Shown piece by piece: positions 1 to 60,312 of a stretch of DNA of 60,312 bases. The notes under the pieces were generated by a model that did no database searches, was not told the origin of the DNA, and saw nothing but the letters and a program-made list of their open reading frames with translations. Within the stretch, counting starts at the first letter, position 1. Each line of letters starts with the position of its first letter. This DNA comes from Peptococcaceae bacterium 1109 (GTDB taxonomy: Bacteria > Bacillota > Limnochordia > Darwinibacteriales > Darwinibacteriaceae): positions 1 through 60,312 of the forward strand of contig LDJB01000006.1 of assembly GCA_001028815.1 (NCBI GenBank). Direction: 5' to 3'. The position numbers and the translations under genes are program-made.

Positions 1-151
1 ATCAGAACTTCGCGCCGGTGTCTCACCGGCAAATGGTATGATACCACGTTTGTTTTGCAGTGTCAACCACTATCCTTCCCCGATTATGAGCAGGTCTTTG
101 CACTACCGAGTTGGAATCAATAAGGCAGTATTTTGCGAGGAGATGATGGGG

Positions 152-1192
152 ATGAATAGGCGTCTCTGGACCGCTGTCGGGGTGGTTCTTTCTTCCCTTG
201 GCCTTACCTGCGAGCTGTTCGCCCTCACGTTTCTAAGGCTATCGCCTCTCTCCGCCAGCTTTCAGCAGCGCGCGATTACTTCCGCAGCACTGGGAGGAGT
301 GCTCTTTGCGGCAGGCACTGCCCTTGCTCTGCTTCCCTTCCTCAGGAGAGGCCGGGCCCATCGACGCCCGATTTTCCATGGAGTGGCCCTTCCGCCGCTC
401 CTCGCGTGGTGCCTCTTTTGCGGCGCGTTCTACCTGTTACAAGACCGCCTTCTCTTCAACCCTAGAGACCTGAGTGGGGTGCGCTATACAGCTGTTGCCC
501 GAGACTACCCCGCGGCAGAAGAGGTCCACATCGAGGTTGGCACGGATGTCCTCCACGGCTGGCTATTGCCCCCCTCAACTGGCGTGAAACCGGCTCCACT
601 GATCCTCTTGTTCTACGGTCAAGGCGGGGAAGCTTCCCGCTATTTCCGCCTTGCCGAGAAAGTCCCGGAGGCAGCCTGGGCCTTCATACACTACCGGGGG
701 TACGGGTGGAGCACGGGGAGCCCGAGCGAGAAAGGGCTCTTCGCTGACTCGCTAGCTGTCTATGACCGTTTCGCCGCGCATCCCGCCATTGATACAGAAC
801 GTATCGTAGCCTTGGCTGGAAGCCTGGGGACAGGGATTGCCACATACTTATCTGCCCACCGGCCCTTAGCGGCGGTGGTGCTTTTTTCGCCTTATGATTC
901 CATTGCGGGCGGAGTTGCTCGTGACTTGATCCCGCTCCTCCCCACGACGCTGTTGATGCGCAACCAGTTTGACGTCCGAAAGTACGCCCAGAAAGCGAAG
1001 GCCCCAGCTCTGGCCATAGTAGGTGAGGCAGATGCAGTCATTCAGATGCAGCGCTCCCAGGTGCTACTTGAGCACTGGGCCCAGGCAAGGGAGATGGTGG
1101 TGATCCCAGGAGGTACTCACTACAGCATCTATGAGGAGGACATAAGTTGGGAGGCCGTGCGAGAGTTCTTAGCAAAGCTGGACATTATTTGA
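152..1192 (+). CDS. Membrane-anchored alpha/beta hydrolase
   Basis: Probable serine hydrolase with an N-terminal membrane anchor; the substrate is unknown. Three hydrophobic segments fill roughly the first 100 residues, followed by an alpha/beta-hydrolase fold. The nucleophile elbow reads AGSLG. The likely acid is the Asp in GEADAV and the catalytic His is in GGTHY near the C-terminus. An in-frame ORF reaches back to position 38, but GAGGAG at 137-142 lies 9 bases before the ATG at 152, which favours that start; ATGs at 143 and 146 are alternatives. Similar proteins are often annotated as YqiA/FrsA-like or 'alpha/beta hydrolase'. The gene looks monocistronic. Family is confident, function is not. 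Confidence 0.8.
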   Translation: MNRRLWTAVGVVLSSLGLTCELFALTFLRLSPLSASFQQRAITSAALGGVLFAAGTALALLPFLRRGRAHRRPIFHGVALPPLLAWCLFCGAFYLLQDRLLFNPRDLSGVRYTAVARDYPAAEEVHIEVGTDVLHGWLLPPSTGVKPAPLILLFYGQGGEASRYFRLAEKVPEAAWAFIHYRGYGWSTGSPSEKGLFADSLAVYDRFAAHPAIDTERIVALAGSLGTGIATYLSAHRPLAAVVLFSPYDSIAGGVARDLIPLLPTTLLMRNQFDVRKYAQKAKAPALAIVGEADAVIQMQRSQVLLEHWAQAREMVVIPGGTHYSIYEEDISWEAVREFLAKLDII

Positions 1193-1269
1193 GCTAACAG
1201 CAGGATGCACTCCTAGCGGTGCCGAACTGCTTGCCAAACCGTCCCGTCACTCTTAAAGGAGGGAGCAGC

Positions 1270-1941
1270 ATGTGTGGACGCTTTACTCTACGGACGCCTG
1301 TGGTTGATCTGCTTGACCGGTTTCAACTAGTTTTGCCCGGTTTTGATGTGGAGCCGCGGTACAATATCGCCCCTACTCAGGAGATCCTCACGGCAGTGAG
1401 TACTGGAACGGACCGCCGGCCGGTACTGATGCGCTGGGGGCTCATCCCTTTCTGGTCAAAAGACACGTCAAATGCGGCGCGCATGATAAACGCCCGGCAA
1501 GAGACCTTAACCGAGCGAGCATCTTTCAAGAACCTGGTGAACCGAAGACGGTGCCTCATCCTTGCCGATGGTTTCTATGAATGGACGATGGTGGATGGCA
1601 GCAAGACCCCAATGTACATCACCTTGCCCAACGGCGAACCCTTCGCCATGGCGGGGTTGTGGGACACGTGGCAGGATCGGGAAACGTCACAGACAATCAC
1701 CAGCTGTACCATAGTCACGCGGGCTGCCTGTGAAGCACTGGAGGAAATCCACGACCGTATGCCGATGATCCTATCCCGAGATGATGAAGAACTCTGGGTC
1801 AACCTTCAACCTTTAAGCGCTGGCGATCTCCATGCCATTGCACACCGCGTCCCGCAGGAGTTTTCCTACTACCCCGTAAGCAAGCGGGTGAATTCTCCCC
1901 GAAACGAGGGGCCTGAGTTGATCCTACGGCATTCCGATTAG
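1270..1941 (+). CDS. yedK: SRAP-domain abasic-site DNA-protein crosslink protein (YedK/HMCES family)
   Basis: SOS-response-associated peptidase family protein. Characterised relatives crosslink to abasic sites in single-stranded DNA through Cys2. The start at 1270 gives Met-Cys-Gly-Arg-Phe, putting the obligatory Cys at position 2 after Met removal, and a strong AAAGGAGGGAG site lies just upstream, so the longer frame from 1219 is rejected. Other family residues are visible: Asn in YNIAPTQ, Glu in FYEW and His in IHDRMP. Length (223 aa) is normal. The last 18 bases overlap the end of convergent bofA. Confidence 0.95.
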   Translation: MCGRFTLRTPVVDLLDRFQLVLPGFDVEPRYNIAPTQEILTAVSTGTDRRPVLMRWGLIPFWSKDTSNAARMINARQETLTERASFKNLVNRRRCLILADGFYEWTMVDGSKTPMYITLPNGEPFAMAGLWDTWQDRETSQTITSCTIVTRAACEALEEIHDRMPMILSRDDEELWVNLQPLSAGDLHAIAHRVPQEFSYYPVSKRVNSPRNEGPELILRHSD

Positions 1942-2196
1942 GAGAAAGCGCAGCGCGATAAGCAGCACCACTCCAGGAATCCCGAGCAGCCCTGCAACCA
2001 AGGCGGTTATGGGGTTGATCCCTATATAGATGCCCCAGATTCCGCCGATCAGGTTTGCAATTAGGAGCATGGCCCCGCCGATGACCGCGTTGACAATCAG
2101 GTTGAAGATCACACGCAGGGGAATCAGCATTAAGCGGCCGATGACGTACAGCAGGAAGACCCCGACAAAGTAAGCAATTACCACATAAATGTCCAT
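1924..2196 (-). CDS. bofA: Pro-sigma-K processing inhibitor BofA
   Basis: Small (90 aa) integral membrane protein of the BofA family. In Bacillus it holds the SpoIVFB protease inactive in the outer forespore membrane until the engulfed forespore signals, so it controls sigma-K activation. Hydrophobic segments span nearly the whole chain, and the Asn-rich NLIVNAVIGG stretch and the C-terminal GIPGVVLL segment are typical. It is the last gene of the dnaX-ybaB-recR-yaaL cluster, its usual place in Bacillota. Its stop codon lies inside the convergent SRAP gene. This is good evidence that the organism sporulates. Confidence 0.9.
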   Translation of the reverse strand: MDIYVVIAYFVGVFLLYVIGRLMLIPLRVIFNLIVNAVIGGAMLLIANLIGGIWGIYIGINPITALVAGLLGIPGVVLLIALRFLLIGMP

Positions 2197-2291
2197 GAAA
2201 GGCCCCCATTTCTAGGTTCGTCCTATTCAAATCCTATGTGGTAACCACAAGAATATGCCATGCCCTTCCAAGGGCACTTTGGGGCCTTTGA

Positions 2292-2591
2292 CTAGAACGC
2301 ATCCACTGTGAGGCCTTGTGCTTTTGCTTCCTTCAGCAAGAACATGTACTTCCGCTCTGCAGCCTCGAGAAGCAAAATCGCGTGGTCCACGAGGGCCGGA
2401 TCGGATGCGTTGTTGAAGTAGGAATGGGCAGCGCGCCATTCTTCCCGGGCCTTAAGGACATCTCTGAGCAGCTTCTGCTGTTCAGGCGATAGGTCTGAAG
2501 CATTGACATGTTGCTCCCTAGCAGCAGTTTTCGGAATCCAGCGCTTAGCGGTATTGAGAAGATTTGCTGCCGCGCCATAGGGCGTCTTCAT
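2292..2591 (-). CDS. yaaL: YaaL-like DUF2508 protein, copy 1
   Basis: 99-aa protein of the YaaL/DUF2508 family, function unknown, found between recR and bofA in many spore-formers. The chain is helical and charged, with the family pattern REEW..A.SYFNN..DP.LVDHAIL followed by AAERKY. The start at 2591 is preceded by GGGGGAG with 9 bases between; the in-frame upstream extension would read back into the neighbouring paralogue and is rejected. It is a tandem paralogue of the next gene, 28 bases away, and shares its C-terminal half. Confidence 0.8.
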   Translation of the reverse strand: MKTPYGAAANLLNTAKRWIPKTAAREQHVNASDLSPEQQKLLRDVLKAREEWRAAHSYFNNASDPALVDHAILLLEAAERKYMFLLKEAKAQGLTVDAF

Positions 2592-2619
2592 TGGTTCCCA
2601 CTCCCCCGTCCACCAGGTT

Positions 2620-2919
2620 TTACTCCATTCTATGGTGGGGGACGGCCCAATATGTCTTGCAGCGCACTCCGGAGCGTTTAGCTTGGTCAAGCAAATACAC
2701 ATACTTCCGTTCCGCTGCTTGCAGAGATAGTATGGCATGGTCAATAAGGACTGTATCAGTGACGTTGTCAAAATAGGACCGGGCCGCCAACCACTCTTGC
2801 CGAGCTTGTTCCACTTGCTCGATTAACAGCCGCTCGCCCCCCTCTTCTGGCAGCTCCACTTCCTCGACCTCCGCCAAGAAACTCTTGGCAAAACCCCTAA
2901 GGCGTTCTGCTAAAGTCAT
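2620..2919 (-). CDS. yaaL: YaaL-like DUF2508 protein, copy 2
   Basis: Second DUF2508/YaaL-type protein (about 99 aa) directly downstream of recR. It shares the pattern QEWLAARSYFDNVTD..LIDHAIL..AAERKY with copy 1 but has its own acidic N-terminal region. The start is uncertain: the ATG at 2919 lies 15 bases from the GGGAGG site at 2935-2940, whereas a TTG at 2925 would be at the ideal 9. An 8-bp inverted repeat (2945-2965) sits just upstream. Two tandem copies are unusual for this locus and point to a local duplication. Confidence 0.75.
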   Translation of the reverse strand: MTLAERLRGFAKSFLAEVEEVELPEEGGERLLIEQVEQARQEWLAARSYFDNVTDTVLIDHAILSLQAAERKYVYLLDQAKRSGVRCKTYWAVPHHRME

Positions 2920-2944
2920 GGACAAAAAAACCACCCTCCCGAGT

Positions 2945-2965
2945 TGATACTCGTTAAGAGTATCA
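2945..2965. repeat. Perfect inverted repeat upstream of yaaL copy 2
   Basis: TGATACTC and GAGTATCA arms (8 bp, perfect) flank a 5-base loop, a few bases upstream of the ribosome binding site of the yaaL-like gene and 35 bases after the recR stop. No T-run follows on either strand, so it is not an obvious terminator. It could be an operator or an mRNA hairpin affecting translation or transcript ends. Confidence 0.5.
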
Positions 2966-2999
2966 CTCTAGGCTGGGTGGTTTATTCTCAACTTACTGA

Positions 3000-3596
3000 C
3001 TACAGCTCTCTACGCCCTTCCAGAGCTTTCCCTAAAGTAACTTCGTCCACATACTCCAAGTCAGCCCCAACGGGCATTCCATGTGCCATGCGCGTCACCC
3101 GTATGCCCAGGGGCTTGATAATTCGGGCAAGGTACATGGCCGTGGCTTCCCCTTCTACGTTGGGGTCTGTGGCCAGAAGGACTTCCTCTACCTGAGGACC
3201 CAACCGCGCCATTAGTTCGGTAATACGCAGCTGCTCAGGCCCAATCCCCTCCAGAGGCGAGATCGCTCCGTGGAGAACGTGGTAGAGCCCGTTAAACTCC
3301 TTGGTACGCTCAATGGCGATTACATCCCGGGGCTCCTCAACCACGCAGATGATTGTCCGATCCCGGCGAGGGTCTGCACAGATGGAGCAGGGGTCGCTTT
3401 CCGTCAGCTGAAAGCACTGGGAGCAGAAAGCAATCTTGTCCTTTGCCTCGACGATCGCTGATGCTAGGCTGTGAGCTTCCTCTTTAGATAACCCGATCAG
3501 AAAAAAAGACAGCCTCTGGGCGGTTTTCGGCCCAATCCCCGGTAGCCGTGTCAGCTCCTCGATGAGGCGAGCCATTGGCTTGGGATAGCGAGACAT
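3000..3596 (-). CDS. recR: Recombination protein RecR
   Basis: RecR acts with RecF and RecO in loading RecA at gaps. The 198-aa chain has the N-terminal helix-hairpin-helix ([11 protein letters not shown]), a four-cysteine zinc finger (CSQC...CSIC), and a Toprim domain with VVEEPRD and [14 protein letters not shown]. Length is typical. The start codon lies one base after the ybaB stop, so the two are translationally coupled in the dnaX-ybaB-recR operon. Confidence 0.97.
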
Positions 3597-3597
3597 G

Positions 3598-3924
3598 CTA
3601 GAACAGTCCAGTGGGCATTCCGGGAATGTTGATCCCGCCAGTTACCCGCTGCATTTCCGCGGCCGACATCTCCTGGGCCTTACGAAGACCATCGTTCACC
3701 GCGGCCAATATTAGGTCTTCAAGCATCTCCACGTCTTCGGGATCAACCACAGCTGGATCGATTTTGACTTCCTGGATTTCCTGGTGCCCATTAACGATCA
3801 CAGTGACCACGCCACCACCTGCTGTGCCCTCCACAGTCTTGGTGGCCAGCTCTTCCTGAACCCTCTTCAGTTCAGCCTGCATCTTCTGGACCTGTTTCAT
3901 CATCTTCTGCATATTCATACCCAT
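3598..3924 (-). CDS. ybaB: YbaB/EbfC nucleoid-associated protein
   Basis: Small DNA-binding nucleoid protein, usually encoded between dnaX and recR. The N-terminal coiled region is Met/Gln/Lys rich ([17 protein letters not shown]) and is followed by the family core [14 protein letters not shown] and [13 protein letters not shown]. The start at 3924 (109 aa) sits 8 bases from a GAGAGGTG site; the frame reaching to 3978 would overlap dnaX and has no site of its own. Confidence 0.93.
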
Positions 3925-3949
3925 CCCGCAAACACCTCTCTGTAACTCT

Positions 3950-5605
3950 CTATTCACTCGCATCAGGTATGCGTACAACTTTGCCGCCGAAGATCTTCAA
4001 GGCCGCCTGCACTGTTTCGTTCTCCGCCGCGGGTTCATTCTGCGGCCGGTTCTGGGCAGCTGTTTTGCTGGCGTTCGGAGGCTCGTTCACCTGAGTAATG
4101 CCTGCAGATCCTTTTTCCCGCTTCTCTGGCTGCTGATGACTCCCAGTCATCTCAGGCGAGACTTCGTCGTCGAACACACACTCCATCTCCAGGTTAGTAC
4201 CTATAAACTTGGAAAGCACTCTTTCCGCGGCTTCCCGATGCTTGGGCTGCTCAATGCTGGCCTTATGGAAGCCACGCTCCCGGGGGAACCTTATCACCGC
4301 TGTGCCAGCCTGAACCGCCACTGGCCGCCCTTCACAGAGAAACGCGGCACACTGCACGAGGCGTTCACTGCGGAGAGCCTGGAGGTAGTCTTCCCAATTG
4401 TCGATGAGAAACTGGGTGCGCTCTTGATCACCGGCCCCGCTCGGCCGCTTCCGCACGGAAGCGCTCTCCCGCTGTGGTTCCTCTCGGGGCGTTTCCTTAG
4501 CAGACAGGTTCCGGAGCTGCTGCTCCAAAGTGCGGATTTTCTCCTTCAGGCTATTAATATCCTCGGAAGGCAGCGATTGTTCCTGTTTGGGTTTTGCGGT
4601 AAGCTCCAACGCCGCCAGTTCCAAGGGGATGCGGGCATCTACTGCATAGCGCATTTCCCGGGCACAGTCAGAAAGCTTACGGATAGCTTCCAAAAAAGAC
4701 TCTTGCCTTTGGCCTGGCTCAAGCTGGAGCATTTGCCCTCGCAGCTCATCTACCACATCCCGGGTGAACTGCATCAAGTCCCGCCCGCTGCCATACAGGC
4801 GGTTTATCTGTTCCAGGCAGGCTTTGTCATCCTTACCAAGCAAGTTTTCTGTGAAACGGCGGATCTCTTCTGCAGGGGCTACTCCCAGTACATCAGCGGC
4901 TGTTTCCACTGTGAGAGCCTCCGAATAGATCATGCACTGTTCCAAAAGGCTGAGGGCATCACGCATGCCCCCTTCCGCGTGCTTAGCGATCATGGCCAGA
5001 CCTGCTTCGTCTGCGGCTATGCCTTCCGCGGAGGCCACTGTTTTCAGGCCCTCCATGAGCTGAGCATGGTTTAAGCGTTTAAAGTCATAGCGTTGACAGC
5101 GGGACAAGATGGTGGCTGGCACTTTATGTAGATCAGTGGTGGCAAAGATGAACACCACGTGCGCGGGAGGTTCTTCGAGGGTCTTCAGCAGAGCATTAAA
5201 GGCCTCAGGGGTAAGCATGTGTACCTCGTCGATGATGTACACCTTGTAGGGAGCGCCTACCGGCGCAAAGCGCACCTGCTCCCTAAGCTCTCGAATCTCT
5301 TCTATGCCGCGGTTCGAGGCGCCGTCAATTTCAATCACATTTAGGGAGCTTCCGTTGGCAATGGCACGGCACTCCTGGCACTCCCCACATGGGCTATCGG
5401 TAGGGCCGTGGGCGCAATCAAGGCCTTTGGCCATCAACCGGGCAATGGTCGTCTTGCCCGTACCCCGAGGCCCGGAGAAAAGATAGGCGTGGGAAATGCG
5501 GCCCTGCTTAAGGCTGTTTTGCAGTGCCTGGCAGATATGCGCCTGCCCGATCACATCGGCAAACGTTTGTGGACGCCATTTGCGGTATAAGGCAAGATAG
5601 GCCAC
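3950..5605 (-). CDS. dnaX: DNA polymerase III subunits gamma/tau
   Basis: Clamp-loader ATPase of the replicative polymerase. The start is a GTG at 5605 behind AGGGAGG, giving the canonical N-terminus with [16 protein letters not shown]; 551 aa. Visible motifs are Walker A GPRGTGKT (about residues 45-52), a zinc-binding cluster ([16 protein letters not shown]), Walker B DEVHML, and the sensor/SRC motif LSRCQRYDF. The C-terminal third is charged and low in conservation, as in tau. It leads a dnaX-ybaB-recR operon just downstream of the SRP RNA. No clear slippery A-run for a programmed gamma frameshift was noticed. Confidence 0.97.
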
Positions 5606-5694
5606 TTCTCTGCCTCCCTGAATGTAATCAATCACCTTTTCTGGATCCTGGCGTGGAAATCCTGCCAAGGGGAAAAACACACGAAAAGGGCATA

Positions 5695-5966
5695 AAAAAG
5701 CCGTGCACCTGTCCTCGAGTATAGCCTTCCAGACGATATTCAGGCAGTTAGCTCGAATCAGGCACCCTCACGGCACATAGGGTCGCCTACTTACCGCTGC
5801 TTCCTTCCGGACCTGACGGGGTTCATAGGTTCCTATTGCGTGAGACCCAATCGTCAACACCACTTGCCTGAACCAGACTCCACAAGACTATCCCTCAGAC
5901 AGGAATTCGACCCCGCTATAGCGGATTGCGGGTTCAGGGCACCGCTACCTCCCCGTCTAGCACGAC
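5695..5966 (-). ncRNA. ffs: Signal recognition particle RNA, large (Bacillus) type
   Basis: The SRP domain IV signature GTCAGGTCCGGAAGGAAGCA is read on the minus strand around 5797-5820. The 5' half carries the Alu-domain elements of the long Bacillota form (GTCGTGCTAGACGGGGAGG, GGTAGCGGTGCCCTG) and the 3' end closes with GGTGCACGGC followed by T6. About 270 nt, the size of Bacillus scRNA rather than the short 4.5S form. It is transcribed toward dnaX. Confidence 0.95.
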
Positions 5967-5972
5967 ATCAAC

Positions 5973-6001
5973 ATTATAAACCAATGGCTCACAGGTGTCA
6001 A
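5973..6001 (-). promoter_or_regulatory. Consensus sigma-A promoter of the SRP RNA
   Basis: A perfect TTGACA (5996-6001) and TATAAT (5973-5978) are separated by 17 bases on the minus strand. Initiation would fall near 5966, exactly where the conserved 5' end of the SRP RNA begins. Confidence 0.93.
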
Positions 6002-6025
6002 GAAAACCAGCTAGGGCTGGAAAAC

Positions 6026-6061
6026 GAAACAGCGGCTCTGCCTTAGGCATGCCGCTGTTTC
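6026..6061 (-). terminator. Terminator after the tRNA-Ser genes
   Basis: An 11-bp perfect stem (GAAACAGCGGC with GCCGCTGTTTC), with a short inner helix, lies just past the 3' end of tRNA-Ser(GGA). On the minus strand it is followed by a T-rich tract (TTTCGTTTTCC). Confidence 0.8.
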
Positions 6062-6069
6062 ATATCATA

Positions 6070-6161
6070 TGGCGGAGAGAGAGGGATTCGAACCCTCGAG
6101 GGGCTTATCACCCCTACACGATTTCCAGTCGTGCCTGTTCAGCCAACTCCAGCATCTCTCC
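6070..6161 (-). tRNA. tRNA-Ser (GGA)
   Basis: Class II tRNA of 92 nt with encoded CCA. The acceptor stem is GGAGAGA/TCTCTCC, the anticodon loop CTGGAAA gives GGA, there is a long variable arm, and the T-loop is GGTTCGAATCC. It reads UCC/UCU codons. Confidence 0.97.
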
Positions 6162-6172
6162 ACGATTTATCA

Positions 6173-6262
6173 TGGCGGAGAGGGTGGGATTTGAACCCAC
6201 GGGACGCTTGCACGCCCAACGGTTTTCGAGACCGCCACAATCGGCCACTCTGTCACCTCTCC
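6173..6262 (-). tRNA. tRNA-Ser (CGA)
   Basis: Class II tRNA of 90 nt with encoded CCA. Acceptor stem GGAGAGG/CCTCTCC, anticodon loop CTCGAAA giving CGA, a long variable arm, and T-loop GGTTCAAATCC. It lies 11 bases upstream of tRNA-Ser(GGA) and shortly after the tadA stop, so all three may share a transcript. Confidence 0.97.
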
Positions 6263-6274
6263 AAGCCTGCTGTC

Positions 6275-6727
6275 TTATTTTTCCCTCAGCTGTCGAAAGA
6301 AATCACGCAACAACTGAGCACATTCTGCTTGCCTGATTCCTGCAATCACTTCCGTAACCGAGTGGTTCAGGCGTTTGTCCTGCACTAGGTTCATCAGCGA
6401 GGATACGGCCCCTGCCTTAGGATCCTCCGCTCCGTATACTAAGGTGGAGATCCGGGCATTGACAATGGCCCCAGCGCACATGGGACACGGTTCTAGTGTA
6501 ACGTAGAGGGCTGCTCCCGTCAACCGCCACGAGCCAACACGCTCAGCCGCCTTCCGGATGGCGATCATCTCTGCATGAGCGGTAGGATCTCCCAGCGTCT
6601 CCCGCTGATTGTGGCCCCTACCAATGACCTCGCCTTTGTAAACTACAACTGCCCCGATGGGAACCTCATCAATGAGGCGGGCTTTATGCGCTTCTTCAAT
6701 AGCTTCCTGCATATATGTGCTGTGCAC
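6275..6727 (-). CDS. tadA: tRNA-specific adenosine deaminase TadA
   Basis: Converts the wobble A34 of tRNA-Arg(ACG) to inosine. The cytidine/deoxycytidylate deaminase fold shows the zinc site HAE (TAHAEMIA) and PCPMCAGA, plus EVPIGAVVV near the N-terminus. A GTG at 6727 has GGAGAG seven bases upstream and gives 150 aa; an ATG at 6742 is the alternative, and the frame back to 6793 lacks a ribosome site. It lies directly upstream of two tRNA-Ser genes, as in many Bacillota. Confidence 0.93.
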   Translation of the reverse strand: MHSTYMQEAIEEAHKARLIDEVPIGAVVVYKGEVIGRGHNQRETLGDPTAHAEMIAIRKAAERVGSWRLTGAALYVTLEPCPMCAGAIVNARISTLVYGAEDPKAGAVSSLMNLVQDKRLNHSVTEVIAGIRQAECAQLLRDFFRQLREK

Positions 6728-6802
6728 AGCGCATCTCTCCATCGCTTGCCATGTTCTAATATACCACAGCTCGGCTCGAAAGACAAGAATCAATCACCGA
6801 AT

Positions 6803-6973
6803 TCATCTGCGGGATTGCTTTGCCCGATCTGGCTCACTAAACCGTTCAATCCCGTAGTCGAGTCTGCGGTTAGCCTTAAAGCAGAGCACCCCGCCGTTGT
6901 TCAAGCCGCCGCAGTGCTCACAGGTCAAGCACATACTGGGTCGAAAGGTTATCCCTTTCAATGGGCATTTCAC
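6803..6973 (-). CDS. Small cysteine-rich (zinc-ribbon-like) protein
   Basis: A 56-codon reading frame from a GTG at 6973 to TGA at 6803. A textbook AGGAGGTG site lies 8 bases upstream, and the frame is open in a gap that otherwise has no gene. The product is basic and has five cysteines: Cys3, a CLTCEHC cluster at 15-21 and Cys31 (GGVLC). The pattern suggests a small metal-binding fold (zinc or iron-sulfur). I do not recognise a family. It lies about 75 bases upstream of tadA on the same strand and could be co-transcribed with it. Confidence 0.7.
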   Translation of the reverse strand: MKCPLKGITFRPSMCLTCEHCGGLNNGGVLCFKANRRLDYGIERFSEPDRAKQSRR

Positions 6974-7055
6974 CGCACACACCTCCTGGCTACATGCTAT
7001 CGATTATAGCCAATGAAGATGCACTCTTTCAATTATTGGGCAGTAAACTAATAGT

Positions 7056-7079
7056 AAAACCCCGCCGAGGCGGGGTTTT
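7056..7079. terminator. Bidirectional terminator after SASP gene 1
   Basis: AAAACCCCGCC and GGCGGGGTTTT form an 11-bp stem with a 2-base loop, with A/T tracts on both sides. It lies 12 bases past the stop of the minus-strand SASP gene. Confidence 0.88.
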
Positions 7080-7091
7080 GCTGGCTTTTTG

Positions 7092-7352
7092 CTACTGCGG
7101 CTGAGTAGGCGGCTGGGCTTGGGCGGCAAAACCACCCTGTTGTTCCATGAGCGATTGCTCGGCGGCGGCAATCATGCGGCGGACCATCTGGCCGCCCACT
7201 GCACCGCACTCGCGGGAGGAGATATTCCCCCAATAGCCCGTTTGGTACTCAGGGTTAATCCCCAATTCGCTCGCGACCTCATACTTGAACTTATCCATGG
7301 CCTGAGCAGCCTGCGGGATCATTATCCGATTCTTGCTCCGTCCGCGCGCCAT
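7092..7352 (-). CDS. Alpha/beta-type small acid-soluble spore protein
   Basis: DNA-saturating spore protein that protects spore DNA from UV and heat and is degraded by the GPR protease at germination. Family motifs are visible: a KYEVASELGI stretch (the GPR cleavage region), GYWGNISSRECGAVGG and the MVRRMI motif. The 86-aa chain ends in a Gln/Pro-rich tail. A GGAGGTGACT site precedes the ATG by about 7 bases. It is the first of two tandem paralogues, each with its own terminator. Confidence 0.96.
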   Translation of the reverse strand: MARGRSKNRIMIPQAAQAMDKFKYEVASELGINPEYQTGYWGNISSRECGAVGGQMVRRMIAAAEQSLMEQQGGFAAQAQPPTQPQ

Positions 7353-7425
7353 CAGTAGTCACCTCCCCCATAGGCTTCAGTTGTAGAATGCCCATGGAGC
7401 GGAAGGATTAACGTGGTAAATAGAA

Positions 7426-7450
7426 GCAGGGGGCCCAATTGGCCCCCTGC
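7426..7450. terminator. Terminator-like hairpin after SASP gene 2
   Basis: A perfect 10-bp stem GCAGGGGGCC/GGCCCCCTGC with a 5-base loop, 13 bases past the stop of the second SASP gene. On the minus strand it is followed by a moderately T-rich TTCTATTT. Confidence 0.75.
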
Positions 7451-7462
7451 TGATCTATTCAG

Positions 7463-7732
7463 TTATACCTGCTGATTACCTGGCTCCTGTGGGAAACGGA
7501 ACCCACCAGCCTGACCTTGATTCATCAGAGACTGCTGAGCAGCGGCGATCATCCGCCGAACCATATGTCCGCCCACAGCACCACACTCTCTCGAAGAGAT
7601 ATTGCCCCAATAACCGGACTTGTACTCGGGGTTGATTCCCAGCTCGGTAGCAACTTCATACTTGAACTGGTTCATTGCCTGGTAAGCTTGGGGAATCACC
7701 TTAATGTTGCTGCCTGAAGAACCTTGTGCCAT
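7463..7732 (-). CDS. Alpha/beta-type small acid-soluble spore protein
   Basis: 89-aa paralogue of the neighbouring SASP, with the same KYEVATELGI and GYWGNISSRECGAVGG motifs. It differs in a Gly/Ser-rich N-terminus and a different C-terminal tail. The ATG at 7732 is preceded by AAGGGGGTGAT with 7 bases between. A GTG at 7744 is open in frame but lies inside that site. Expression in the forespore under sigma-G is expected from the family; no promoter was assigned. Confidence 0.95.
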   Translation of the reverse strand: MAQGSSGSNIKVIPQAYQAMNQFKYEVATELGINPEYKSGYWGNISSRECGAVGGHMVRRMIAAAQQSLMNQGQAGGFRFPQEPGNQQV

Positions 7733-7835
7733 TCTCCATATCACCCCCTTTTCCCCTGCAAGCTTAATGTACCCCGTTGCAGGAGAACTAAGCAGGTAGA
7801 CTGTTGGGTGAAATGGAAACTACTCTTTTATGTTT

Positions 7836-8021
7836 TTAGTCGAGACTAATCGCACTGGTCGGGCAAGACTCTGCCGCTTCTTCGCAGCACCCTGCCGCTT
7901 CACAGCCACTGGCATCAGTTACATGGGCAAGGCTATCGTCGCCCATTTCGAAGACCTCTGGGCAGATTTCTGCGCAAAGGCCGCAACCAATACAGAGATC
8001 ATGATCCACTTTTGGATTCAA
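7836..8021 (-). CDS. Ferredoxin with one [4Fe-4S] cluster
   Basis: 61-aa electron carrier of the Bacillus/Thermotoga type. It has CIGCGLCAEICPE near the N-terminus and a distant CPTSAI cysteine, so one cluster is predicted; the extra cysteines in GCEAAGCCEE are unusual and could form a disulfide. The start is a TTG at 8021 behind GAGGAGG. It lies 17 bases downstream of the rubredoxin gene, so the two form an operon. A likely electron partner for PFOR (22.6-26.1 kb). Confidence 0.92.
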   Translation of the reverse strand: MNPKVDHDLCIGCGLCAEICPEVFEMGDDSLAHVTDASGCEAAGCCEEAAESCPTSAISLD

Positions 8022-8038
8022 CGCAGTGCCTCCTCACC

Positions 8039-8200
8039 TTAACCTAATTCTTCAAACAGGTCTTTGCCGACGCCGCACTCCGGGCAAACCCAATCATCAG
8101 GCAAATCTTCGAAAGCTGTTCCCGGTTCGATTCCCTGTGTTGGATCTCCCTCTGCTGGATCATAGATGTACCCGCAAACTGTGCATTCCCACTTAGACAT
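8039..8200 (-). CDS. Rubredoxin
   Basis: 53-aa mononuclear iron protein with the two knuckles CTVCGY and CPECGVGK and the conserved DPAEGDP and LPDDWVCP segments. The ATG at 8200 follows AGAGGTGATT; the longer in-frame reading to 8308 would enter the OmpH-like gene and is rejected. In anaerobes rubredoxin passes electrons to FprA-type flavoproteins, and one is encoded at 10.9-12.1 kb. Confidence 0.96.
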
Positions 8201-8240
8201 GCAATCACCTCTTATTTGAGAAGTTTTTGTATGGTACCTG

Positions 8241-8702
8241 CTAAATCCCAGTACGCAAATGGGATGGAACAGATATCCCGTAGGATTGGTACATGGCTTC
8301 CAGCACAAGGGGAGTCAGGTTGACGCCGCCGAGAATGACGATCCCGTGAGGCAAAACCACTTCAACCCCATGGGCATTCGCGACCTCTTCGATGGTCTGC
8401 CTCACGGCAGAAACAATAAACAGCCGCAGTTCTTCAGCGATTGAGTCGAGCTGGGCTTCATACTTCGCGGCCAGCTCGTCCAGATTGACGTCTTCACCAA
8501 GTGCACTGGCCTCAGCCTGAAACTCTGCGGTAAGCCTCTCCGCAGCTTCCTGAAGCTCTTCGTTCTTCAGTTCATATTCAGGATGATTATTAAACAAAAA
8601 CTCAAAATCCACATAGCCCACAGTGCCAGCCAAGACCGGTTGTGCGAACAGGCCTCCGAGCAAGATTAGTGTTAGTGCGAATAAAACAGCATTACGTCTC
8701 AA
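8241..8702 (-). CDS. OmpH/Skp-like exported protein
   Basis: 153-aa protein with an N-terminal signal peptide ([20 protein letters not shown]). The mature start [15 protein letters not shown] matches the OmpH/Skp family ('VGYVD...LFNxHP'), followed by a long acidic helical section (about residues 45-110) that would form the coiled-coil arms. In Gram-negative bacteria Skp is a periplasmic chaperone for outer-membrane proteins. The start is a TTG at 8702 behind AAGGAG. Its presence suggests, but does not prove, an outer membrane. Confidence 0.75.
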
Positions 8703-8788
8703 ACTCTACACTCCTTCGCAGTTGTTCGTTGCAATCCACCCGGTTATATAATTCCATCCTTGGAAGGCGATTCCGGGGGTAACATCCA

Positions 8789-9220
8789 CTACTCGCTCTC
8801 GGAAGCCGCTCGAAGGGCCTTTTCCTCATCAGCTAGCTGGCCGATGGTAATCCGCTCTAGTACACCCATGAGTGCAGTTTGGGCTTCCTGCCACACCGAG
8901 TGCAGAGGACACCTGCCAAGCCGCGAGCAACCCAATTCATTGGTGAGGCACCTTGAAATAGCCACTCTACCTTCAATTAGCTCAATAACGTCTCGAACAG
9001 AAATCGAGTTTGCGTCAACCAGCAGTTTTACGCCGCCACCTGGGCCGCGCACCCCTTCAACCCAGCCCTCAGTGCCAAGTAGTGCAATAATTTGAGGCAA
9101 AAAATTGACTGGGATATCTTGACGGTGTGCGATCTCTTTTGAGGAAATATATTCTCCAGGATTCTGCGCGAGCTCGATTAGGGCGCTTATGGCATACTCG
9201 GTCTTCTTTGTGATTTCCAC
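8789..9220 (-). CDS. Rrf2-family transcriptional regulator
   Basis: Rrf2/IscR-type repressor of about 143 aa. The N-terminus ITKKTEYAISALIELA and the winged helix with SKEIAHRQDIPVNFL are family hallmarks, and three cysteines (CLTNELGC...GRCPL) could bind an iron-sulfur cluster, as in IscR or CymR-like sensors. The start is a GTG at 9220 behind GAGGTGA. A consensus promoter lies upstream. No isc/suf genes are nearby, so the target is open. Confidence 0.9.
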   Translation of the reverse strand: MEITKKTEYAISALIELAQNPGEYISSKEIAHRQDIPVNFLPQIIALLGTEGWVEGVRGPGGGVKLLVDANSISVRDVIELIEGRVAISRCLTNELGCSRLGRCPLHSVWQEAQTALMGVLERITIGQLADEEKALRAASESE

Positions 9221-9253
9221 CCTATTCACCTCAGTATATAACACCTACTAAAA

Positions 9254-9283
9254 ATTATACGCCTTCTTCGTAATGGTTGTCAA
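9254..9283 (-). promoter_or_regulatory. Promoter of the Rrf2 regulator
   Basis: TTGACA (9278-9283) and TATAAT (9254-9259), spacer 18, on the minus strand about 35 bases upstream of the GTG start. Confidence 0.85.
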
Positions 9284-9317
9284 GGAATGGAAACCCCCTT
9301 AGAAAAGCGCTCTCTGC

Positions 9318-9346
9318 TTGAGGCAAGTTAACATCTTTGATACAAT
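9318..9346 (+). promoter_or_regulatory. Promoter of the Ppx/GppA gene
   Basis: TTGAGG (9318-9323) and TACAAT (9341-9346) with a 17-base spacer, about 30 bases upstream of the GTG start. It is divergent from the Rrf2 promoter. Confidence 0.7.
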
Positions 9347-9376
9347 AACAATGATGGGAAGAGAGGGGAGAAGAAA

Positions 9377-10882
9377 GTGAGACGGCTGGGAATCATTGAC
9401 CTCGGTTCGAATTCAGTGCGCCTGATCATAATAGACGTAGATGAGAGAAACGCTCATCATCAGATTGAGAATATTAAGGAAACGGTAAGGCTCAGCAGCA
9501 GCCTCGATGCCCAGGGAAATCTCGGCGAAGAGGCCATGGAATACGCGGTAGAGACGGTAGGCCTGTTCGTGCGTTTTTGCCAGGCCCGGAAAGTAGACCG
9601 CATATTGGCCGTGGCAACGGCAGCAGTGCGCAACGCGCCCAACGGCAAAGAGCTCATCGAGCGTATACAGGCTAGGACTGGCGTTAAAATCCAAGTCCTC
9701 TCCGGGGAGGAAGAGGCTTACCTGGGCTACATCGGCCTTGTTAACTCCACCCCCTTAACGAACGGCCTCATCGCAGATTTCGGCGGCGGCTCAGTCAAAC
9801 TGTCGTCCTTTGAAGACCGCTTGAGTTCATCCTCGATGGTGTATGAGTTTGGCGTGGTTTCCCTAGCGGAGCGTTTTAGCCTCATGGATCGCCCTACTCC
9901 CGAAAACCTCAGGGCCATGGAGGAGTTCTTGGATGCCCAGTTTGAACGCGCGGCCAAAATGGCCCCAGAACCGCCGTTAGTTGGTATTGGCGGAACGTTC
10001 CGCTCCATCGCCCGCATCTACCGGAAGCGCAAGCATTACCTCCCTGATATTACCGACGGTATCGAGATTCCCTATGGAGAAGTGAAGGCCATCTATGATA
10101 CTGTTTCCCAAATGAGCCACAGCGAGCGCCTGCACGTGCCTGGTTTGGAACGAGCCCGGGCAGACCTGATTGTAGCGGGGAGCGCCATGGCAGTTAAGCT
10201 CATGGACAGCATCGGTGCAGACAAACTAGTGGTGAGCACCGCGAGCATTCGCGATGGCATCTTCTATAAATATTTGCTTCCCCGCGATCCCATTTTGTTC
10301 AATGTGTTATCTCATCACCTAGACAACCTGATCCGCTACCACGGACTGGATGAGGACCATACAAGACGCATCTCTAACCTCGCGGTCACCTTATACGACC
10401 AGCTGCAGGGCCTGCACGGCATGGGCAGCACTGCCCGGCGCCTGCTGTTAATCGCAGGGGTGCTCCATGAAATTGGACAGGTCATCTCTGTGGAAGGCTT
10501 GGAGAAGCACACCCTCTATATGATGCTTAACACACCCTTCAGCGGCTTAACCCAACGGGAGCGAGTCATGGCCGCTTATCTTGCCGCCTCCCACGACGAA
10601 GTCTACTTGCCTGACTTCGATGACTATGTCACCCGCGGGCCCCTTGGGCCCGAGGACCGGGAGATCATTACCAAGCTAATCCCGATCCTGCAGATCGTCC
10701 ACAGTCTGGACCGATCTCATACAGGAGTGGTAACTCAAGTCCAAACTCAGCTTAGGGAAGGCAGCTGCGAGATTTTCGTCATCAGCAAGGCAAATGCGGA
10801 CTTAGAAATCAAGGATGCCCGGCGGCGGGCTCCAGAGTTTGAACGAGTGTATGGACGCAAGCTCATTGTAAGCCCTCGCTAA
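9377..10882 (+). CDS. ppx: Exopolyphosphatase / pppGpp phosphohydrolase (Ppx/GppA family)
   Basis: 501-aa enzyme of the ASKHA superfamily that hydrolyses polyphosphate or pppGpp. The N-terminal domain shows IDLGSNSVRL, a GEEEAYLGY motif, and DFGGGSVKL; the C-terminal part (from about residue 310) is an HD-like helical domain with GVLHEIGQ. Such two-domain proteins are common in Bacillota and Cyanobacteria. The GTG start at 9377 follows GAGAGGGGAG. Monocistronic, ending in a strong terminator. Which substrate is used in vivo cannot be read from sequence. Confidence 0.92.
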   Translation: MRRLGIIDLGSNSVRLIIIDVDERNAHHQIENIKETVRLSSSLDAQGNLGEEAMEYAVETVGLFVRFCQARKVDRILAVATAAVRNAPNGKELIERIQARTGVKIQVLSGEEEAYLGYIGLVNSTPLTNGLIADFGGGSVKLSSFEDRLSSSSMVYEFGVVSLAERFSLMDRPTPENLRAMEEFLDAQFERAAKMAPEPPLVGIGGTFRSIARIYRKRKHYLPDITDGIEIPYGEVKAIYDTVSQMSHSERLHVPGLERARADLIVAGSAMAVKLMDSIGADKLVVSTASIRDGIFYKYLLPRDPILFNVLSHHLDNLIRYHGLDEDHTRRISNLAVTLYDQLQGLHGMGSTARRLLLIAGVLHEIGQVISVEGLEKHTLYMMLNTPFSGLTQRERVMAAYLAASHDEVYLPDFDDYVTRGPLGPEDREIITKLIPILQIVHSLDRSHTGVVTQVQTQLREGSCEIFVISKANADLEIKDARRRAPEFERVYGRKLIVSPR

Positions 10883-10884
10883 CA

Positions 10885-10914
10885 AAAAAACCTGGCCACA
10901 ACGCCAGGTTTTTT
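10885..10914. terminator. Bidirectional terminator between ppx and fprA
   Basis: AAAAAACCTGGC and GCCAGGTTTTTT form a 12-bp stem around a 6-base loop, with A and T runs on both arms. It serves the two convergent genes. Confidence 0.93.
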
Positions 10915-10923
10915 CTCATTATG

Positions 10924-12105
10924 CTACTGCAAGCCCTCCGCCATGAAGCGGCCTAGGCTGAGGCAGCGTTCTTTGTCCGCATCGGTCAGGCCGAAGCGCA
11001 CTTTAACTGGGGGGTGGGATACTACGAGGCGCATTTTTTCCAAGCGCTCTTCCAGAAGCCCCACCGCTTCCCCGCTCCAGCCGTAGTTGCCAAACACCGC
11101 CGCGGCCTTCCCTCGGGCCGTGATGGCACTGACTCGGTCAAGAGCCCGCCAAACTGGCTCAACTACGTTAGCGTTAATTGTGGGTGAACCGATTATCAGT
11201 GCATCAAACTCTTCAAACAGCTCATCTAAGTGGCTCTCTGGGGCCACTCCAACATCTACCAGGGCAATTTCCACGTTGCCCGCTTCCTCCACACCCTTGG
11301 CGATCAGCTCCGCCATGGCCTTGGTATGGCCGTATGCGGAAGCGTATGCGATTATCACCTTTTTCGCCTGCCCCTCCTCGATGCAGCTCCAGCGGCGGTA
11401 GAGGTCGACTACTCGCCAAGGATCCCGATCCAGGATGGGCCCGTGTCCGGTAGCAATCAGATCAATGTCTAGCGAACCAACCTTAGCCACAGCTTCCTGA
11501 ACCTTCGGCTTAAAGGGGCTCATAATGCTGTCGAAATAGTAACGGATCGCTTCTGTGAAGTCTTCCGCCTGTTCGCTTTCTAACAGCTTGCCTTCAGGTG
11601 GGCTGTAATGGCTGCCGAAGGCATCGCAAGTAAACAGCACCCCTTCCCCCTCTAAATAGGTGAACATGGTATCAGGCCAGTGGAGGAAGGGCGCCATGAT
11701 GAACCGCAGGCGGCGGTTGCCCAGATCTAAGCTGTCGTTCTCCCCCACCACATGGGCGTCGAAGTCCATGTTTACCTGCTCTCGCAAGAACTGGATCGCC
11801 GCCCTGGAACCATGCACCTTGAGGTGGGGTGCCCGCCGAAGGAGCTCCCCTACAGCGCCGGAGTGGTCAGGTTCGGTGTGGTTGACAATGAGGTGCTTTA
11901 AGTTAGCTAGGTCGATGCGTTCCTCAAGTTTCTCAAGAAACTCTTCGGTGAAGTTCCCTTTGACTGTATCCACCAAGGCTGGCTCATCAGCCTCGATAAG
12001 GTAGGAGTTATATGTGGTACCCCACTGCGTGGGTATAACGATATCAAAGATTTCCAGGCCCGGGTCAAGTACCCCAACCCAGTGAATACCTTTGCGGATT
12101 TCCAT
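10924..12105 (-). CDS. fprA: A-type flavoprotein FprA (diiron O2/NO reductase)
   Basis: 393-aa flavodiiron protein. The N-terminal metallo-beta-lactamase-like domain carries the iron ligands in HTEPDHSG and GHGP, with a TCDAFGSH segment between. The C-terminal flavodoxin domain (from about residue 250) shows the FMN loop YASAYGHTKAMAE. These enzymes reduce O2 to water or NO to N2O with electrons from rubredoxin, or directly from F420H2 in archaea. The ATG at 12105 follows GAGGGGGATG. A promoter and a Fur/PerR-like box lie upstream. It fits the oxygen-defence set with rubredoxin and peroxiredoxin. Confidence 0.96.
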   Translation of the reverse strand: MEIRKGIHWVGVLDPGLEIFDIVIPTQWGTTYNSYLIEADEPALVDTVKGNFTEEFLEKLEERIDLANLKHLIVNHTEPDHSGAVGELLRRAPHLKVHGSRAAIQFLREQVNMDFDAHVVGENDSLDLGNRRLRFIMAPFLHWPDTMFTYLEGEGVLFTCDAFGSHYSPPEGKLLESEQAEDFTEAIRYYFDSIMSPFKPKVQEAVAKVGSLDIDLIATGHGPILDRDPWRVVDLYRRWSCIEEGQAKKVIIAYASAYGHTKAMAELIAKGVEEAGNVEIALVDVGVAPESHLDELFEEFDALIIGSPTINANVVEPVWRALDRVSAITARGKAAAVFGNYGWSGEAVGLLEERLEKMRLVVSHPPVKVRFGLTDADKERCLSLGRFMAEGLQ

Positions 12106-12124
12106 GCCTTCATCCCCCTCGTAT

Positions 12125-12174
12125 TGATAACTATTCTTACTATCTATTATGGGGGAATTTCTGCATTTTGGCAA
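12125..12174 (-). promoter_or_regulatory. fprA promoter with PerR/Fur-like box
   Basis: On the minus strand TTGCCA (12169-12174) and CATAAT (12146-12151) are separated by 17 bases. Just downstream, over the predicted start point, plus-strand positions 12125-12139 read TGATAACTATTCTTA, matching 11 of 14 fixed positions of the Fur-family 7-1-7 pattern. A similar 15-mer occurs at the peroxiredoxin start (48464-48478). Confidence 0.5.
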
Positions 12175-12180
12175 GGGTTT

Positions 12181-12645
12181 CTATGCCCAATCACACCGTT
12201 CAGCTAGGAAATTCGCGACTTTCTCGAGCCCAGCCCCATCTGCCTCGCTAAAACGGGCTAGCTCAGGGCTATCCACATCGAGCACCCCTAAGAGCTGGCC
12301 ATCCTTTTCTATGGGCACCACAACCTCCGAGCGGGAGATGGGATCACAGGCGATGTGGCCGGGGAACTCATGCACATCGGGAACAACGTGGCTCTTCCGC
12401 AGCAGAGCAGTCTGGCCGCACACACCCTTGCCCATCCCAATGCGGATGCAGGCGGGCCTTCCTTGGAATGGCCCAAGGACCAGTTCTTCCCCTTTCAAGA
12501 TGTAAAACCCCACCCAGTTTATGCGAGGCAACTCCTCCCAGAGCAGAGCCGCAGCGTTAGCCAAGTTTGCGACCCAATCCCGTTCATTGCCGATCAAGGC
12601 CACCAGTTTTCCGTAAAGCTCTTCGTAGAACTGAGCATGCTCCAT
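12181..12645 (-). CDS. msrC: Free methionine-(R)-sulfoxide reductase (GAF type)
   Basis: 154-aa single GAF-domain enzyme that reduces free Met-R-sulfoxide with thioredoxin. The three family cysteines are in place: GRPACIRI, GKGVCG and HIACD, and SEVVVPI closes the pocket. The ATG at 12645 follows GGGAGGAAG; the frame to 12876 overlaps glgP and is rejected. It lies 75 bases upstream of fprA on the same strand, so two oxidative-damage genes are adjacent, though fprA has its own promoter. Confidence 0.94.
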   Translation of the reverse strand: MEHAQFYEELYGKLVALIGNERDWVANLANAAALLWEELPRINWVGFYILKGEELVLGPFQGRPACIRIGMGKGVCGQTALLRKSHVVPDVHEFPGHIACDPISRSEVVVPIEKDGQLLGVLDVDSPELARFSEADGAGLEKVANFLAERCDWA

Positions 12646-12702
12646 TATACTTCCTCCCACCAGCACGAGATATCTAATGGGATTATATCCTATCCAAAGT
12701 AA

Positions 12703-12724
12703 AAGCGCCAGGCGACTGGCGCTT
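12703..12724 (-). terminator. Terminator at the end of the glucan operon
   Basis: AAGCGCCAG and CTGGCGCTT form a 9-bp stem with a 4-base loop. On the minus strand it is followed by TTTACTTT. It overlaps the last bases of the glucan phosphorylase gene. Confidence 0.8.
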
Positions 12725-14390
12725 ACTGCACGGCTTGTTTCTGCATAATCTCGTGTTTGAGCATACGCAGCGTTGTGGAAGGCAGGTAGAGCAAGTTGTA
12801 GTACTCTGAGACCATCCGCTCTGCAGAGAAGCGGTGCATGGCCGTGGCGATGCTTGCCCGCATCATCTCTACCCACTTATCCCGGTTTTCATAGTAGGTG
12901 GGGATCACCTCAGTGATCAGCACCTCGTAGAGTGAAGCAGCATCCACCAGAGTTTGCTCGGGCCCTTCATAGCCGCCACCAAACTGCCAGCCGTTCACGC
13001 CGTGGATCACCGCTTCCGGCCACCATCCATCCAAGGTACTGAGATGCAGCACCCCATTGAGGGCCGCCTTCATGCCCGATGTAGCTGAGGCTTCCAAGGG
13101 CCTCTGGGGCGTGCTGAGCCACACATCACAACCGGCCGTGAGGAGCCGGCCAAGTTCCATATCGTAGTTTTCAAGGAACACAACACTCTCAGGGAAGCGG
13201 TACGCCATTTCCACGATGTTAGCCACAATGCGCTTCCCCCAATCATCCTGGGGATGGGCCTTCCCAGAAAAGACAAGCTGCAGGGTACGTTCTTTGAGGA
13301 GCGGCTCGATGACGTCCAGGCGGCTGAAAATCAGGCCGCTCCGCTTGTAAACAGCAGCCCGGCGCGCAAAGCCGATGGTGAGTACATCGAGATCAAACTT
13401 TACCCCTGTGCGGTTGGCAATCACATCTAAGAGCTTGCGCTTGTTCTGAAGGTGTGGTTTCCACAGGTTCCCGTTGACGTTATAGGTCTGCCTAATCTGC
13501 GAGCTTTGCCAAGTGTTGACGTGCACGCCATTGGTCACGCTGATGATTGGCGCTGTGCCAGGATTCCCTCGCCACATGGAGCGGGCGGTCATGCCGTGAA
13601 GCTGCGAGACACCGTTTGAGATGTAGCTGAGGCGCAGCCCAGCCACGGTCATGTTAAAGGGGTTGCCGCCGATCTTCTCCACCTGATCATACTCCAAGCC
13701 GCACCAGGCACCCATGTGATTGAGGAGTCCGTGATCGTGCTCCTCATTTCCTGCCATGACTGGGGTATGGGTGGTAAAGACAATCTGCTGCCTTGTCTCT
13801 TCCCAAGCCCGCTCGAAGTCTGCCCCTTCCGCCATTTTTTCCCTAATGAGTTCCAACCCCGCAAAGACCGCATGCCCTTCATTTAGATGGAAAACATCAA
13901 TGTCAATGCCCAGCTTCCTGATGAGGCGTACGCCCCCGATCCCCAGGATCATCTCCGCGGCCACCCGCTCTTGGGATTGGCCGCAGTATAGCTGCCGGGT
14001 CATCCAGCCGTTCTGCGTGCCAGGAAGGTCGCTATCTAGCAGGTACAAGGGCACATTGCCGAAAGCCTCGGTCTTCCAGACTTTGCAGGTAACGTTCTCT
14101 CCCCGGATCCAGACGTCCACAGTGATCCCTGTGTCCTCCAGGTGGCTGCGGTCGTAATCCTGGGGGCAGTCCCGGGGAAACCCGTTTTTGTCCAGGTACT
14201 GATCAGTATGGCCTTCCCGCCAAAGTATCCCGATTCCAATCATAGGCAGATTAAGGTCCTTCGCGGTCTTAAGGATATCCCCTGCTAAAACGCCCAGCCC
14301 ACCTGAGTAGATGGGAAAGGTTTCGCTTAGGCCGTACTCCATGCAGAAAAAAGCAACTTTGGGTACGGGCAATGGCTTCACATTCATCAC
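12723..14390 (-). CDS. glgP: Alpha-glucan phosphorylase, short GT35 form
   Basis: 555-aa alpha-glucan phosphorylase, which releases glucose 1-phosphate from glycogen or maltodextrin. The N-terminal YGLSETFPIYSGGLGVLAGD and the pyridoxal-phosphate lysine motif EASATSGMKAALNG followed by STLDGWW identify GT35. It lacks the extra N-terminal region of the ~800-aa E. coli enzymes, as usual in the compact clade. It is the last gene of an operon with a GT4 synthase and a sugar-nucleotide fusion enzyme; its start overlaps the stop of the preceding gene by 4 bases. Confidence 0.94.
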   Translation of the reverse strand: MMNVKPLPVPKVAFFCMEYGLSETFPIYSGGLGVLAGDILKTAKDLNLPMIGIGILWREGHTDQYLDKNGFPRDCPQDYDRSHLEDTGITVDVWIRGENVTCKVWKTEAFGNVPLYLLDSDLPGTQNGWMTRQLYCGQSQERVAAEMILGIGGVRLIRKLGIDIDVFHLNEGHAVFAGLELIREKMAEGADFERAWEETRQQIVFTTHTPVMAGNEEHDHGLLNHMGAWCGLEYDQVEKIGGNPFNMTVAGLRLSYISNGVSQLHGMTARSMWRGNPGTAPIISVTNGVHVNTWQSSQIRQTYNVNGNLWKPHLQNKRKLLDVIANRTGVKFDLDVLTIGFARRAAVYKRSGLIFSRLDVIEPLLKERTLQLVFSGKAHPQDDWGKRIVANIVEMAYRFPESVVFLENYDMELGRLLTAGCDVWLSTPQRPLEASATSGMKAALNGVLHLSTLDGWWPEAVIHGVNGWQFGGGYEGPEQTLVDAASLYEVLITEVIPTYYENRDKWVEMMRASIATAMHRFSAERMVSEYYNLLYLPSTTLRMLKHEIMQKQAVQ

Positions 14391-16765
14391 TCCTCATCGA
14401 TCTGACTGGAAATCATGTTCGCGTAGTATTCTACAAGGGCATCTGCCTCTTCGGGGCTCTCTGCCTCGCTGAAGATGCGAAAAACAGGTTCATCCCCATC
14501 TGGCACCACAAGGGCCCACCCTGTGGGTGTATATGTTTTGATGCCATCGAGATACAAGGTGCGCTCTGGCTCTGTCTGGCTGATGAGTTCCCGCATCACC
14601 CGGCCCTTGTCGTTCCACGGGCAGAACACCAGCTTGCTTCTAGTATGTGTCTTAGGGGCTTCCAGCAAATCTGCGAGCTTCGCTTGGGTAGAACTGGCAA
14701 AGCGGAGCACTTCACCCATAGATGCCAAGGGTTCAATGTAGGGAAAGAGTTCCAGTTCCTCCCCTTCGGTAATCCCCAGCTCTGAGGCGGCTTCCATCCA
14801 GAATTGAGGTTCAAGCCTTGTCCAGCGCACATCCAGGCCTCCTTCCTGAGCTGCACGAGAAACCTGTTCCGAGACGTGAACTGGGACGGCAATGCCCCGG
14901 CGCGCTTTCGCCTTTAGAGCATGGGTGAAGACGGTCCACCACGCAGCCTCGCTGAGGCGTTGGCCTGCTTCATCTTGCATGTACCACCCGTCTTCGTCCA
15001 CGACGATAGTCAGGATGCCCCCTTCCCCAGCATGGACAAGCTCATACCCTGCCCGGTTCAAAAACTCCCTCACTAGCCCGGCAAAGACATGGGCACCAGG
15101 GGATGCGGCTTTCAAGGCTACCCCAAAGCCTTTCCGCCCCGCGTGGTACACCTTCGACAAAGCATCTAAATAGTGTTCCGATAGCCCCGTCACGAAACTG
15201 AGATCCCCCAGCTCATCATCGGCTGTACGGGGATAGTCGTCCCGGAGGAAGATATTCTCCAGTTTCCGCTGGTCAGACTTGCTTAAGAACCGTCCCTTCC
15301 CATCCCAACACTGGATATTGATAACCCCTGTCTCCTGGGGAAAGGACTGACAGTGCAGGGCTCCCTGGGCATCGTAAAGGGGCGCGCCTAACCGGGTAAG
15401 GTTGGCCACCGCGGTTCCCGCATCCAGCACGTTGAGGCCTCCATGCAAAAGGCCTGCAATGAGTGCCCGCTTGGCAACCCGTGCATTGGGAGAACCATCA
15501 CCGGTGACCAGCACCTTTTTCCCCGAGCCAAGGAATGCGCCGTAACTTAGTCCCACGCGGACGATCTCCTCCAAAGGCAGGTCACCCCTAAGGTTCCCGG
15601 TGATCCCCCACTTGCTGAACAGGGAGGGCCTTTCCTGGTTACCCCACACCAAGGACTGCTTCAGGGTAGCCCCGCTCGCGACGCGCTTGCCTGGCCAGAC
15701 CTTCGCATTGGGCCGTACCGTTGCGTAGGAGCCGATCTGAGAGCCTTCTCCCACCACCACTCCTTCAAACAGTTTGACCCGCCGGCCAAGGCGAACGTTC
15801 TGCGCACATACGCATCCCCTAAGTTCACTGCCGGGCCCCACATGCACGCCAGACCAGAGCACAGCTCGCTTTAGGCTTGCCCCGCCCTCAATGCGGCAGT
15901 TAGGCCCGATCACGCTGTACTGGCCCACCCGCACGCGAGAAGAAATGTGGGCCCCAGGGCCGATATAGGCAGGCCCGGTTATCTCTGCATCAGCGGCCAC
16001 CAAGGCCCCTTCAGCGACGTATATCCTATCCCCTTGGGGTTTGCCAAGGTCAATACGGACCTTACCATCAAGGCAGTCTTGCTGAGCCTGGCGGTACACT
16101 TCCAGGTTACCCACGTCCGACCAATAGCCATCTGCTATATAGCCGTAGATGGGAGCCTCCTTTGCCAGAAGTTTGGGGAACAGGTCTCGGCTGAAGTCAA
16201 CGTTCTGCCCCTTCGCAAACTCCTGTAGTACCTCAGGCTCTAAGACGTAGATCCCTGTGTTGACCGTATCGCTGAAAACCTCACTCCAGCTGGGCTTTTC
16301 TAAAAACTGCCGAATCCGTCCATCTTCTCCGGTGATCACGATGCCGTAGTTTAAGGGATTAGCAACCCTGGTGAGGACTAAGGTGGCCACCGCATTCCGT
16401 TCCCGGTGAAAGGCGACGGCCTTGGAGAGGTCAATATCTGTAAGGGAGTCGCCGCTCACCACCACAAAGGTCTCGTTGAGGAAGTCTTCAGCGTTTTTCA
16501 CACTGCCCGCGGTACCCAGGGGTTCTTCCTCCACGAAGTATTCCATCGACACACCAAACTGGGAGCCATCGCCAAAATAATCCATGACGTCCTGGGGAAG
16601 ATACCACAGGGTGCTGGCGATCTCATGGATGCTGTGGGCCTTGAGGAGATTTAAGATGTGTTCCATCATGGGTTTGTGCACGATGGGGACCATTGGTTTC
16701 GGCAGATTGCATGTGAGAGGCCTGAGGCGGGTACCCTCACCGCCGGCCATGATTACTGCTTTCAT
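14387..16765 (-). CDS. Nucleotidyltransferase / phosphomannomutase-like fusion
   Basis: 792-aa fusion. The N-terminal third is a sugar-phosphate nucleotidyltransferase (MAGGEGTRLRPLT, LPKPMVPI, GDSLTDIDL, and a GYWSDVGNLE motif). The middle (about residues 245-375) is a left-handed beta-helix of hexapeptide repeats. The C-terminal half resembles phosphohexomutase domains, but the phosphoserine loop is not a TASHNP-like sequence: the matching region is GDGSPNARVAKRAL, so mutase activity is doubtful. Annotated relatives are called mannose-1-phosphate guanylyltransferase/phosphomannomutase. Within an operon with glucan synthase and phosphorylase it may provide the sugar nucleotide. Specificity is uncertain. 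Confidence 0.85.
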   Translation of the reverse strand: MKAVIMAGGEGTRLRPLTCNLPKPMVPIVHKPMMEHILNLLKAHSIHEIASTLWYLPQDVMDYFGDGSQFGVSMEYFVEEEPLGTAGSVKNAEDFLNETFVVVSGDSLTDIDLSKAVAFHRERNAVATLVLTRVANPLNYGIVITGEDGRIRQFLEKPSWSEVFSDTVNTGIYVLEPEVLQEFAKGQNVDFSRDLFPKLLAKEAPIYGYIADGYWSDVGNLEVYRQAQQDCLDGKVRIDLGKPQGDRIYVAEGALVAADAEITGPAYIGPGAHISSRVRVGQYSVIGPNCRIEGGASLKRAVLWSGVHVGPGSELRGCVCAQNVRLGRRVKLFEGVVVGEGSQIGSYATVRPNAKVWPGKRVASGATLKQSLVWGNQERPSLFSKWGITGNLRGDLPLEEIVRVGLSYGAFLGSGKKVLVTGDGSPNARVAKRALIAGLLHGGLNVLDAGTAVANLTRLGAPLYDAQGALHCQSFPQETGVINIQCWDGKGRFLSKSDQRKLENIFLRDDYPRTADDELGDLSFVTGLSEHYLDALSKVYHAGRKGFGVALKAASPGAHVFAGLVREFLNRAGYELVHAGEGGILTIVVDEDGWYMQDEAGQRLSEAAWWTVFTHALKAKARRGIAVPVHVSEQVSRAAQEGGLDVRWTRLEPQFWMEAASELGITEGEELELFPYIEPLASMGEVLRFASSTQAKLADLLEAPKTHTRSKLVFCPWNDKGRVMRELISQTEPERTLYLDGIKTYTPTGWALVVPDGDEPVFRIFSEAESPEEADALVEYYANMISSQIDEE

Positions 16766-18029
16766 AGAGTTCAGCCCTTTCCTCTGGGAAGTCGCCTGTA
16801 AGATGATAGCGTCCGTAAATATCCTTGGTATCCTTCATCGGGCTCGGGGCTTTCCCCAAAGCCCGGTTGTACTCTTCCACAGTTTGGAGGGCTATTTTGC
16901 TCCAGTCGAACCTTTCCAGCAGCTCACGGTATGCGAGGCTCCGCATCATCTTGGCATACTGCCGATCGCACAAGAGGGTGAGAATATTGTCTGCGAGGGA
17001 GTTGCTCTGGCCAGCGTAAAAGGTGAGGCCCGTTTCGCCGTGGCGCACGATTTCCCTAAACCCACCCACATCGCTCACCACCACGGGGGCCCCCGCGGCC
17101 ATTGCTTCCAAAGCTACAATGCCGAAGGGCTCATAGCGGCTGGGAAAGACTGCGGCATCCGCGAGTTGGTAGAGGCTGTTGCGGGTCACGTCATCGATAA
17201 AACCCGCAAACAACACCTTGTGGGCAATCCCCATCTGATGAGCCCGGTGCTTGAGCTCATGGTGCATGGGGCCTGTCCCGGCAATGATGAACTTGGCGTT
17301 GGGCTGATGGGCGAGAACTTTAGGGACCGCGCCGAGTAGGACATCCACGCCCTTTTCGTATACGTGGCGTCCAATGAAAAACACAATCCTTTCTTCAGGG
17401 AGAGCCCACTGGCTGCGAAACTTGTCCAGATCGGGGTGGGTTTCCCGGAACTTATTCACCACCACACCGTTGGGGATTACGCTGACCTTATCATCGGGAA
17501 GATGGAACACCCGTCTCAGTTCTTCCCGCATATACTCACTGCAGCAGATCACGCGATACGCCTCATAGGTAAGCCACCACTCCACATCGCTGATGTGCCG
17601 CTGGAGATCATTGTGCAGTCCCCCGCTGCGGCCCCATTCGGTGGCGTGGATGGTTGCTACCAGGGGCAGGTTAAAGGTGTGCTTGAGCACCTTCGCGGCT
17701 GGTGCCACCAACCAGTCATGGGCGTGAATCACATCAATCTTTTCTGCAGATATAATCTGCACCGCCCGCTGAATTAGGTGGTAGTTCATATACAGGACAC
17801 TATCTAAGAATCCTAAAGGTGAGGGGTAGTGCTGGTTAACCCGGTAGACCCGCACTCCGGAGACGTATTCTGCCTGTCCACTCTCTGGGTGATCACTTGT
17901 CACTACAGATACTTCATGCCCCTGTTCCACAAGGGCCTCCGCAAGATCTGATACCGCGCGGGCCAAGCCGCCAATCACCTTGGGCGGGTATTCCCACGAT
18001 ACCATTAGGATCCGCACTGACTTCACCAC
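16737..18029 (-). CDS. GT4 glycosyltransferase (glycogen synthase-like)
   Basis: 430-aa GT-B retaining glycosyltransferase. The N-terminal SWEYPPKVIGGLARAV binds donor, IHAHDWL is conserved in GT4/GT5 synthases, and the C-terminal half has FIGRHVYEKGVDVL and the E-x7-E motif in PSRYEPFGIVALEAMAAG. In this class it is commonly annotated as glycogen synthase (GT4). The start is a GTG at 18029, or a second GTG at 18026 or 18017. It overlaps the next gene by 29 bases, making a tightly coupled three-gene operon. The role in glucan synthesis is inferred from the context of glgP. Confidence 0.88.
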   Translation of the reverse strand: MVKSVRILMVSWEYPPKVIGGLARAVSDLAEALVEQGHEVSVVTSDHPESGQAEYVSGVRVYRVNQHYPSPLGFLDSVLYMNYHLIQRAVQIISAEKIDVIHAHDWLVAPAAKVLKHTFNLPLVATIHATEWGRSGGLHNDLQRHISDVEWWLTYEAYRVICCSEYMREELRRVFHLPDDKVSVIPNGVVVNKFRETHPDLDKFRSQWALPEERIVFFIGRHVYEKGVDVLLGAVPKVLAHQPNAKFIIAGTGPMHHELKHRAHQMGIAHKVLFAGFIDDVTRNSLYQLADAAVFPSRYEPFGIVALEAMAAGAPVVVSDVGGFREIVRHGETGLTFYAGQSNSLADNILTLLCDRQYAKMMRSLAYRELLERFDWSKIALQTVEEYNRALGKAPSPMKDTKDIYGRYHLTGDFPEERAELYESSNHGRR

Positions 18030-18140
18030 CTAAACTTCTCTTCTCAAAAAGGATACCCGGAACGAAGGGGTATTATTAAAGGATTTTGGGCGGTTGATCG
18101 CTAATTAGAAGAACCAGCAATGGGAAAGGAGTTTAATCTA

Positions 18141-20456
18141 ATGCGGGCTTTTCATCGGAATATTCGGGCAATTTACCCTTTTGAGGAATGGCGAATCACC
18201 GAAACTGAGTTCAATCCGGAGCACAACCACCGGAATGAGTCCATCTTTGCCATCGGCAACGGCTATATGGGCATGCGGGGTACCTTCGAAGAGGGCCTAC
18301 CAGGAACCGTCCCCTCTACCCCAGGTATCTACGTAAACGGCATCTATGAGACTTCTCCCATTATCTACGGAGAGTACATGGCCAGGCAGCCCCAAGAGTA
18401 CCAGACCATGATCAACATAACTGACTGGCGCATTATTGAAGTAGCTTTAGAAGGGGAACGCTTCTCACTGCTCGATGGCACTGTAGAGCGGTACCAGCGC
18501 ACCCTTGACCTAAAGCAGGGCCTCTTGACCAGAGAAGTGACGTGGCAGAGCCCTACAGGCAAGCGGGTAGAGCTCTCCTTCGAAAGATTCATTTCTCAGA
18601 CTGATCAGCACCTGGCGGTGCAGCGGTGTGCTGTACGCCCCTTGAACTTCTCTGGGAAAGTAACCCTAACATCCAGAGTGCAGGGTGCCGTGCAGAACTA
18701 CCACCATATCCAAGGGCGGACCCTTGATGTAGTTTTTTCTAAGGCAGAAAATGCAAGCGGTTGCATTCTCTCCAAGACCCGCCGCAGCGGCTTCCACGTG
18801 TGTGTCGGTGTGAGCCACACTGCTTCACCAGGAGTAGCTGTTGTGGGACGGGCTGAAGAAGAACAGCTAGCCTTTACCGCTGAGTACGTCCTTTCCCAAG
18901 GCGAGAGAGGGTTTCTTGAGAAGTACATTGCGGTGACGACCTGCCGGGAAACAGCCCAGGAAGGCCTTGGGGAGTTTGTGCTGTCCCACGCACAAAAGGC
19001 TGCCCAGGCCGGGTGGGGCACACTCTTTGCTTCCCACGTAGAGTTTATGGAGGACTACTGGGCAGATACTGATATCCAGCTGGAAGGCGATCCCGCACTT
19101 CAACAAGGCCTACGCTTTAATGCCTTCCAACTCCTATGTTCAACAGGGCGGGATGGGCTGACAAACATTGCCGCAAAAGGCTTAACCGGTGAGTACTATG
19201 AGGGGCACTATTTCTGGGATACGGAAACGTATATTATCCCCTTCTTCCTGTACAGCCAACCAAAGCTGGTACGGAAACTCCTAGAGTACCGCTATAGCAT
19301 ATTGGATGCAGCCCGGGAGAATGCCGCGCGCATGAAGGACAAAGGAGCCCTCTACACTTGGCGTACCATCAACGGCCACGAGGCCTCCGGCAACTTCCTC
19401 GGTTCAACGGTGCAGTATCACATCAACGCGGACATCGCCTACGCAATCCATAAATATCTAGAAGCTACTGAGGACTGGGAGTTCCTCCGGGATATGGGCG
19501 CAGAAATCCTCTTTGAGACGGCTCGCTGCTGGGCAGGGAGAGGCGCATTTATCGCCGCGAAAGGCGGCCGCTTCTGCATTAACGAAGTATGCGGCCCCGA
19601 TGAGTACAAACCAGGCGTGAACAACAACTGCTACACGAACTACATGGCAAAGTTTAACCTAGAACTGGCCCTAAAAGCTCGGGAAATCATGGAGGAAAAG
19701 TACCCAGAGCAATACCATGCCCTGGCGGCAAGGCTGAATCTGGAGGAAAGTGAGTTTGCCCAGTGGCAAAAGTGTGCGGAGTTAATGTACCTGCCGTACG
19801 ATGAAGAGTTGGGGATCCACCCTCAAGATGACTCGTTCCTGTTCAAAGATCCTATTGACGTAGATGCCATCCCTCCAGAGGAGATTCCCTTGGTGCGCAA
19901 CTGGCACCCCCTCACTATCTGGCGGTATCAGCTCATTAAGCAGGCTGATGTGGTACTCCTCCAGTATCTCTTGGGGGATCAGTTCACTTTGGAGGAAAAG
20001 AAGGCCAACTACGACTATTACGAACCGAAGACAACCCATGATTCATCCCTGTCGCCGTCCATCTACAGCATCATGGCTGCAGAGATTGGCTACCATGACC
20101 ACGCCTACAATTATTTCATGCAAACCTCCCGCCTTGATCTTGACGACTACAACAAGAACACGTGGCAGGGAGTGCATACCGCGTGCATGGCCGGTTCCTG
20201 GATGTGCATCGTAAACGGGTTCGCAGGGATGAGGGCCTACGATGGGATCCTCCGCTTTAAGCCTACCTTGCCCGAAAAATGGCAGGGTTACAGCTTTAAA
20301 GTGAAGTTCCGCGGCAGGCAACTTCAGGTGACTGTAGAAGATGATCACACCATCTACCGCCTGATCCAAGGAGAGGGAATGGAGATCTACCACAACGGCA
20401 CTCCTGTAACTGTCTCGCCTGGAGATGCCATTTCCCGGAGGAACGATGCGCCTTAA
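18141..20456 (+). CDS. GH65 disaccharide phosphorylase (kojibiose/maltose/trehalose type)
   Basis: 771-aa inverting phosphorylase that cleaves an alpha-glucosyl disaccharide to beta-glucose 1-phosphate and glucose. The (alpha/alpha)6 core shows YYEGHYFWDTETY, the general-acid motif GPDEYKPGVNNN, and KQADVVLLQYLL with the phosphate-binding THDSSLSPS region. The ATG at 18141 has AAAGGAG 9 bases upstream, better than the ATG at 18120. It is followed by an overlapping sugar-type MFS gene and diverges from the glucan operon. Which disaccharide is used cannot be told from sequence. Confidence 0.92.
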   Translation: MRAFHRNIRAIYPFEEWRITETEFNPEHNHRNESIFAIGNGYMGMRGTFEEGLPGTVPSTPGIYVNGIYETSPIIYGEYMARQPQEYQTMINITDWRIIEVALEGERFSLLDGTVERYQRTLDLKQGLLTREVTWQSPTGKRVELSFERFISQTDQHLAVQRCAVRPLNFSGKVTLTSRVQGAVQNYHHIQGRTLDVVFSKAENASGCILSKTRRSGFHVCVGVSHTASPGVAVVGRAEEEQLAFTAEYVLSQGERGFLEKYIAVTTCRETAQEGLGEFVLSHAQKAAQAGWGTLFASHVEFMEDYWADTDIQLEGDPALQQGLRFNAFQLLCSTGRDGLTNIAAKGLTGEYYEGHYFWDTETYIIPFFLYSQPKLVRKLLEYRYSILDAARENAARMKDKGALYTWRTINGHEASGNFLGSTVQYHINADIAYAIHKYLEATEDWEFLRDMGAEILFETARCWAGRGAFIAAKGGRFCINEVCGPDEYKPGVNNNCYTNYMAKFNLELALKAREIMEEKYPEQYHALAARLNLEESEFAQWQKCAELMYLPYDEELGIHPQDDSFLFKDPIDVDAIPPEEIPLVRNWHPLTIWRYQLIKQADVVLLQYLLGDQFTLEEKKANYDYYEPKTTHDSSLSPSIYSIMAAEIGYHDHAYNYFMQTSRLDLDDYNKNTWQGVHTACMAGSWMCIVNGFAGMRAYDGILRFKPTLPEKWQGYSFKVKFRGRQLQVTVEDDHTIYRLIQGEGMEIYHNGTPVTVSPGDAISRRNDAP

Positions 20457-21627
20457 AGCTCCTTTCACCATTGTGTCCCTTAATTACTTCGCGTATTTCA
20501 TGATTCTTGCTGCTTGGCAGCCCTTCATTGTCATCTACCTGCAGCAGGCTGGGTGGACAGGGTTTTCGATCGGCCTATTCAGTGCAATCGGGCCGCTCTT
20601 GGCCTTCCTCACCCAGCCCCTGTGGGGTTTGGTAAGCGATGCTTGGGGAAATGTTCGCCTGCTGTATGTCATCTTGGTGGCGGCTACAGCAGGGTTTGTG
20701 TTGATCTTTGGCTTCTTCCCCGTTTCCCAGGCCTTTTTTGCCCTCGCGGTGTTAATGGGCCTCACCCAAGGCCCCCTCACTGCCATGCTCGACAGCATGG
20801 CCGTGCAGACTCTGCAGAAAAACAGCAACCGCATCGGCCAAGCGCGCCTGTGGGGTTCCCTCAGCTTCGCTACGCTAGCCCTGATCATGGGTGCAATTTT
20901 CGAAAAGCACAGCACGGCTATTTTCCCTGGCTTCGTCCTGGCCAGCGCCTTTGCCGCGTTGGTAGGGGCCATTTCGCCCGCTGAAGGATCAACGTTAAAC
21001 CGGCCTGACTTCCGCTTGAGCAGCATCAAGCACGCGATCAATAGGCCGTTCCTCTTTTTCCTCGGGTGTGCATTCCTACTCCAAATGGGGCTATCTCTTA
21101 CAATGCCTTTCCTCAGCTTAGTGCTCTTAGAAAGGGGCGCCAGCTCCTCCGTAGTAGGCTATACCTGGGGATTCACCGCCTTAGTTGAGATTCCCATCTT
21201 TGCGGTAACAGCAAAACTGCTCCGGCGCCGAAGGCCAGAGCAGCTCATAGTAACTGCAGGAGTTATCAACACCCTGCGGATGCTGTTATTTGCATTTACG
21301 CCAAATCCATGGCTATTAGTGGCTATTCACGCCATGGAAGGGCTTGCCTTCCCCCTCATCACCGTTAGCGTCGTACTGCTCGTGGATGAGTTAGTTGAAC
21401 CAGCTTTCAAGACTACCGGCTTTACACTGCAAGCCGCCTGCGCTTATACCCTGCCCCGCTTCTTGGGGAGCATCTGGGGCGGGCGGATCATGGATCTCTT
21501 TGGAGGAACGGGCCTCTTTCTCCTCGGGGCAGCATCTACCGCACTTGGCACCGCTGCCATGGCCCTGTGGCGGGCGAAGTTTGGCACCCCCAGCCAAAGC
21601 TTAGATCAGCTTCAACTCTCCAAATGA
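20446..21627 (+). CDS. MFS transporter, probable sugar carrier
   Basis: 393-aa membrane protein with 12 predicted helices, of the MFS_1-like/LacY-nucleoside-symporter type (aromatic N-terminus NYFAYFMILAAWQPF, cytoplasmic loop GLVSDAWG). The ATG at 20446 follows CGGAGGAACG and overlaps the GH65 gene by 11 bases, so the two are co-translated. The coupling suggests import of the GH65 substrate or a related sugar; this is inference. The 3' end overlaps the convergent CBM9-like gene by 27 bases. Confidence 0.85.
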   Translation: MRLKAPFTIVSLNYFAYFMILAAWQPFIVIYLQQAGWTGFSIGLFSAIGPLLAFLTQPLWGLVSDAWGNVRLLYVILVAATAGFVLIFGFFPVSQAFFALAVLMGLTQGPLTAMLDSMAVQTLQKNSNRIGQARLWGSLSFATLALIMGAIFEKHSTAIFPGFVLASAFAALVGAISPAEGSTLNRPDFRLSSIKHAINRPFLFFLGCAFLLQMGLSLTMPFLSLVLLERGASSSVVGYTWGFTALVEIPIFAVTAKLLRRRRPEQLIVTAGVINTLRMLLFAFTPNPWLLVAIHAMEGLAFPLITVSVVLLVDELVEPAFKTTGFTLQAACAYTLPRFLGSIWGGRIMDLFGGTGLFLLGAASTALGTAAMALWRAKFGTPSQSLDQLQLSK

Positions 21628-22227
21628 TTCAGGAACATGGAAATAAGCGGGATTATGTCCGGTCGGGCTCCATGCCATATACTCTTCTCCGGGGGTCCGC
21701 TTAATCCGGTAGAAGTTAGCCCGCAGAAGTTTTCCTCGCTCTGGCACAAAGCCTAAGCAGGCAAAGGGTATGGCCAGTAGCCCCTCCCAATTCCCAAAAG
21801 CGCCGCCATCTGATTCCTTGCGCACCACCCGGTGGATCAGGCCAGGGCAGTCCCACGCGGGATTACCGTGATGCCGCGTGCCGTCGTGCCTAATCTCCGA
21901 GTCAAACACCACATTTCTCGGGCTGAGGTTAAACTCATAATAATGGTGGGTATCCTCTGGTGCCACAAAGGCCTCCACCACTTCTTCGTTGTACAAGGGA
22001 TCATCACGGTTGGTCATAGTCGCGAGAACCTCTCCGTCCTTACAGGTAAACCGCAAGTAGAGATACTCATCGTCCCAAGCGGCTTGGACGGTAGTCTCCA
22101 AAGACGCGGGGCCACCAGTGACTGCATCCACAAACAGAGAGCTTGTGGGCAGGTCTTCCCAAGGGATCTCCAGAACGTGTCCGGGCTCATGCCCTTGGAT
22201 TCGCCTCACAATCAACTGATAGGTCAT
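21601..22227 (-). CDS. CBM9-like carbohydrate-binding protein
   Basis: 208-aa protein resembling the carbohydrate-binding family 9-like (DUF1083) group. Features are an AAWDDEYLYLRFTCKD strand, DDPLYNEEVVEAFVAP, YYEFNLSPRNVVFDS and a C-terminal FYRIKRT followed by WSPT. There is no signal peptide from the chosen ATG at 22227, which follows GGAGG with 8 bases between, so it appears cytoplasmic. Its job is unknown; it sits beside the GH65 phosphorylase and transporter. Confidence 0.8.
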   Translation of the reverse strand: MTYQLIVRRIQGHEPGHVLEIPWEDLPTSSLFVDAVTGGPASLETTVQAAWDDEYLYLRFTCKDGEVLATMTNRDDPLYNEEVVEAFVAPEDTHHYYEFNLSPRNVVFDSEIRHDGTRHHGNPAWDCPGLIHRVVRKESDGGAFGNWEGLLAIPFACLGFVPERGKLLRANFYRIKRTPGEEYMAWSPTGHNPAYFHVPESFGELKLI

Positions 22228-22338
22228 GTGCGATTCCTCCATTCCCTTCCATCTTACCATCAAATACCGTTTAAGGAAAGAGAAGGGAGCTAATAGTTCC
22301 GACACTTTGGTGCAGACTATAACCGAAGGGGGGATGCC

Positions 22339-22530
22339 GTGGCTAGGTATGTGAACACCGAGAAGTCGCTGAAGGGACTGAAGCGCAAACGCTATTCCCT
22401 ACCGGTGGAAGACCATTCCACTGCGGCCTGGGCCAATCTAGCTGGGCAAAAAGCTGTCTCCCGAGTAGGCCTGCCCAGCGACATAGATGTGGAACTGGCA
22501 AGGGAATGGGCGGAAGAGAACCAAAAATGA
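22339..22530 (+). CDS. Small spore-surface-like protein (DUF3787 type)
   Basis: 63-aa basic protein. The segment PVEDHSTAAWANLAGQKAVSRVGLP followed by a C-terminal AREWAEENQK closely follows my recollection of a small clostridial family (DUF3787, 'CDIF630_02480 family spore surface protein'). That family assignment is from memory and should be checked. GTG start at 22339 behind AAGGGGGG; own strong terminator. Confidence 0.7.
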   Translation: MARYVNTEKSLKGLKRKRYSLPVEDHSTAAWANLAGQKAVSRVGLPSDIDVELAREWAEENQK

Positions 22531-22564
22531 GCAGAGCCCCGAGTTTTGGGGCTCTGCGCTTTTT
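22531..22564 (+). terminator. Terminator after the small spore-type gene
   Basis: GCAGAGCCCC and GGGGCTCTGC make a perfect 10-bp stem with a 7-base loop, followed by a T5 run (22560-22564). It abuts the end of the convergent PFOR gene. Confidence 0.93.
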
Positions 22565-25500
22565 CTAATATACTTGATCCGCTAAGCGGCGGTACTCTTG
22601 GTAGCGGTCCTTGGCATCTTTCTCTGCCTGAGCAAAGAGTTCTTCTGCAAGCTCTGGGGAGCTGCGCAGAAGAGCGTAATAGCGCACTTCGCTCTCGAGG
22701 AAGTCTCTAAAGGGAGCCTTGGGCTCGGGAGAATCCAAGGTGAAGGGGTTCTCCCCTGCCTGTTTCTTGAGGGGATTGTACCGATAGAGGTGCCAGTAGC
22801 CTGCCTCTACTGCTCGCTTTTCTTGCATGATGCTGGTTCCCATGCCTGTACGGATGCCATGCTCGATACAGGGCGAGTAGGCAATTATCAGGGAAGGGCC
22901 AGGATAGGACTCTGCCTCTAGAATGGTCCGGATGGTGTGGTTCATGTTGGCCCCCATCGCGATCTGGGCCACGTACACATAGCCATAGGTCATGGCCATG
23001 CGCCCCAAGTCTTTCTTGCGGATGCGTTTGCCTGCAGAGGCAAACTTGGCCACCGCCGCGGTGGGAGTAGCCTTCGAGGATTGGCCACCCGTGTTGGAAT
23101 ACACCTCTGTATCCATGACGAGGATATTCACATCATCTCCGAGGGAGAGGACTTGATCCAGCCCACCATAGCCGATATCATAGGCCCAGCCATCTCCCCC
23201 TATGATCCACTGAGACTTCTTAATTAAGAAGGAGCGCTTCTCCCAAAGCTCCGCCAAGGCTGGATGTGCCTTGAGATCCGCCTTTGCCAGAAGCTCCACA
23301 ATGCGCTTACTAGGTTCTACCGAGCCTTCCCCATCATACATGTTATCCAGCCAAGCTCGAAACGCCTCTGCCAAGGCTGCATTATCCAACCCCGACTCCA
23401 AAAGCCCCCGCATGAGGCCCGCCAGGCGCTGCCTTTGCTGGGTTACGCCCAGCCACATACCGTAGCCGTACTCGGCGTTATCTTCGAAAAGGGAGTTTGC
23501 CCAGGCAGGACCTTGCCCTTCGCCCGTAACTGTGTACGCCATGGAGGGAGCGCTGGCGGTGTAGATGGAAGAACACCCGGTGGCATTGGCAATGATCATA
23601 CGTTCGCCGAAAAGCTGGGTGAGAAGGCGCAAGTAAGGAGTTTCCCCGCAGCCGGGGCAGGCTCCGTTGAACTCAAAGAGGGGCGGACGGAACTGGGAGC
23701 CCTTCAAGGTCCGCCAGTCGGCGAACTGGTACTTGGGCTTGATGGTCATCGCGTATTCCCAGTTATCCGCTTCCTTAGCGATTTGCTCGTCTGCAGGCCG
23801 CATAATGAGAGCCTTACCTGGAGCAGGGCACACGTCAGCACAGTTTCCGCAGCCAGTGCAGTCTAAAGGGCTCACCTGGATCCGGTAGCCAAATTCGGAG
23901 ATCCCCTTGCCAATAGCTTTCTTGGTCTCAAACCCACTGGGCGCGGCGGCCATTTCGGCCTGGTCCAGCAGGAAGGGGCGGATGGTAGCATGGGGGCAGA
24001 TGTAGGAGCACTGGTTGCACTGAATACACTTCTCAATCTGCCACTCAGGAATCATCACCGCAATGCCCCGCTTCTCGTAGGCGGTAGTCCCTAGCGGGTA
24101 GGTGCCGTCTTCCATGTCCGCGAAAGCACTCACAGGGAGCTCATCCCCTTCGTGCCTTGCTATGGGGGCTTGGATGCGCTCCACAAACTCGGGCACCGCT
24201 TTGAGCTCTGCTGGGGGATCCTGCGCGGTGCGCCAAGCATCGGGCACTTCAACTTTCTTCAGAGCGCTGGCGGCCCGGTCAATAGCGGCAAGGTTCATCT
24301 CCACAACCCGCCTGCCTTTTTTGCCGTACATGGTCTCTACAGAATCCTTCAGGTGCTGGATAGCCTCTTCAACGGGAATTGCCTTGGCTAGCCGGAAGAA
24401 AACGGCCTGCATGATCATGTTGATGCGGTTCCCGAGCCCCACCTCCCCCGCGATGGAGATGGCATCGATGGTGTAGAACTGGATGTTCTTTTCAGCTATT
24501 GCCCGCTTGGTGGAAGCAGGTAGGTGCTCATCTAGCTCCCTTAGATCCCAAGGGCAGTTTAAGACGAAGGTCCCTCCGTCCTTGATGCCCTTTAAGAGAT
24601 CGTAGTTGAACACGAAGGACTTATTGTGGCAGGCAATGTAGTCCGCGTTGTACACCAAGTACGGGGCGCGAATCGGTTGTTTCCCAAAACGCAGATGGGA
24701 TACAGTAGTTCCTCCCGACTTTTTGCTGTCGTAGGAGAAATAGCCCTGTACATAGAGGGGAGTATTCTCCCCAATGATCTTGATGGCTGTCTTGTTGGCC
24801 CCCACAGTACCGTCGGATCCTAACCCCCAGAACTTACAGCTGATAGTCCCTTCAGGGGAAGTTTCCACAATATCCGTTTCTGGAAGGGAAGTACCGCTCA
24901 CATCATCTACTATGCCGATGGTAAAGCGGTCCTGGGGTTTTTCTTGCTTCAAGTTGTTGTACACCGCAATAATCTGCGACGGCCGGGTATCCTTGGAACC
25001 CAGTCCGTAGCGGCCACCTACGATGATGGGCACTGGATGTCCTTGGAAAGCTTTCACAACATCCAGATAGAGAGGTTCCCCTAGGGAGCCTGGCTCTTTC
25101 GTCCGATCCAGGACTGCGATCTTCTCCACCGTAGGAGGAACCGCTTTCCTAAGGTGAACTGCGGAGAATGGACGATAGAGCCGCACTTTGACCAGCCCCA
25201 CCCGCTCCCCCCGACTGCGGAGGTAATCGATGGTCTCGGCAATGGTGTCGCACACAGAGGCCATAGCTACGATTCCGTACCGGGCCTCCGGATCGCCGTA
25301 ATAGTCAAAGAGATTGTACGCTCTCCCTGTAAGGGCCTCAAATTCCCGCATATACAGCTCAACGAACCCTGGTACTGCTTCGTAAAACGGATTCGCAGCC
25401 TCTCTTCCCTGGAAGTAGATATCTGGATTCTGGGCTGTCCCCCGGATCACGGGGTGCTCTGGGTTAAGGCCCCGAGAGCGGAACTCTGCCAGAGCCTGGT

Positions 25501-26086
25501 AGTCTACAAGCTTGGCTACCTCATCATAGTCAAGGCTGTGGATTTTCTGGATTTCATGGCTGGTGCGGAATCCGTCGAAGAAGTGAAGAAAGGGCACCCG
25601 GGACTTGATGGCAGCCAAATGCGCGATACACCCAAGGTCCATCACTTCCTGGACGTTGCTGGATGCAAGCATGGCAAAGCCTGTCTGGCGGCAGGCCATC
25701 ACATCCTGGTGGTCGCCAAAAATGGACAAGGCATGGGCAGCTATAGCCCGGGCGCTCACATGAAACACCCCGGGCAAGAGCTCCCCCGCGATTTTGTACA
25801 TGTTAGGAATCATCAAAAGGAGCCCCTGGGATGCGGTGAAGGTTGTAGTGAGGGATCCCACTGCCAGTGAGCCGTGGACCGCTCCCGCAGCTCCTGCCTC
25901 CGACTGCATCTCCACGATCTTCACCGGCTCCCCGAATATGTTCTTTCGGCCTTGCGCACTCCACACATCGGTATGCTCAGCCATGGGAGAAGACGGCGTA
26001 ATGGGATAGATGGCCGCCACTTCAGTGAAGGCATAGGCGATATGCGCGGCAGCCTCATTGCCGTCGATTGTTACGGTTCTGCCCAT
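22565..26086 (-). CDS. nifJ: Pyruvate:ferredoxin (flavodoxin) oxidoreductase
   Basis: 1173-aa single-chain PFOR, converting pyruvate and CoA to acetyl-CoA, CO2 and reduced ferredoxin; the central catabolic enzyme of fermenting anaerobes. Domain order: alpha domain (YPITPSSPMAEH near residue 28), gamma domain (GLGSDGTVGANK), a two-cluster ferredoxin domain (CIQCNQCSYICPH, CTGCGNCADVCP) and the thiamine diphosphate domain (CPGCGETPY, GGDGWAYDIGYGGLD, SNTGGQ). The start at 26086 follows GGGGGGTTTTCTT. A probable partner is the ferredoxin at 7.8-8.0 kb. Confidence 0.98.
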   Translation of the reverse strand: MGRTVTIDGNEAAAHIAYAFTEVAAIYPITPSSPMAEHTDVWSAQGRKNIFGEPVKIVEMQSEAGAAGAVHGSLAVGSLTTTFTASQGLLLMIPNMYKIAGELLPGVFHVSARAIAAHALSIFGDHQDVMACRQTGFAMLASSNVQEVMDLGCIAHLAAIKSRVPFLHFFDGFRTSHEIQKIHSLDYDEVAKLVDYQALAEFRSRGLNPEHPVIRGTAQNPDIYFQGREAANPFYEAVPGFVELYMREFEALTGRAYNLFDYYGDPEARYGIVAMASVCDTIAETIDYLRSRGERVGLVKVRLYRPFSAVHLRKAVPPTVEKIAVLDRTKEPGSLGEPLYLDVVKAFQGHPVPIIVGGRYGLGSKDTRPSQIIAVYNNLKQEKPQDRFTIGIVDDVSGTSLPETDIVETSPEGTISCKFWGLGSDGTVGANKTAIKIIGENTPLYVQGYFSYDSKKSGGTTVSHLRFGKQPIRAPYLVYNADYIACHNKSFVFNYDLLKGIKDGGTFVLNCPWDLRELDEHLPASTKRAIAEKNIQFYTIDAISIAGEVGLGNRINMIMQAVFFRLAKAIPVEEAIQHLKDSVETMYGKKGRRVVEMNLAAIDRAASALKKVEVPDAWRTAQDPPAELKAVPEFVERIQAPIARHEGDELPVSAFADMEDGTYPLGTTAYEKRGIAVMIPEWQIEKCIQCNQCSYICPHATIRPFLLDQAEMAAAPSGFETKKAIGKGISEFGYRIQVSPLDCTGCGNCADVCPAPGKALIMRPADEQIAKEADNWEYAMTIKPKYQFADWRTLKGSQFRPPLFEFNGACPGCGETPYLRLLTQLFGERMIIANATGCSSIYTASAPSMAYTVTGEGQGPAWANSLFEDNAEYGYGMWLGVTQQRQRLAGLMRGLLESGLDNAALAEAFRAWLDNMYDGEGSVEPSKRIVELLAKADLKAHPALAELWEKRSFLIKKSQWIIGGDGWAYDIGYGGLDQVLSLGDDVNILVMDTEVYSNTGGQSSKATPTAAVAKFASAGKRIRKKDLGRMAMTYGYVYVAQIAMGANMNHTIRTILEAESYPGPSLIIAYSPCIEHGIRTGMGTSIMQEKRAVEAGYWHLYRYNPLKKQAGENPFTLDSPEPKAPFRDFLESEVRYYALLRSSPELAEELFAQAEKDAKDRYQEYRRLADQVY

Positions 26087-26218
26087 AAGAAAACCCCCCA
26101 GTTCACATCTTGTTTTGCTCTCCCATATTATCTGGAATTTGGCGGTTATCATACCAAGGGAGAGTATTCTCAGGGGGGTTTTAGCTAAGACTATAGGGAA
26201 AAGGAGGCAGAACTGGAA

Positions 26219-26572
26219 ATGCGCAATACCGCTTGGGCCGTACTGTTGAAATTTGCCTTCACTTTTGCCGCAGGCCTCCTCACTTCCGCGTTGTTTGACA
26301 ACAACACTTGGCTGGCTGTCTTGGGTTGGGCCCTCACTGCGGCAGCAGTCAACTTCTTTTTGGGCGACCTGTTTCTCCTGCCGTCCCTAGGCAGCGCCCT
26401 AGCTGCCGTGGCTGACGGTGTTGTGGGAGCGGGCCTTGCGTGGCTGTTCGCCCTGGTATTCTCCGGCTTTCGCGCCACAGGGGCCACGGTCATCGCCCTT
26501 GGAGTCCTGATTGCCCTTGTTGAGCACTTCTTCCATGCTTTCGCAAGGGAAGCCCGGGCCACGTCCTCATAG
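26219..26572 (+). CDS. DUF2512 (YndM-like) membrane protein
   Basis: 117-aa protein with about four transmembrane helices, resembling the DUF2512/YndM family of spore-forming Bacillota. The pattern LKFAFTFAAG, GWALTAAAVNFFLGDLFLLP and a final amphipathic HFFHAF segment fit that family. An AAGGAGG site lies 11 bases before the ATG. It starts divergently from PFOR and ends one base from the convergent MFS gene. Function unknown. Confidence 0.75.
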   Translation: MRNTAWAVLLKFAFTFAAGLLTSALFDNNTWLAVLGWALTAAAVNFFLGDLFLLPSLGSALAAVADGVVGAGLAWLFALVFSGFRATGATVIALGVLIALVEHFFHAFAREARATSS

Positions 26573-27892
26573 CTACTGTGCGCCGCTCCCCACCGGGGCC
26601 CCTTCCCCTGGAATGCCGCTGTATAACCGAGCCACACTCTGAGATCGCCCCATGAGAGCGCCGATCAGGGTAAGGGCTGCTGAACAGGCCAGGAAAACCA
26701 CAGCGGGGGCCACCGCGTCCACCACAGGGCCGAATACCGCCATGCCCACAGGCACCAGCATGGAAACTAAACCATCCAAGAGGCCGAACACTCGCCCCCG
26801 GTAGCTATCGGGCACCGTTTCTTGAAGCATAACTTGGAAGGGCACGTTCACCATGACGTTCAAGATCCCTATGAGAAGGATAGGCACCACAAGCGAGCCG
26901 AGGAGTACTAACCCTGATACGTTAGTGTAAAACGCGGGGAACGCGACTAGCCCGATCACTACGCCAAGTAGCCCCTGGCCCACCACTCCTCCAACTAGAA
27001 GCTTGGTCTTGGGGAACCTTTTGGTGAAAATCCCCACGAGAAAAGTACCGATTAAGAGTCCTATAGGAGAACTAGACTTCACGATCCCAAAATGCTCAGC
27101 GGGCATGTTGAGCACTTCCTTTCCGAAATAGGGCAAAACAATGCTGAAAATGGGTGCGGCAATGAAGTTCAGGACAACGGCGAAGCCAATCAAGGCTCTC
27201 AAGCTAACGTCTTGCCAGATATAGGTAAACCCTTCTTTGAAGTTGGCTCCATAGGCCTTGAACTGAGCTGCACCCCGCATCTCTGTACCGAACTCTTGCT
27301 CAGGAAAGCGGATGAACATCTCCGATATCGCGGACAGCAAGAAACAGATTCCGGTGATAGCAAACACCGCAGTGTATCCCGTAAGGCCAACCAGCATAGC
27401 CCCTAAGCTGGGCCCGATGATGCCCGTGGCGCTCCTGGCGAAGTTGTTGCGTACATTGGCTGCGGTGAGTTCTTCCCGCTTCACCATCCCTGGAATGGCC
27501 GCAGAAATGGCGGGCCCAAAGAGCACGCTGCAGATCGATGAAAGGGCTGTAGCGCCGTAAATCACACCTAGGGTGAGATGGCCCGCTGCGTAAATCGCGG
27601 CGACTGCAAGGAGGATTAGTCCTCTGATAATATCAGTGATCACCACGATCTTCTTCCGATCCCACATATCTGCCAACACACCCGTAAAGGGTGCAAGCAC
27701 GATGCTGGGAAGGGACGAGAATAGGAGTAGAGTACTCAGGGCCGTACCGGAGCTCGTCAGATCCAGGATCAGCCAAGTGATGGCGAAGTAATGGACACCA
27801 TCGCCGATCTGTGACACGAGCCGCCCCATGAACAGTAGTCCGTAATCCCCATTGATAAACAGCTTTTTCAGCAAGGCTCTCAACCTTTCCAT
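26573..27892 (-). CDS. MFS exporter (DHA3/macrolide-efflux-like)
   Basis: Major facilitator of 439 aa with 12 predicted helices. GRLVSQIGDGVHYFAITWLIL and the A motif GVLADMWDRKK are typical of the DHA3 (MefA/enterobactin exporter-like) group, as is GLLDGLVSMLVPVG in the second half. The start is not well fixed: ATG at 27892 or 27907, both with weak ribosome sites. Substrate unknown; the cargo could be a drug, siderophore or metabolite. Confidence 0.82.
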   Translation of the reverse strand: MERLRALLKKLFINGDYGLLFMGRLVSQIGDGVHYFAITWLILDLTSSGTALSTLLLFSSLPSIVLAPFTGVLADMWDRKKIVVITDIIRGLILLAVAAIYAAGHLTLGVIYGATALSSICSVLFGPAISAAIPGMVKREELTAANVRNNFARSATGIIGPSLGAMLVGLTGYTAVFAITGICFLLSAISEMFIRFPEQEFGTEMRGAAQFKAYGANFKEGFTYIWQDVSLRALIGFAVVLNFIAAPIFSIVLPYFGKEVLNMPAEHFGIVKSSSPIGLLIGTFLVGIFTKRFPKTKLLVGGVVGQGLLGVVIGLVAFPAFYTNVSGLVLLGSLVVPILLIGILNVMVNVPFQVMLQETVPDSYRGRVFGLLDGLVSMLVPVGMAVFGPVVDAVAPAVVFLACSAALTLIGALMGRSQSVARLYSGIPGEGAPVGSGAQ

Positions 27893-27964
27893 CCTGTGGT
27901 TGACCATATTTTAGCAGCTATCGGGGTGGCTCATGAGAGTCTCTAGGATGGAAAACCCTCCGCC

Positions 27965-29794
27965 CTAAGACCGATTTTCACTACTGCTGTTGAGTTCGGC
28001 GATTATGGCAGCACTCACTTCCTGAGGAGTGAGGCCTTCTGTGGCTACCGCTACATCCGCCGCAGCCCGGTAGATGGGTTCCCGCTCCTCAAGGAGTTTG
28101 GCTGTGGTAGCGGTGGTGGGCTTGCCTCCAAGTAAGGGGCGGTCTCCGAGGTGGCCGATACGTTCTACGATTGCTTTCGGGGTGGCCGTCAAAAGCACCA
28201 GTCTACAAGTTTCCTTTAGAACCTGGCGGTTTGCAGCGCTGAGCACAGCTCCTCCTCCGCAGGCAATCACTAAGTATTCCCCTTGACAGGCCTCTTTGAG
28301 CAGTTCGCTTTCGCGCCGCCGAAACTCCCCTTCCCCCACCTCTGCAAACATCTGAGAAATGGAGCAGCCCCACCGTTCCTCAATAGCCTGATCCAAGTCA
28401 ATGAACCGGCGCCCGAGAGACTCAGCAAGGATAGGACCCACGGTGGACTTACCTGTACCCATAAAGCCGATGAGTGCAATGTTGAATGGGAAAAGGGTGC
28501 GAGACTGGCGCCCCCTGCTGATGCGGAGGATTTCCCTGAACAGCCGCTGCACGTCCCCAGTATAGCGAGCCAGGATTTCCTCTTCACGCTGTGGATCGTA
28601 AATGGGAAGAGCATTTTCCCGTTTGTACATGGCCACCTCATCCACAAGGTTGAGACGCTGGGCAAAGGTTTCAGCCAAAACCTCATCGCAGCGGTTGATC
28701 TCCTTCCGGAGGATCTGCAAGCTGCTTACGGGAGCCGCCATACCCTGGTTGGGGATAAGCGCGGCTAGGTGATCAGCTACTTCCGCAGGGCTGAGGAAGA
28801 CCTCTTCCACATGTCCTAAAGCCCGGGGTAGGACAAAGGATATCCCCGCGGCCGTGTTCTTCTTGTCCCGGGTGAGTGCTACAAGGAGCGCCTCCAAGCT
28901 CAGCTGCGGGGGAATCTCTTGCAGTCCAACGAACTGGCAGGCCTTCTCAATCTGCTGCAAATCTTTCACAGAGAGAAGCCCCAGACGGTTGGCGAGGCGA
29001 GCTTCAAGGGCCAAACCTAAGAGGACAGCCTCGCCGTGGCGGAACCCACGAAAGCCCGTGGCGCTTTCCAGCCCGTGAGCAATGGTGTGGCCCGCGTTGA
29101 GCTGCTTGCGAGACCCCGTGTCCTGTTCATCCCTTTCCACCAGGCGGGCTTTCACCGCACAGCAGCGGGCAATAATATCCTCCAAAGCTTCATGAGGCGC
29201 GGTAAACACCACCTCTCCCCGCTCCCACAAGAGATGGAGGAGAGCAGGGTCAGCAATTACCCCATACTTCACCACTTCTCCCAGGCCGCTCACGACCTCT
29301 TCTCGAGGCAGAGTTTTCAGGAAGGCGGGGTCGACAAGAACCTGTCTTGGCTGGTGAAATGCTCCTGCCAGGTTCTTAAATCCCCCTAGATCCACTCCGG
29401 TTTTGCCCCCAACCCCGCTGTCCACCTGGGCCAACAGCGTTGTAGGGATCTGAATGTAAGGAATACCTCGCATATATACTGCCGCGCAGAAGCCCGCGAG
29501 ATCGCCCACCACTCCGCCCCCTAGGGCTAAAACTAACGCACTGCGGCTAAGGCCGAGACCTGCCATTTCCTCCAAAACCCGCCCTGCCTGAGCCCAGGTC
29601 TTGCCGCCCTCACCGGACTGGACGACTATCTTGGGTAGGTCAAAAAATCCGCCGTAGAGGCGGTTCACGTTTTCATCGGTAATCACAACCGCACCATCGT
29701 AGTCCGCAAGCCAGGAAAGGGCACTGCGCCACACTCCAGGCCCCACATCAATGGTATAGCTTGCTTTTCCTAGGTTCACTGGAATCTGTGCCAT
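27965..29794 (-). CDS. aroB: Trifunctional AroB-chorismate mutase-AroK fusion
   Basis: 609-aa fusion of three shikimate/aromatic enzymes. Residues 1-350 are 3-dehydroquinate synthase (LGGGVVGDLAGF, DSGVGGKTG, metal ligands in GEVVKYG, AGHTIAH and RHGEAV). Residues about 358-430 are an AroQ-type chorismate mutase (LRKEINRCDEV, FAQRLNLVDEVAMYK, DPQREEEIL). Residues about 435-609 are shikimate kinase (GFMGTGKSTVG, DLDQAIEE, CGGGAVL). Active-site residues look intact in all three. It is the last gene of aroF-aroA-aroC-aroB, its start overlapping aroC by 19 bases. aroD and aroE are not in the window. Confidence 0.95.
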   Translation of the reverse strand: MAQIPVNLGKASYTIDVGPGVWRSALSWLADYDGAVVITDENVNRLYGGFFDLPKIVVQSGEGGKTWAQAGRVLEEMAGLGLSRSALVLALGGGVVGDLAGFCAAVYMRGIPYIQIPTTLLAQVDSGVGGKTGVDLGGFKNLAGAFHQPRQVLVDPAFLKTLPREEVVSGLGEVVKYGVIADPALLHLLWERGEVVFTAPHEALEDIIARCCAVKARLVERDEQDTGSRKQLNAGHTIAHGLESATGFRGFRHGEAVLLGLALEARLANRLGLLSVKDLQQIEKACQFVGLQEIPPQLSLEALLVALTRDKKNTAAGISFVLPRALGHVEEVFLSPAEVADHLAALIPNQGMAAPVSSLQILRKEINRCDEVLAETFAQRLNLVDEVAMYKRENALPIYDPQREEEILARYTGDVQRLFREILRISRGRQSRTLFPFNIALIGFMGTGKSTVGPILAESLGRRFIDLDQAIEERWGCSISQMFAEVGEGEFRRRESELLKEACQGEYLVIACGGGAVLSAANRQVLKETCRLVLLTATPKAIVERIGHLGDRPLLGGKPTTATTAKLLEEREPIYRAAADVAVATEGLTPQEVSAAIIAELNSSSENRS

Positions 29795-30885
29795 CGCTCC
29801 TCGATCTCCTTCAGGGAATCGCCGCCAAACACTGCCAAGAACTCTTGGGCGATCACTGTCAGTATTGCCATCTCTCCAACAACTGCCGCGGCAGGGACGG
29901 CACAGGTATCGCTCCGCTGCACGCTGGCAAGGCCCGGCTCATGGGAGCGGATGTCCACTGTCCGCAGGGGTTTTTGCAAGGTGGGAATGGGCTTCATAGC
30001 GGCCCGTACCACGAGAATCTCGCCGTTAGACATGCCTCCTTCGATTCCCCCCGCGCGGTTGGTTGTGCGGTAATAACCTTTACCGGGCTCGTAGAAGAGC
30101 TCGTCGTGGACTTGGGACCCGCGGCGTCCGGCGCAGGCAAAGCCATCGCCAATTTCCACGCCCTTGATACCAGGTATACTCATTAGCGCCCAGGCCAGCT
30201 TCCCATCGAGGCGGCGGTCCCAGTGGGCATGGCTGCCCAGCCCAACGGGCACACCTTTTACCTGTACCTCAAAGATGCCCCCCAGCGTATCCCCATCCGC
30301 GCGGGCTTTATCGATTTCCTCCAGCATCGCCTGAGATGCTTTTTTGTCAACGCACCTTACGGGGGAACTCTCCGCCTGGGCGAGGAGGGCAAAGGGAACA
30401 GCCCTCTCCTCTAGCGCCGCGCCCCCGATCTTTACAACATGCACGCCAGATTCAATCCCGAAGCCCTTGAGGAGCTGGCGGGCCAAGCTCCCGACGGCCA
30501 CCCGCATGGCCGTATCCCGGGCACTTCCTCGCTCTGCTACTAAGCGGGTATCACTCAAACGGTACTTCACACTGCCAGCAAAATCCCCGTGCCCTGGCCG
30601 GGGCAAAGTAATGGGAGGATGCTCCTTCCCGGCCCAGTTAGGATAATCTCGGTTAACAATGCGCAGGGTAATGGGACTGCCGATCGTCTCTCCGTTCACA
30701 AGCCCTGTGAGGATTTCCACTTGGTCCCGTTCAATGGCCATCCGGCCACCTCTGCCATATCCCTGTTGGCGCCGGGCCAAATCACTATTGATACCTTCAA
30801 CATCGATAGGTACTCCCCCGGGGAACCCTTCCACAATGCCCACTAAGCACGGGCCGTGTGACTCCCCAGCTGTAAGAAACCGCAT
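29776..30885 (-). CDS. aroC: Chorismate synthase
   Basis: Converts EPSP to chorismate with reduced FMN. 369 aa, typical length. Family signatures visible are GESHGPCLVGIVEGFP, the GRGGRM stretch with ITLPRPGHGDFAGS, RGSARDTAMRVAVG, and the C-terminal NRAGGIEGGMSNG. The start codon overlaps the last base of aroA and the stop overlaps the aroB fusion, so translation is coupled throughout the operon. Confidence 0.97.
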   Translation of the reverse strand: MRFLTAGESHGPCLVGIVEGFPGGVPIDVEGINSDLARRQQGYGRGGRMAIERDQVEILTGLVNGETIGSPITLRIVNRDYPNWAGKEHPPITLPRPGHGDFAGSVKYRLSDTRLVAERGSARDTAMRVAVGSLARQLLKGFGIESGVHVVKIGGAALEERAVPFALLAQAESSPVRCVDKKASQAMLEEIDKARADGDTLGGIFEVQVKGVPVGLGSHAHWDRRLDGKLAWALMSIPGIKGVEIGDGFACAGRRGSQVHDELFYEPGKGYYRTTNRAGGIEGGMSNGEILVVRAAMKPIPTLQKPLRTVDIRSHEPGLASVQRSDTCAVPAAAVVGEMAILTVIAQEFLAVFGGDSLKEIEERWHRFQ

Positions 30886-32156
30886 CAGCTTCCCACCTTC
30901 CCTTCCCGGAGGGCGCGGAGGACATCCTGGAAGTTGGGAAAGGATACGTTGACGGAATCCCCGTGCTTAACGCTAATCTGCTCCTCAGAGATTGCCGCGA
31001 CCATTAGCAGGGCCAAAGCAATGCGGTGATCGCCCCTGCTGTCCACCTCTCCACCCCGCCAGCGGGTGGGCCCGGTGATGACCAGCCCATCAGGCTGCGC
31101 CTTAATGTCCGCTCCCACTTTCCCCAGTTCCTCAGCGAGGGCTTGAAGCCGGTCGGATTCCTTCAAGCGCAGTTCTGCCGCATCCTTGATAACGGTGGTG
31201 CCCTGAGCGGCCGCTGCAGCCACTGCCAGAATGGGGATTTCGTCGATCACACGGGGGATAATCTCGCCCTGGATTGTGCAGCCGTGCAGGAGCCTTCCCC
31301 GTACTGCGATGGAGCCCCAAGGCTCACCTCCAGAAACGCCCTTTTCCACTACCTCGATCTCCGCGCCCATCTCCTTAAGAACATCAATAAAGCCTGTGCG
31401 GGTGGGATTAAGCCCCACATCCTCGATTGTTACCTCCGCACCGGGAACTGCCGCAGCCGGGGCAATAAAGACTGCCGCGGAGGACAGATCTCCTGGAACG
31501 TACACCGTTCGGGCCGATAGGATCTTGCCAGGCCTGAGCACGATCTCTTCCCCGTGCCTAGCCACGTCCGCTCCGAAAGCTGCCAGCATGCGTTCAGTGT
31601 GGTCTCGGGAGTTAATCTTGCCTGTGAGTCGTACCTCGCCTCGGGCAGTCAGTCCCGCGAGAAGGAGGGCCGACTTCACTTGGGCACTGGCCACAGGGAG
31701 TGCGTATGTAATGCCTTTGAGGGAGCCGCCCCGGACAGCCAAGGGGGCAAACTGGCCGTCCATCCGCCCCTTGATGAGTGCCCCCATCTCGCGCAGGGGC
31801 TCCACCACCCGGCCCATGGGGCGGGCAGTGAGTGAGTCATCACCGCTGAGAACGCTGAGAAAAGGCTGGGCTGCCAGTACACCGGCGAGGAGGCGCATGG
31901 TTGTGCCGGAATTGCCGCAGTCCAGAACCTCTTTTGGAGGCTGAAGGCCCTGAAGGCCTACCCCATGGACTACCATCTTCTCAGGATGCTCCTCAATTTC
32001 TACCCCCAACGCCCTGAGACAGTTCACAGTACTCAGACAATCCAGGCTGGAGAGAGGGTTGTATATCTCACTAGTTCCCTCTGCTAAGGCAGCTAGGATC
32101 AGAGCGCGGTGGGTTATGGATTTATCGCCTGGAACAGTTGTGATGCCTTTAAGCAT
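30885..32156 (-). CDS. aroA: 3-phosphoshikimate 1-carboxyvinyltransferase (EPSP synthase)
   Basis: Transfers enolpyruvyl from PEP to shikimate 3-phosphate. 423 aa; [18 protein letters not shown] at the N-terminus, [15 protein letters not shown] (the active-site/glyphosate loop), and [15 protein letters not shown] with a GDHRIALAL motif near the C-terminus. The loop has the NSGTT sequence of class II-like enzymes rather than NAGTA. It overlaps aroF by 8 bases and aroC by 1. Confidence 0.97.
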
Positions 32157-32982
32157 GAGTTTGCCTCCTCACAATTAGGGTGCAGAGCTCCCTGGCGGAC
32201 TCTACCAGTTGGCAATAGCGCTCAGGCAGCAGGGATTGGGGCCCATCAGACAAGGCAGCTTCAGGATGTGGGTGAACCTCCACCATTAAGCCATCAGCAC
32301 CCGCTGCTATGGCCGCTAAGGCCAAGGGCTCCACCAAGTTCCATGCCCCTGCCGCGTGGCTAGGATCTACAACCACAGGCAGATGGCTTAGATGATGAAC
32401 CATAGGGACTGCACTGATATCCAACGTGTTGCGGGTGAGGGGCTCGAAGGTGCGGATTCCCCGCTCGCACAACACCACATTTGGGTTCCCTTCACTCATG
32501 ATGTACTCTGCAGATAGGAGCCACTCCTCGATCGTGGCCGCGATACCCCGCTTGAGGAGGACAGGCTTCCTCAGCGTGCCCACTTTCCGCAGGAGGGCAT
32601 AGTTCTGCATGTTGCGTGCTCCGATCTGCAGCATGTCCACATACCGCGCCACCAGGTCCACGTCCTCCGGGGACATCACCTCGCTAACAGTGGGCAGGCC
32701 AACTTCCTCCCCCACCGCCTGCAGCATCTCTAACCCCTCTTCGGCCAACCCCTGGAAGCTGTAGGGTGAAGTGCGGGGCTTAAAGGCACCGCCCCTTAGA
32801 ATGTGAGCGTGGCCCTTCACTGCATGGGCTACTTCCCGCATCTGGCTTAGGCTTTCAATGGAACAGGGGCCTGCCATAAACACAGGCTCTGGGCCGCCGA
32901 TTTGAACGCCTTTCACATCGATTACTGTTCTTTCTAGTTTAGCAGTGCGGCTAGTCAAAGGCAGCGATGTTTTGAGGTCCAC
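32149..32982 (-). CDS. aroF: DAHP synthase, type I-beta
   Basis: First enzyme of the shikimate pathway (PEP + erythrose 4-phosphate). 277 aa from a GTG at 32982 behind AGGAGGAG. Motifs: [47 protein letters not shown] and VDPSHAAG. It lacks both an N-terminal ACT-type regulatory domain and a fused chorismate mutase; the mutase is instead in the AroB fusion at the end of the same operon. The long in-frame upstream extension to 33087 is rejected. Confidence 0.96.
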
Positions 32983-33062
32983 GGCGTTTCTCCTCCTGCT
33001 GGGTAAGTGGCTTAATATATAAATTGTAGCGCATTGCCGATCGATCTGCCACTCGACCCTTG

Positions 33063-33100
33063 AAAAAAGCCCATCCCGCCAGCACACGCTGGGGATGGGC
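33063..33100 (-). terminator. Terminator after the PAS/MCP gene
   Basis: GCCCATCCC and GGGATGGGC arms form a 9-bp outer stem; on the minus strand a T6 run follows directly. It separates the sensor gene from the aro operon. Confidence 0.92.
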
Positions 33101-33131
33101 CTAGAAAGGCTGCACAGTCCCTTCCCTTATC

Positions 33132-33941
33132 TTACTTAGCAAGCACATTTCCGGTCACGGCCTTGCTCTCTTCCCAGGCCTCCATGATCCGCTTTACTAA
33201 GGTCTCTACCTCTTTGATGGCATCCCGCACCTGTGTAGCCGCTTCGCTAGAGCGGTCAGAGAGCTCCCCGACTTCCTGGGCTACCACCTCGAACCCTCTG
33301 CCCATCTCCCCCACACGTGCCGCTTCAATAGCTGCGTTGATAGACACCATTTTGGTCTGCTTGGCAATATACGAGATCCCATTGACCAGTTTACCCACTT
33401 TGTCTGGAATGGCAGCAAGGTCAACGATCATCTTCTCCACCATCTCCTGCTGCTCTCGGATACGCGCCTGTACTCTGGCATTTTCCTGGGCAAGGTTTTT
33501 CTCCACCGTAATATCCTGGCCGAAACCTACCAAACCCACGATTTTTCCTGTTTCATCCCGCAGAGGCAGTTTGGAAGTGCTCTGCCACCGTTGCTCGCCA
33601 TTGCTTTCTGCCAAGAGCTCTTCCCGATCAATAACTGCTTCTCCCGATTTCAGCACCTGGGAATCATCCTGCCAAAAGCTCTCCGCAATGTGGCGGGGAA
33701 ACATGTCAAAGTCTGTTTTCCCCAGGACTTCCTCTTCCGACGCCATCCCCATGTTCTGGAGGTCCACTTTATTCGCTAAGATCTTGCGGCCCTCTAGATC
33801 CTTGGCATACACCGCCATAGGGAGGTTGTCCACAATCGCCCGAAGGATGCGCCGCTCCCACTTGAGCTTCTCCTCAAGTTCCTGAATAATGCGTTCTGCA
33901 TCCCGGGAATCCATGCGCTCTGCGTGCATTGGTGTGCTCAT
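33132..33941 (-). CDS. Soluble PAS-MCP sensor protein
   Basis: 269-aa cytoplasmic protein without membrane segments. A PAS domain (about residues 30-150; DNLPMAVYAKDLEGRKILAN, GKTDFDMFP, GFGQDITVEK) is joined by a coiled coil to a short methyl-accepting chemotaxis signalling tip (SINAAIEAARVGEMGRGFEVVAQEV). It may couple to CheA/CheW arrays or to another partner; no chemotaxis genes are in the window. The PAS ligand is unknown. ATG at 33941 with a GGAG site upstream. Confidence 0.88.
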   Translation of the reverse strand: MSTPMHAERMDSRDAERIIQELEEKLKWERRILRAIVDNLPMAVYAKDLEGRKILANKVDLQNMGMASEEEVLGKTDFDMFPRHIAESFWQDDSQVLKSGEAVIDREELLAESNGEQRWQSTSKLPLRDETGKIVGLVGFGQDITVEKNLAQENARVQARIREQQEMVEKMIVDLAAIPDKVGKLVNGISYIAKQTKMVSINAAIEAARVGEMGRGFEVVAQEVGELSDRSSEAATQVRDAIKEVETLVKRIMEAWEESKAVTGNVLAK

Positions 33942-34037
33942 AACCTCTACTCCTCATTGCTCTTATTTACAGTTACATAGTATCTTCGCCCTTTACCTCC
34001 GAACTTCCTGTTTATTACAAACTTATTTCACGTTCCG

Positions 34038-34625
34038 TTAAACTCTCTCGGGAGGTGCCTTCTCCAAGGCCATGTTGAGCTTCACCATCCGGACGTGGTC
34101 TTCCCACCGTCCATTGATCAACAGCAGCTTACGGCTGAGCCCCTCTTCGGAAAAGCCCAGCTTCTCCACGACCCGCAGGGAGGCTTTGTTCCGGGGCATA
34201 ATATTCGCTTCTAGCCTATGCAGCCCGAGAACATCAAAGGCGTACTCAACCACCTTCCCAACTGCCTCAGTCATGTATCCCCTGCCGGTGAAATCTTTAT
34301 CCATACGGTAGCCCAAGAAGCCCGAAAGGAAACAACCTCGCATGATTTCACTGATGGCCACCGAACCGATCACCCGCTCCAGGGCAGTATCCCCTTTCTC
34401 AAAGAGCCACACCTTAAACAGCTGGCCTGTGGACATCTTCACTTGGTCAAAGGCGAGCTGGCGGTGGTGGTATTCTAGCTGGAAAAACGATCTCGGGCGG
34501 GCCGGTTCCCAAGGTGAAAGGAAGTCTCGATTGCGCGTAAAATACTCTAGCACTCGCCGGGCAAAGCTCTCATCTAGCTGCCTCAGCCAAAGGCGTTCTG
34601 TTTCCAAACAGACACACTGAACCAT
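34038..34625 (-). CDS. GNAT acetyltransferase, RimJ/RimL type
   Basis: 195-aa N-acetyltransferase of the RimJ/RimL (Acetyltransf_3) group. N-terminal LETERLWLRQL, middle SVAISEIMRGCFLSGFLGYR, acetyl-CoA loop GRGYMTEAVGKVVEYAFD, and NKASLRVVEKLGF are family hallmarks. These proteins acetylate ribosomal-protein N-termini or small substrates; the target here is unknown. Divergent from the HAD gene. Confidence 0.88.
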   Translation of the reverse strand: MVQCVCLETERLWLRQLDESFARRVLEYFTRNRDFLSPWEPARPRSFFQLEYHHRQLAFDQVKMSTGQLFKVWLFEKGDTALERVIGSVAISEIMRGCFLSGFLGYRMDKDFTGRGYMTEAVGKVVEYAFDVLGLHRLEANIMPRNKASLRVVEKLGFSEEGLSRKLLLINGRWEDHVRMVKLNMALEKAPPERV

Positions 34626-34691
34626 GGTATACCCCCCACAAAGGATCTCTCCAGTAAGGGACGAACTACATCCTATTAGAGGAGGAGCGAT

Positions 34692-35300
34692 ATGATCAAG
34701 AACATCGTATTCGATCTAGGAAGAGTTCTTATTAGTTTTGAGCCAGAACAGCTATTACAGCACCTTCTTGCGGACCCCAGCGACAGGCAAGCACTGCTCC
34801 GCATCGTCTTTCAGAGCCCTGAGTGGTTCATGCTCGATCGAGGTGTCATCACTCAGGAGCAAGCCGCGCAGCGCCTCATTAACCAGCATCCCCAAAAAGC
34901 GGCTCAAATTCAGATGGTGCTAGACCGCTGGCTGCCCATCCTCACCCCCATCGAATCTTCTGTAGAACTGGTGCGGCTCTTCAAAGAGAAGGGATTGGGG
35001 CTTTATGTTATCTCCAACTTCCACCGGGCCGCCTTCGACTACATCTGGTCCCGGTACCCTTGGTTGAGGCTCTTTGACGGCATGGTGATCAGCTGTGAGA
35101 CCCAAACCCTTAAGCCTGAACCGGCCATTTACCAAACGCTGCTGGAGAAATACAGCCTCAATCCAGCGGAATGCTTGTTCATCGATGATTCACCTGCGAA
35201 TGTGGAAGGGGCACGCCAAATGGGCATGCACGCCCTGCAGTACATCTCGGGGGAGCAAATCAGGCGCGAGCTTGAGGCACAGTTTCAGCTTTTACCTTGA
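34692..35300 (+). CDS. HAD-family hydrolase (YihX-like)
   Basis: 202-aa phosphatase-like protein of subfamily IA. Motif I is FDLGRVL (second Asp replaced by Gly, as in YihX/epoxide-hydrolase-like members), motif II ISNF, motif III Lys in TLKPEPAIYQ, and motif IV FIDDSPANVEGA. YihX-type enzymes dephosphorylate alpha-glucose 1-phosphate; whether this one does is unknown. SD GAGGAGGAG. The 3' end overlaps the convergent MFS by 16 bases. Confidence 0.88.
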   Translation: MIKNIVFDLGRVLISFEPEQLLQHLLADPSDRQALLRIVFQSPEWFMLDRGVITQEQAAQRLINQHPQKAAQIQMVLDRWLPILTPIESSVELVRLFKEKGLGLYVISNFHRAAFDYIWSRYPWLRLFDGMVISCETQTLKPEPAIYQTLLEKYSLNPAECLFIDDSPANVEGARQMGMHALQYISGEQIRRELEAQFQLLP

Positions 35301-36469
35301 AGCTGGAAGTTATACCCTCTGCCTGGAACCCAAAGCCAGGCTAGACCCGCGGTAACCATGCCCAGGACGCCCAATAGGGAAAATCCCAGGCGCAGGCCTA
35401 GTGCATCGCCGATCATGCCCATGACAACGGGGCCCAAGGTCATCCCTAGGGCATAGATAGACTGATAGAACCCCATGGCTGTAGCCCGGTATTCCACAGC
35501 CACTTCTTTTATCGCGAGGGTCATCAAGAGAGGGCCGATCGTCCCCCTCCCGATGGCACCCACTGTCTGAGTGAAGTACAACATGCCCATAGTGGTGCAG
35601 AGGGGGATAACCATCACTGCTCCGGCAAAGAGCACGATGGACCAAATAAGCACATTCCGCTCGCCCCAGCGAATGGTGAGGGCGCCTGTCCACAGAGATA
35701 GAAAGGCCGACGGCAGCGCAGAGAGGAGAGCCAGAATACTCAGCTCTGTGCCCCTTGCCCCTATGCCCACCGCATAGCTTGGCGTAAAACCGTTCACCGA
35801 TGCGAAGCTCAGTGCATAGAAAACCACGCCTAAGGTAGAGACCTTCAGGAGAAATGGGTCAGAGCCTACCCGGGCCAAATCCTTTAGCTCAACTGACTTG
35901 GATGCAGCGGGCCGGCCTTCAACTATTGCCCCATGCAGGGCTAGGCCAAGGAGACCCCCAGCAGCACCCACAAAGAATGGAGCCCGCCAGCCAAAATAGT
36001 CCACTAAGGCGCCACCTAGGGTGGTGGCAAGGGTCTGCCCAGCTATATTGAAGAATGTGAGGAGCCCCATGGACCGCGCCGTTTCATTGGGCGGAAGGTA
36101 GCTCGCAAACAATACTGAGAAGGCCACCCAGGTTCCAGCGGCCAGGCCCGCCACTCCCCTGAAGGCCAGTGCGGCCACGGGATCCCTGGCCAGGCCCAAT
36201 CCCAAGCTGCTTGCTGTGGCAAGAATCAAACCGAGAGTGACAAAGGGCTTGCGCCTGCCCAGACGGTCAGAAGCAAAGCCCAGAGGGATTCGCACCAGCA
36301 TCTGAGTGAGCCCGTAAGCTCCCACAACTATACCTGCCATGGATAAGCTCCCGCCAAGATGCTCCACATACGGAGTAAGAATAGGAACGTAGGTATACAT
36401 GGCAAACCAGAACAGAGCAGTGGCCGCGCAGAAAACATAAATGTGCGTGCGGCGGACAGCGTTTTCCAC
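35285..36469 (-). CDS. MFS transporter
   Basis: 394-aa 12-helix transporter with an A-motif GFASDRLGRRKPF and a typical repeat in the second half. The GTG at 36469 with AAAGGAG 8 bases upstream is the likely start; the much longer in-frame reading to 37099 runs antisense through hisZ and lacks coding character. It is divergent from the his operon and convergent with the HAD gene. Substrate unknown; the family looks like a general efflux/uptake carrier. Confidence 0.85.
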   Translation of the reverse strand: MENAVRRTHIYVFCAATALFWFAMYTYVPILTPYVEHLGGSLSMAGIVVGAYGLTQMLVRIPLGFASDRLGRRKPFVTLGLILATASSLGLGLARDPVAALAFRGVAGLAAGTWVAFSVLFASYLPPNETARSMGLLTFFNIAGQTLATTLGGALVDYFGWRAPFFVGAAGGLLGLALHGAIVEGRPAASKSVELKDLARVGSDPFLLKVSTLGVVFYALSFASVNGFTPSYAVGIGARGTELSILALLSALPSAFLSLWTGALTIRWGERNVLIWSIVLFAGAVMVIPLCTTMGMLYFTQTVGAIGRGTIGPLLMTLAIKEVAVEYRATAMGFYQSIYALGMTLGPVVMGMIGDALGLRLGFSLLGVLGMVTAGLAWLWVPGRGYNFQLQGKS

Positions 36470-36497
36470 AGAATTTACTCCTTTCCAGGACCGCTTG

Positions 36498-36506
36498 TGG
36501 TATAAT
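36498..36506 (+). promoter_or_regulatory. Extended -10 promoter of the his operon
   Basis: TGG directly followed by TATAAT (36501-36506) makes an extended -10 element 30 bases before the hisZ start. No convincing -35 hexamer is visible. The leader is too short for a T-box or a His-codon attenuator. Confidence 0.65.
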
Positions 36507-36535
36507 GTGGGAAACTTAACAAAGGACTGATTGCC

Positions 36536-37552
36536 GTGGAGCGCCTCAGCAGGCTTGTGCCCAATGGGGTCAACGATTTGTCGCACCAAGATCTTGAGCA
36601 TAAACAGCAGATTCTCGGAGAGATCGCCCAGCTCTTTAAGGACGGGGGCTACCACCAGGTGCAGACCCCAATCTTCGAGTACTACGACCTGTTCAAAGAA
36701 ATCAAGGGCACCATAGAGATGGACCGCATGATCAAAGTGATCGACACTGATGGGAAGGTCCTGGTCTTGAGGCCTGACGCTACTATCCCCATCGCCCGCA
36801 TGGCCGCTTCCCACGGGGCCGATCCTAATGAGCTGCGGCGCTTTGCCTATGTGACCAGCATCTTTCGCATGGCCGATGACCCTCAAAACGTCCAGTCCCG
36901 GGAGTTTACCCAAGCGGGGGTAGAACTCTTTGGCGATGGCGGGGTTAGGGCCGATGTGGAAGTGATTTCCCTCGCTATCCGCTGCCTGCAGCGAATAGGC
37001 ATGGCCGGATTCACTTTCGATCTGGGTCAAGCTAATTTCTTCAAGGCACTTACCGCAGAAACCTCCCTGGCCAGTGAAGAATTGCTTCATCTGCAGCACC
37101 TGATTGAGACCAAAAACTTCGCGGATCTCAGGCGCCAGGTGCAGGACTTACCGGTTCGGCAGGAAGTGAAGGACGCCCTCCGGGCTATTCCCAGGCTGTA
37201 CGGGCCTCCAGAGGCGGTGCTGGAGGAGGCCCGAAAGGTCATCCTCAACTCCGAAATGGAGGCAGGCATTGACGAACTCACCGCTGCTTACGAGGCCCTT
37301 TCCCAGGCTGGGTATGGGGAGTTCCTCGCAGTTGACCTAGGGCTGATGAACAACCTCAAGTATTATACGGGCATCCTCTTTCAAGGGTATGCCCCAGGCT
37401 ATGGCAAACCCATCGTACTCGGCGGGCGGTATGACGAGCTCAGCAAGTACTTTGGCTGCGATACTAAAGCCACTGGCTTTGCCGTGTACATAGACGATTT
37501 GATTACAGCGGTGAAGAATCAAGAAAGGCAGAACGGAAATGGACTACGTTGA
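36536..37552 (+). CDS. hisZ: ATP phosphoribosyltransferase regulatory subunit HisZ
   Basis: 338-aa HisRS paralogue lacking aminoacylation, which allosterically activates short-form HisG. Class II synthetase-like motifs appear as QVQTPIFEYYDLFKEI, VLVLRPDATIPIAR and the C-terminal YTGILFQGYAPG. GTG start at 36536 behind AAAGGAC. First gene of the his operon; its end overlaps hisG by 14 bases. The presence of hisZ matches the short (212 aa) HisG. Confidence 0.95.
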   Translation: MERLSRLVPNGVNDLSHQDLEHKQQILGEIAQLFKDGGYHQVQTPIFEYYDLFKEIKGTIEMDRMIKVIDTDGKVLVLRPDATIPIARMAASHGADPNELRRFAYVTSIFRMADDPQNVQSREFTQAGVELFGDGGVRADVEVISLAIRCLQRIGMAGFTFDLGQANFFKALTAETSLASEELLHLQHLIETKNFADLRRQVQDLPVRQEVKDALRAIPRLYGPPEAVLEEARKVILNSEMEAGIDELTAAYEALSQAGYGEFLAVDLGLMNNLKYYTGILFQGYAPGYGKPIVLGGRYDELSKYFGCDTKATGFAVYIDDLITAVKNQERQNGNGLR

Positions 37553-38177
37553 AGTTGCGGTAGCTAAGGGGCGGCTGGTGGACAGCACTCTGGAGCTCTT
37601 TGCAGAGATTGGCCTTGTGTTCCCAGATTACTCCCCCGACAGCCGCAAGCTGTTTTTTACCAATGAAGAGCGGCAGGTACGAATGGTTCTGGTCAAATCC
37701 GCGGATGTCCCCACCTACGTAGAGCGAGGTGCAGTAGACATGGGCATCGTGGGCAAGGATCAACTCTTAGAAAGCGGCGCCGAGGTTTATGAGCTGGTTG
37801 ACCTGGGCTTCGGCACCTGCAAGATGGTGGTTGCCAGCCCTTCCACAGCTTACCGCAGGAAACCAAAACCTGTTGTGGCCACCAAGTACCCGAAAATCGC
37901 CCAAGCCTACTTCCGCGATAAAGACCAGCCCATTGAGACCATTACCCTCCACGGTTCTGTGGAGCTTGCTCCGCTAGCTGGGCTTTCTGACTGTATTGTG
38001 GATATCGTGGAGACGGGAACGACCCTCAAAGAAAACGGATTGTACATCACAGAGGAAATTGCAGCCCTCAGCGCTAGGCTTGTGGTAAACCGGGCCAGTT
38101 TCAAAACGAAGTTCCACCGCTTAAGCGGCCTAGTAGATCAAATCCAAGCGGTAATCGATGGGAGGGAAAGGCAGTGA
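37539..38177 (+). CDS. hisG: ATP phosphoribosyltransferase, short form
   Basis: First step of histidine biosynthesis (ATP + PRPP). The 212-aa chain is of the short HisG_S type without the C-terminal regulatory domain. Visible: VAVAKGRLVDSTLELF, ADVPTYVERGAVDMGIVGKD, and the PRPP-binding loop DIVETGTTLKENGL. It requires HisZ, encoded just upstream. Confidence 0.97.
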   Translation: MDYVEVAVAKGRLVDSTLELFAEIGLVFPDYSPDSRKLFFTNEERQVRMVLVKSADVPTYVERGAVDMGIVGKDQLLESGAEVYELVDLGFGTCKMVVASPSTAYRRKPKPVVATKYPKIAQAYFRDKDQPIETITLHGSVELAPLAGLSDCIVDIVETGTTLKENGLYITEEIAALSARLVVNRASFKTKFHRLSGLVDQIQAVIDGRERQ

Positions 38178-39466
38178 TTGCCATTACCAAAGCAACAGGG
38201 AACTTCAGCCAGCTGGTTCAGGAGAAGCTGGCCCGAAGCCCAGAGTCCTTTGGAGAAGTGGACCGCGTGGTAGAGGAGATCATGGAAGATGTAAGGCGCC
38301 GAGGCGACGAGGCACTGCTGGAGTACACCGCGCGCTTTGATGGCGTCTTCCTGGACAGCTTCGCGGTAAAGGAAGGAGAAATCCAGCAGGCACTTAAGAG
38401 CCTTGATCCGGAGCTCAAGGAAGTGCTCATCGCTGCCAGGGATAACATCGCGGCGTACCACCAGGAGCAGAAGGAAAAATCGTGGTATACCACAAGGGGA
38501 TTCGGGATTGTCTTAGGACAGAAAGTTACAGCCCTGGGCCGGGTCGGCGTGTATGTCCCTGGGGGAAAAGCAGCCTATCCCTCCACCGTGCTCATGACGG
38601 TCGTCCCTGCTGTTGTTGCAGGGGTGCAGGAGATCGTCATGGTCTCTCCGCCTGATCGGGAAGGGCGCATCAACCCTACCATCCTGGCAGCAGCAGCTAT
38701 CGCAGGGTGCAAGAAGGTCTACAAAGTTGGGGGTGCCCAAGCCATTGCGGCTTTGGCCTATGGCACAGCCACTATCCCCAAAGTGGAAAAGATTGTGGGC
38801 CCAGGCAACATCTACGTTGCTCGCGCCAAGAAGTATGCCTTCGGGACAGTGGATATTGACATGATCGCGGGGCCCAGTGAGATCTGCATCATAGCCGATG
38901 AAACAGCTCAGGCCCCACTTGTTGCCGCGGACCTTCTGTCCCAGGCAGAGCACGATGAACTAGCTGCAGCGGTTCTGATCACCACCTCTGAAAGACTGGC
39001 CCAGCAGGTCCAGGAAGAAATCGCCAAGCAGCTGCAAAAACTACCTCGCCGAGAGATTGCCCAGCAGTCCCTCAAATCCTTTGGGAACATTTTCCTTGTA
39101 GACACCCTGGAAGAGGCCTTCGCACTGGCTAATGAGATTGCCCCGGAGCATCTAGAGCTGATGGTGGAGTCCCCCTTCGAGATCCTTCCCTTGGTGAAAA
39201 ACGCGGGTGCCGTTTTCTTGGGCAGTTACTCTCCTGAGCCTTTAGGAGACTACTTCGCTGGGCCTAACCACACCTTGCCCACAAGCGGGACCGCCAAGTT
39301 TTCCTCTCCTTTAGGTACATATGATTTCATGAAAAAATCTAGCGTGATCTACTACGACCAGGAGGAACTTCGCAAGGTCAAAGATAAGATCATCAAATTC
39401 GCTACCGCAGAAGGGCTGGATGCCCACGCCAACAGCGTACGGATCCGGTTTAGCGGCTCGGAATAG
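38174..39466 (+). CDS. hisD: Histidinol dehydrogenase
   Basis: Two-step NAD-dependent oxidation of histidinol to histidine. 430 aa with GRVGVYVPGGKAAYPS, VGPGNIYVARAK, IAGPSEICIIAD, the zinc ligands in LSQAEHDE, and FAGPNHTLPTSGTA. GTG start overlapping hisG by 4 bases. Confidence 0.98.
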   Translation: MIAITKATGNFSQLVQEKLARSPESFGEVDRVVEEIMEDVRRRGDEALLEYTARFDGVFLDSFAVKEGEIQQALKSLDPELKEVLIAARDNIAAYHQEQKEKSWYTTRGFGIVLGQKVTALGRVGVYVPGGKAAYPSTVLMTVVPAVVAGVQEIVMVSPPDREGRINPTILAAAAIAGCKKVYKVGGAQAIAALAYGTATIPKVEKIVGPGNIYVARAKKYAFGTVDIDMIAGPSEICIIADETAQAPLVAADLLSQAEHDELAAAVLITTSERLAQQVQEEIAKQLQKLPRREIAQQSLKSFGNIFLVDTLEEAFALANEIAPEHLELMVESPFEILPLVKNAGAVFLGSYSPEPLGDYFAGPNHTLPTSGTAKFSSPLGTYDFMKKSSVIYYDQEELRKVKDKIIKFATAEGLDAHANSVRIRFSGSE

Positions 39467-39475
39467 GGTGAGAAA

Positions 39476-40060
39476 ATGCGGACAGCACAGCTTCAGCGGA
39501 AGACGGCAGAAACGGCAGTTGAGGTAAGCTTGTCCTTGGATGGGGCCGGCCAGGCCTTGATCGATACTGGGATAGGCTTCTTCGACCACATGCTCCACCA
39601 AGTGGCCCGCCATGGCTTGTTTGATATGACCATCAAGTGCAAAGGCGATCTTAACGTCGATGCCCATCACACAGTGGAAGATGTGGGGATCACCTTTGGC
39701 AAAGCCTTCACAGCCGCGCTCGGTGATAAAGCGGGGATAGCCCGCTACGGTACGGCCATCACCCCCATGGATGATGCCCTCACCCTTGTGGCCTTAGATC
39801 TCAGCGGCCGGCCTTATCTTGGTTTTGATGTAGCCATTCCAGCGCCTTCGGTGGGCCAGTTTGACACCGAGCTAGTGGAGGAGTTCTTCCGGGCCTTTGC
39901 CAACCATGCCCAGGCCACCATTCACATCCGCCTCCTCGCAGGCAGCAACAGCCATCATATTATCGAATCAGTCTTCAAAGGTTTTGGTCGGGCCTTAGAC
40001 CAGGCCACCTGTAGGGACCACCGGATACTAGGCGTCCCTTCCACGAAGAAAACTCTTTAG
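39476..40060 (+). CDS. hisB: Imidazoleglycerol-phosphate dehydratase
   Basis: 194-aa monofunctional HisB (no N-terminal histidinol phosphatase domain). Manganese-binding motifs HMLHQVARHG, DAHHTVEDVGI, and FANHAQATIHIR with NSHHIIES are intact. It is followed directly by hisA: the usual hisH is missing at this spot. Histidinol-phosphate phosphatase must also be encoded elsewhere. Confidence 0.97.
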   Translation: MRTAQLQRKTAETAVEVSLSLDGAGQALIDTGIGFFDHMLHQVARHGLFDMTIKCKGDLNVDAHHTVEDVGITFGKAFTAALGDKAGIARYGTAITPMDDALTLVALDLSGRPYLGFDVAIPAPSVGQFDTELVEEFFRAFANHAQATIHIRLLAGSNSHHIIESVFKGFGRALDQATCRDHRILGVPSTKKTL

Positions 40061-40076
40061 GAAGGCCTGAGGCATT

Positions 40077-40787
40077 ATGCACATCTTTCCCGCAATCGAT
40101 ATTCGCGGAGGCCGCTGCGTGCGCCTCCTACAAGGAGATTACAGTAAGGAAAGTACTTACGGGGCCCCCGTGGCCATGGCACAGCGCTGGGCTGAGGCGG
40201 GTGCGAAGTACCTGCACATCGTAGACCTTGATGGAGCCAGGGACGGCAGCAGCGCAAACCTGCCCCTGGTTAAAGAAATCATCCAGCGGGTCAAGCTCCC
40301 GGTGCAGCTAGGCGGGGGAATCCGCTCCCTGGCAGCCTTGGAGGAAGTGCTCGAGGCGGGAGTGTCCCGAGCGCTCTTGGGCAGCGCCGCGTTCCAAGAT
40401 CCCCAGTTTCTAAAGGATGCGGTAAGGCGCTATCCCAAACACGTTGCGGTCTCAGTTGATGCCCGAGACGGGCTGGTGGCCACAGACGGCTGGACCAAAA
40501 CCAGCAGCCAGGATGCTTTAGCGTTTGTAAGGAACCTAGAAGATCTGGGAGTTCAGGCCATAGTTTTCACCGACATTGCCCGGGACGGGATGCTGGCCGG
40601 GCCTAACCTGGAGGGACTTCGCCGGATTAACGATGCAGTTGAGCTGAAGGTCATCGCAGCGGGCGGAGTCTCCAGCATTAAAGACCTGCATGCCCTCAAG
40701 AGCCTGGGCCTTTACGGAGCGATCATCGGTAAGGCACTCTATACTGGGGCCATTGACCTCGCAACGGCCCTAAAGGAAGTGGAGTAG
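40077..40787 (+). CDS. hisA: ProFAR isomerase HisA
   Basis: 236-aa (beta/alpha)8 enzyme converting ProFAR to PRFAR. FPAIDIRGGRCVRLLQGDY at the N-terminus with the catalytic Asp, VQLGGGIRSL, VSVDARDG and the second Asp region FTDIARDGMLAGPN. Ends one base before hisF starts. Confidence 0.97.
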   Translation: MHIFPAIDIRGGRCVRLLQGDYSKESTYGAPVAMAQRWAEAGAKYLHIVDLDGARDGSSANLPLVKEIIQRVKLPVQLGGGIRSLAALEEVLEAGVSRALLGSAAFQDPQFLKDAVRRYPKHVAVSVDARDGLVATDGWTKTSSQDALAFVRNLEDLGVQAIVFTDIARDGMLAGPNLEGLRRINDAVELKVIAAGGVSSIKDLHALKSLGLYGAIIGKALYTGAIDLATALKEVE

Positions 40788-41543
40788 ATGACGAAAAGGA
40801 TTATCCCCTGCTTGGATATCCAAGGGGGCAGAGTGGTAAAAGGCGCGAAGTTCAAGGACCTGGTGGACGTGAGCGATCCTGTGCAACTGGCCCGAAGCTA
40901 CAACCAGCAGGGAGCAGATGAGTTGGTGATGTACGACATTTCCGCCTCCAGTGAAGGGCGGGGCATCGCCCTGCAGCTGGTGAGGGAAATAGCCGCGGAG
41001 GTTACTATCCCGTTTATCGTGGGGGGAGGCATCCGTTCCCTCCAGGATATCCAAAGCGTGCTGGAAGCAGGCGCGGACAAAGTGTCCATTACCAGCGCGG
41101 CGGTACAGAACCCCTCTCTCATTGAGGAAGGGGCCAAAGAGTTCGGAAGCAGCTGTATCATTGCTGCCATTGATGCCAAAGAGGTGGGAGCAGGCCGCTG
41201 GAACGTCTTTATCCACGGCGGCCGTATCGATACGGGCAGGGACGTGCTCGAATGGGCCCGGGAACTTGAGGGCCTCGGCGCAGGGGAACTGGTCCTGAAC
41301 TCCATCGACACTGACGGCGTCCGAGAAGGGTACAACATCCCCCTCAACGAGAGCGTCGCGGCAGCTGTTAAGATCCCTGTTATCGCCTCAGGGGGCGCAG
41401 GGACCATGGAGCACTTCTACGACGTGCTCATGGCTGGGGCGAACGGAGCTTTGGCCGCATCTGTGTTTCACTTTGGGGTAATCGGCATTAGGGAACTGAA
41501 AGAATACTTGGAAGGCCGGGGAGTCCCGGTAAGGAGGGTCTAA
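40788..41543 (+). CDS. hisF: Imidazole glycerol phosphate synthase subunit HisF
   Basis: Cyclase subunit of IGP synthase (251 aa). Catalytic Asp regions are [15 protein letters not shown] and [14 protein letters not shown]. The (beta/alpha)8 barrel is complete, with two phosphate-binding sites (VGGGIRS, ASGGAG). The normal partner HisH, which supplies ammonia from glutamine, is not encoded in this operon or window; free ammonia could substitute if it is absent. Confidence 0.97.
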
Positions 41544-41545
41544 GG

Positions 41546-42190
41546 ATGGAAGTCCGGCTAAAAGACCTGAGATTCGACGACAACGGGCTCATTCCAGCGA
41601 TTGTCCAAGACCAGCGCACAGGCGATGTGCTCACACTGGCTTATATGAATAGGGAAGCACTGATCCGCACCTTGATGTCAGGGGAGACGTGGTTTTTCAG
41701 TCGCAGCCGGCAAACCCTGTGGCATAAGGGAGAGACATCAGGAAATACCCAACAGGTGAAATCTATTACATATGACTGCGACGGAGATGCCCTCTTGGTG
41801 CAGGTTGAGAAGGCTGGCCCTGCTTGCCACACAGGGGAGGAGAGCTGCTTCTTCAACTACCTCCACTCTGCCGAAGGCCACACCAAAGAAAGCCGCACAA
41901 TCATCTACTACCTCTATGAGCTCATCAAGGACCGGCGGGAAAACCCTGTGGATGGGTCCTACACCAACTACCTCTTCCGGCAGGGCCTGGACAAGATGCT
42001 GAAAAAGGTGGGAGAAGAAGCCGCGGAAGTGATCATTTCCGCGAAAAACCCAGATCCTGGGGAACTCATCTACGAGCTGGCTGACCTAATTTACCATTCC
42101 CTGGTTGTCATGGTGGAAAGGAATATTACCATCGAAGACCTCAAGGCAGAACTTGTGCGGAGGCACGTAAAGGATGAGAAGCGTGAGTGA
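41546..42190 (+). CDS. hisI: HisIE (PR-AMP cyclohydrolase / PR-ATP pyrophosphatase)
   Basis: 214-aa bifunctional protein. N-terminal HisI domain: [28 protein letters not shown], and the zinc cysteines in YDCDGDALL and [10 protein letters not shown]-terminal HisE domain (from about residue 115): [14 protein letters not shown] and [11 protein letters not shown]. Overlaps hisC by 17 bases. Confidence 0.97.
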
Positions 42191-43250
42191 GTACTGGAGC
42201 AGCGCGGCACGGCGGGCAGAGCCATATGCACCAGGCGATCAGCCTGGGGGTAAGGTTATCAAGCTGAACACAAACGAAAATCCCTACCCACCTTCCCCCA
42301 AGGTACTATCAGCCCTGCGGGAAGCGGTCGGGCCTGACCTGCGCCTCTACCCAGATCCAACCGCGGCAAAGGTGCGTTCCACCGCGGCTAAGTTGTACGG
42401 CCTTTCTCCAGAGGAAGTGTTCGTGGGCAACGGATCCGACGAAGTTCTGGCCTTTGCTTTCCAAGCTTTTTTCCACCAAGACAAGCCTATCCGCTTCCCT
42501 GATATCACCTATAGCTTCTACCCTGTCTATGCCCGGCTCTACCAAATTCCGGTGGAAGTAGTCCCCGTAACCGAGGGCTTTGCTATCCGCGCAGCAGACT
42601 ACTATCGCTCCCCAGGGGGAGTGATCTTCCCCAACCCCAACGCGCCCACTGGCCTTTTGCTCGCCCTTGAGGAAGTGGCGAGCATTGCCCGAGAGAACCA
42701 TGGGCAGGTGGTAGTGGTCGATGAAGCCTACATCGACTTTGGCGGGGAGAGCGCCGCGCCTTTAGTGCGGCAGTATCCCAATCTGTTAGTGATCCAAACC
42801 CTCTCTAAGTCCCGGTCCCTCGCGGGGCTCCGCATCGGGCTCGCCTTCGGCAGCGCTGAGCTCATCGAAGGTCTGAACCGCATCAAGGGCTCCTTCAATT
42901 CCTACACTATGGACCGCCTTGCCCTCACCGCGGCAGAAGCGGCCTTGGAAGATAGTGAATATTACAGCGAGATCTGCCAGAAGGTTATCCAAACCCGCAC
43001 TGCGCTCTTGAATCGCTTGGAGGAGCTAGGATTTAGAGGCACCAGGTCGAAAGCGAACTTCGTGTTCGCAGCCCACTCTCACATCCCTGCAAAAGAGATT
43101 TACGAGAAACTAAAAGAGCGGGGCATCTACGTACGCTACTTCCCCGCTCCTCGCATCAACAACTATCTGAGAATCTCAATTGGCACGCCCACAGAAATGG
43201 ATGCCCTTACCGCCGCGCTCGCAGATATCGTGCAGCATCCCCACGCTTAA
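42174..43250 (+). CDS. hisC: Histidinol-phosphate aminotransferase
   Basis: 358-aa fold-type I PLP enzyme. [12 protein letters not shown] at the N-terminus, [24 protein letters not shown] and the PLP lysine in [14 protein letters not shown]. Last gene of the his operon; its stop overlaps the end of the convergent chbG-like gene by 4 bases. Confidence 0.96.
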
Positions 43251-44119
43251 TTTCCCCACGGCGCGCTGGCCCACGAGACAAGTTTTATGTCTTCCTCTTC
43301 CAGCACCTTGGGCAGATCACCGTCTAAGAGGAACTCCATCTCCCAGATGCGTTTCTGCCACTCAGGGAACACTGCCGCGATTTCCTCATTGTTATAACTG
43401 GGATGGAGGAATAGCTCAGTGATCCCTGCGGGGATTGCCCTGATTCCCTGGAGGTAGAACTCCTTCAGCGCTTCATAGCTGCCTAGCTCCTTCACGCTGT
43501 GGGGGCTGGTGAACATGTGGTCAAGGAGGAACACCCCCAGGGCCTCCGCGCCCGCCACTGCTTGCTGGTGTGCCTTGGCAAAAGGCTGCGGCACTTCCCC
43601 TTGAAACATCGCCCTAAGGTACCCATCGGATTTGGGCAGCCGAAAGGGAAGCTTTTCCTCCGCGCACAAGCGGTACACAGGGGCCAGGAACGAACGTCCC
43701 CCTAAACCGTAAACAGTGCCTACATGGCTGTCCACATGGTCCACCCTAACCCCCCGGGACGTAATGAACTCATACTGAGCTCTAATCTCAAGCTCCACTT
43801 CCCCATCTACCCCGTGTTTATACAAGTCTTGAGGGCTGTGGTAGAAATGCCCCTCTTCATCTAAAAGGGATGCCACCTTATCTCGAGGTGCGACGCTGCC
43901 CCAAGGCATAGTAGGAAAGTCGCTCGTGAGGGTAATGTGCATGCCCACTGAAAAACCGTGCTCCCGGGCAAGCCTCGCCCCTTCTTCTGCTCCAGGGCAA
44001 GGGGCCATAAGGGTGGTAGAGGTGAGCCGCCTTTCGTGCAGCAGTTTCACTATTGCCCTGTTAGTCTCAGGGCACATGCCGAAGTCATCGGCATTAATGA
44101 TGAGGTACCGGCCGGCCAT
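43247..44119 (-). CDS. chbG: ChbG/YdjC-family carbohydrate deacetylase
   Basis: 290-aa deacetylase of the ChbG/HpnK family, acting on N-acetylated sugars such as chitobiose or diacetylated oligosaccharides. Metal/catalytic motifs: INADDFGMC (Asp pair), GMHITLTSD (His), and VDHVDSHVG (His). The ATG at 44119 follows GGAGGAGGTG. It overlaps the upstream GPH transporter gene by 26 bases, so the carrier and deacetylase form a unit. Substrate inferred only from family. Confidence 0.92.
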   Translation of the reverse strand: MAGRYLIINADDFGMCPETNRAIVKLLHERRLTSTTLMAPCPGAEEGARLAREHGFSVGMHITLTSDFPTMPWGSVAPRDKVASLLDEEGHFYHSPQDLYKHGVDGEVELEIRAQYEFITSRGVRVDHVDSHVGTVYGLGGRSFLAPVYRLCAEEKLPFRLPKSDGYLRAMFQGEVPQPFAKAHQQAVAGAEALGVFLLDHMFTSPHSVKELGSYEALKEFYLQGIRAIPAGITELFLHPSYNNEEIAAVFPEWQKRIWEMEFLLDGDLPKVLEEEDIKLVSWASAPWGN

Positions 44120-45395
44120 GGGACACCTCCTCCCCTTCCTCAAACCGGAGGAACCGGGCGAAAATGGAGCTGATCACCATCAGGATGAAGGGGAATATGA
44201 CCAACAAGAAGCGGACTGCCTGGGCAGGATTGGGCCCAGGGGAATCACCACTCTCAAAGCCGTACCAAGCATAGACCAAGTAAAAGGCTAAGCTGGTAAA
44301 GAGGCCGTTTAGGCGGTTCATAAAACCAATCGCATTAGAGTAGATGGCTTCCCTGCGCACCCCTGACTTGGCGGAGTCCTCATCAATGATGCGAGCGCCG
44401 ATGAGATCCATGGTGCAAATTACGCCGGCAAAGCCAATGCCCACCAAGGCACTGGCGACTATAGCCGTTACCAGGGAGTTTACAAAGTACAGGGGAATGA
44501 AGCTCACCGCCAAAACTACAAGCGCAGCTCGCCACACTGGGATCACAGAGTGGCGCTTCACAAGCCGGGCCCATACCCCGATGGCCGCAATAGCGATGAG
44601 CAGCACCGAAGCAAAGAGCAGAGTGGCCTGGGCATCAGGCACCTGTAAGACGTACTTCACGTAGAAGGGGATGCTGGCCAAGACCAGAGACATAGTGGCG
44701 CTGTAGAAAGCATTGGCAAACCCTGCAATCCAGAACTTCCGGTTAGCGGCGAGGGTCTTCACACTGTCCCACAGCTGGGGCTTTTCTTGTTTCTGGTATT
44801 CAGGATTTTCGTAACAGCCGAGGGTGGAGTAGAGGATTACCCCAGCCCCCAGGATGCCGTAGAGGAGGGCGGTAAGGGGGTATCCCAATGCACCTGCCAC
44901 CATGGGAGTCAGGGCAATGCTGATAATCATGGCCACGAGCTGGAAGGCTTGGCGCATTGCGTTGGTGGAGGCTCGAGTGGCATCATCTTGGAAAAGCTCT
45001 GGGAAGAGGGCGCCATAGTTTGCATTCACCAAGGAGTCTACAGTGCCCGTGAAGATGTAGTTGATGAGGAAGTACAGGAACAACGCGTTCCCCGCCAAGA
45101 AGCTAGGGGGATTGTAAAATGCCAACAACCCTAGCCCCAAGAGTGGAGCTCCAACGACCAGCCAGGGGCGGCGCCGTCCCCACCTGGTGCGAGTACGGTC
45201 GGACAGATACCCGTAGATAGGATTGTCTAGGGCGTCAATGAAGGTGTAGATGAAAAGCGTCAAGGAGAACAAAGCTGTGCTGAGGCCAAGCTGATCCACG
45301 TAGTAAATTGCGGCGTAGGTCTTAAACATGTTGATAGGGATGGACGTTCCGAACATTCCCACTGCGTAGCGCACGGGTTTTGTCTGGCGCGGCAT
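44094..45395 (-). CDS. GPH-family sugar:cation symporter
   Basis: 433-aa transporter of the glycoside-pentoside-hexuronide family (MelB-like). DALDNPIYGYLSDRTRTRWGRRRPW is the family signature in the loop after helix 2, with NANYGALFPELFQDDATRAS in the middle. About 12 helices. It is translationally coupled to the ChbG-type deacetylase, suggesting uptake of an acetylated glycoside or oligosaccharide. Substrate not proven. Confidence 0.9.
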   Translation of the reverse strand: MPRQTKPVRYAVGMFGTSIPINMFKTYAAIYYVDQLGLSTALFSLTLFIYTFIDALDNPIYGYLSDRTRTRWGRRRPWLVVGAPLLGLGLLAFYNPPSFLAGNALFLYFLINYIFTGTVDSLVNANYGALFPELFQDDATRASTNAMRQAFQLVAMIISIALTPMVAGALGYPLTALLYGILGAGVILYSTLGCYENPEYQKQEKPQLWDSVKTLAANRKFWIAGFANAFYSATMSLVLASIPFYVKYVLQVPDAQATLLFASVLLIAIAAIGVWARLVKRHSVIPVWRAALVVLAVSFIPLYFVNSLVTAIVASALVGIGFAGVICTMDLIGARIIDEDSAKSGVRREAIYSNAIGFMNRLNGLFTSLAFYLVYAWYGFESGDSPGPNPAQAVRFLLVIFPFILMVISSIFARFLRFEEGEEVSHGRPVPHH

Positions 45396-45470
45396 AATGC
45401 CCCTCCGTTCCTAGGAAATTGTTCCCTTTTTGTTAATACTATTCTAGGAACGGCTGGCCATACCTCCCTG

Positions 45471-46154
45471 CTAAAGGCCGCGAATCGCAACTTCTTCTGC
45501 CCACTCTTTAAGGATTTCTGCTGCATCGGTAAACCAATCGGGGTTATAGGGTTCAACCAGCCCAAACTGTGGGTCTAAGGTCTTTCCTGGGCGGAACTGC
45601 TGCAGGGCGTAGCGAGGCACCGGGCCAATCCACCGGCAGATTGCCTCTATGTCTGAAAGCTCCACCAGGTTCGGCACAGCAGTTGTCCGCAGTTCGTAAG
45701 GGACCGCACCCTTAAGTAGAGCCGCACTCTCTGCCACGAGTGCGGGGTTAAGGGCTGCGCCCGCGGCCAAGGGGTACTTGTGCGGAGCGGATTTCACATC
45801 GAGGGCGACGTAATCCACCAGGCCATCCTGGAGCAGGCTTGCCAAGAGCTTTGGCGAGGTACCGTTGGTGTCCAGCTTAATTCTATAGCCCAGCTCCTTG
45901 ATCTCCACCAAGAGTTTTACCAGCCCCGGGTAGAGCGTAGGCTCGCCCCCAGTAATGCAGACTCCCTGGAGTTTGCCTGCTCGCCCCGCGAGGAATTCTA
46001 GGGCTTCCTCTGGCTCAAGGCTGCCTTTGCCTACAACTAGCTCAGGATTGTGGCAAAAGGGGCAGCGCAAGTTACAGCCGGCGGTGAAGATCACTGCCGC
46101 CGGCCGTCCTGGATAATCTGCTAATGTAAAGGGGATTAAACCGCCGAGTTTCAT
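45471..46154 (-). CDS. nrdG: Anaerobic ribonucleotide reductase-activating protein NrdG
   Basis: 227-aa radical SAM enzyme that installs the glycyl radical on NrdD. The cluster motif is CNLRCPFCHN; GGEPTLYPGL and KLDTNGT follow. The N-terminus GLIPFTLADYPG is typical. It starts directly after the nrdD stop. Confidence 0.96.
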   Translation of the reverse strand: MKLGGLIPFTLADYPGRPAAVIFTAGCNLRCPFCHNPELVVGKGSLEPEEALEFLAGRAGKLQGVCITGGEPTLYPGLVKLLVEIKELGYRIKLDTNGTSPKLLASLLQDGLVDYVALDVKSAPHKYPLAAGAALNPALVAESAALLKGAVPYELRTTAVPNLVELSDIEAICRWIGPVPRYALQQFRPGKTLDPQFGLVEPYNPDWFTDAAEILKEWAEEVAIRGL

Positions 46155-48236
46155 TTACGCACCTTGTGCCACTTGAAATGTTTGCCGCTCCCCGAACTCG
46201 CACTGCTTGCCTAAGTTCCAGTTTTTCACTGGGCGGTAGAAGCCCACAACCCGGCTCCACACCTCTGTTGCCTTGCCGCAATGGGGGCAAGCAGGCTGTT
46301 CTCCCCGGATGTATCCATGCTCAGCGCAGATGCTGAACGTAGGGGTCAAAGTGAAGTAGGGGATTTCGTACTGAGTGAACACGGTCCGGATGGTCTCCCG
46401 CACCGCATCAATATCATCCACTTGCTCACCGAGGAACGCATGGAACACCGTTCCCCCGGTATACATAACTTGGAGATCGTTTTGCAGGTCAAGGGCAGCA
46501 AAGAGGTCAGAAGTGTAGTCTACAGGGAGCTGCGTCGAATTAGTGTAGTATGCCCCCTTCCCATCCCCAGCAGTTTTGATTAAGGGATAGGCTTCCTTAT
46601 CCAGCTTCGCCAACCGGTAGGATGTGCCCTCCGCGGGAGTGGCCTCTAAGTTGAACAGCTGGCCTGTCTCTTCCTGGAACTCTACCAGCCGAGCACGCAT
46701 AAACTCCAGCACTTCCCGGGCAAATCCCTGCCCGTGATGGGAGGTTAAATCGCAGCCCATGAAGTTAATGAGCGCCTCGTTCATACCCACCAACCCGATG
46801 GTGTTAAAGTGGTTGTCCCAATAGCGGCCAAAGCGCTGGTAAACACCGTCCAAGTAGGCCCGAGAATAGGGAAACAAGCCCTTGTGCATCAGATCTTCCA
46901 GCACCAGGCGCTTTAGAATAAGGCTCTCCTTGGCAAGCTCCATCAAAGCCTCAAGACGCTGGAAGAACTCACCCTTGTCCTGGCTTAGATACCCAATCCG
47001 CGGAAGATTGATAGTGACCACCCCAATGGAACCGGTGAGCGGGTTCGCCCCAAACAAGCCTCCGCCCCGCTTCCGCAGTTCCCTGGCATCCAGGCGCAGG
47101 CGGCAGCACATGCTGCGCACATCGTCGGGGGAAAGGTCCGAGTTCAGGAAGTTGGTGAAGTAGGGGATCCCATACTTCGCGGTCATAGCCAAGACTTTAT
47201 TGAACACGGGGGAATTCCAGTTCAAGTCTGCCGTGATGTTGTATGTGGGTATGGGGAAGCTAAAGGTCCGGCCTTTAGCATCGCCTTCCATCATTACTTC
47301 ACAGAAGGCCATGTTCAGCATATCCATTTCCTTCTGGTAATCCCCGTAACAGGCATCTTGATACTCACCGCCAATGATAACCGGGCTGTGTGCAAGCTGG
47401 CCCGATGGAGTAAGGTCCATGGTGATGTTCACAAAGGGCGTCTGAAAGCCCACCCTGGTAGGAACATTCAAGTTAAAGACAAACTCTTGGAGCGCCTGCT
47501 TCACCTGGGGGTAATCCAACCCATCATGGCGGATAAAGGGCGCAAGATATGTATCAAAGTTGGCAAAGGCTTGTGCACCTGCCGCTTCTCCCTGGAGCGT
47601 ATAGAAGAAGTTGGCTACCTGGCCCAGCGCGGTGCGAAAATGGCGGGCAGGCGTGCTTTCCACCTTTTCACTGACTCCAGCAAACCCTTTGAGGAGAAGG
47701 TCTTCTAGGTTCCAACCACAGCAGTAAGGAGCTAAGAGGCCAAGGTCATGAATGTGGAAATCTCCCTGCATATGAGCATCCCGAATCTCTTCGGGGTAGA
47801 CTTCCTCCAGCCAATACTTAGAGCTAACCGCGGAAATGATGTGGTTGTTTAACCCCTGGAGGGAGTAGTTCATATTGCTGTTCTCATTAACGCGCCAATC
47901 CGCCCGGCCCAGGTACTCGCTGATCATTTTCTGCGCGTCCACGATGGTGCTGGTAAAATCCCGGAAACGGTGGCGCTGCTGCCGGTAGAGAATGTACGCT
48001 TTGGCCACCGCCGCCTCATTTTGGGATATAAGAACCTGCTCCACCAGGTCTTGGATGCCTTCAACTGTGGGCATCTCGCACCAATCGATCTGTGCGGTTA
48101 CCAGCTCCGCGAGCTCTGCTGCGCGGTCAACATCAGGCCGCCCCACAGCCTTGCTTGCTTTGTAAATGGCGTTTGCGATGCGTCCTTCATCAAATGGTAC
48201 AATTCTGCCGTCGCGCTTCTTAATTAGAGATTCCAC
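46155..48236 (-). CDS. nrdD: Anaerobic ribonucleoside-triphosphate reductase NrdD
   Basis: 693-aa class III reductase, making dNTPs without oxygen. An N-terminal ATP-cone (KRDGRIVPFDEGRI) gives allosteric control. The catalytic barrel follows, with cysteines in CCRLRLD. Near the C-terminus a zinc site (CAEHG with CPHC) precedes the glycyl-radical loop RVVGFYRPV. GTG start at 48236 with GGGAGGA upstream. Candidate NrdR boxes lie about 110-160 bases upstream. Confidence 0.96.
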   Translation of the reverse strand: MESLIKKRDGRIVPFDEGRIANAIYKASKAVGRPDVDRAAELAELVTAQIDWCEMPTVEGIQDLVEQVLISQNEAAVAKAYILYRQQRHRFRDFTSTIVDAQKMISEYLGRADWRVNENSNMNYSLQGLNNHIISAVSSKYWLEEVYPEEIRDAHMQGDFHIHDLGLLAPYCCGWNLEDLLLKGFAGVSEKVESTPARHFRTALGQVANFFYTLQGEAAGAQAFANFDTYLAPFIRHDGLDYPQVKQALQEFVFNLNVPTRVGFQTPFVNITMDLTPSGQLAHSPVIIGGEYQDACYGDYQKEMDMLNMAFCEVMMEGDAKGRTFSFPIPTYNITADLNWNSPVFNKVLAMTAKYGIPYFTNFLNSDLSPDDVRSMCCRLRLDARELRKRGGGLFGANPLTGSIGVVTINLPRIGYLSQDKGEFFQRLEALMELAKESLILKRLVLEDLMHKGLFPYSRAYLDGVYQRFGRYWDNHFNTIGLVGMNEALINFMGCDLTSHHGQGFAREVLEFMRARLVEFQEETGQLFNLEATPAEGTSYRLAKLDKEAYPLIKTAGDGKGAYYTNSTQLPVDYTSDLFAALDLQNDLQVMYTGGTVFHAFLGEQVDDIDAVRETIRTVFTQYEIPYFTLTPTFSICAEHGYIRGEQPACPHCGKATEVWSRVVGFYRPVKNWNLGKQCEFGERQTFQVAQGA

Positions 48237-48257
48237 CCTATGTCCTCCCTATCAATT

Positions 48258-48290
48258 ATGAAAAGCCCTCCTCTGCGGATGGGCTTTACT
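48258..48290 (-). other. Hairpin in the nrdD leader
   Basis: On the minus strand AAAGCCC and GGGCTTT arms with an inner helix form a hairpin ending in TTTTC, 20-50 bases before the GTG start and upstream of the ribosome site. It resembles a weak intrinsic terminator and may be an attenuator or simply an mRNA structure. Confidence 0.4.
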
Positions 48291-48348
48291 GTACTTCTCT
48301 ATCCTACCAAAGTTCCCCTGCGAAGAACTTGATGTTTTGTAATTCAGA

Positions 48349-48395
48349 ATTCAACATATTGTGTAAGGACACCAGCTGAACATACTATATATGCA
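48349..48395 (-). promoter_or_regulatory. Candidate paired NrdR boxes upstream of nrdD
   Basis: Plus-strand 48349-48364 (ATTCAACATATTGTGT) matches 13 of 16 positions of the NrdR consensus ACACAATATATTGTGT. A weaker second box (ACATACTATATATGCA, 48380-48395; 9 of 16) begins 31 bp further on, the usual three-turn spacing. The second overlaps a minus-strand TATATA that could be the -10 of nrdD. Confidence 0.5.
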
Positions 48396-48430
48396 CTTCT
48401 CCCCGTTACGAAAAAGCCTGGCTTAAAAGC

Positions 48431-48478
48431 TTGACGTAAATTGTCAGACATTGTATACTTTGCTTATAACAATAATGA
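48431..48478 (+). promoter_or_regulatory. Peroxiredoxin promoter with PerR-like operator
   Basis: TTGACG (48431-48436) and TATACT (48454-48459) are spaced by 17 bases. Positions 48464-48478 read TTATAACAATAATGA, 11 of 14 fixed positions of the PerR consensus TTATAATNATTATAA, lying exactly over the expected start point. This is ideal placement for a peroxide-sensing repressor. Confidence 0.65.
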
Positions 48479-48502
48479 TATTTATTAAGGAGGATTTTCT
48501 TG

Positions 48503-49177
48503 ATGAATGAGCAAAGCACCCCGCGCATGCCCCTGATTGGCGATCCAGCACCGAGCTTTCGGGCAGTGACTACCCAAGGCGTAATCAATTTCCCCGAGGA
48601 CTATGAAGGCAAATGGGTAATTCTGTTCTCTCATCCCGCGGACTTTACCCCAGTATGTACCACTGAATTCATGACCTTTGCTTCCATGGCTGAGGAGTTT
48701 AAAGAACTGAACACTGAACTGATCGGCCTCTCCGTGGATTCCCTCTATGCCCACATCGCGTGGCTGCGGAAGATTCAGGAGCTGGAATGGAAGGGCATGA
48801 AGGACGTTGAGGTCAAGTTCCCCCTTATCGAAGACATCCGCATGGAAGTGGCCAACAAGTATGGCATGATCCAGCCAGGCCAGTCCAACACCCAAGCAGT
48901 GCGGGCCGTGTTCGTCATCGATCCCAAGGGTGTTATCCGGGCCATTCTGTACTACCCACTCTCCACCGGGCGCAACTTTGACGAGATCAAACGCCTTATC
49001 CAGGCCCTGCAAAAGGCAGATGCAGACAATGTGGCAACCCCAGCTGACTGGCGCCCAGGCGATGATGTAATCGTCCCCACCGCCGGCTCCTGCGGTACCG
49101 CGAAGGAGCGAATGGAAAGCCCCGGTGAAGGCGTTTACTGTCTCGACTGGTTCCTCTGCTTTAAGAAAGAAAGCTAA
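48503..49177 (+). CDS. Peroxiredoxin (Prx6/archaeal-type)
   Basis: 224-aa thiol peroxidase. The peroxidatic cysteine is in ADFTPVCTTEF; DSLYAHIAWLRKI and RAVFVIDPKGVIRA follow. The long C-terminal arm carries Cys in GSCG and in the YCLDWFLCF segment that can act as resolving cysteines. The ATG at 48503 follows AAGGAGG with 9 bases between. It reduces H2O2 and organic peroxides, likely with thioredoxin or a rubredoxin-linked donor. Probably PerR-regulated. Confidence 0.95.
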   Translation: MNEQSTPRMPLIGDPAPSFRAVTTQGVINFPEDYEGKWVILFSHPADFTPVCTTEFMTFASMAEEFKELNTELIGLSVDSLYAHIAWLRKIQELEWKGMKDVEVKFPLIEDIRMEVANKYGMIQPGQSNTQAVRAVFVIDPKGVIRAILYYPLSTGRNFDEIKRLIQALQKADADNVATPADWRPGDDVIVPTAGSCGTAKERMESPGEGVYCLDWFLCFKKES

Positions 49178-49193
49178 TCTACCTAACCTCCGC

Positions 49194-49227
49194 GAAATGA
49201 GCGCATCCACCCGGGTGCGCTCATTTC
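49194..49227. terminator. Long hairpin between peroxiredoxin and SDR genes
   Basis: GAAATGAGCGCA and TGCGCTCATTTC form a perfect 12-bp stem with a 10-base loop, 17 bases after the peroxiredoxin stop and overlapping the end of the convergent SDR gene. T-runs are weak, so it may be a convergent-transcript barrier. Confidence 0.75.
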
Positions 49228-50024
49228 AAGTTAAACATGTTTTCCACGAGGAAATCCCCGAGGTGGGGACAGAGGGCGTAGAGCCTGGCTCCCAGCTCCA
49301 TGACTCTGGGTAGGTTAATCTCCCTGCGGGGCCGCTCCATGGCCTGCACAATTCTGTCCGCGACCCTTTCTGCATCCAAGAGGATAAACCCCACACGCTT
49401 CAAGTAGTCACCGCTTTGGTCCGCAGCAGAAAAGAAATCGGTGTTGATGGGCCCCGGGTTGACTGTTGTAACGTATACCCCATGGGGCTTAAGCTCTAGG
49501 CGCAGCGCGTTTGAGTAGGCGATTACCGCGGCCTTTGTCCCTGAGTAGCACGTGGACTTTGGTGTGGCAGTCTTGCCCCCTTGAGAGGCAATGTTGATGA
49601 TATGCCCCCTGCCCCGTTCCTTCATGGTTTGTGCCACCAACTTGGTGATGTGCATGAGCCCCAAGACATTTACCCGAAACATACGCTCCGCAACGTCCAT
49701 ATCAAGATCCACTGCTTCAGCGAAGTAGCCGAAGCCCGCGTTATTCACTAGAACGTCAATGGTGCCAAACCGAGCCAGCGTCTCTGCCACTGCAGCCTTA
49801 ATCTGTACTGGGTCGGCCATGTCCACAGCTACGGCATGTGCCTCTTTCCCAGAGAGCTCAGCGCATCTGTCCCTCACGTGCACGAGCCGATCCAAGCGGC
49901 GGGCACCTACGATTACCTGGGCACCTTTCTCGGCGGCCCGGTAAGCAACCCTCTCCCCCAGCCCACCTGAGCCTCCGGTGATCAAAACTACTTTCCCAGC
50001 TAAGGGTTTCCCTGTTACCTTCAT
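49221..50024 (-). CDS. Short-chain dehydrogenase/reductase
   Basis: 267-aa classical SDR. NAD(P)-binding GGSGGLGERVA, NNAGFGYF, catalytic Tyr/Lys in YSGTKAAV with Ser upstream in NIASQGG, and NPGPINTDF. The ATG at 50024 follows TGGAGG. It overlaps the upstream TraX-like gene by 4 bases. Substrate unknown; similar proteins are annotated as YqjQ-like oxidoreductases. Confidence 0.93.
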   Translation of the reverse strand: MKVTGKPLAGKVVLITGGSGGLGERVAYRAAEKGAQVIVGARRLDRLVHVRDRCAELSGKEAHAVAVDMADPVQIKAAVAETLARFGTIDVLVNNAGFGYFAEAVDLDMDVAERMFRVNVLGLMHITKLVAQTMKERGRGHIINIASQGGKTATPKSTCYSGTKAAVIAYSNALRLELKPHGVYVTTVNPGPINTDFFSAADQSGDYLKRVGFILLDAERVADRIVQAMERPRREINLPRVMELGARLYALCPHLGDFLVENMFNLK

Positions 50025-50740
50025 ACCAAGAACCTCCAGCGCAGTAGTGCTATGACAGCTAAGTGCAAAGGATAAAACACATAGAACATCCACCGCCCCC
50101 AGGACGGCCCTCCCCGCTCACCGTTGTAGAGGGGTAGGACAATCGCATTGAGCACCATCCCTAAGTGGAACCAGCTGTGCCCAAGAGCGGTGGCTAGGCC
50201 CAGGCCCGCTGACATGTTCGCCGCTGTTTGCCCTACAGTGAGAACCACCGCCATGACGGTGAGCACAAAGGCCAGGCGGGGCCAATCATCCCTCTTGGTG
50301 TAGAAAGCTAAGCAGAGCAGCACACCGAACACGCTCCAATCGGCCCACATGGACAGGAAGATCAAGAGGGCGATCACTGCCCAGCGTTGCCCCTCATTGG
50401 GAATGACCTCCAGGCAGTGAATGGCGAGAAGCCCTAGAGCAAGGGTATAGATTACGTTAAGGGGTATAAGCCCAGGGCGGCCCATGCTGTAGTAGGTAAA
50501 AGGAAGCTGGGAAATGAGGGCAAAGACTCCGAGGCGCAAGAGATAGCGGGGAAAAGAACGGGTTTTGCGGTAACCTTCCGCAATGAAAAAGCACATGGTA
50601 GGGCCGGTGAGGCGCCCAACAAAGTGCATCATCTGGCCAAGGAGTGTCCCTGTATCTACGAAGGCCCAAGCTATGTGGTCAACGAACATCGCGATGATAG
50701 CAATTGCCTTAAGCTGAAAACCTGTCAAACCTTTCTGCAC
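50021..50740 (-). CDS. TraX-family membrane protein
   Basis: 239-aa multi-spanning membrane protein of the TraX family (originally F-pilin acetylation, now a broad acyltransferase-like group). LTGFQLKAIAIIAMFVDHIA, GRLTGPTMCFFIAEGY, and a C-terminal FYVFYPLHLAVIALLR are typical. GTG start behind GGAGGGA. It precedes the SDR gene with a 4-base overlap. The function in a chromosome without conjugation genes is unknown. Confidence 0.9.
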   Translation of the reverse strand: MQKGLTGFQLKAIAIIAMFVDHIAWAFVDTGTLLGQMMHFVGRLTGPTMCFFIAEGYRKTRSFPRYLLRLGVFALISQLPFTYYSMGRPGLIPLNVIYTLALGLLAIHCLEVIPNEGQRWAVIALLIFLSMWADWSVFGVLLCLAFYTKRDDWPRLAFVLTVMAVVLTVGQTAANMSAGLGLATALGHSWFHLGMVLNAIVLPLYNGERGGPSWGRWMFYVFYPLHLAVIALLRWRFLV

Positions 50741-50812
50741 AGCAGTCCCTCCAAGCAGGACGGCGCATTCCTCCGTCGAAATTAGTGAGCATTACTTAAT
50801 TGGAGGTCAGTC

Positions 50813-51715
50813 GTGAAACCATATCTCGCAGCATTCATCTCATCGTGCCTTTTTGGGCTGTCCTTTACCTTCTCCCGCAGCGCCCTCCAGCATGTGGAGC
50901 CCATGCAGATGCTAGCCTTCCGCTTTATCCTGGCCGCGGTGATCATGAACGCCCTCCGGGCAATAGGCGTTGTAAAAGTCGGCTTCCGGGGGAAAGACAT
51001 CCGGCCCCTGCTCATTCTCGGCCTCATCCAGCCAGTCCTCTACTTCATTTTTGAAACAGTGGGTATTGCACTCACGTCCGCATCAGAAGCAAGTATTGTG
51101 GTGGCGCTAATCCCCGTCTTTACGGTTATCTTTGCAGTATTGTTCCTGAAGGAGCGGCCTACCTGGCTGCAGCTGTGCTTTGCAGCGGTGTCCGTAAGCG
51201 GCGTAATCCTTATCGCAGCAGTGGAAGCCCTAGGGCGGGCCAGTGGAAACCTTTTCGGCCTCTTCATACTCCTAGGGGCTCCTATCTGCGCCGCGTGCTT
51301 TACCGTACTCTCCAGGTACCTTTCGGTGCGCTTCCGCCCCGCAGAGATAACACTCGTCATGATGAACCTCAGTGCTGTGGCCTTTACAGCCCTGGCAATT
51401 GTGGAAAAAGCCGGGGCTGGGGGGCTCGGCTCGTTCTTTGCCCCCCTTGCCCATCTCCCCGTATGGACCGCGATCCTCTACCTAGGAGCGGGCTCTTCGG
51501 TGGGGGCATTCTTTTTGACAAACTACACCCTCTCTAAGCTGGAAGCATCTCAGATGAGCGTCTTTAACAACCTTACCACCCTGATTGCGGTGGCCGCGGC
51601 CGTAGCCTTGCTCAATGAACCCCTCCACTGGTACCATGTGGTGGGAGGGGTTCTCATTATCTCTGGTGTGTGGGGCACCACCGCAACGGGGCCGAAGGGC
51701 CGCCTTAAAGGGTGA
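50813..51715 (+). CDS. EamA/DMT-family transporter
   Basis: 300-aa protein with ten predicted helices and two EamA repeats (SSCLFGLSFTFSR, FLKERPTWLQL, and a second FFLTNYTLSKLEASQ). Drug/metabolite transporter type; substrate unknown, often amino acids or toxic metabolites. GTG start with TGGAGG upstream. Its end overlaps pepT by 11 bases. Confidence 0.9.
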   Translation: MKPYLAAFISSCLFGLSFTFSRSALQHVEPMQMLAFRFILAAVIMNALRAIGVVKVGFRGKDIRPLLILGLIQPVLYFIFETVGIALTSASEASIVVALIPVFTVIFAVLFLKERPTWLQLCFAAVSVSGVILIAAVEALGRASGNLFGLFILLGAPICAACFTVLSRYLSVRFRPAEITLVMMNLSAVAFTALAIVEKAGAGGLGSFFAPLAHLPVWTAILYLGAGSSVGAFFLTNYTLSKLEASQMSVFNNLTTLIAVAAAVALLNEPLHWYHVVGGVLIISGVWGTTATGPKGRLKG

Positions 51716-52937
51716 GGCTTGCGTACTTCTGCGCCAATTTGACCAGGACCTCTGTGCATTTGTCCATGGCCTGGGCAGAAGCGTACTCTAAGGTGCTGTG
51801 GTGATTGTGGCTGCCAGTGCCTAGGTTAGGGCACGGCAGCCCCATGAACGACAGGCGCGCACCATCTGTCCCGCCCCTAACCGGTTTACTCTCAGGCTCG
51901 CCCCCCACTTCCCGCACCGCCTCGTAGGCCTTTTCAATTAGGTGCCAGTGAGGGCAGATCTGTTCCGCCATGTTCCGGTAGCTGTCAGTAATCTGCACCT
52001 CAACAGTACCTGGCCCGTACCTTCCGTTAATTTCCTCTGCAGCTTTAAGCACCGTATCCTTCTTCAGCTGCAGTTTTTCCCAGTCGTGGTCCCGAAGTAT
52101 ATAAGCAAGGTAGGCTTCCTCTACCGTGCCGCCCATATCTGTGAGGTGGTAGAAACCTTCGTAGCCTTCGGTCTTTTCCGGACGTTCTTCTGTGGGGAGC
52201 AAGGCCGCGAACTCCATTGCTATGAGGTTGGCATTCTTCATCTTGCCCTTCGCGGTCCCAGGGTGAATATTCTTACCCCGGATGCGGACTTTGGCTGAAG
52301 CCGCGTTAAACGTCTCAAACTCCACTTCCCCAAAGGCGCCCCCATCCACGGTATAGGCAAACTGGGCGCCGAAGCCCTCCATATCGAACCTATCTGCACC
52401 CCGCCCGATTTCCTCATCGGGGGTAAAGGCAATCTTGATTTCTCCATGCTTGATCTCAGGGTTGCTCAAGAGAATTTCGGCCATAGTGAGAATCTCCGCG
52501 ATCCCCGCTTTGTTATCCGCCCCTAGCAAGGTAGTACCATCGGTGACTACCAAGTCGTGGCCTACATAATTGAGTAGGTGGGGGAACTCTTCTGGGCTGA
52601 GGGTAATCCCCTGCTCCTCATTGAGGATAATCTCCCCGCCTTGGTAGTTCTCCACTACACGGGCCTTCACGTTCTCAAAAGGTACGTCTCGGACCACGTC
52701 CATGTGGGCAATAAAGCCGATGGTGGTGCCTTTCCAATCAGGGATGTTGGCAGGGATAGTGCCATACACATATCCGTGTTCATCCACCCGGGCATCGGCA
52801 ATGCCCATAGCCTGCATTTCCTCAACTAGAGCCTGGGCAAACACGCGCTGCGCGGGAGTGCTAGGACAGTTAGGATTCTCTGCATCAGAGGCGGTAGGAT
52901 ACTGGGCATACCGAATCAGTCGTTCATAGGCGCGCAT
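51705..52937 (-). CDS. pepT: Peptidase T (tripeptide aminopeptidase)
   Basis: 410-aa M20B metallopeptidase removing N-terminal residues from tripeptides. Zinc ligands and catalytic residues: IGFIAHMDVV, LGADNKAG, FTPDEEIGRG, TVDGG, and the C-terminal GSHNHHSTLEY. RGKNIHPGTAKGKM is typical of PepT. Cytoplasmic. Monocistronic or followed by nothing on the same strand, since it converges with the EamA gene. Confidence 0.96.
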   Translation of the reverse strand: MRAYERLIRYAQYPTASDAENPNCPSTPAQRVFAQALVEEMQAMGIADARVDEHGYVYGTIPANIPDWKGTTIGFIAHMDVVRDVPFENVKARVVENYQGGEIILNEEQGITLSPEEFPHLLNYVGHDLVVTDGTTLLGADNKAGIAEILTMAEILLSNPEIKHGEIKIAFTPDEEIGRGADRFDMEGFGAQFAYTVDGGAFGEVEFETFNAASAKVRIRGKNIHPGTAKGKMKNANLIAMEFAALLPTEERPEKTEGYEGFYHLTDMGGTVEEAYLAYILRDHDWEKLQLKKDTVLKAAEEINGRYGPGTVEVQITDSYRNMAEQICPHWHLIEKAYEAVREVGGEPESKPVRGGTDGARLSFMGLPCPNLGTGSHNHHSTLEYASAQAMDKCTEVLVKLAQKYASLTL

Positions 52938-52952
52938 CTTCTCATTCCTCCA

Positions 52953-53672
52953 TTAGTGCCCTACCACGGGTAAGGCCAAGGCATAGTGGTAAAAGTCGGC
53001 AAGGGTGCCGTGGGTAAACTGGGAGATATCCACATTGTCTTTATTGATCAGGCAGTCGGTGATGAGGAAGGTGTCCATCCCCAGCTCTGCTGCGCACATA
53101 TCTTCTGTAACATCATTTCCCACCATTAGGCAATCCTGGGGCTGCTTGCCGATGCGTAACAAGATTTCCCGGTAATAACCGAGATTTGGCTTGGCATAGC
53201 TGAACTCCTCGTAGGTGGTGATCAAAGCAAAGTCTTCTGGCTGCAGGCCCGCCCACGCCATCCGGGCAAGAATCCCTTCCCGGGGAAATATGGCGTTGGT
53301 AGCCAGCACCAGCTGGTAGCCCTTTTCCTTGAGTGCGGCAATACACTGAGCTGCCAATGGGGTGGGCTGCACTGCTTCGTCCTTCACCCGGTGAAACTCG
53401 TTCAGGTAGAACTCCCGAAAAACCGGTTTGTGATCACGAATCCCCTGGCCGATCACCTCGCCCGCGGCCTGAAAAAAGCGCTCCTCATTGGAGAGGCTGC
53501 CGTCGTTGTTTTGCATGGCTTCCACTCCAACCAAGACTGCGTGCACTAAGCTGCGGGGCTCGAAGCCTAGAGAAACACACTTCAGTGAGAGTTCCCGGAA
53601 GTACGCTTCCATGAAGGTGTCCATCTCCAGGGGCAAAAGGGTGCCGTCCAGGTCAAATAAAACGGTATCCAC
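52953..53672 (-). CDS. HAD-family hydrolase, subfamily IA
   Basis: 239-aa HAD phosphatase with all motifs: LFDLDGTLLPL, ATNAIFP, Lys in SYAKPNLGYY, and GNDVTEDMCAAELGM. A helical cap lies between motifs I and II. GTG start behind GAGGGAGAG. It is 15 bases upstream of pepT and may be co-transcribed. Substrate unknown (phosphoglycolate-like or nucleotide phosphatase family). Confidence 0.9.
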   Translation of the reverse strand: MDTVLFDLDGTLLPLEMDTFMEAYFRELSLKCVSLGFEPRSLVHAVLVGVEAMQNNDGSLSNEERFFQAAGEVIGQGIRDHKPVFREFYLNEFHRVKDEAVQPTPLAAQCIAALKEKGYQLVLATNAIFPREGILARMAWAGLQPEDFALITTYEEFSYAKPNLGYYREILLRIGKQPQDCLMVGNDVTEDMCAAELGMDTFLITDCLINKDNVDISQFTHGTLADFYHYALALPVVGH

Positions 53673-53704
53673 TGCTATCTCTCCCTCTCACCGCTATTCC
53701 CTAT

Positions 53705-53713
53705 ATTATACCA
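53705..53713 (-). promoter_or_regulatory. Extended -10 promoter for the HAD-pepT pair
   Basis: TGG followed by TATAAT on the minus strand, about 35 bases before the HAD start; no strong -35. Same form as the his promoter. Confidence 0.6.
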
Positions 53714-53731
53714 AATCCCTGCGTAGGAATG

Positions 53732-53765
53732 AAAAAAGCCTCTGGAGAGCTTGTTCTCCAGAAGC
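53732..53765 (-). terminator. Terminator downstream of the frameshifted small gene
   Basis: TCTGGAGA and TCTCCAGA form an 8-bp stem around 6 bases; read on the minus strand it is followed by T6. It shows that a transcript runs through the 53.8-54.0 kb region on the minus strand. Confidence 0.88.
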
Positions 53766-53834
53766 GTCAAATGCCTAAGGTTAGTGATAACCCTCCCATT
53801 CTCATTCTGCACCCCGCCCCCATGCTGCCTGCAC

Positions 53835-54028
53835 TCACCTGTCAAAGCTTAATGCATCACGCTGCGTACCCAGCCGGAAAGGTTTCGCAACACCTGCATC
53901 CAAGTGCAGCACAACGAAGACCACATCATTCTTATCAACAAGCGGTTTCCCCTAGGGGGAGTGGGACAATCCTTGTGGAGAAGCGCTTCGCGTTCCTCGT
54001 TTGTAACAATGGGATCGTGGATGTCCAT
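53835..54028 (-). pseudogene. Small gene with an apparent single-base frameshift
   Basis: An ATG at 54028 behind AAAGGAG (7 bases) opens a frame reading MDIHDPIVTNEEREALL..., but after about 26 codons the coding-like sequence moves to another frame at CCCCCTAGGGG (near 53955). The second part reads LVDKNDVVFVVLHLDAGV and ends at TGA 53835. Adding one G to the G-run joins both parts into a 64-aa protein. The unshifted frame instead ends as a Trp/Met-rich 59-aa tail. This may be a decayed gene or a sequencing error. I do not recognise the product. A strong terminator follows. Confidence 0.5.
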
Positions 54029-54080
54029 AGGGGTTCTCCTTTATGTGCACAGCCAACTCTACTTAATTAAATAGCTAATT

Positions 54081-54099
54081 AGTCTTCTTATTGAAGACT
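54081..54099. repeat. Inverted repeat in the 54.0-54.1 kb gap
   Basis: AGTCTTC and GAAGACT (7 bp, 5-base loop) in an AT-rich stretch between the frameshifted small gene and the ABC operon terminator. No T-run follows. The rest of the 53673-54168 interval beyond the features listed shows nothing I can support. Confidence 0.4.
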
Positions 54100-54125
54100 C
54101 CTGCTATTCACCTAAGTTTTTTTAG

Positions 54126-54152
54126 TAAAAAGAATACCCCGCGCGAGCGGGG
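54126..54152 (-). terminator. Terminator of the ABC sugar operon
   Basis: CCCCGC and GCGGGG with a 4-base loop; on the minus strand TATTCTTTTTAC follows. It lies 17 bases after the stop of the second permease. Confidence 0.85.
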
Positions 54153-54168
54153 CAGCCACTGAAAATGA

Positions 54169-55038
54169 TCAGTCTTTGATAGAACCTCCCAGGATTCCCT
54201 GGACAAGCTGGCGCTGGAATACGAAGAAGATGATCAACGGAACCACCATCTGCAAGAAGGCTCCAGGAGCGATCACATCTACGTTGGAGGCGAAGTTCCG
54301 CATCTGGCTGTAGATGGCAGTGGTGAGCGGAGCATTGACTGGTTCAGCAAAGATTAGGGCAATCATCATGTCGTTCCACACCCAGAGGAACTGAAAGATG
54401 GACAAGGACGCAATGGCAGGCACAGTTAAAGGCAAAAGGACCCGCAAAAACAGCACCAAGTGCCCCGCCCCGTCAATCTGCGCGGCTTCCAGCAGTGCCT
54501 TGGGCATGTTCCCTAAAAAGTTCCGTAAGAGGAAGATGGCAAAGGGCAATCCGAAGGCCAAGTGGAAGCAGATAACCCCCTGTACCGTTCCGAAGATCCC
54601 CATAAACCGGAAGATCTGTGCTGCAGGGATGAACGCCATCTGCGTGGGTACCACCTGAAGCCCCACAATCACCAGGAAGAGAGCTTCTCTCCCCTTAAAA
54701 GGTATCCAGGCTAAGGCATAGGCAGCCAGGGCCGCCACTCCCACCACCAAGATAGTGCTGGGGATAGTAATGATGAACGTGTTCTTCAGCGCCCGCAGCA
54801 TGGTGGGCTCGTTGAGGAGGCGAAGATATGAGTTGAGAGTCAAGGTACGGGGGTTAGCCAGTGCGGTCCACCAGCCGCTTTGGCCGATATCTGCCCCGGT
54901 GCGGAGCGACTGGACAAAGAGCGCCACGGTGGGGATCAGCCACAACACCGCTACTACAAACATAATAATGTCCACGGCTCTTGCCTGAACAAGGCCTAAT
55001 GCACGCCGGATCCGTCCGCCAGTTTTTCTCTGCATCAT
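54169..55038 (-). CDS. Carbohydrate ABC transporter permease (MalG/AglG type)
   Basis: 289-aa inner-membrane permease with six helices. The ATPase-coupling EAA loop is EAAQIDGAGHLVLFLRVLLP and PLTVPAI ends it. LTLNSYLRLL and VVPTQMAFIPA are typical of MalG-like sugar permeases. Last gene of the operon; the ATPase (MsmK type) must be encoded elsewhere, as is common in Bacillota. Confidence 0.95.
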   Translation of the reverse strand: MMQRKTGGRIRRALGLVQARAVDIIMFVVAVLWLIPTVALFVQSLRTGADIGQSGWWTALANPRTLTLNSYLRLLNEPTMLRALKNTFIITIPSTILVVGVAALAAYALAWIPFKGREALFLVIVGLQVVPTQMAFIPAAQIFRFMGIFGTVQGVICFHLAFGLPFAIFLLRNFLGNMPKALLEAAQIDGAGHLVLFLRVLLPLTVPAIASLSIFQFLWVWNDMMIALIFAEPVNAPLTTAIYSQMRNFASNVDVIAPGAFLQMVVPLIIFFVFQRQLVQGILGGSIKD

Positions 55039-55052
55039 TTCCCAGCCACCCC

Positions 55053-56378
55053 TTACTGCTGATCCAGGCGGAAGCGCCGGATATTAGATAACATCACAGG
55101 TAGAATCAAAAGGAAGAGAATTGTAGCCAGTGCACTCCCCAGGCCGTGATCGTTCATTCCGCCAAAGGCAGCGTTCCACATCTCCAAAGCCAGCACCGTA
55201 GCATCGGCTCGTACTGGTTCGGGTGCCACAACAAGCACTAGGTCAAAAATCTTGAGCACACTGATAATCCCCCGCACAAAGATGACCGTCACAACGGGCA
55301 TCAAGGCCGGTATGGTAACGTAACGGAAAACCTGCCATTCATTAGCCCCTTCCGTGCGTGCCGCCTCCAGGAGATCCCGGTTGATGGAGGACAGCCCTGC
55401 CCCGATCATCATCACGGCAAAACCGGTGTTGATCCACACATACGCGATGATCAGCGCTGGAATGATGAAGTCCCTGCCCAGCCAGTAGTAGCCGCCGAAG
55501 GGCTGCCTAAAGCTGTCCGCGCTGAGCCGGATGGTGTAAGCACCAGGGGCAAGGCCTGTAAGGGCGTAACTCCCATCATTTCCTGTATAGGCCGTGGCAA
55601 CAACCTTACCGTCCTTAACGGCCTCCACCCGAATTCCGGGGAGCCCAGTCTTCTCTGGGTCAGGGTAGCCTCTAGTCCCCCGTCCGCCGCTGAGAAAGTC
55701 TAGCCACACCACTCCCGATATGCTGCTCTGGGATGATGCGGGTACAGTGAGGGTAGTGGCGTTTTCCGGGACCAACTGGGGACGAATAGCTGCTAAGGCA
55801 AAGTTAGCCTGCCCACCCAGTTGCACCGGGGCCTTACTCTCGAACGCGCCATCTACAGCTACGGCAAAATCATCTGTAGATAAGCGGGCTCCCGGATACA
55901 AGCCTGGAGGCTTGGCAATGTGCACAACCTGCTGAATAACAGCGTTCACAAAACCCTCGTTGGGGTTACCCGCGTACATGAAGCGGAAGGTGACACCTGC
56001 TGCAAGGCTAGAGATGACCAGGGGCATAAACAAAACCATGCGGAAAGCGGCAGACCAGCGAATCCGCTCCGTAAGCACAGCGAAAATCACGCCCAGGGAT
56101 GTCACCACTGCAGGCACAATGGCCACCCAGATAGCATTGTTCCGCACAGCCACCAGCATGCGCGGCTCAGAAAACACCCGCTGGTAGTTCCGGAACCCGA
56201 CAAAACCGCCGTAGGCATCAAAGAAGCTGCGCCCCACAGTAAAGACAATGGCGTACACCAACAGGCCTAAGACGATAAAGGCTGGCCCTAGGAAAGCGAT
56301 GGTGGCTAACTTGTTCTTCATTTTGTCGCGGCGGCGACCCGTGTGGGCCGCCGCACTGCTTGTTACCGGAGTTGGCAT
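55053..56378 (-). CDS. Carbohydrate ABC permease (MalF/AglF type) with inserted Ig-like domain
   Basis: 441-aa permease, longer than the usual ~300. After three N-terminal helices, about residues 145-300 form an extracytoplasmic insert containing a carboxypeptidase-regulatory/SdrD-B-like beta-sandwich (SGVVWLDFLSGGRGT, GLPGIRVEAVKDGKVVATAY, GSYALTGLAPGAYTIRLSA). The remaining helices carry the EAA motif EAARTEGANEWQVFRYVTIP. The insert occupies the place of the P2 loop that contacts the binding protein in E. coli MalF, so it may help dock the substrate-binding protein. Follows the SBP gene by 16 bases. Confidence 0.92.
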   Translation of the reverse strand: MPTPVTSSAAAHTGRRRDKMKNKLATIAFLGPAFIVLGLLVYAIVFTVGRSFFDAYGGFVGFRNYQRVFSEPRMLVAVRNNAIWVAIVPAVVTSLGVIFAVLTERIRWSAAFRMVLFMPLVISSLAAGVTFRFMYAGNPNEGFVNAVIQQVVHIAKPPGLYPGARLSTDDFAVAVDGAFESKAPVQLGGQANFALAAIRPQLVPENATTLTVPASSQSSISGVVWLDFLSGGRGTRGYPDPEKTGLPGIRVEAVKDGKVVATAYTGNDGSYALTGLAPGAYTIRLSADSFRQPFGGYYWLGRDFIIPALIIAYVWINTGFAVMMIGAGLSSINRDLLEAARTEGANEWQVFRYVTIPALMPVVTVIFVRGIISVLKIFDLVLVVAPEPVRADATVLALEMWNAAFGGMNDHGLGSALATILFLLILPVMLSNIRRFRLDQQ

Positions 56379-56394
56379 CTGATTGCCTCCTCAA

Positions 56395-57678
56395 TTAGTA
56401 GGCTTTCTGTGCATCCTCTTCCAGCTGGCGAGTGATGGCTTCGATATCAGGGTTGCGGACGAACTCTTGGAATCCACCGCGCATACCCGTTCCCGCTGTG
56501 GAGCCAAACTCCTGCGGTACCAGGTCAGAGAGGTCGAAACGGAACCATTCTGCTTCTTGCAGAGCCTTAGCAGAGGCTGCAACGATCTCGTTCGGATATA
56601 CTGACAAGTCTACGCCCTTGTTCGGCGAAGTAATGCCGCCCCGGGATGCCCAGATCTCAGCTGCCCGAGGAGATGCCAGGAAGCGCAGGAGAGCTCTGGC
56701 GCCTTCTGTATCCTTCATCATAACCATCACGTCACCGCCACCCACCACTGCTTGCGGAGAATCGTTGATGGATGGGAAGGGGAAGAAGAGAGCATCTTCG
56801 CCTACAACTGCCTTGGTTTCGGTCTGGATAGCAGAGACGGAGAAGTCAGCACCATAGGCCATGGCTGCCTGAGGTGGATCCAGGAAAGGCTTGATAATCC
56901 CTTGCGGATGGTTGGCTTCCAGAGTACCCTCTACCCCGCCTGCCAGCCATTCTGCCCGGCCCAAGACCTGCTTGAGGTACTCAAAGGCCTCGATGACTGT
57001 GGGATGGGTCCAGGGAATCTCGTGCCGGACGAGTTGGTCATAGAGCTCGGGGCCGGCTACCCGCAGGTAAATGTTCTCAAACCAGTCGGTAAGCACCCAA
57101 GAGGATCCGCCACCGGTAGAGAATGGGGTGATGCCGTAGAAGTCGATCATCTCAGCTACTTCCATCATCTCTTCCCAGGTGGTAGGCACTTCTGCGCCAA
57201 CCTCGGCAAAGATGTTGGTGTTGTACCACACAACGGACTTGTTAGCAGCTTTGTACCATACGCCGTAGAGCTTGCCATCTACGGAGCCCAGTTCACGCCA
57301 CACAGGAGCGTAGTATTCGTCAACCAGGTCACCGGCGATGTCATCGATAGCAACCAGGAATCCCCTGCGGGCAAAGTCTTGCACGAGGCCAGGGTTGGGC
57401 AGGGCCGCGATATCCGGCGGGTTGCCGCCTTCTACTCTTGTACCCAGCACTGTTGCGAGGTTTTCAGGGGTTGGGCTGTAGATTACCTCTGCACCAGTTA
57501 GTGCACTGAACTCTGCTAGAACTGCTTCGAAGTTGCGCTGTTCCTCACCGCTCCACAAAGCAATGACGTTTACGGTTTGGCCAGCGAGATTGGGCCACTC
57601 TTCTGCAGCCGCAACTGGCCCAACGATTACAACTAGTAATGCCAAGACTAAGGTTAGCACACGGATGTTGAGTTTCAT
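56395..57678 (-). CDS. ABC sugar substrate-binding protein (AglE-like)
   Basis: 427-aa family 1 extracellular solute-binding protein. The signal peptide LALLVVIVGPVAAAEE has no lipobox Cys, so the protein would be released into a periplasm or the medium, unlike most Firmicute binding proteins. NVIALWSGEEQRNFEAVL, KSVVWYNTNIFAEVG, and WVLTDWFENIYLRVAGPELY strongly recall alpha-glucoside binding proteins. The ATG at 57678 follows AAAGGAGG. First transport gene of the operon; substrate inferred from family. Confidence 0.93.
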   Translation of the reverse strand: MKLNIRVLTLVLALLVVIVGPVAAAEEWPNLAGQTVNVIALWSGEEQRNFEAVLAEFSALTGAEVIYSPTPENLATVLGTRVEGGNPPDIAALPNPGLVQDFARRGFLVAIDDIAGDLVDEYYAPVWRELGSVDGKLYGVWYKAANKSVVWYNTNIFAEVGAEVPTTWEEMMEVAEMIDFYGITPFSTGGGSSWVLTDWFENIYLRVAGPELYDQLVRHEIPWTHPTVIEAFEYLKQVLGRAEWLAGGVEGTLEANHPQGIIKPFLDPPQAAMAYGADFSVSAIQTETKAVVGEDALFFPFPSINDSPQAVVGGGDVMVMMKDTEGARALLRFLASPRAAEIWASRGGITSPNKGVDLSVYPNEIVAASAKALQEAEWFRFDLSDLVPQEFGSTAGTGMRGGFQEFVRNPDIEAITRQLEEDAQKAY

Positions 57679-57789
57679 CATAATCCTCCTTTGTATTCTC
57701 GTCGCTGGAACAACTATGGAGTTGTGTACAACCGGTTGCTCTCCAGACATCACCCCTTTACAGCACCAAGAAAATCCAAGAGAACGGTG

Positions 57790-58554
57790 CTAGAGCTTAA
57801 ACACTCTTTGGAGGACATCAGCAACGCCATCGCTGGCATGCTGGCCGCTCACATAACCACCAGCATCAAGAACCGCTGTCTTAATCTCTGCATCGGCATT
57901 TGCGGTGGTGGCTGAGTGAAATCCTGCGGTGAGCATTGCTAAATCGTTGTGGGAGTCCCCCATCACTAGCACCTCTTGGGGGGCTGCACCGAGACACTCC
58001 ACTAACTCTTGCAAGGCTGGTAGTTTACCAATGTGCCTATATCTGAACGCCACGCCCTGGTTATTCCGGATCGCCTTAAGTCCCATGGCTTCCGCCCACG
58101 GTGCGGCTTTTTCCAGTCCATCCCGAGCCGCGTCCCGATCAGGGAATACCAGTTCCACGAAGCCCCGCTTCTCCTGGTACACGGAATTGTTCACGAAGAA
58201 CCTCAGGCCGCATTCTTTGGCCAAGCGCTCCGCAAGGTCATTAGCCGCCGGCAGAAGAGCTCGCTCTGCTGAGAGCAGATCGCTGTTTCTAGGTTCCCAC
58301 GGTTCGTAGTGTCCGTCCTGGGTGAGTGTGTAGATGTCCCGTTCTTCGCAAATGAGGAAGTGAGGAAAGCCTGAAGAGGGAGGAACCCCATTGCTTTCCA
58401 TCAAGGCGCACGCCTCATCGTAAGGCCTGCCTGTGACCAGGGATATCCACAGGCCAGAGGATGTCAGCTGTTCCAAATAGTCCCGCGTGTGTTTGGATAT
58501 TGTTCCACCAGGGTTTAGCAAGGTTCCATCTAGATCTAGTGCAATGAGTTTCAC
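57790..58554 (-). CDS. HAD-IIB (Cof-like) phosphatase
   Basis: 254-aa HAD hydrolase with the IIB cap: ALDLDGTLLNPGG, SLVTGRPYDEA, and MGDSHNDLAML. It resembles Cof/mannosyl-3-phosphoglycerate phosphatase-like enzymes. The likely start is a GTG at 58554 (AGGAGG 12 bases upstream). Located between the regulator and the ABC genes, it may dephosphorylate a sugar phosphate made from the imported sugar. This is inference. Confidence 0.88.
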   Translation of the reverse strand: MKLIALDLDGTLLNPGGTISKHTRDYLEQLTSSGLWISLVTGRPYDEACALMESNGVPPSSGFPHFLICEERDIYTLTQDGHYEPWEPRNSDLLSAERALLPAANDLAERLAKECGLRFFVNNSVYQEKRGFVELVFPDRDAARDGLEKAAPWAEAMGLKAIRNNQGVAFRYRHIGKLPALQELVECLGAAPQEVLVMGDSHNDLAMLTAGFHSATTANADAEIKTAVLDAGGYVSGQHASDGVADVLQRVFKL

Positions 58555-58583
58555 AGTTACGGCTGTCCTCCTATGGGTGTGCT

Positions 58584-59393
58584 TCAAAACATTTCTGTAG
58601 TCAGTTCTAAGGGAATCCCTCGCTCTTTGGCTGTCTCATACAGCAGCGCATTCACGATGGCCTCAAAGCCCGCCTTAATGGGAATGATACTGTTGCGCAG
58701 TTTCGAGCGGGGCGAGGCTGCTCGGAGCACCACCGCGGCCGCCTCAGTCAAAGGTGAAAAATGGCTGCTAGTAATGGCAATGCACGTGAGATTCTCCCGC
58801 TTCACCATCTCCAACGGTTTCACAAGATACGGTCCTTCGCCCGATACGGAAAGGAAGATAAACACAGCACCCTGATCTCGCAGCATGGAGAAATTGGTTA
58901 CATCGAGAGTCTCCCGGAATACGTAGGAATCGATGCCCAGGTGCCAACAGCGATGATTGCCGATCTCCCCCATCATCCCCGACTCCCCTGCTCCGTACCA
59001 ATAGAGCCGTTTTGCATTCTTCATCAGATCCACGGCCCGCTGAAAGGCTTCAGGGTCGAGGTTATGCAGGGTGTAATAGATGGCATCGTACATGCTTTTC
59101 GTTACCCACTCCAGCTGGGGACTGCGAACGGGCGGTTGGATTACTGGACGCAGAGCAGAAAAACTGCGCTGCAGGTCTGTGTATCCTCCAAAGCCCAGTT
59201 CTTTGCAGAAGCGAAAGACCGTAGCCCGAGATACTCCCACCTTTTCCGCGAACTCATGGATTCCCATGGACAGCACAGCACTAGGGTTTTCCAAAAGAAA
59301 GCGGGCGATAACCTTGTGCTGTCGAGTGAGGGAATCGTAGTTTCCTTTGATATGCTCAAGGGATAGGTAGACATCACTGAATACGGTCAACAC
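58584..59393 (-). CDS. RpiR/MurR-family transcriptional regulator
   Basis: 269-aa regulator: N-terminal helix-turn-helix (FAEKVGVSRATVFRFCKELGF) and C-terminal SIS sugar-phosphate-binding domain (YWYGAGESGMMGE, FIFLSVSGEGPYLVKPL). Start is GTG 59393 or TTG 59390, both served by GAGGTG. It heads the sugar ABC operon on the minus strand, and an inverted repeat lies directly upstream, so autoregulation and control of the transporter are likely. The effector is probably a sugar phosphate. Confidence 0.93.
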   Translation of the reverse strand: MLTVFSDVYLSLEHIKGNYDSLTRQHKVIARFLLENPSAVLSMGIHEFAEKVGVSRATVFRFCKELGFGGYTDLQRSFSALRPVIQPPVRSPQLEWVTKSMYDAIYYTLHNLDPEAFQRAVDLMKNAKRLYWYGAGESGMMGEIGNHRCWHLGIDSYVFRETLDVTNFSMLRDQGAVFIFLSVSGEGPYLVKPLEMVKRENLTCIAITSSHFSPLTEAAAVVLRAASPRSKLRNSIIPIKAGFEAIVNALLYETAKERGIPLELTTEMF

Positions 59394-59406
59394 TGGGCAC
59401 CTCGTT

Positions 59407-59422
59407 TGATACAATGGTATCA
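59407..59422. promoter_or_regulatory. Candidate RpiR operator
   Basis: TGATACAATGGTATCA, a perfect 6-bp inverted repeat with a 4-base spacer, 14 bases upstream of the regulator start. Its position over the leader suggests autorepression. No second copy was seen before the SBP gene. Confidence 0.5.
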
Positions 59423-59459
59423 TTTTGGATCGCAGCATCTATGAATAATACTTCTATCT

Positions 59460-59810
59460 CATTTCTGGTTTTCCTTTTGTGGGGGAGAAAAAATGTGGCC
59501 ATCCGAACAACGGGTTAAAAGAGGGCATGTCAGGCCAGCGCGACTAGCTAAATGCGTGCAAATAGGGCCACACTGTATGAATAAGCCCCGCCTGGGTTAC
59601 CAAGGCGGGGTTGTGGTTTTGATAAGATGACCGGGATTTCCATCAATAGTCGAACACCAGAGCTAGATAGTGTCACTTTGAGAATGACCGCTGACACGAA
59701 GGAAAAAGGACGGCCTATTGTACTCTACCTGGGAACTAATGGCATAGCCTCTTCTTGTTCGGGGGAGAAAAAGGAAATCCACAGTGTAACAATCTGGCAC
59801 AATAGTGTAA
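59460..59810. other. Gene-poor interval
   Basis: No convincing gene. It holds a terminator-like hairpin at 59586-59610, a GTGTCA...TGACAC inverted repeat (59670-59697) and two GGGGGAGAAAAA-like stretches (near 59480 and 59760). A 45-codon ORF from 59494 has a fair ribosome site but runs through the hairpin and looks non-coding. The interval may be old mobile-element debris next to the IS3 copy. Confidence 0.5.
59586..59610 (+). terminator. Terminator-like hairpin
   Basis: CCCCGCCT and AGGCGGGG (8 bp) with a 9-base loop, followed by TTGTGGTTTTG on the plus strand. No gene clearly uses it. Confidence 0.55.
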
Positions 59811-59838
59811 GATTTACCCCCGCGTGTGCGGGAAAGTG
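59811..59838. repeat. Single CRISPR-repeat-like sequence (type I-E-like)
   Basis: A 28-base stretch GATTTACCCC-CGCGTGTGCG-GGAAAGTG with a 5-bp CCCGC/GCGGG stem and GTGT loop. The length, stem and flanks resemble type I-E direct repeats of the GGTTTAYCCCCGC...GCGGGGAA form. No second copy occurs within the window, so this is not an array here. It could be a terminal degenerate repeat whose array continues past the IS element, or chance. Confidence 0.35.
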
Positions 59839-59894
59839 AGTGCTCTGGCCAAACCGGACACTGGAAAGCGATCTTTTTCTAAGTAATCGAACGT

Positions 59895-60312
59895 TTACGC
59901 TGAAGCCGTCAATTCGTTTCCACGTAGGAGCAAGTTTTCAAAGCCCGTAGGGGAACAGTAGTTGAGACTGCTGTGTAATCGCTCATTGTTGTACCAAAGG
60001 ATGTAGTCGAAGACCTCAAGCTTGACCCGTGAGCGTGTGACAAATCGCCTTCTATGGATGAGCTCCTTCTTTAGAGTGGCAAAGAAGGACTCCGCGCAAG
60101 CGTTGTTATAGCAATCTCCCCAGGAACTCATGCTTTGGCGGATGTTATTTCTGGACAGAAGTGCTTGATAATCATAAGATGCATACTGGGAACCACGGTC
60201 TGAATGGAAGATCGCATCTGATGGGAGCCTTCCCTGATGCAGCACTCGTTCCATAGCTTTAGTGACCAGTTCCTTCGTCATGCGTTCTCCAAGTGCCCAG
60301 CTGGCAACCTTT
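59895..60312 (-). mobile_element. IS3-family insertion sequence, partial (orfB 3' end)
   Basis: The C-terminal part of an IS3-type transposase with the rve (DDE) integrase core: WALGERMTKELVTKAM, second Asp in FHSDRGSQYAS, and the Glu in NACAESFFATLKKE, ending in LHSSLNYCSPTGFE. The frame remains open to the window edge, so the N-terminal half, orfA and the other end lie beyond 60312. The element's near end is probably within 59840-59894; a clear terminal inverted repeat cannot be set without the other end. Confidence 0.92.

Follow-up and report, generated by a model that had tools for sequence, protein, structure and literature searches.

LpxC and LpxA are missing from all 36 genomes examined from the order of Limnochordia that contains Peptococcaceae bacterium 1109, the source of the 60,312-nucleotide stretch of DNA analysed here (the window), and this absence is what is new relative to the literature found. 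Our search retrieved no published report of a lipid-A-free Limnochordia order; the genome survey of Taib et al. 2020 may already give one. The reading that best accounts for the observations jointly, to which we assign a probability of about 0.75, is that the window encodes a secreted Skp-type chaperone of an uncultured, predicted endospore-former with an outer membrane, in which the lipid A branch would have been lost, LpxB altered, and another lipid exported by the Lpt system. The gene content supports the prediction of a diderm endospore-forming cell. Limnochorda pilosa is said to be called a Gram-negative spore-former in the title of Watanabe 2016. Since a diderm envelope has already been described for Limnochordia, including Limnochorda pilosa, Geochorda and Carboxydochorda (accessible part of PMC11456536), the diderm spore-forming cell plan itself is not new for this class.

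A third Skp paralogue in the window

The open reading frame at positions 8241-8702 (minus strand) starts with TTG and encodes 153 amino acids, comprising a signal peptide and a mature part of 128 residues. The protein, which we call Skp3, matches the Pfam OmpH family (45.3 bits versus a cut-off of 32.4, E-value 1.3e-11) and has no match in NCBIfam. Its leader (MRRN...QPVLA, followed by GT) reads by eye as a signal peptide without a cysteine, which points to a secreted protein rather than a lipoprotein. A profile built from an alignment of 36 Skp proteins, from the window and its relatives, has as its top PDB matches the E. coli Skp structures 1SG2 (E-value 4.7e-9) and 1U2M (7.6e-9). The same alignment was the input to AlphaFold, which yielded a model with a pLDDT of 87.6, where strands 27-31 and 113-118 belong to a beta core and residues 43-71 and 74-110 form two long antiparallel helices. 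In a comparison of this model with the PDB (VIA), ranks one to four are all Skp/OmpH proteins or complexes containing one, with Z-scores of 11.9 (1U2M), 11.5, 10.1 and 10.0, versus 7.4 for the next, unrelated entry. Chains containing Skp/OmpH also occupy ranks one to ten in Foldseek; the best E-value is a modest 2.7e-4, so it is the rank order that bears the argument for the Skp fold. The dN/dS ratios of 0.096 versus a congeneric genome and 0.079 versus another genus, rough values because dS is high, indicate strong purifying selection. The first-pass annotation of an OmpH/Skp-like protein at this locus is thus confirmed by the Pfam match, the signal peptide, the predicted fold and the selection regime: the gene is real and of the Skp type.

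E. coli Skp holds barrel proteins for BamA and is a basic protein. Skp3 shares with it the signal peptide, the beta core with a helical arm, the OmpH domain and the best PDB match, but differs in its low identity (18-19%), in an apparently shorter arm, as judged from the shorter helical stretch, in its acidic pI of 4.3 and in a gene location that does not adjoin bamA. We rejected acidic pI as a mark of LPS absence, since acidic Skp proteins also occur in Natroniella and in LpxC-positive relatives. By analogy with the E. coli chaperone, we assume that Skp3, with its signal peptide, small beta core and two antiparallel helices making a short arm, would trimerise and bind outer-membrane proteins, still unfolded, before they reach BamA.

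Genomic context and evolution of Skp3

For comparative analysis, we used 72 genomes of the class, 36 from the window's order (mostly draft assemblies) and 36 others. OmpH proteins were found in all 36 genomes of the order. The genome of Peptococcaceae bacterium 1109 has two further OmpH genes outside the window, both located within a cluster of outer-membrane genes, from which Skp3 is set apart. From 20 of the 36 order genomes, we chose 20 OmpH matches as likely Skp3 orthologues. In all 20 loci, Skp3 is flanked by an Rrf2-family regulator and a rubredoxin (one rubredoxin is cut by a contig end), while a ferredoxin, two small acid-soluble spore proteins (SASPs) and TadA usually lie downstream. 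In the window, all of the following neighbours are on the minus strand: the upstream Rrf2 gene at 8789..9244 (Pfam Rrf2, 124.4 bits), the downstream rubredoxin at 8039..8200 (Pfam Rubredoxin, 91.4 bits), the ferredoxin at 7836..8021 (Pfam Fer4_13) and two alpha/beta-type SASPs at 7463..7744 and 7092..7352 (Pfam SASP, 93.0 and 97.1 bits, cut-off 22). The window protein and its 20 orthologues form a single clade (support 100/100) apart from both Skp1 and Skp2. This clade and the conserved locus show that Skp3 is an old, retained third Skp and not a stray gene. The junction of Skp3 with the other Skp proteins has support of 67/79 at a point where long branches meet, and for this reason we do not claim that Skp3 is the ancestral Skp.

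A location away from BamA and next to SASPs, an Rrf2 regulator and rubredoxin, conserved in all 20 loci, together with a clade of its own, could also be explained by a specialised coiled-coil protein, acting for instance in the forespore or in redox stress, rather than a chaperone of outer-membrane proteins. We consider this explanation improbable, though worth keeping in mind, because the fold is Skp-like and because the sampled members of the order that lack SpoIVA retain Skp3 after loss of the SASP pair, so that the protein is not tied to spores. These members belong to families f2 and f5 (4 of the 36 order genomes), which appear to have lost sporulation and retained the outer membrane. In the two Skp3 loci of these families that reach far enough (L169 and L172) there is no SASP pair, whereas all 16 comparable SpoIVA-positive loci have one.

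Besides the two SASPs, the source genome encodes SpoIVA outside the window (373.5 bits), and by these genes it is a predicted endospore-former; SpoIVA occurs in 32 of 36 genomes of the order and in 66 of 72 genomes of the class. The window also contains an extracellular solute-binding protein at 56395..57753 on the minus strand (Pfam SBP_bac_1, 92.8 bits), for which an internal ATG near 57678 is the probable start codon. Its hydrophobic leader, as read from the sequence, ends in VAAA and has no lipobox cysteine there.

The outer-membrane gene cluster

The outer-membrane cluster of the source genome lies outside the window (G000:C1:37000-76390, loci L005 and L007). It encodes the flagellar proteins FlgH (168.7 bits), FlgI (391.7 bits) and FlgA, of which the first two form the P/L rings, as well as BamA (Omp85 189.1 bits, POTRA 75.4 bits), two Skp paralogues of Skp3, an ABC exporter pair, FabZ, an LpxB-family protein, a DUF3084 protein and an SLH-porin of 818 amino acids. 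The Lpt bridge is complete, comprising LptB (TIGR04406, 349 bits), a single LptF/G (LptF_LptG, 319.4 bits), LptC (TIGR04409, 62.1 bits), LptA (LptD_N, 35.0 bits) and an LptD-like barrel protein, whose profile match is too low for a firm assignment to LptD (DUF3769, 21.3 bits). LptF/G was found in 35 of the 36 order genomes, always as a single copy, compared with two copies in most of the LpxC-positive families other than f14 and f15. In the LPS diderm Bacillota (Negativicutes and Halanaerobiales), one cluster likewise combines BamA, several Skp genes, the Lpt genes and OmpM, with up to three Skp per genome (PMC5007114, in the part available). The window's order differs from them in the absence of LpxC and LpxA, in the altered LpxB and in the location of a third Skp outside the cluster.

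Several other genes of the cluster deserve mention. Just upstream of BamA, L005:6234-8021 encodes a protein of 595 amino acids that carries a GMSGSP motif and an S55 peptidase domain of the SpoIVB type (38.0 bits), placing a spore-type protease family inside an outer-membrane cluster; homologues precede BamA in loci L183-L187 and, at a greater distance from it, in L117, L118 and Natroniella. The SLH-porin is followed by a Wza-like protein (1151 aa, 12 SLBB repeats) and a Wzz-like protein (L007:9709-14603), so a surface polysaccharide exporter adjoins the cluster. Two proteins encoded between and after the Skp genes (L005:10429-11013 and 11587-12195) have no Pfam match: a 194-aa protein that by eye is charged and helical, and a 202-aa possible small barrel, which recurs in each of the 16 cluster loci examined from the order.

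The Skp-like protein and the sugar-binding protein without a lipobox had been taken in the first-pass annotation as hints of a diderm, endospore-forming lineage. Both observations hold, and BamA, the Lpt set, the SLH-porin and FlgH/FlgI, together with the SASPs and SpoIVA, bear the proposal out. Among the markers that it named, BamA and an LptD-like barrel are present; the lpx genes are reduced to a remnant, LpxC and LpxA being absent and LpxB altered. Its two possible objections also receive an answer. Outer-membrane assembly genes exist in the source genome itself (BamA and the Lpt genes), and in the monoderms considered there was no sign of a shared OmpH: none was found in the Bacillus subtilis control, and the atypical Gram-negative monoderm Bacillota listed in the accessible part of PMC11448272 are reported to have neither OmpH nor BamA. 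BamA is close to universal in the class (70 of 72 genomes, with 35 of 36 in the order), but the phylum sample has it in only 49 of 199 genomes.

The cluster could alternatively be a leftover in a lineage that is monoderm or becoming so, as would fit the loss of lipid A genes and the repeated outer-membrane loss inferred in Bacillota (PMC5007114 and PMC11448272, as far as their available text goes). We regard this as very unlikely given the near-universal retention of BamA, Skp and LptF/G across the order, the strong purifying selection on both Skp3 and the LpxB-like gene (see below), and the intact porin-like and P/L ring genes of the source genome.

Absence of LpxC and LpxA from the order's genomes

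We profiled LpxC, LpxA, LpxB and KdtA across the class genomes. LpxC was found neither in the source genome nor in any of the 36 genomes of its order, whereas 31 of the 36 other class genomes are positive; for LpxA, the corresponding numbers are 0/36 and 32/36. At least one of the two genes was detected in 33 of the 36 genomes outside the order, with strong matches. The only family of the class outside the order in which neither was found is f12 (3/3 genomes). Three further genomes (G044, G045 and G047) each lack one of the two, and these single absences look like assembly gaps. KdtA (PF04413) proved unsuitable as a further marker of lipid A: it exceeds the cut-off in one of 72 class genomes, and being missing from the other 71, LpxC-positive ones included, it is uninformative on lipid A. 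LpxB-like proteins were identified in 34 of the 36 order genomes with scores of 155-207 bits (and one partial match of 69.8), compared with 262-337 bits for LpxB in LpxC-positive genomes.

The gene order suggests where the loss would have occurred. In the LpxC-positive genome G053 (locus L085), the genes follow the order ABC ATPase, LpxC, sugar nucleotide enzyme, FabZ, LpxA, membrane protein, LpxI, LpxB and LptB, the sugar nucleotide enzyme and LpxI being named by eye. In 27 of the 31 LpxC-positive genomes, a single contig carries LpxC, LpxA and LpxB in this sequence; in the remaining four they are split over contigs or no LpxA match was found. In all 16 loci examined from the window's order, the ABC ATPase is followed by FabZ (in 12 of 16), the LpxB-like gene and LptB, and the distance between the ABC and LpxB matches is 112-623 bases, versus 5107 in G053. 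We infer that, in the ancestor of the order, the outer-membrane cluster lost the lipid A branch (lpxC and lpxA) from its middle part, and by comparison with this one relative lpxI may have been lost at the same stage.

The altered LpxB-like protein

We aligned 18 of the 34 LpxB-like sequences of the order with 31 rows (30 different sequences) from the LpxC-positive set, in which G044 and G045 (LpxC missing, LpxA present) are counted, and with two sequences of f12. The order retains 32 of the 60 columns that reach 95% conservation in the LpxC-positive set. E. coli LpxB (PDB 5W8S) belongs to the same family, aligns over residues 10-379, and provides the residue roles (PMC5785501, accessible part). 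The equivalent of D98, its predicted catalytic base, is glycine in 18/18 sequences of the order and aspartate in 31/31 rows (30 different) of the other class genomes. E15 is replaced by aspartate in 17 of the 18 sequences, S17 and T277 vary, and S200 is mostly replaced. On the other side, R201 and N316 are conserved as R and N in all 18 sequences, and the ribose-binding E281 is retained in 14. The LpxB-like proteins form one clade (100/100), with a warning from the tree tool that long branches meet, and a comparison of the two congeneric genomes gives a dN/dS of 0.073 at a dS of 1.6, which is near saturation. These features suggest a protein under constraint, with a mostly kept donor half and a rebuilt acceptor half. 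Our preferred interpretation is that the acceptor has changed; alternatively, catalysis may have been lost, leaving a structural role. Some of the proteins may be inactive, given that E281 is lost in 4/18, S200 mostly replaced and T277 variable.

The side-by-side retention of the LpxB-like gene, FabZ and the whole Lpt chain would also be expected if the order made ordinary lipid A by means of distant replacements of LpxA and LpxC, the LpxB-like protein still being the lipid A disaccharide synthase. This is unlikely, as both LpxC and LpxA are missing in every one of the 36 genomes although the matches in relatives are strong, the predicted catalytic base is replaced in all aligned sequences, and the LpxB-like protein of the source genome falls below the NCBIfam lpxB equivalog cut-off (179.6 versus 190.25 bits). 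Under the preferred reading of a lost lipid A branch, LpxB stayed and changed in its acceptor half (D98 to G, with R201 and mostly E281 kept), and the enzyme may have become one that glycosylates a different lipid.

The Lpt system delivers an amphipathic lipid of the inner membrane to the outer one. If lipid A is not made, it must carry something else, as has been proposed for Borrelia burgdorferi, a diderm without LPS that has Lpt orthologues with a glycolipid as the suggested cargo (PMC10353723, in the part available). The similarity lies in Lpt without LPS; Borrelia is a spirochaete that forms no spores, whereas the window's order keeps an LpxB-like enzyme in its cluster. Lpt would then export the product of this enzyme or another glycolipid, resulting in an outer leaflet without lipid A.

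A possible lipid-A-free state elsewhere in the phylum

Among the 199 genomes sampled from the phylum, 49 have BamA, including 37 with LpxC and 12 without. The latter comprise five genomes of the window's order and seven others. Two of the seven are incomplete (G143 at 72% and G224 at 85%) and belong to families that include LpxC-positive genomes, so these absences are likely gaps; there remain f76 (3/3), f86 (one genome) and f51 (one genome). The reverse combination, LpxC without BamA, was seen in G153 and G218. We therefore rejected the idea that the lipid-A-free state is unique to the window's order, with f12, f76, f86 and f51 as counterexamples. The two LpxB sequences of f12 keep D98 and have T in place of R201, which looks like a separate loss.

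Two further observations concern genomes of this sample. Outside the class, four genomes that have BamA but not LpxC contain a single open reading frame of 1079-1110 amino acids that combines LptF/G with the LptD-like barrel (L183:11258-14536, L184:9303-12635, L185:9555-12842 on the minus strand, and L187:9544-12783). Such a fusion of an inner-membrane permease to an outer-membrane barrel would need cutting, unless translation restarts inside; the junction in L183 carries a signal-peptide-like stretch. In the complete genome G217, LpxC is split by an in-frame stop (C1:2530119-2530926), possibly a recent break.

Implications for envelope evolution in Bacillota

A broader proposal, which we put forward tentatively, is that a whole order of spore-forming Bacillota may have an outer leaflet made of a glycolipid other than lipid A, with lipid A synthesis excised from the cluster, LpxB rebuilt as a different glycosyltransferase and Lpt carrying the new lipid, and that the same kind of loss has seemingly been repeated in f12 within the class and in f76, f86 and f51 outside it. 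The path from two membranes to one in Bacillota is an open question, and loss of LPS before loss of the membrane is one possible path. The window's order looks like a middle state, in which the outer membrane, the Lpt bridge and sporulation are kept and lipid A is gone. As sister families still have lipid A, a gene-by-gene comparison is possible, and the altered LpxB is a defined enzyme whose product could reveal an Lpt cargo other than LPS.
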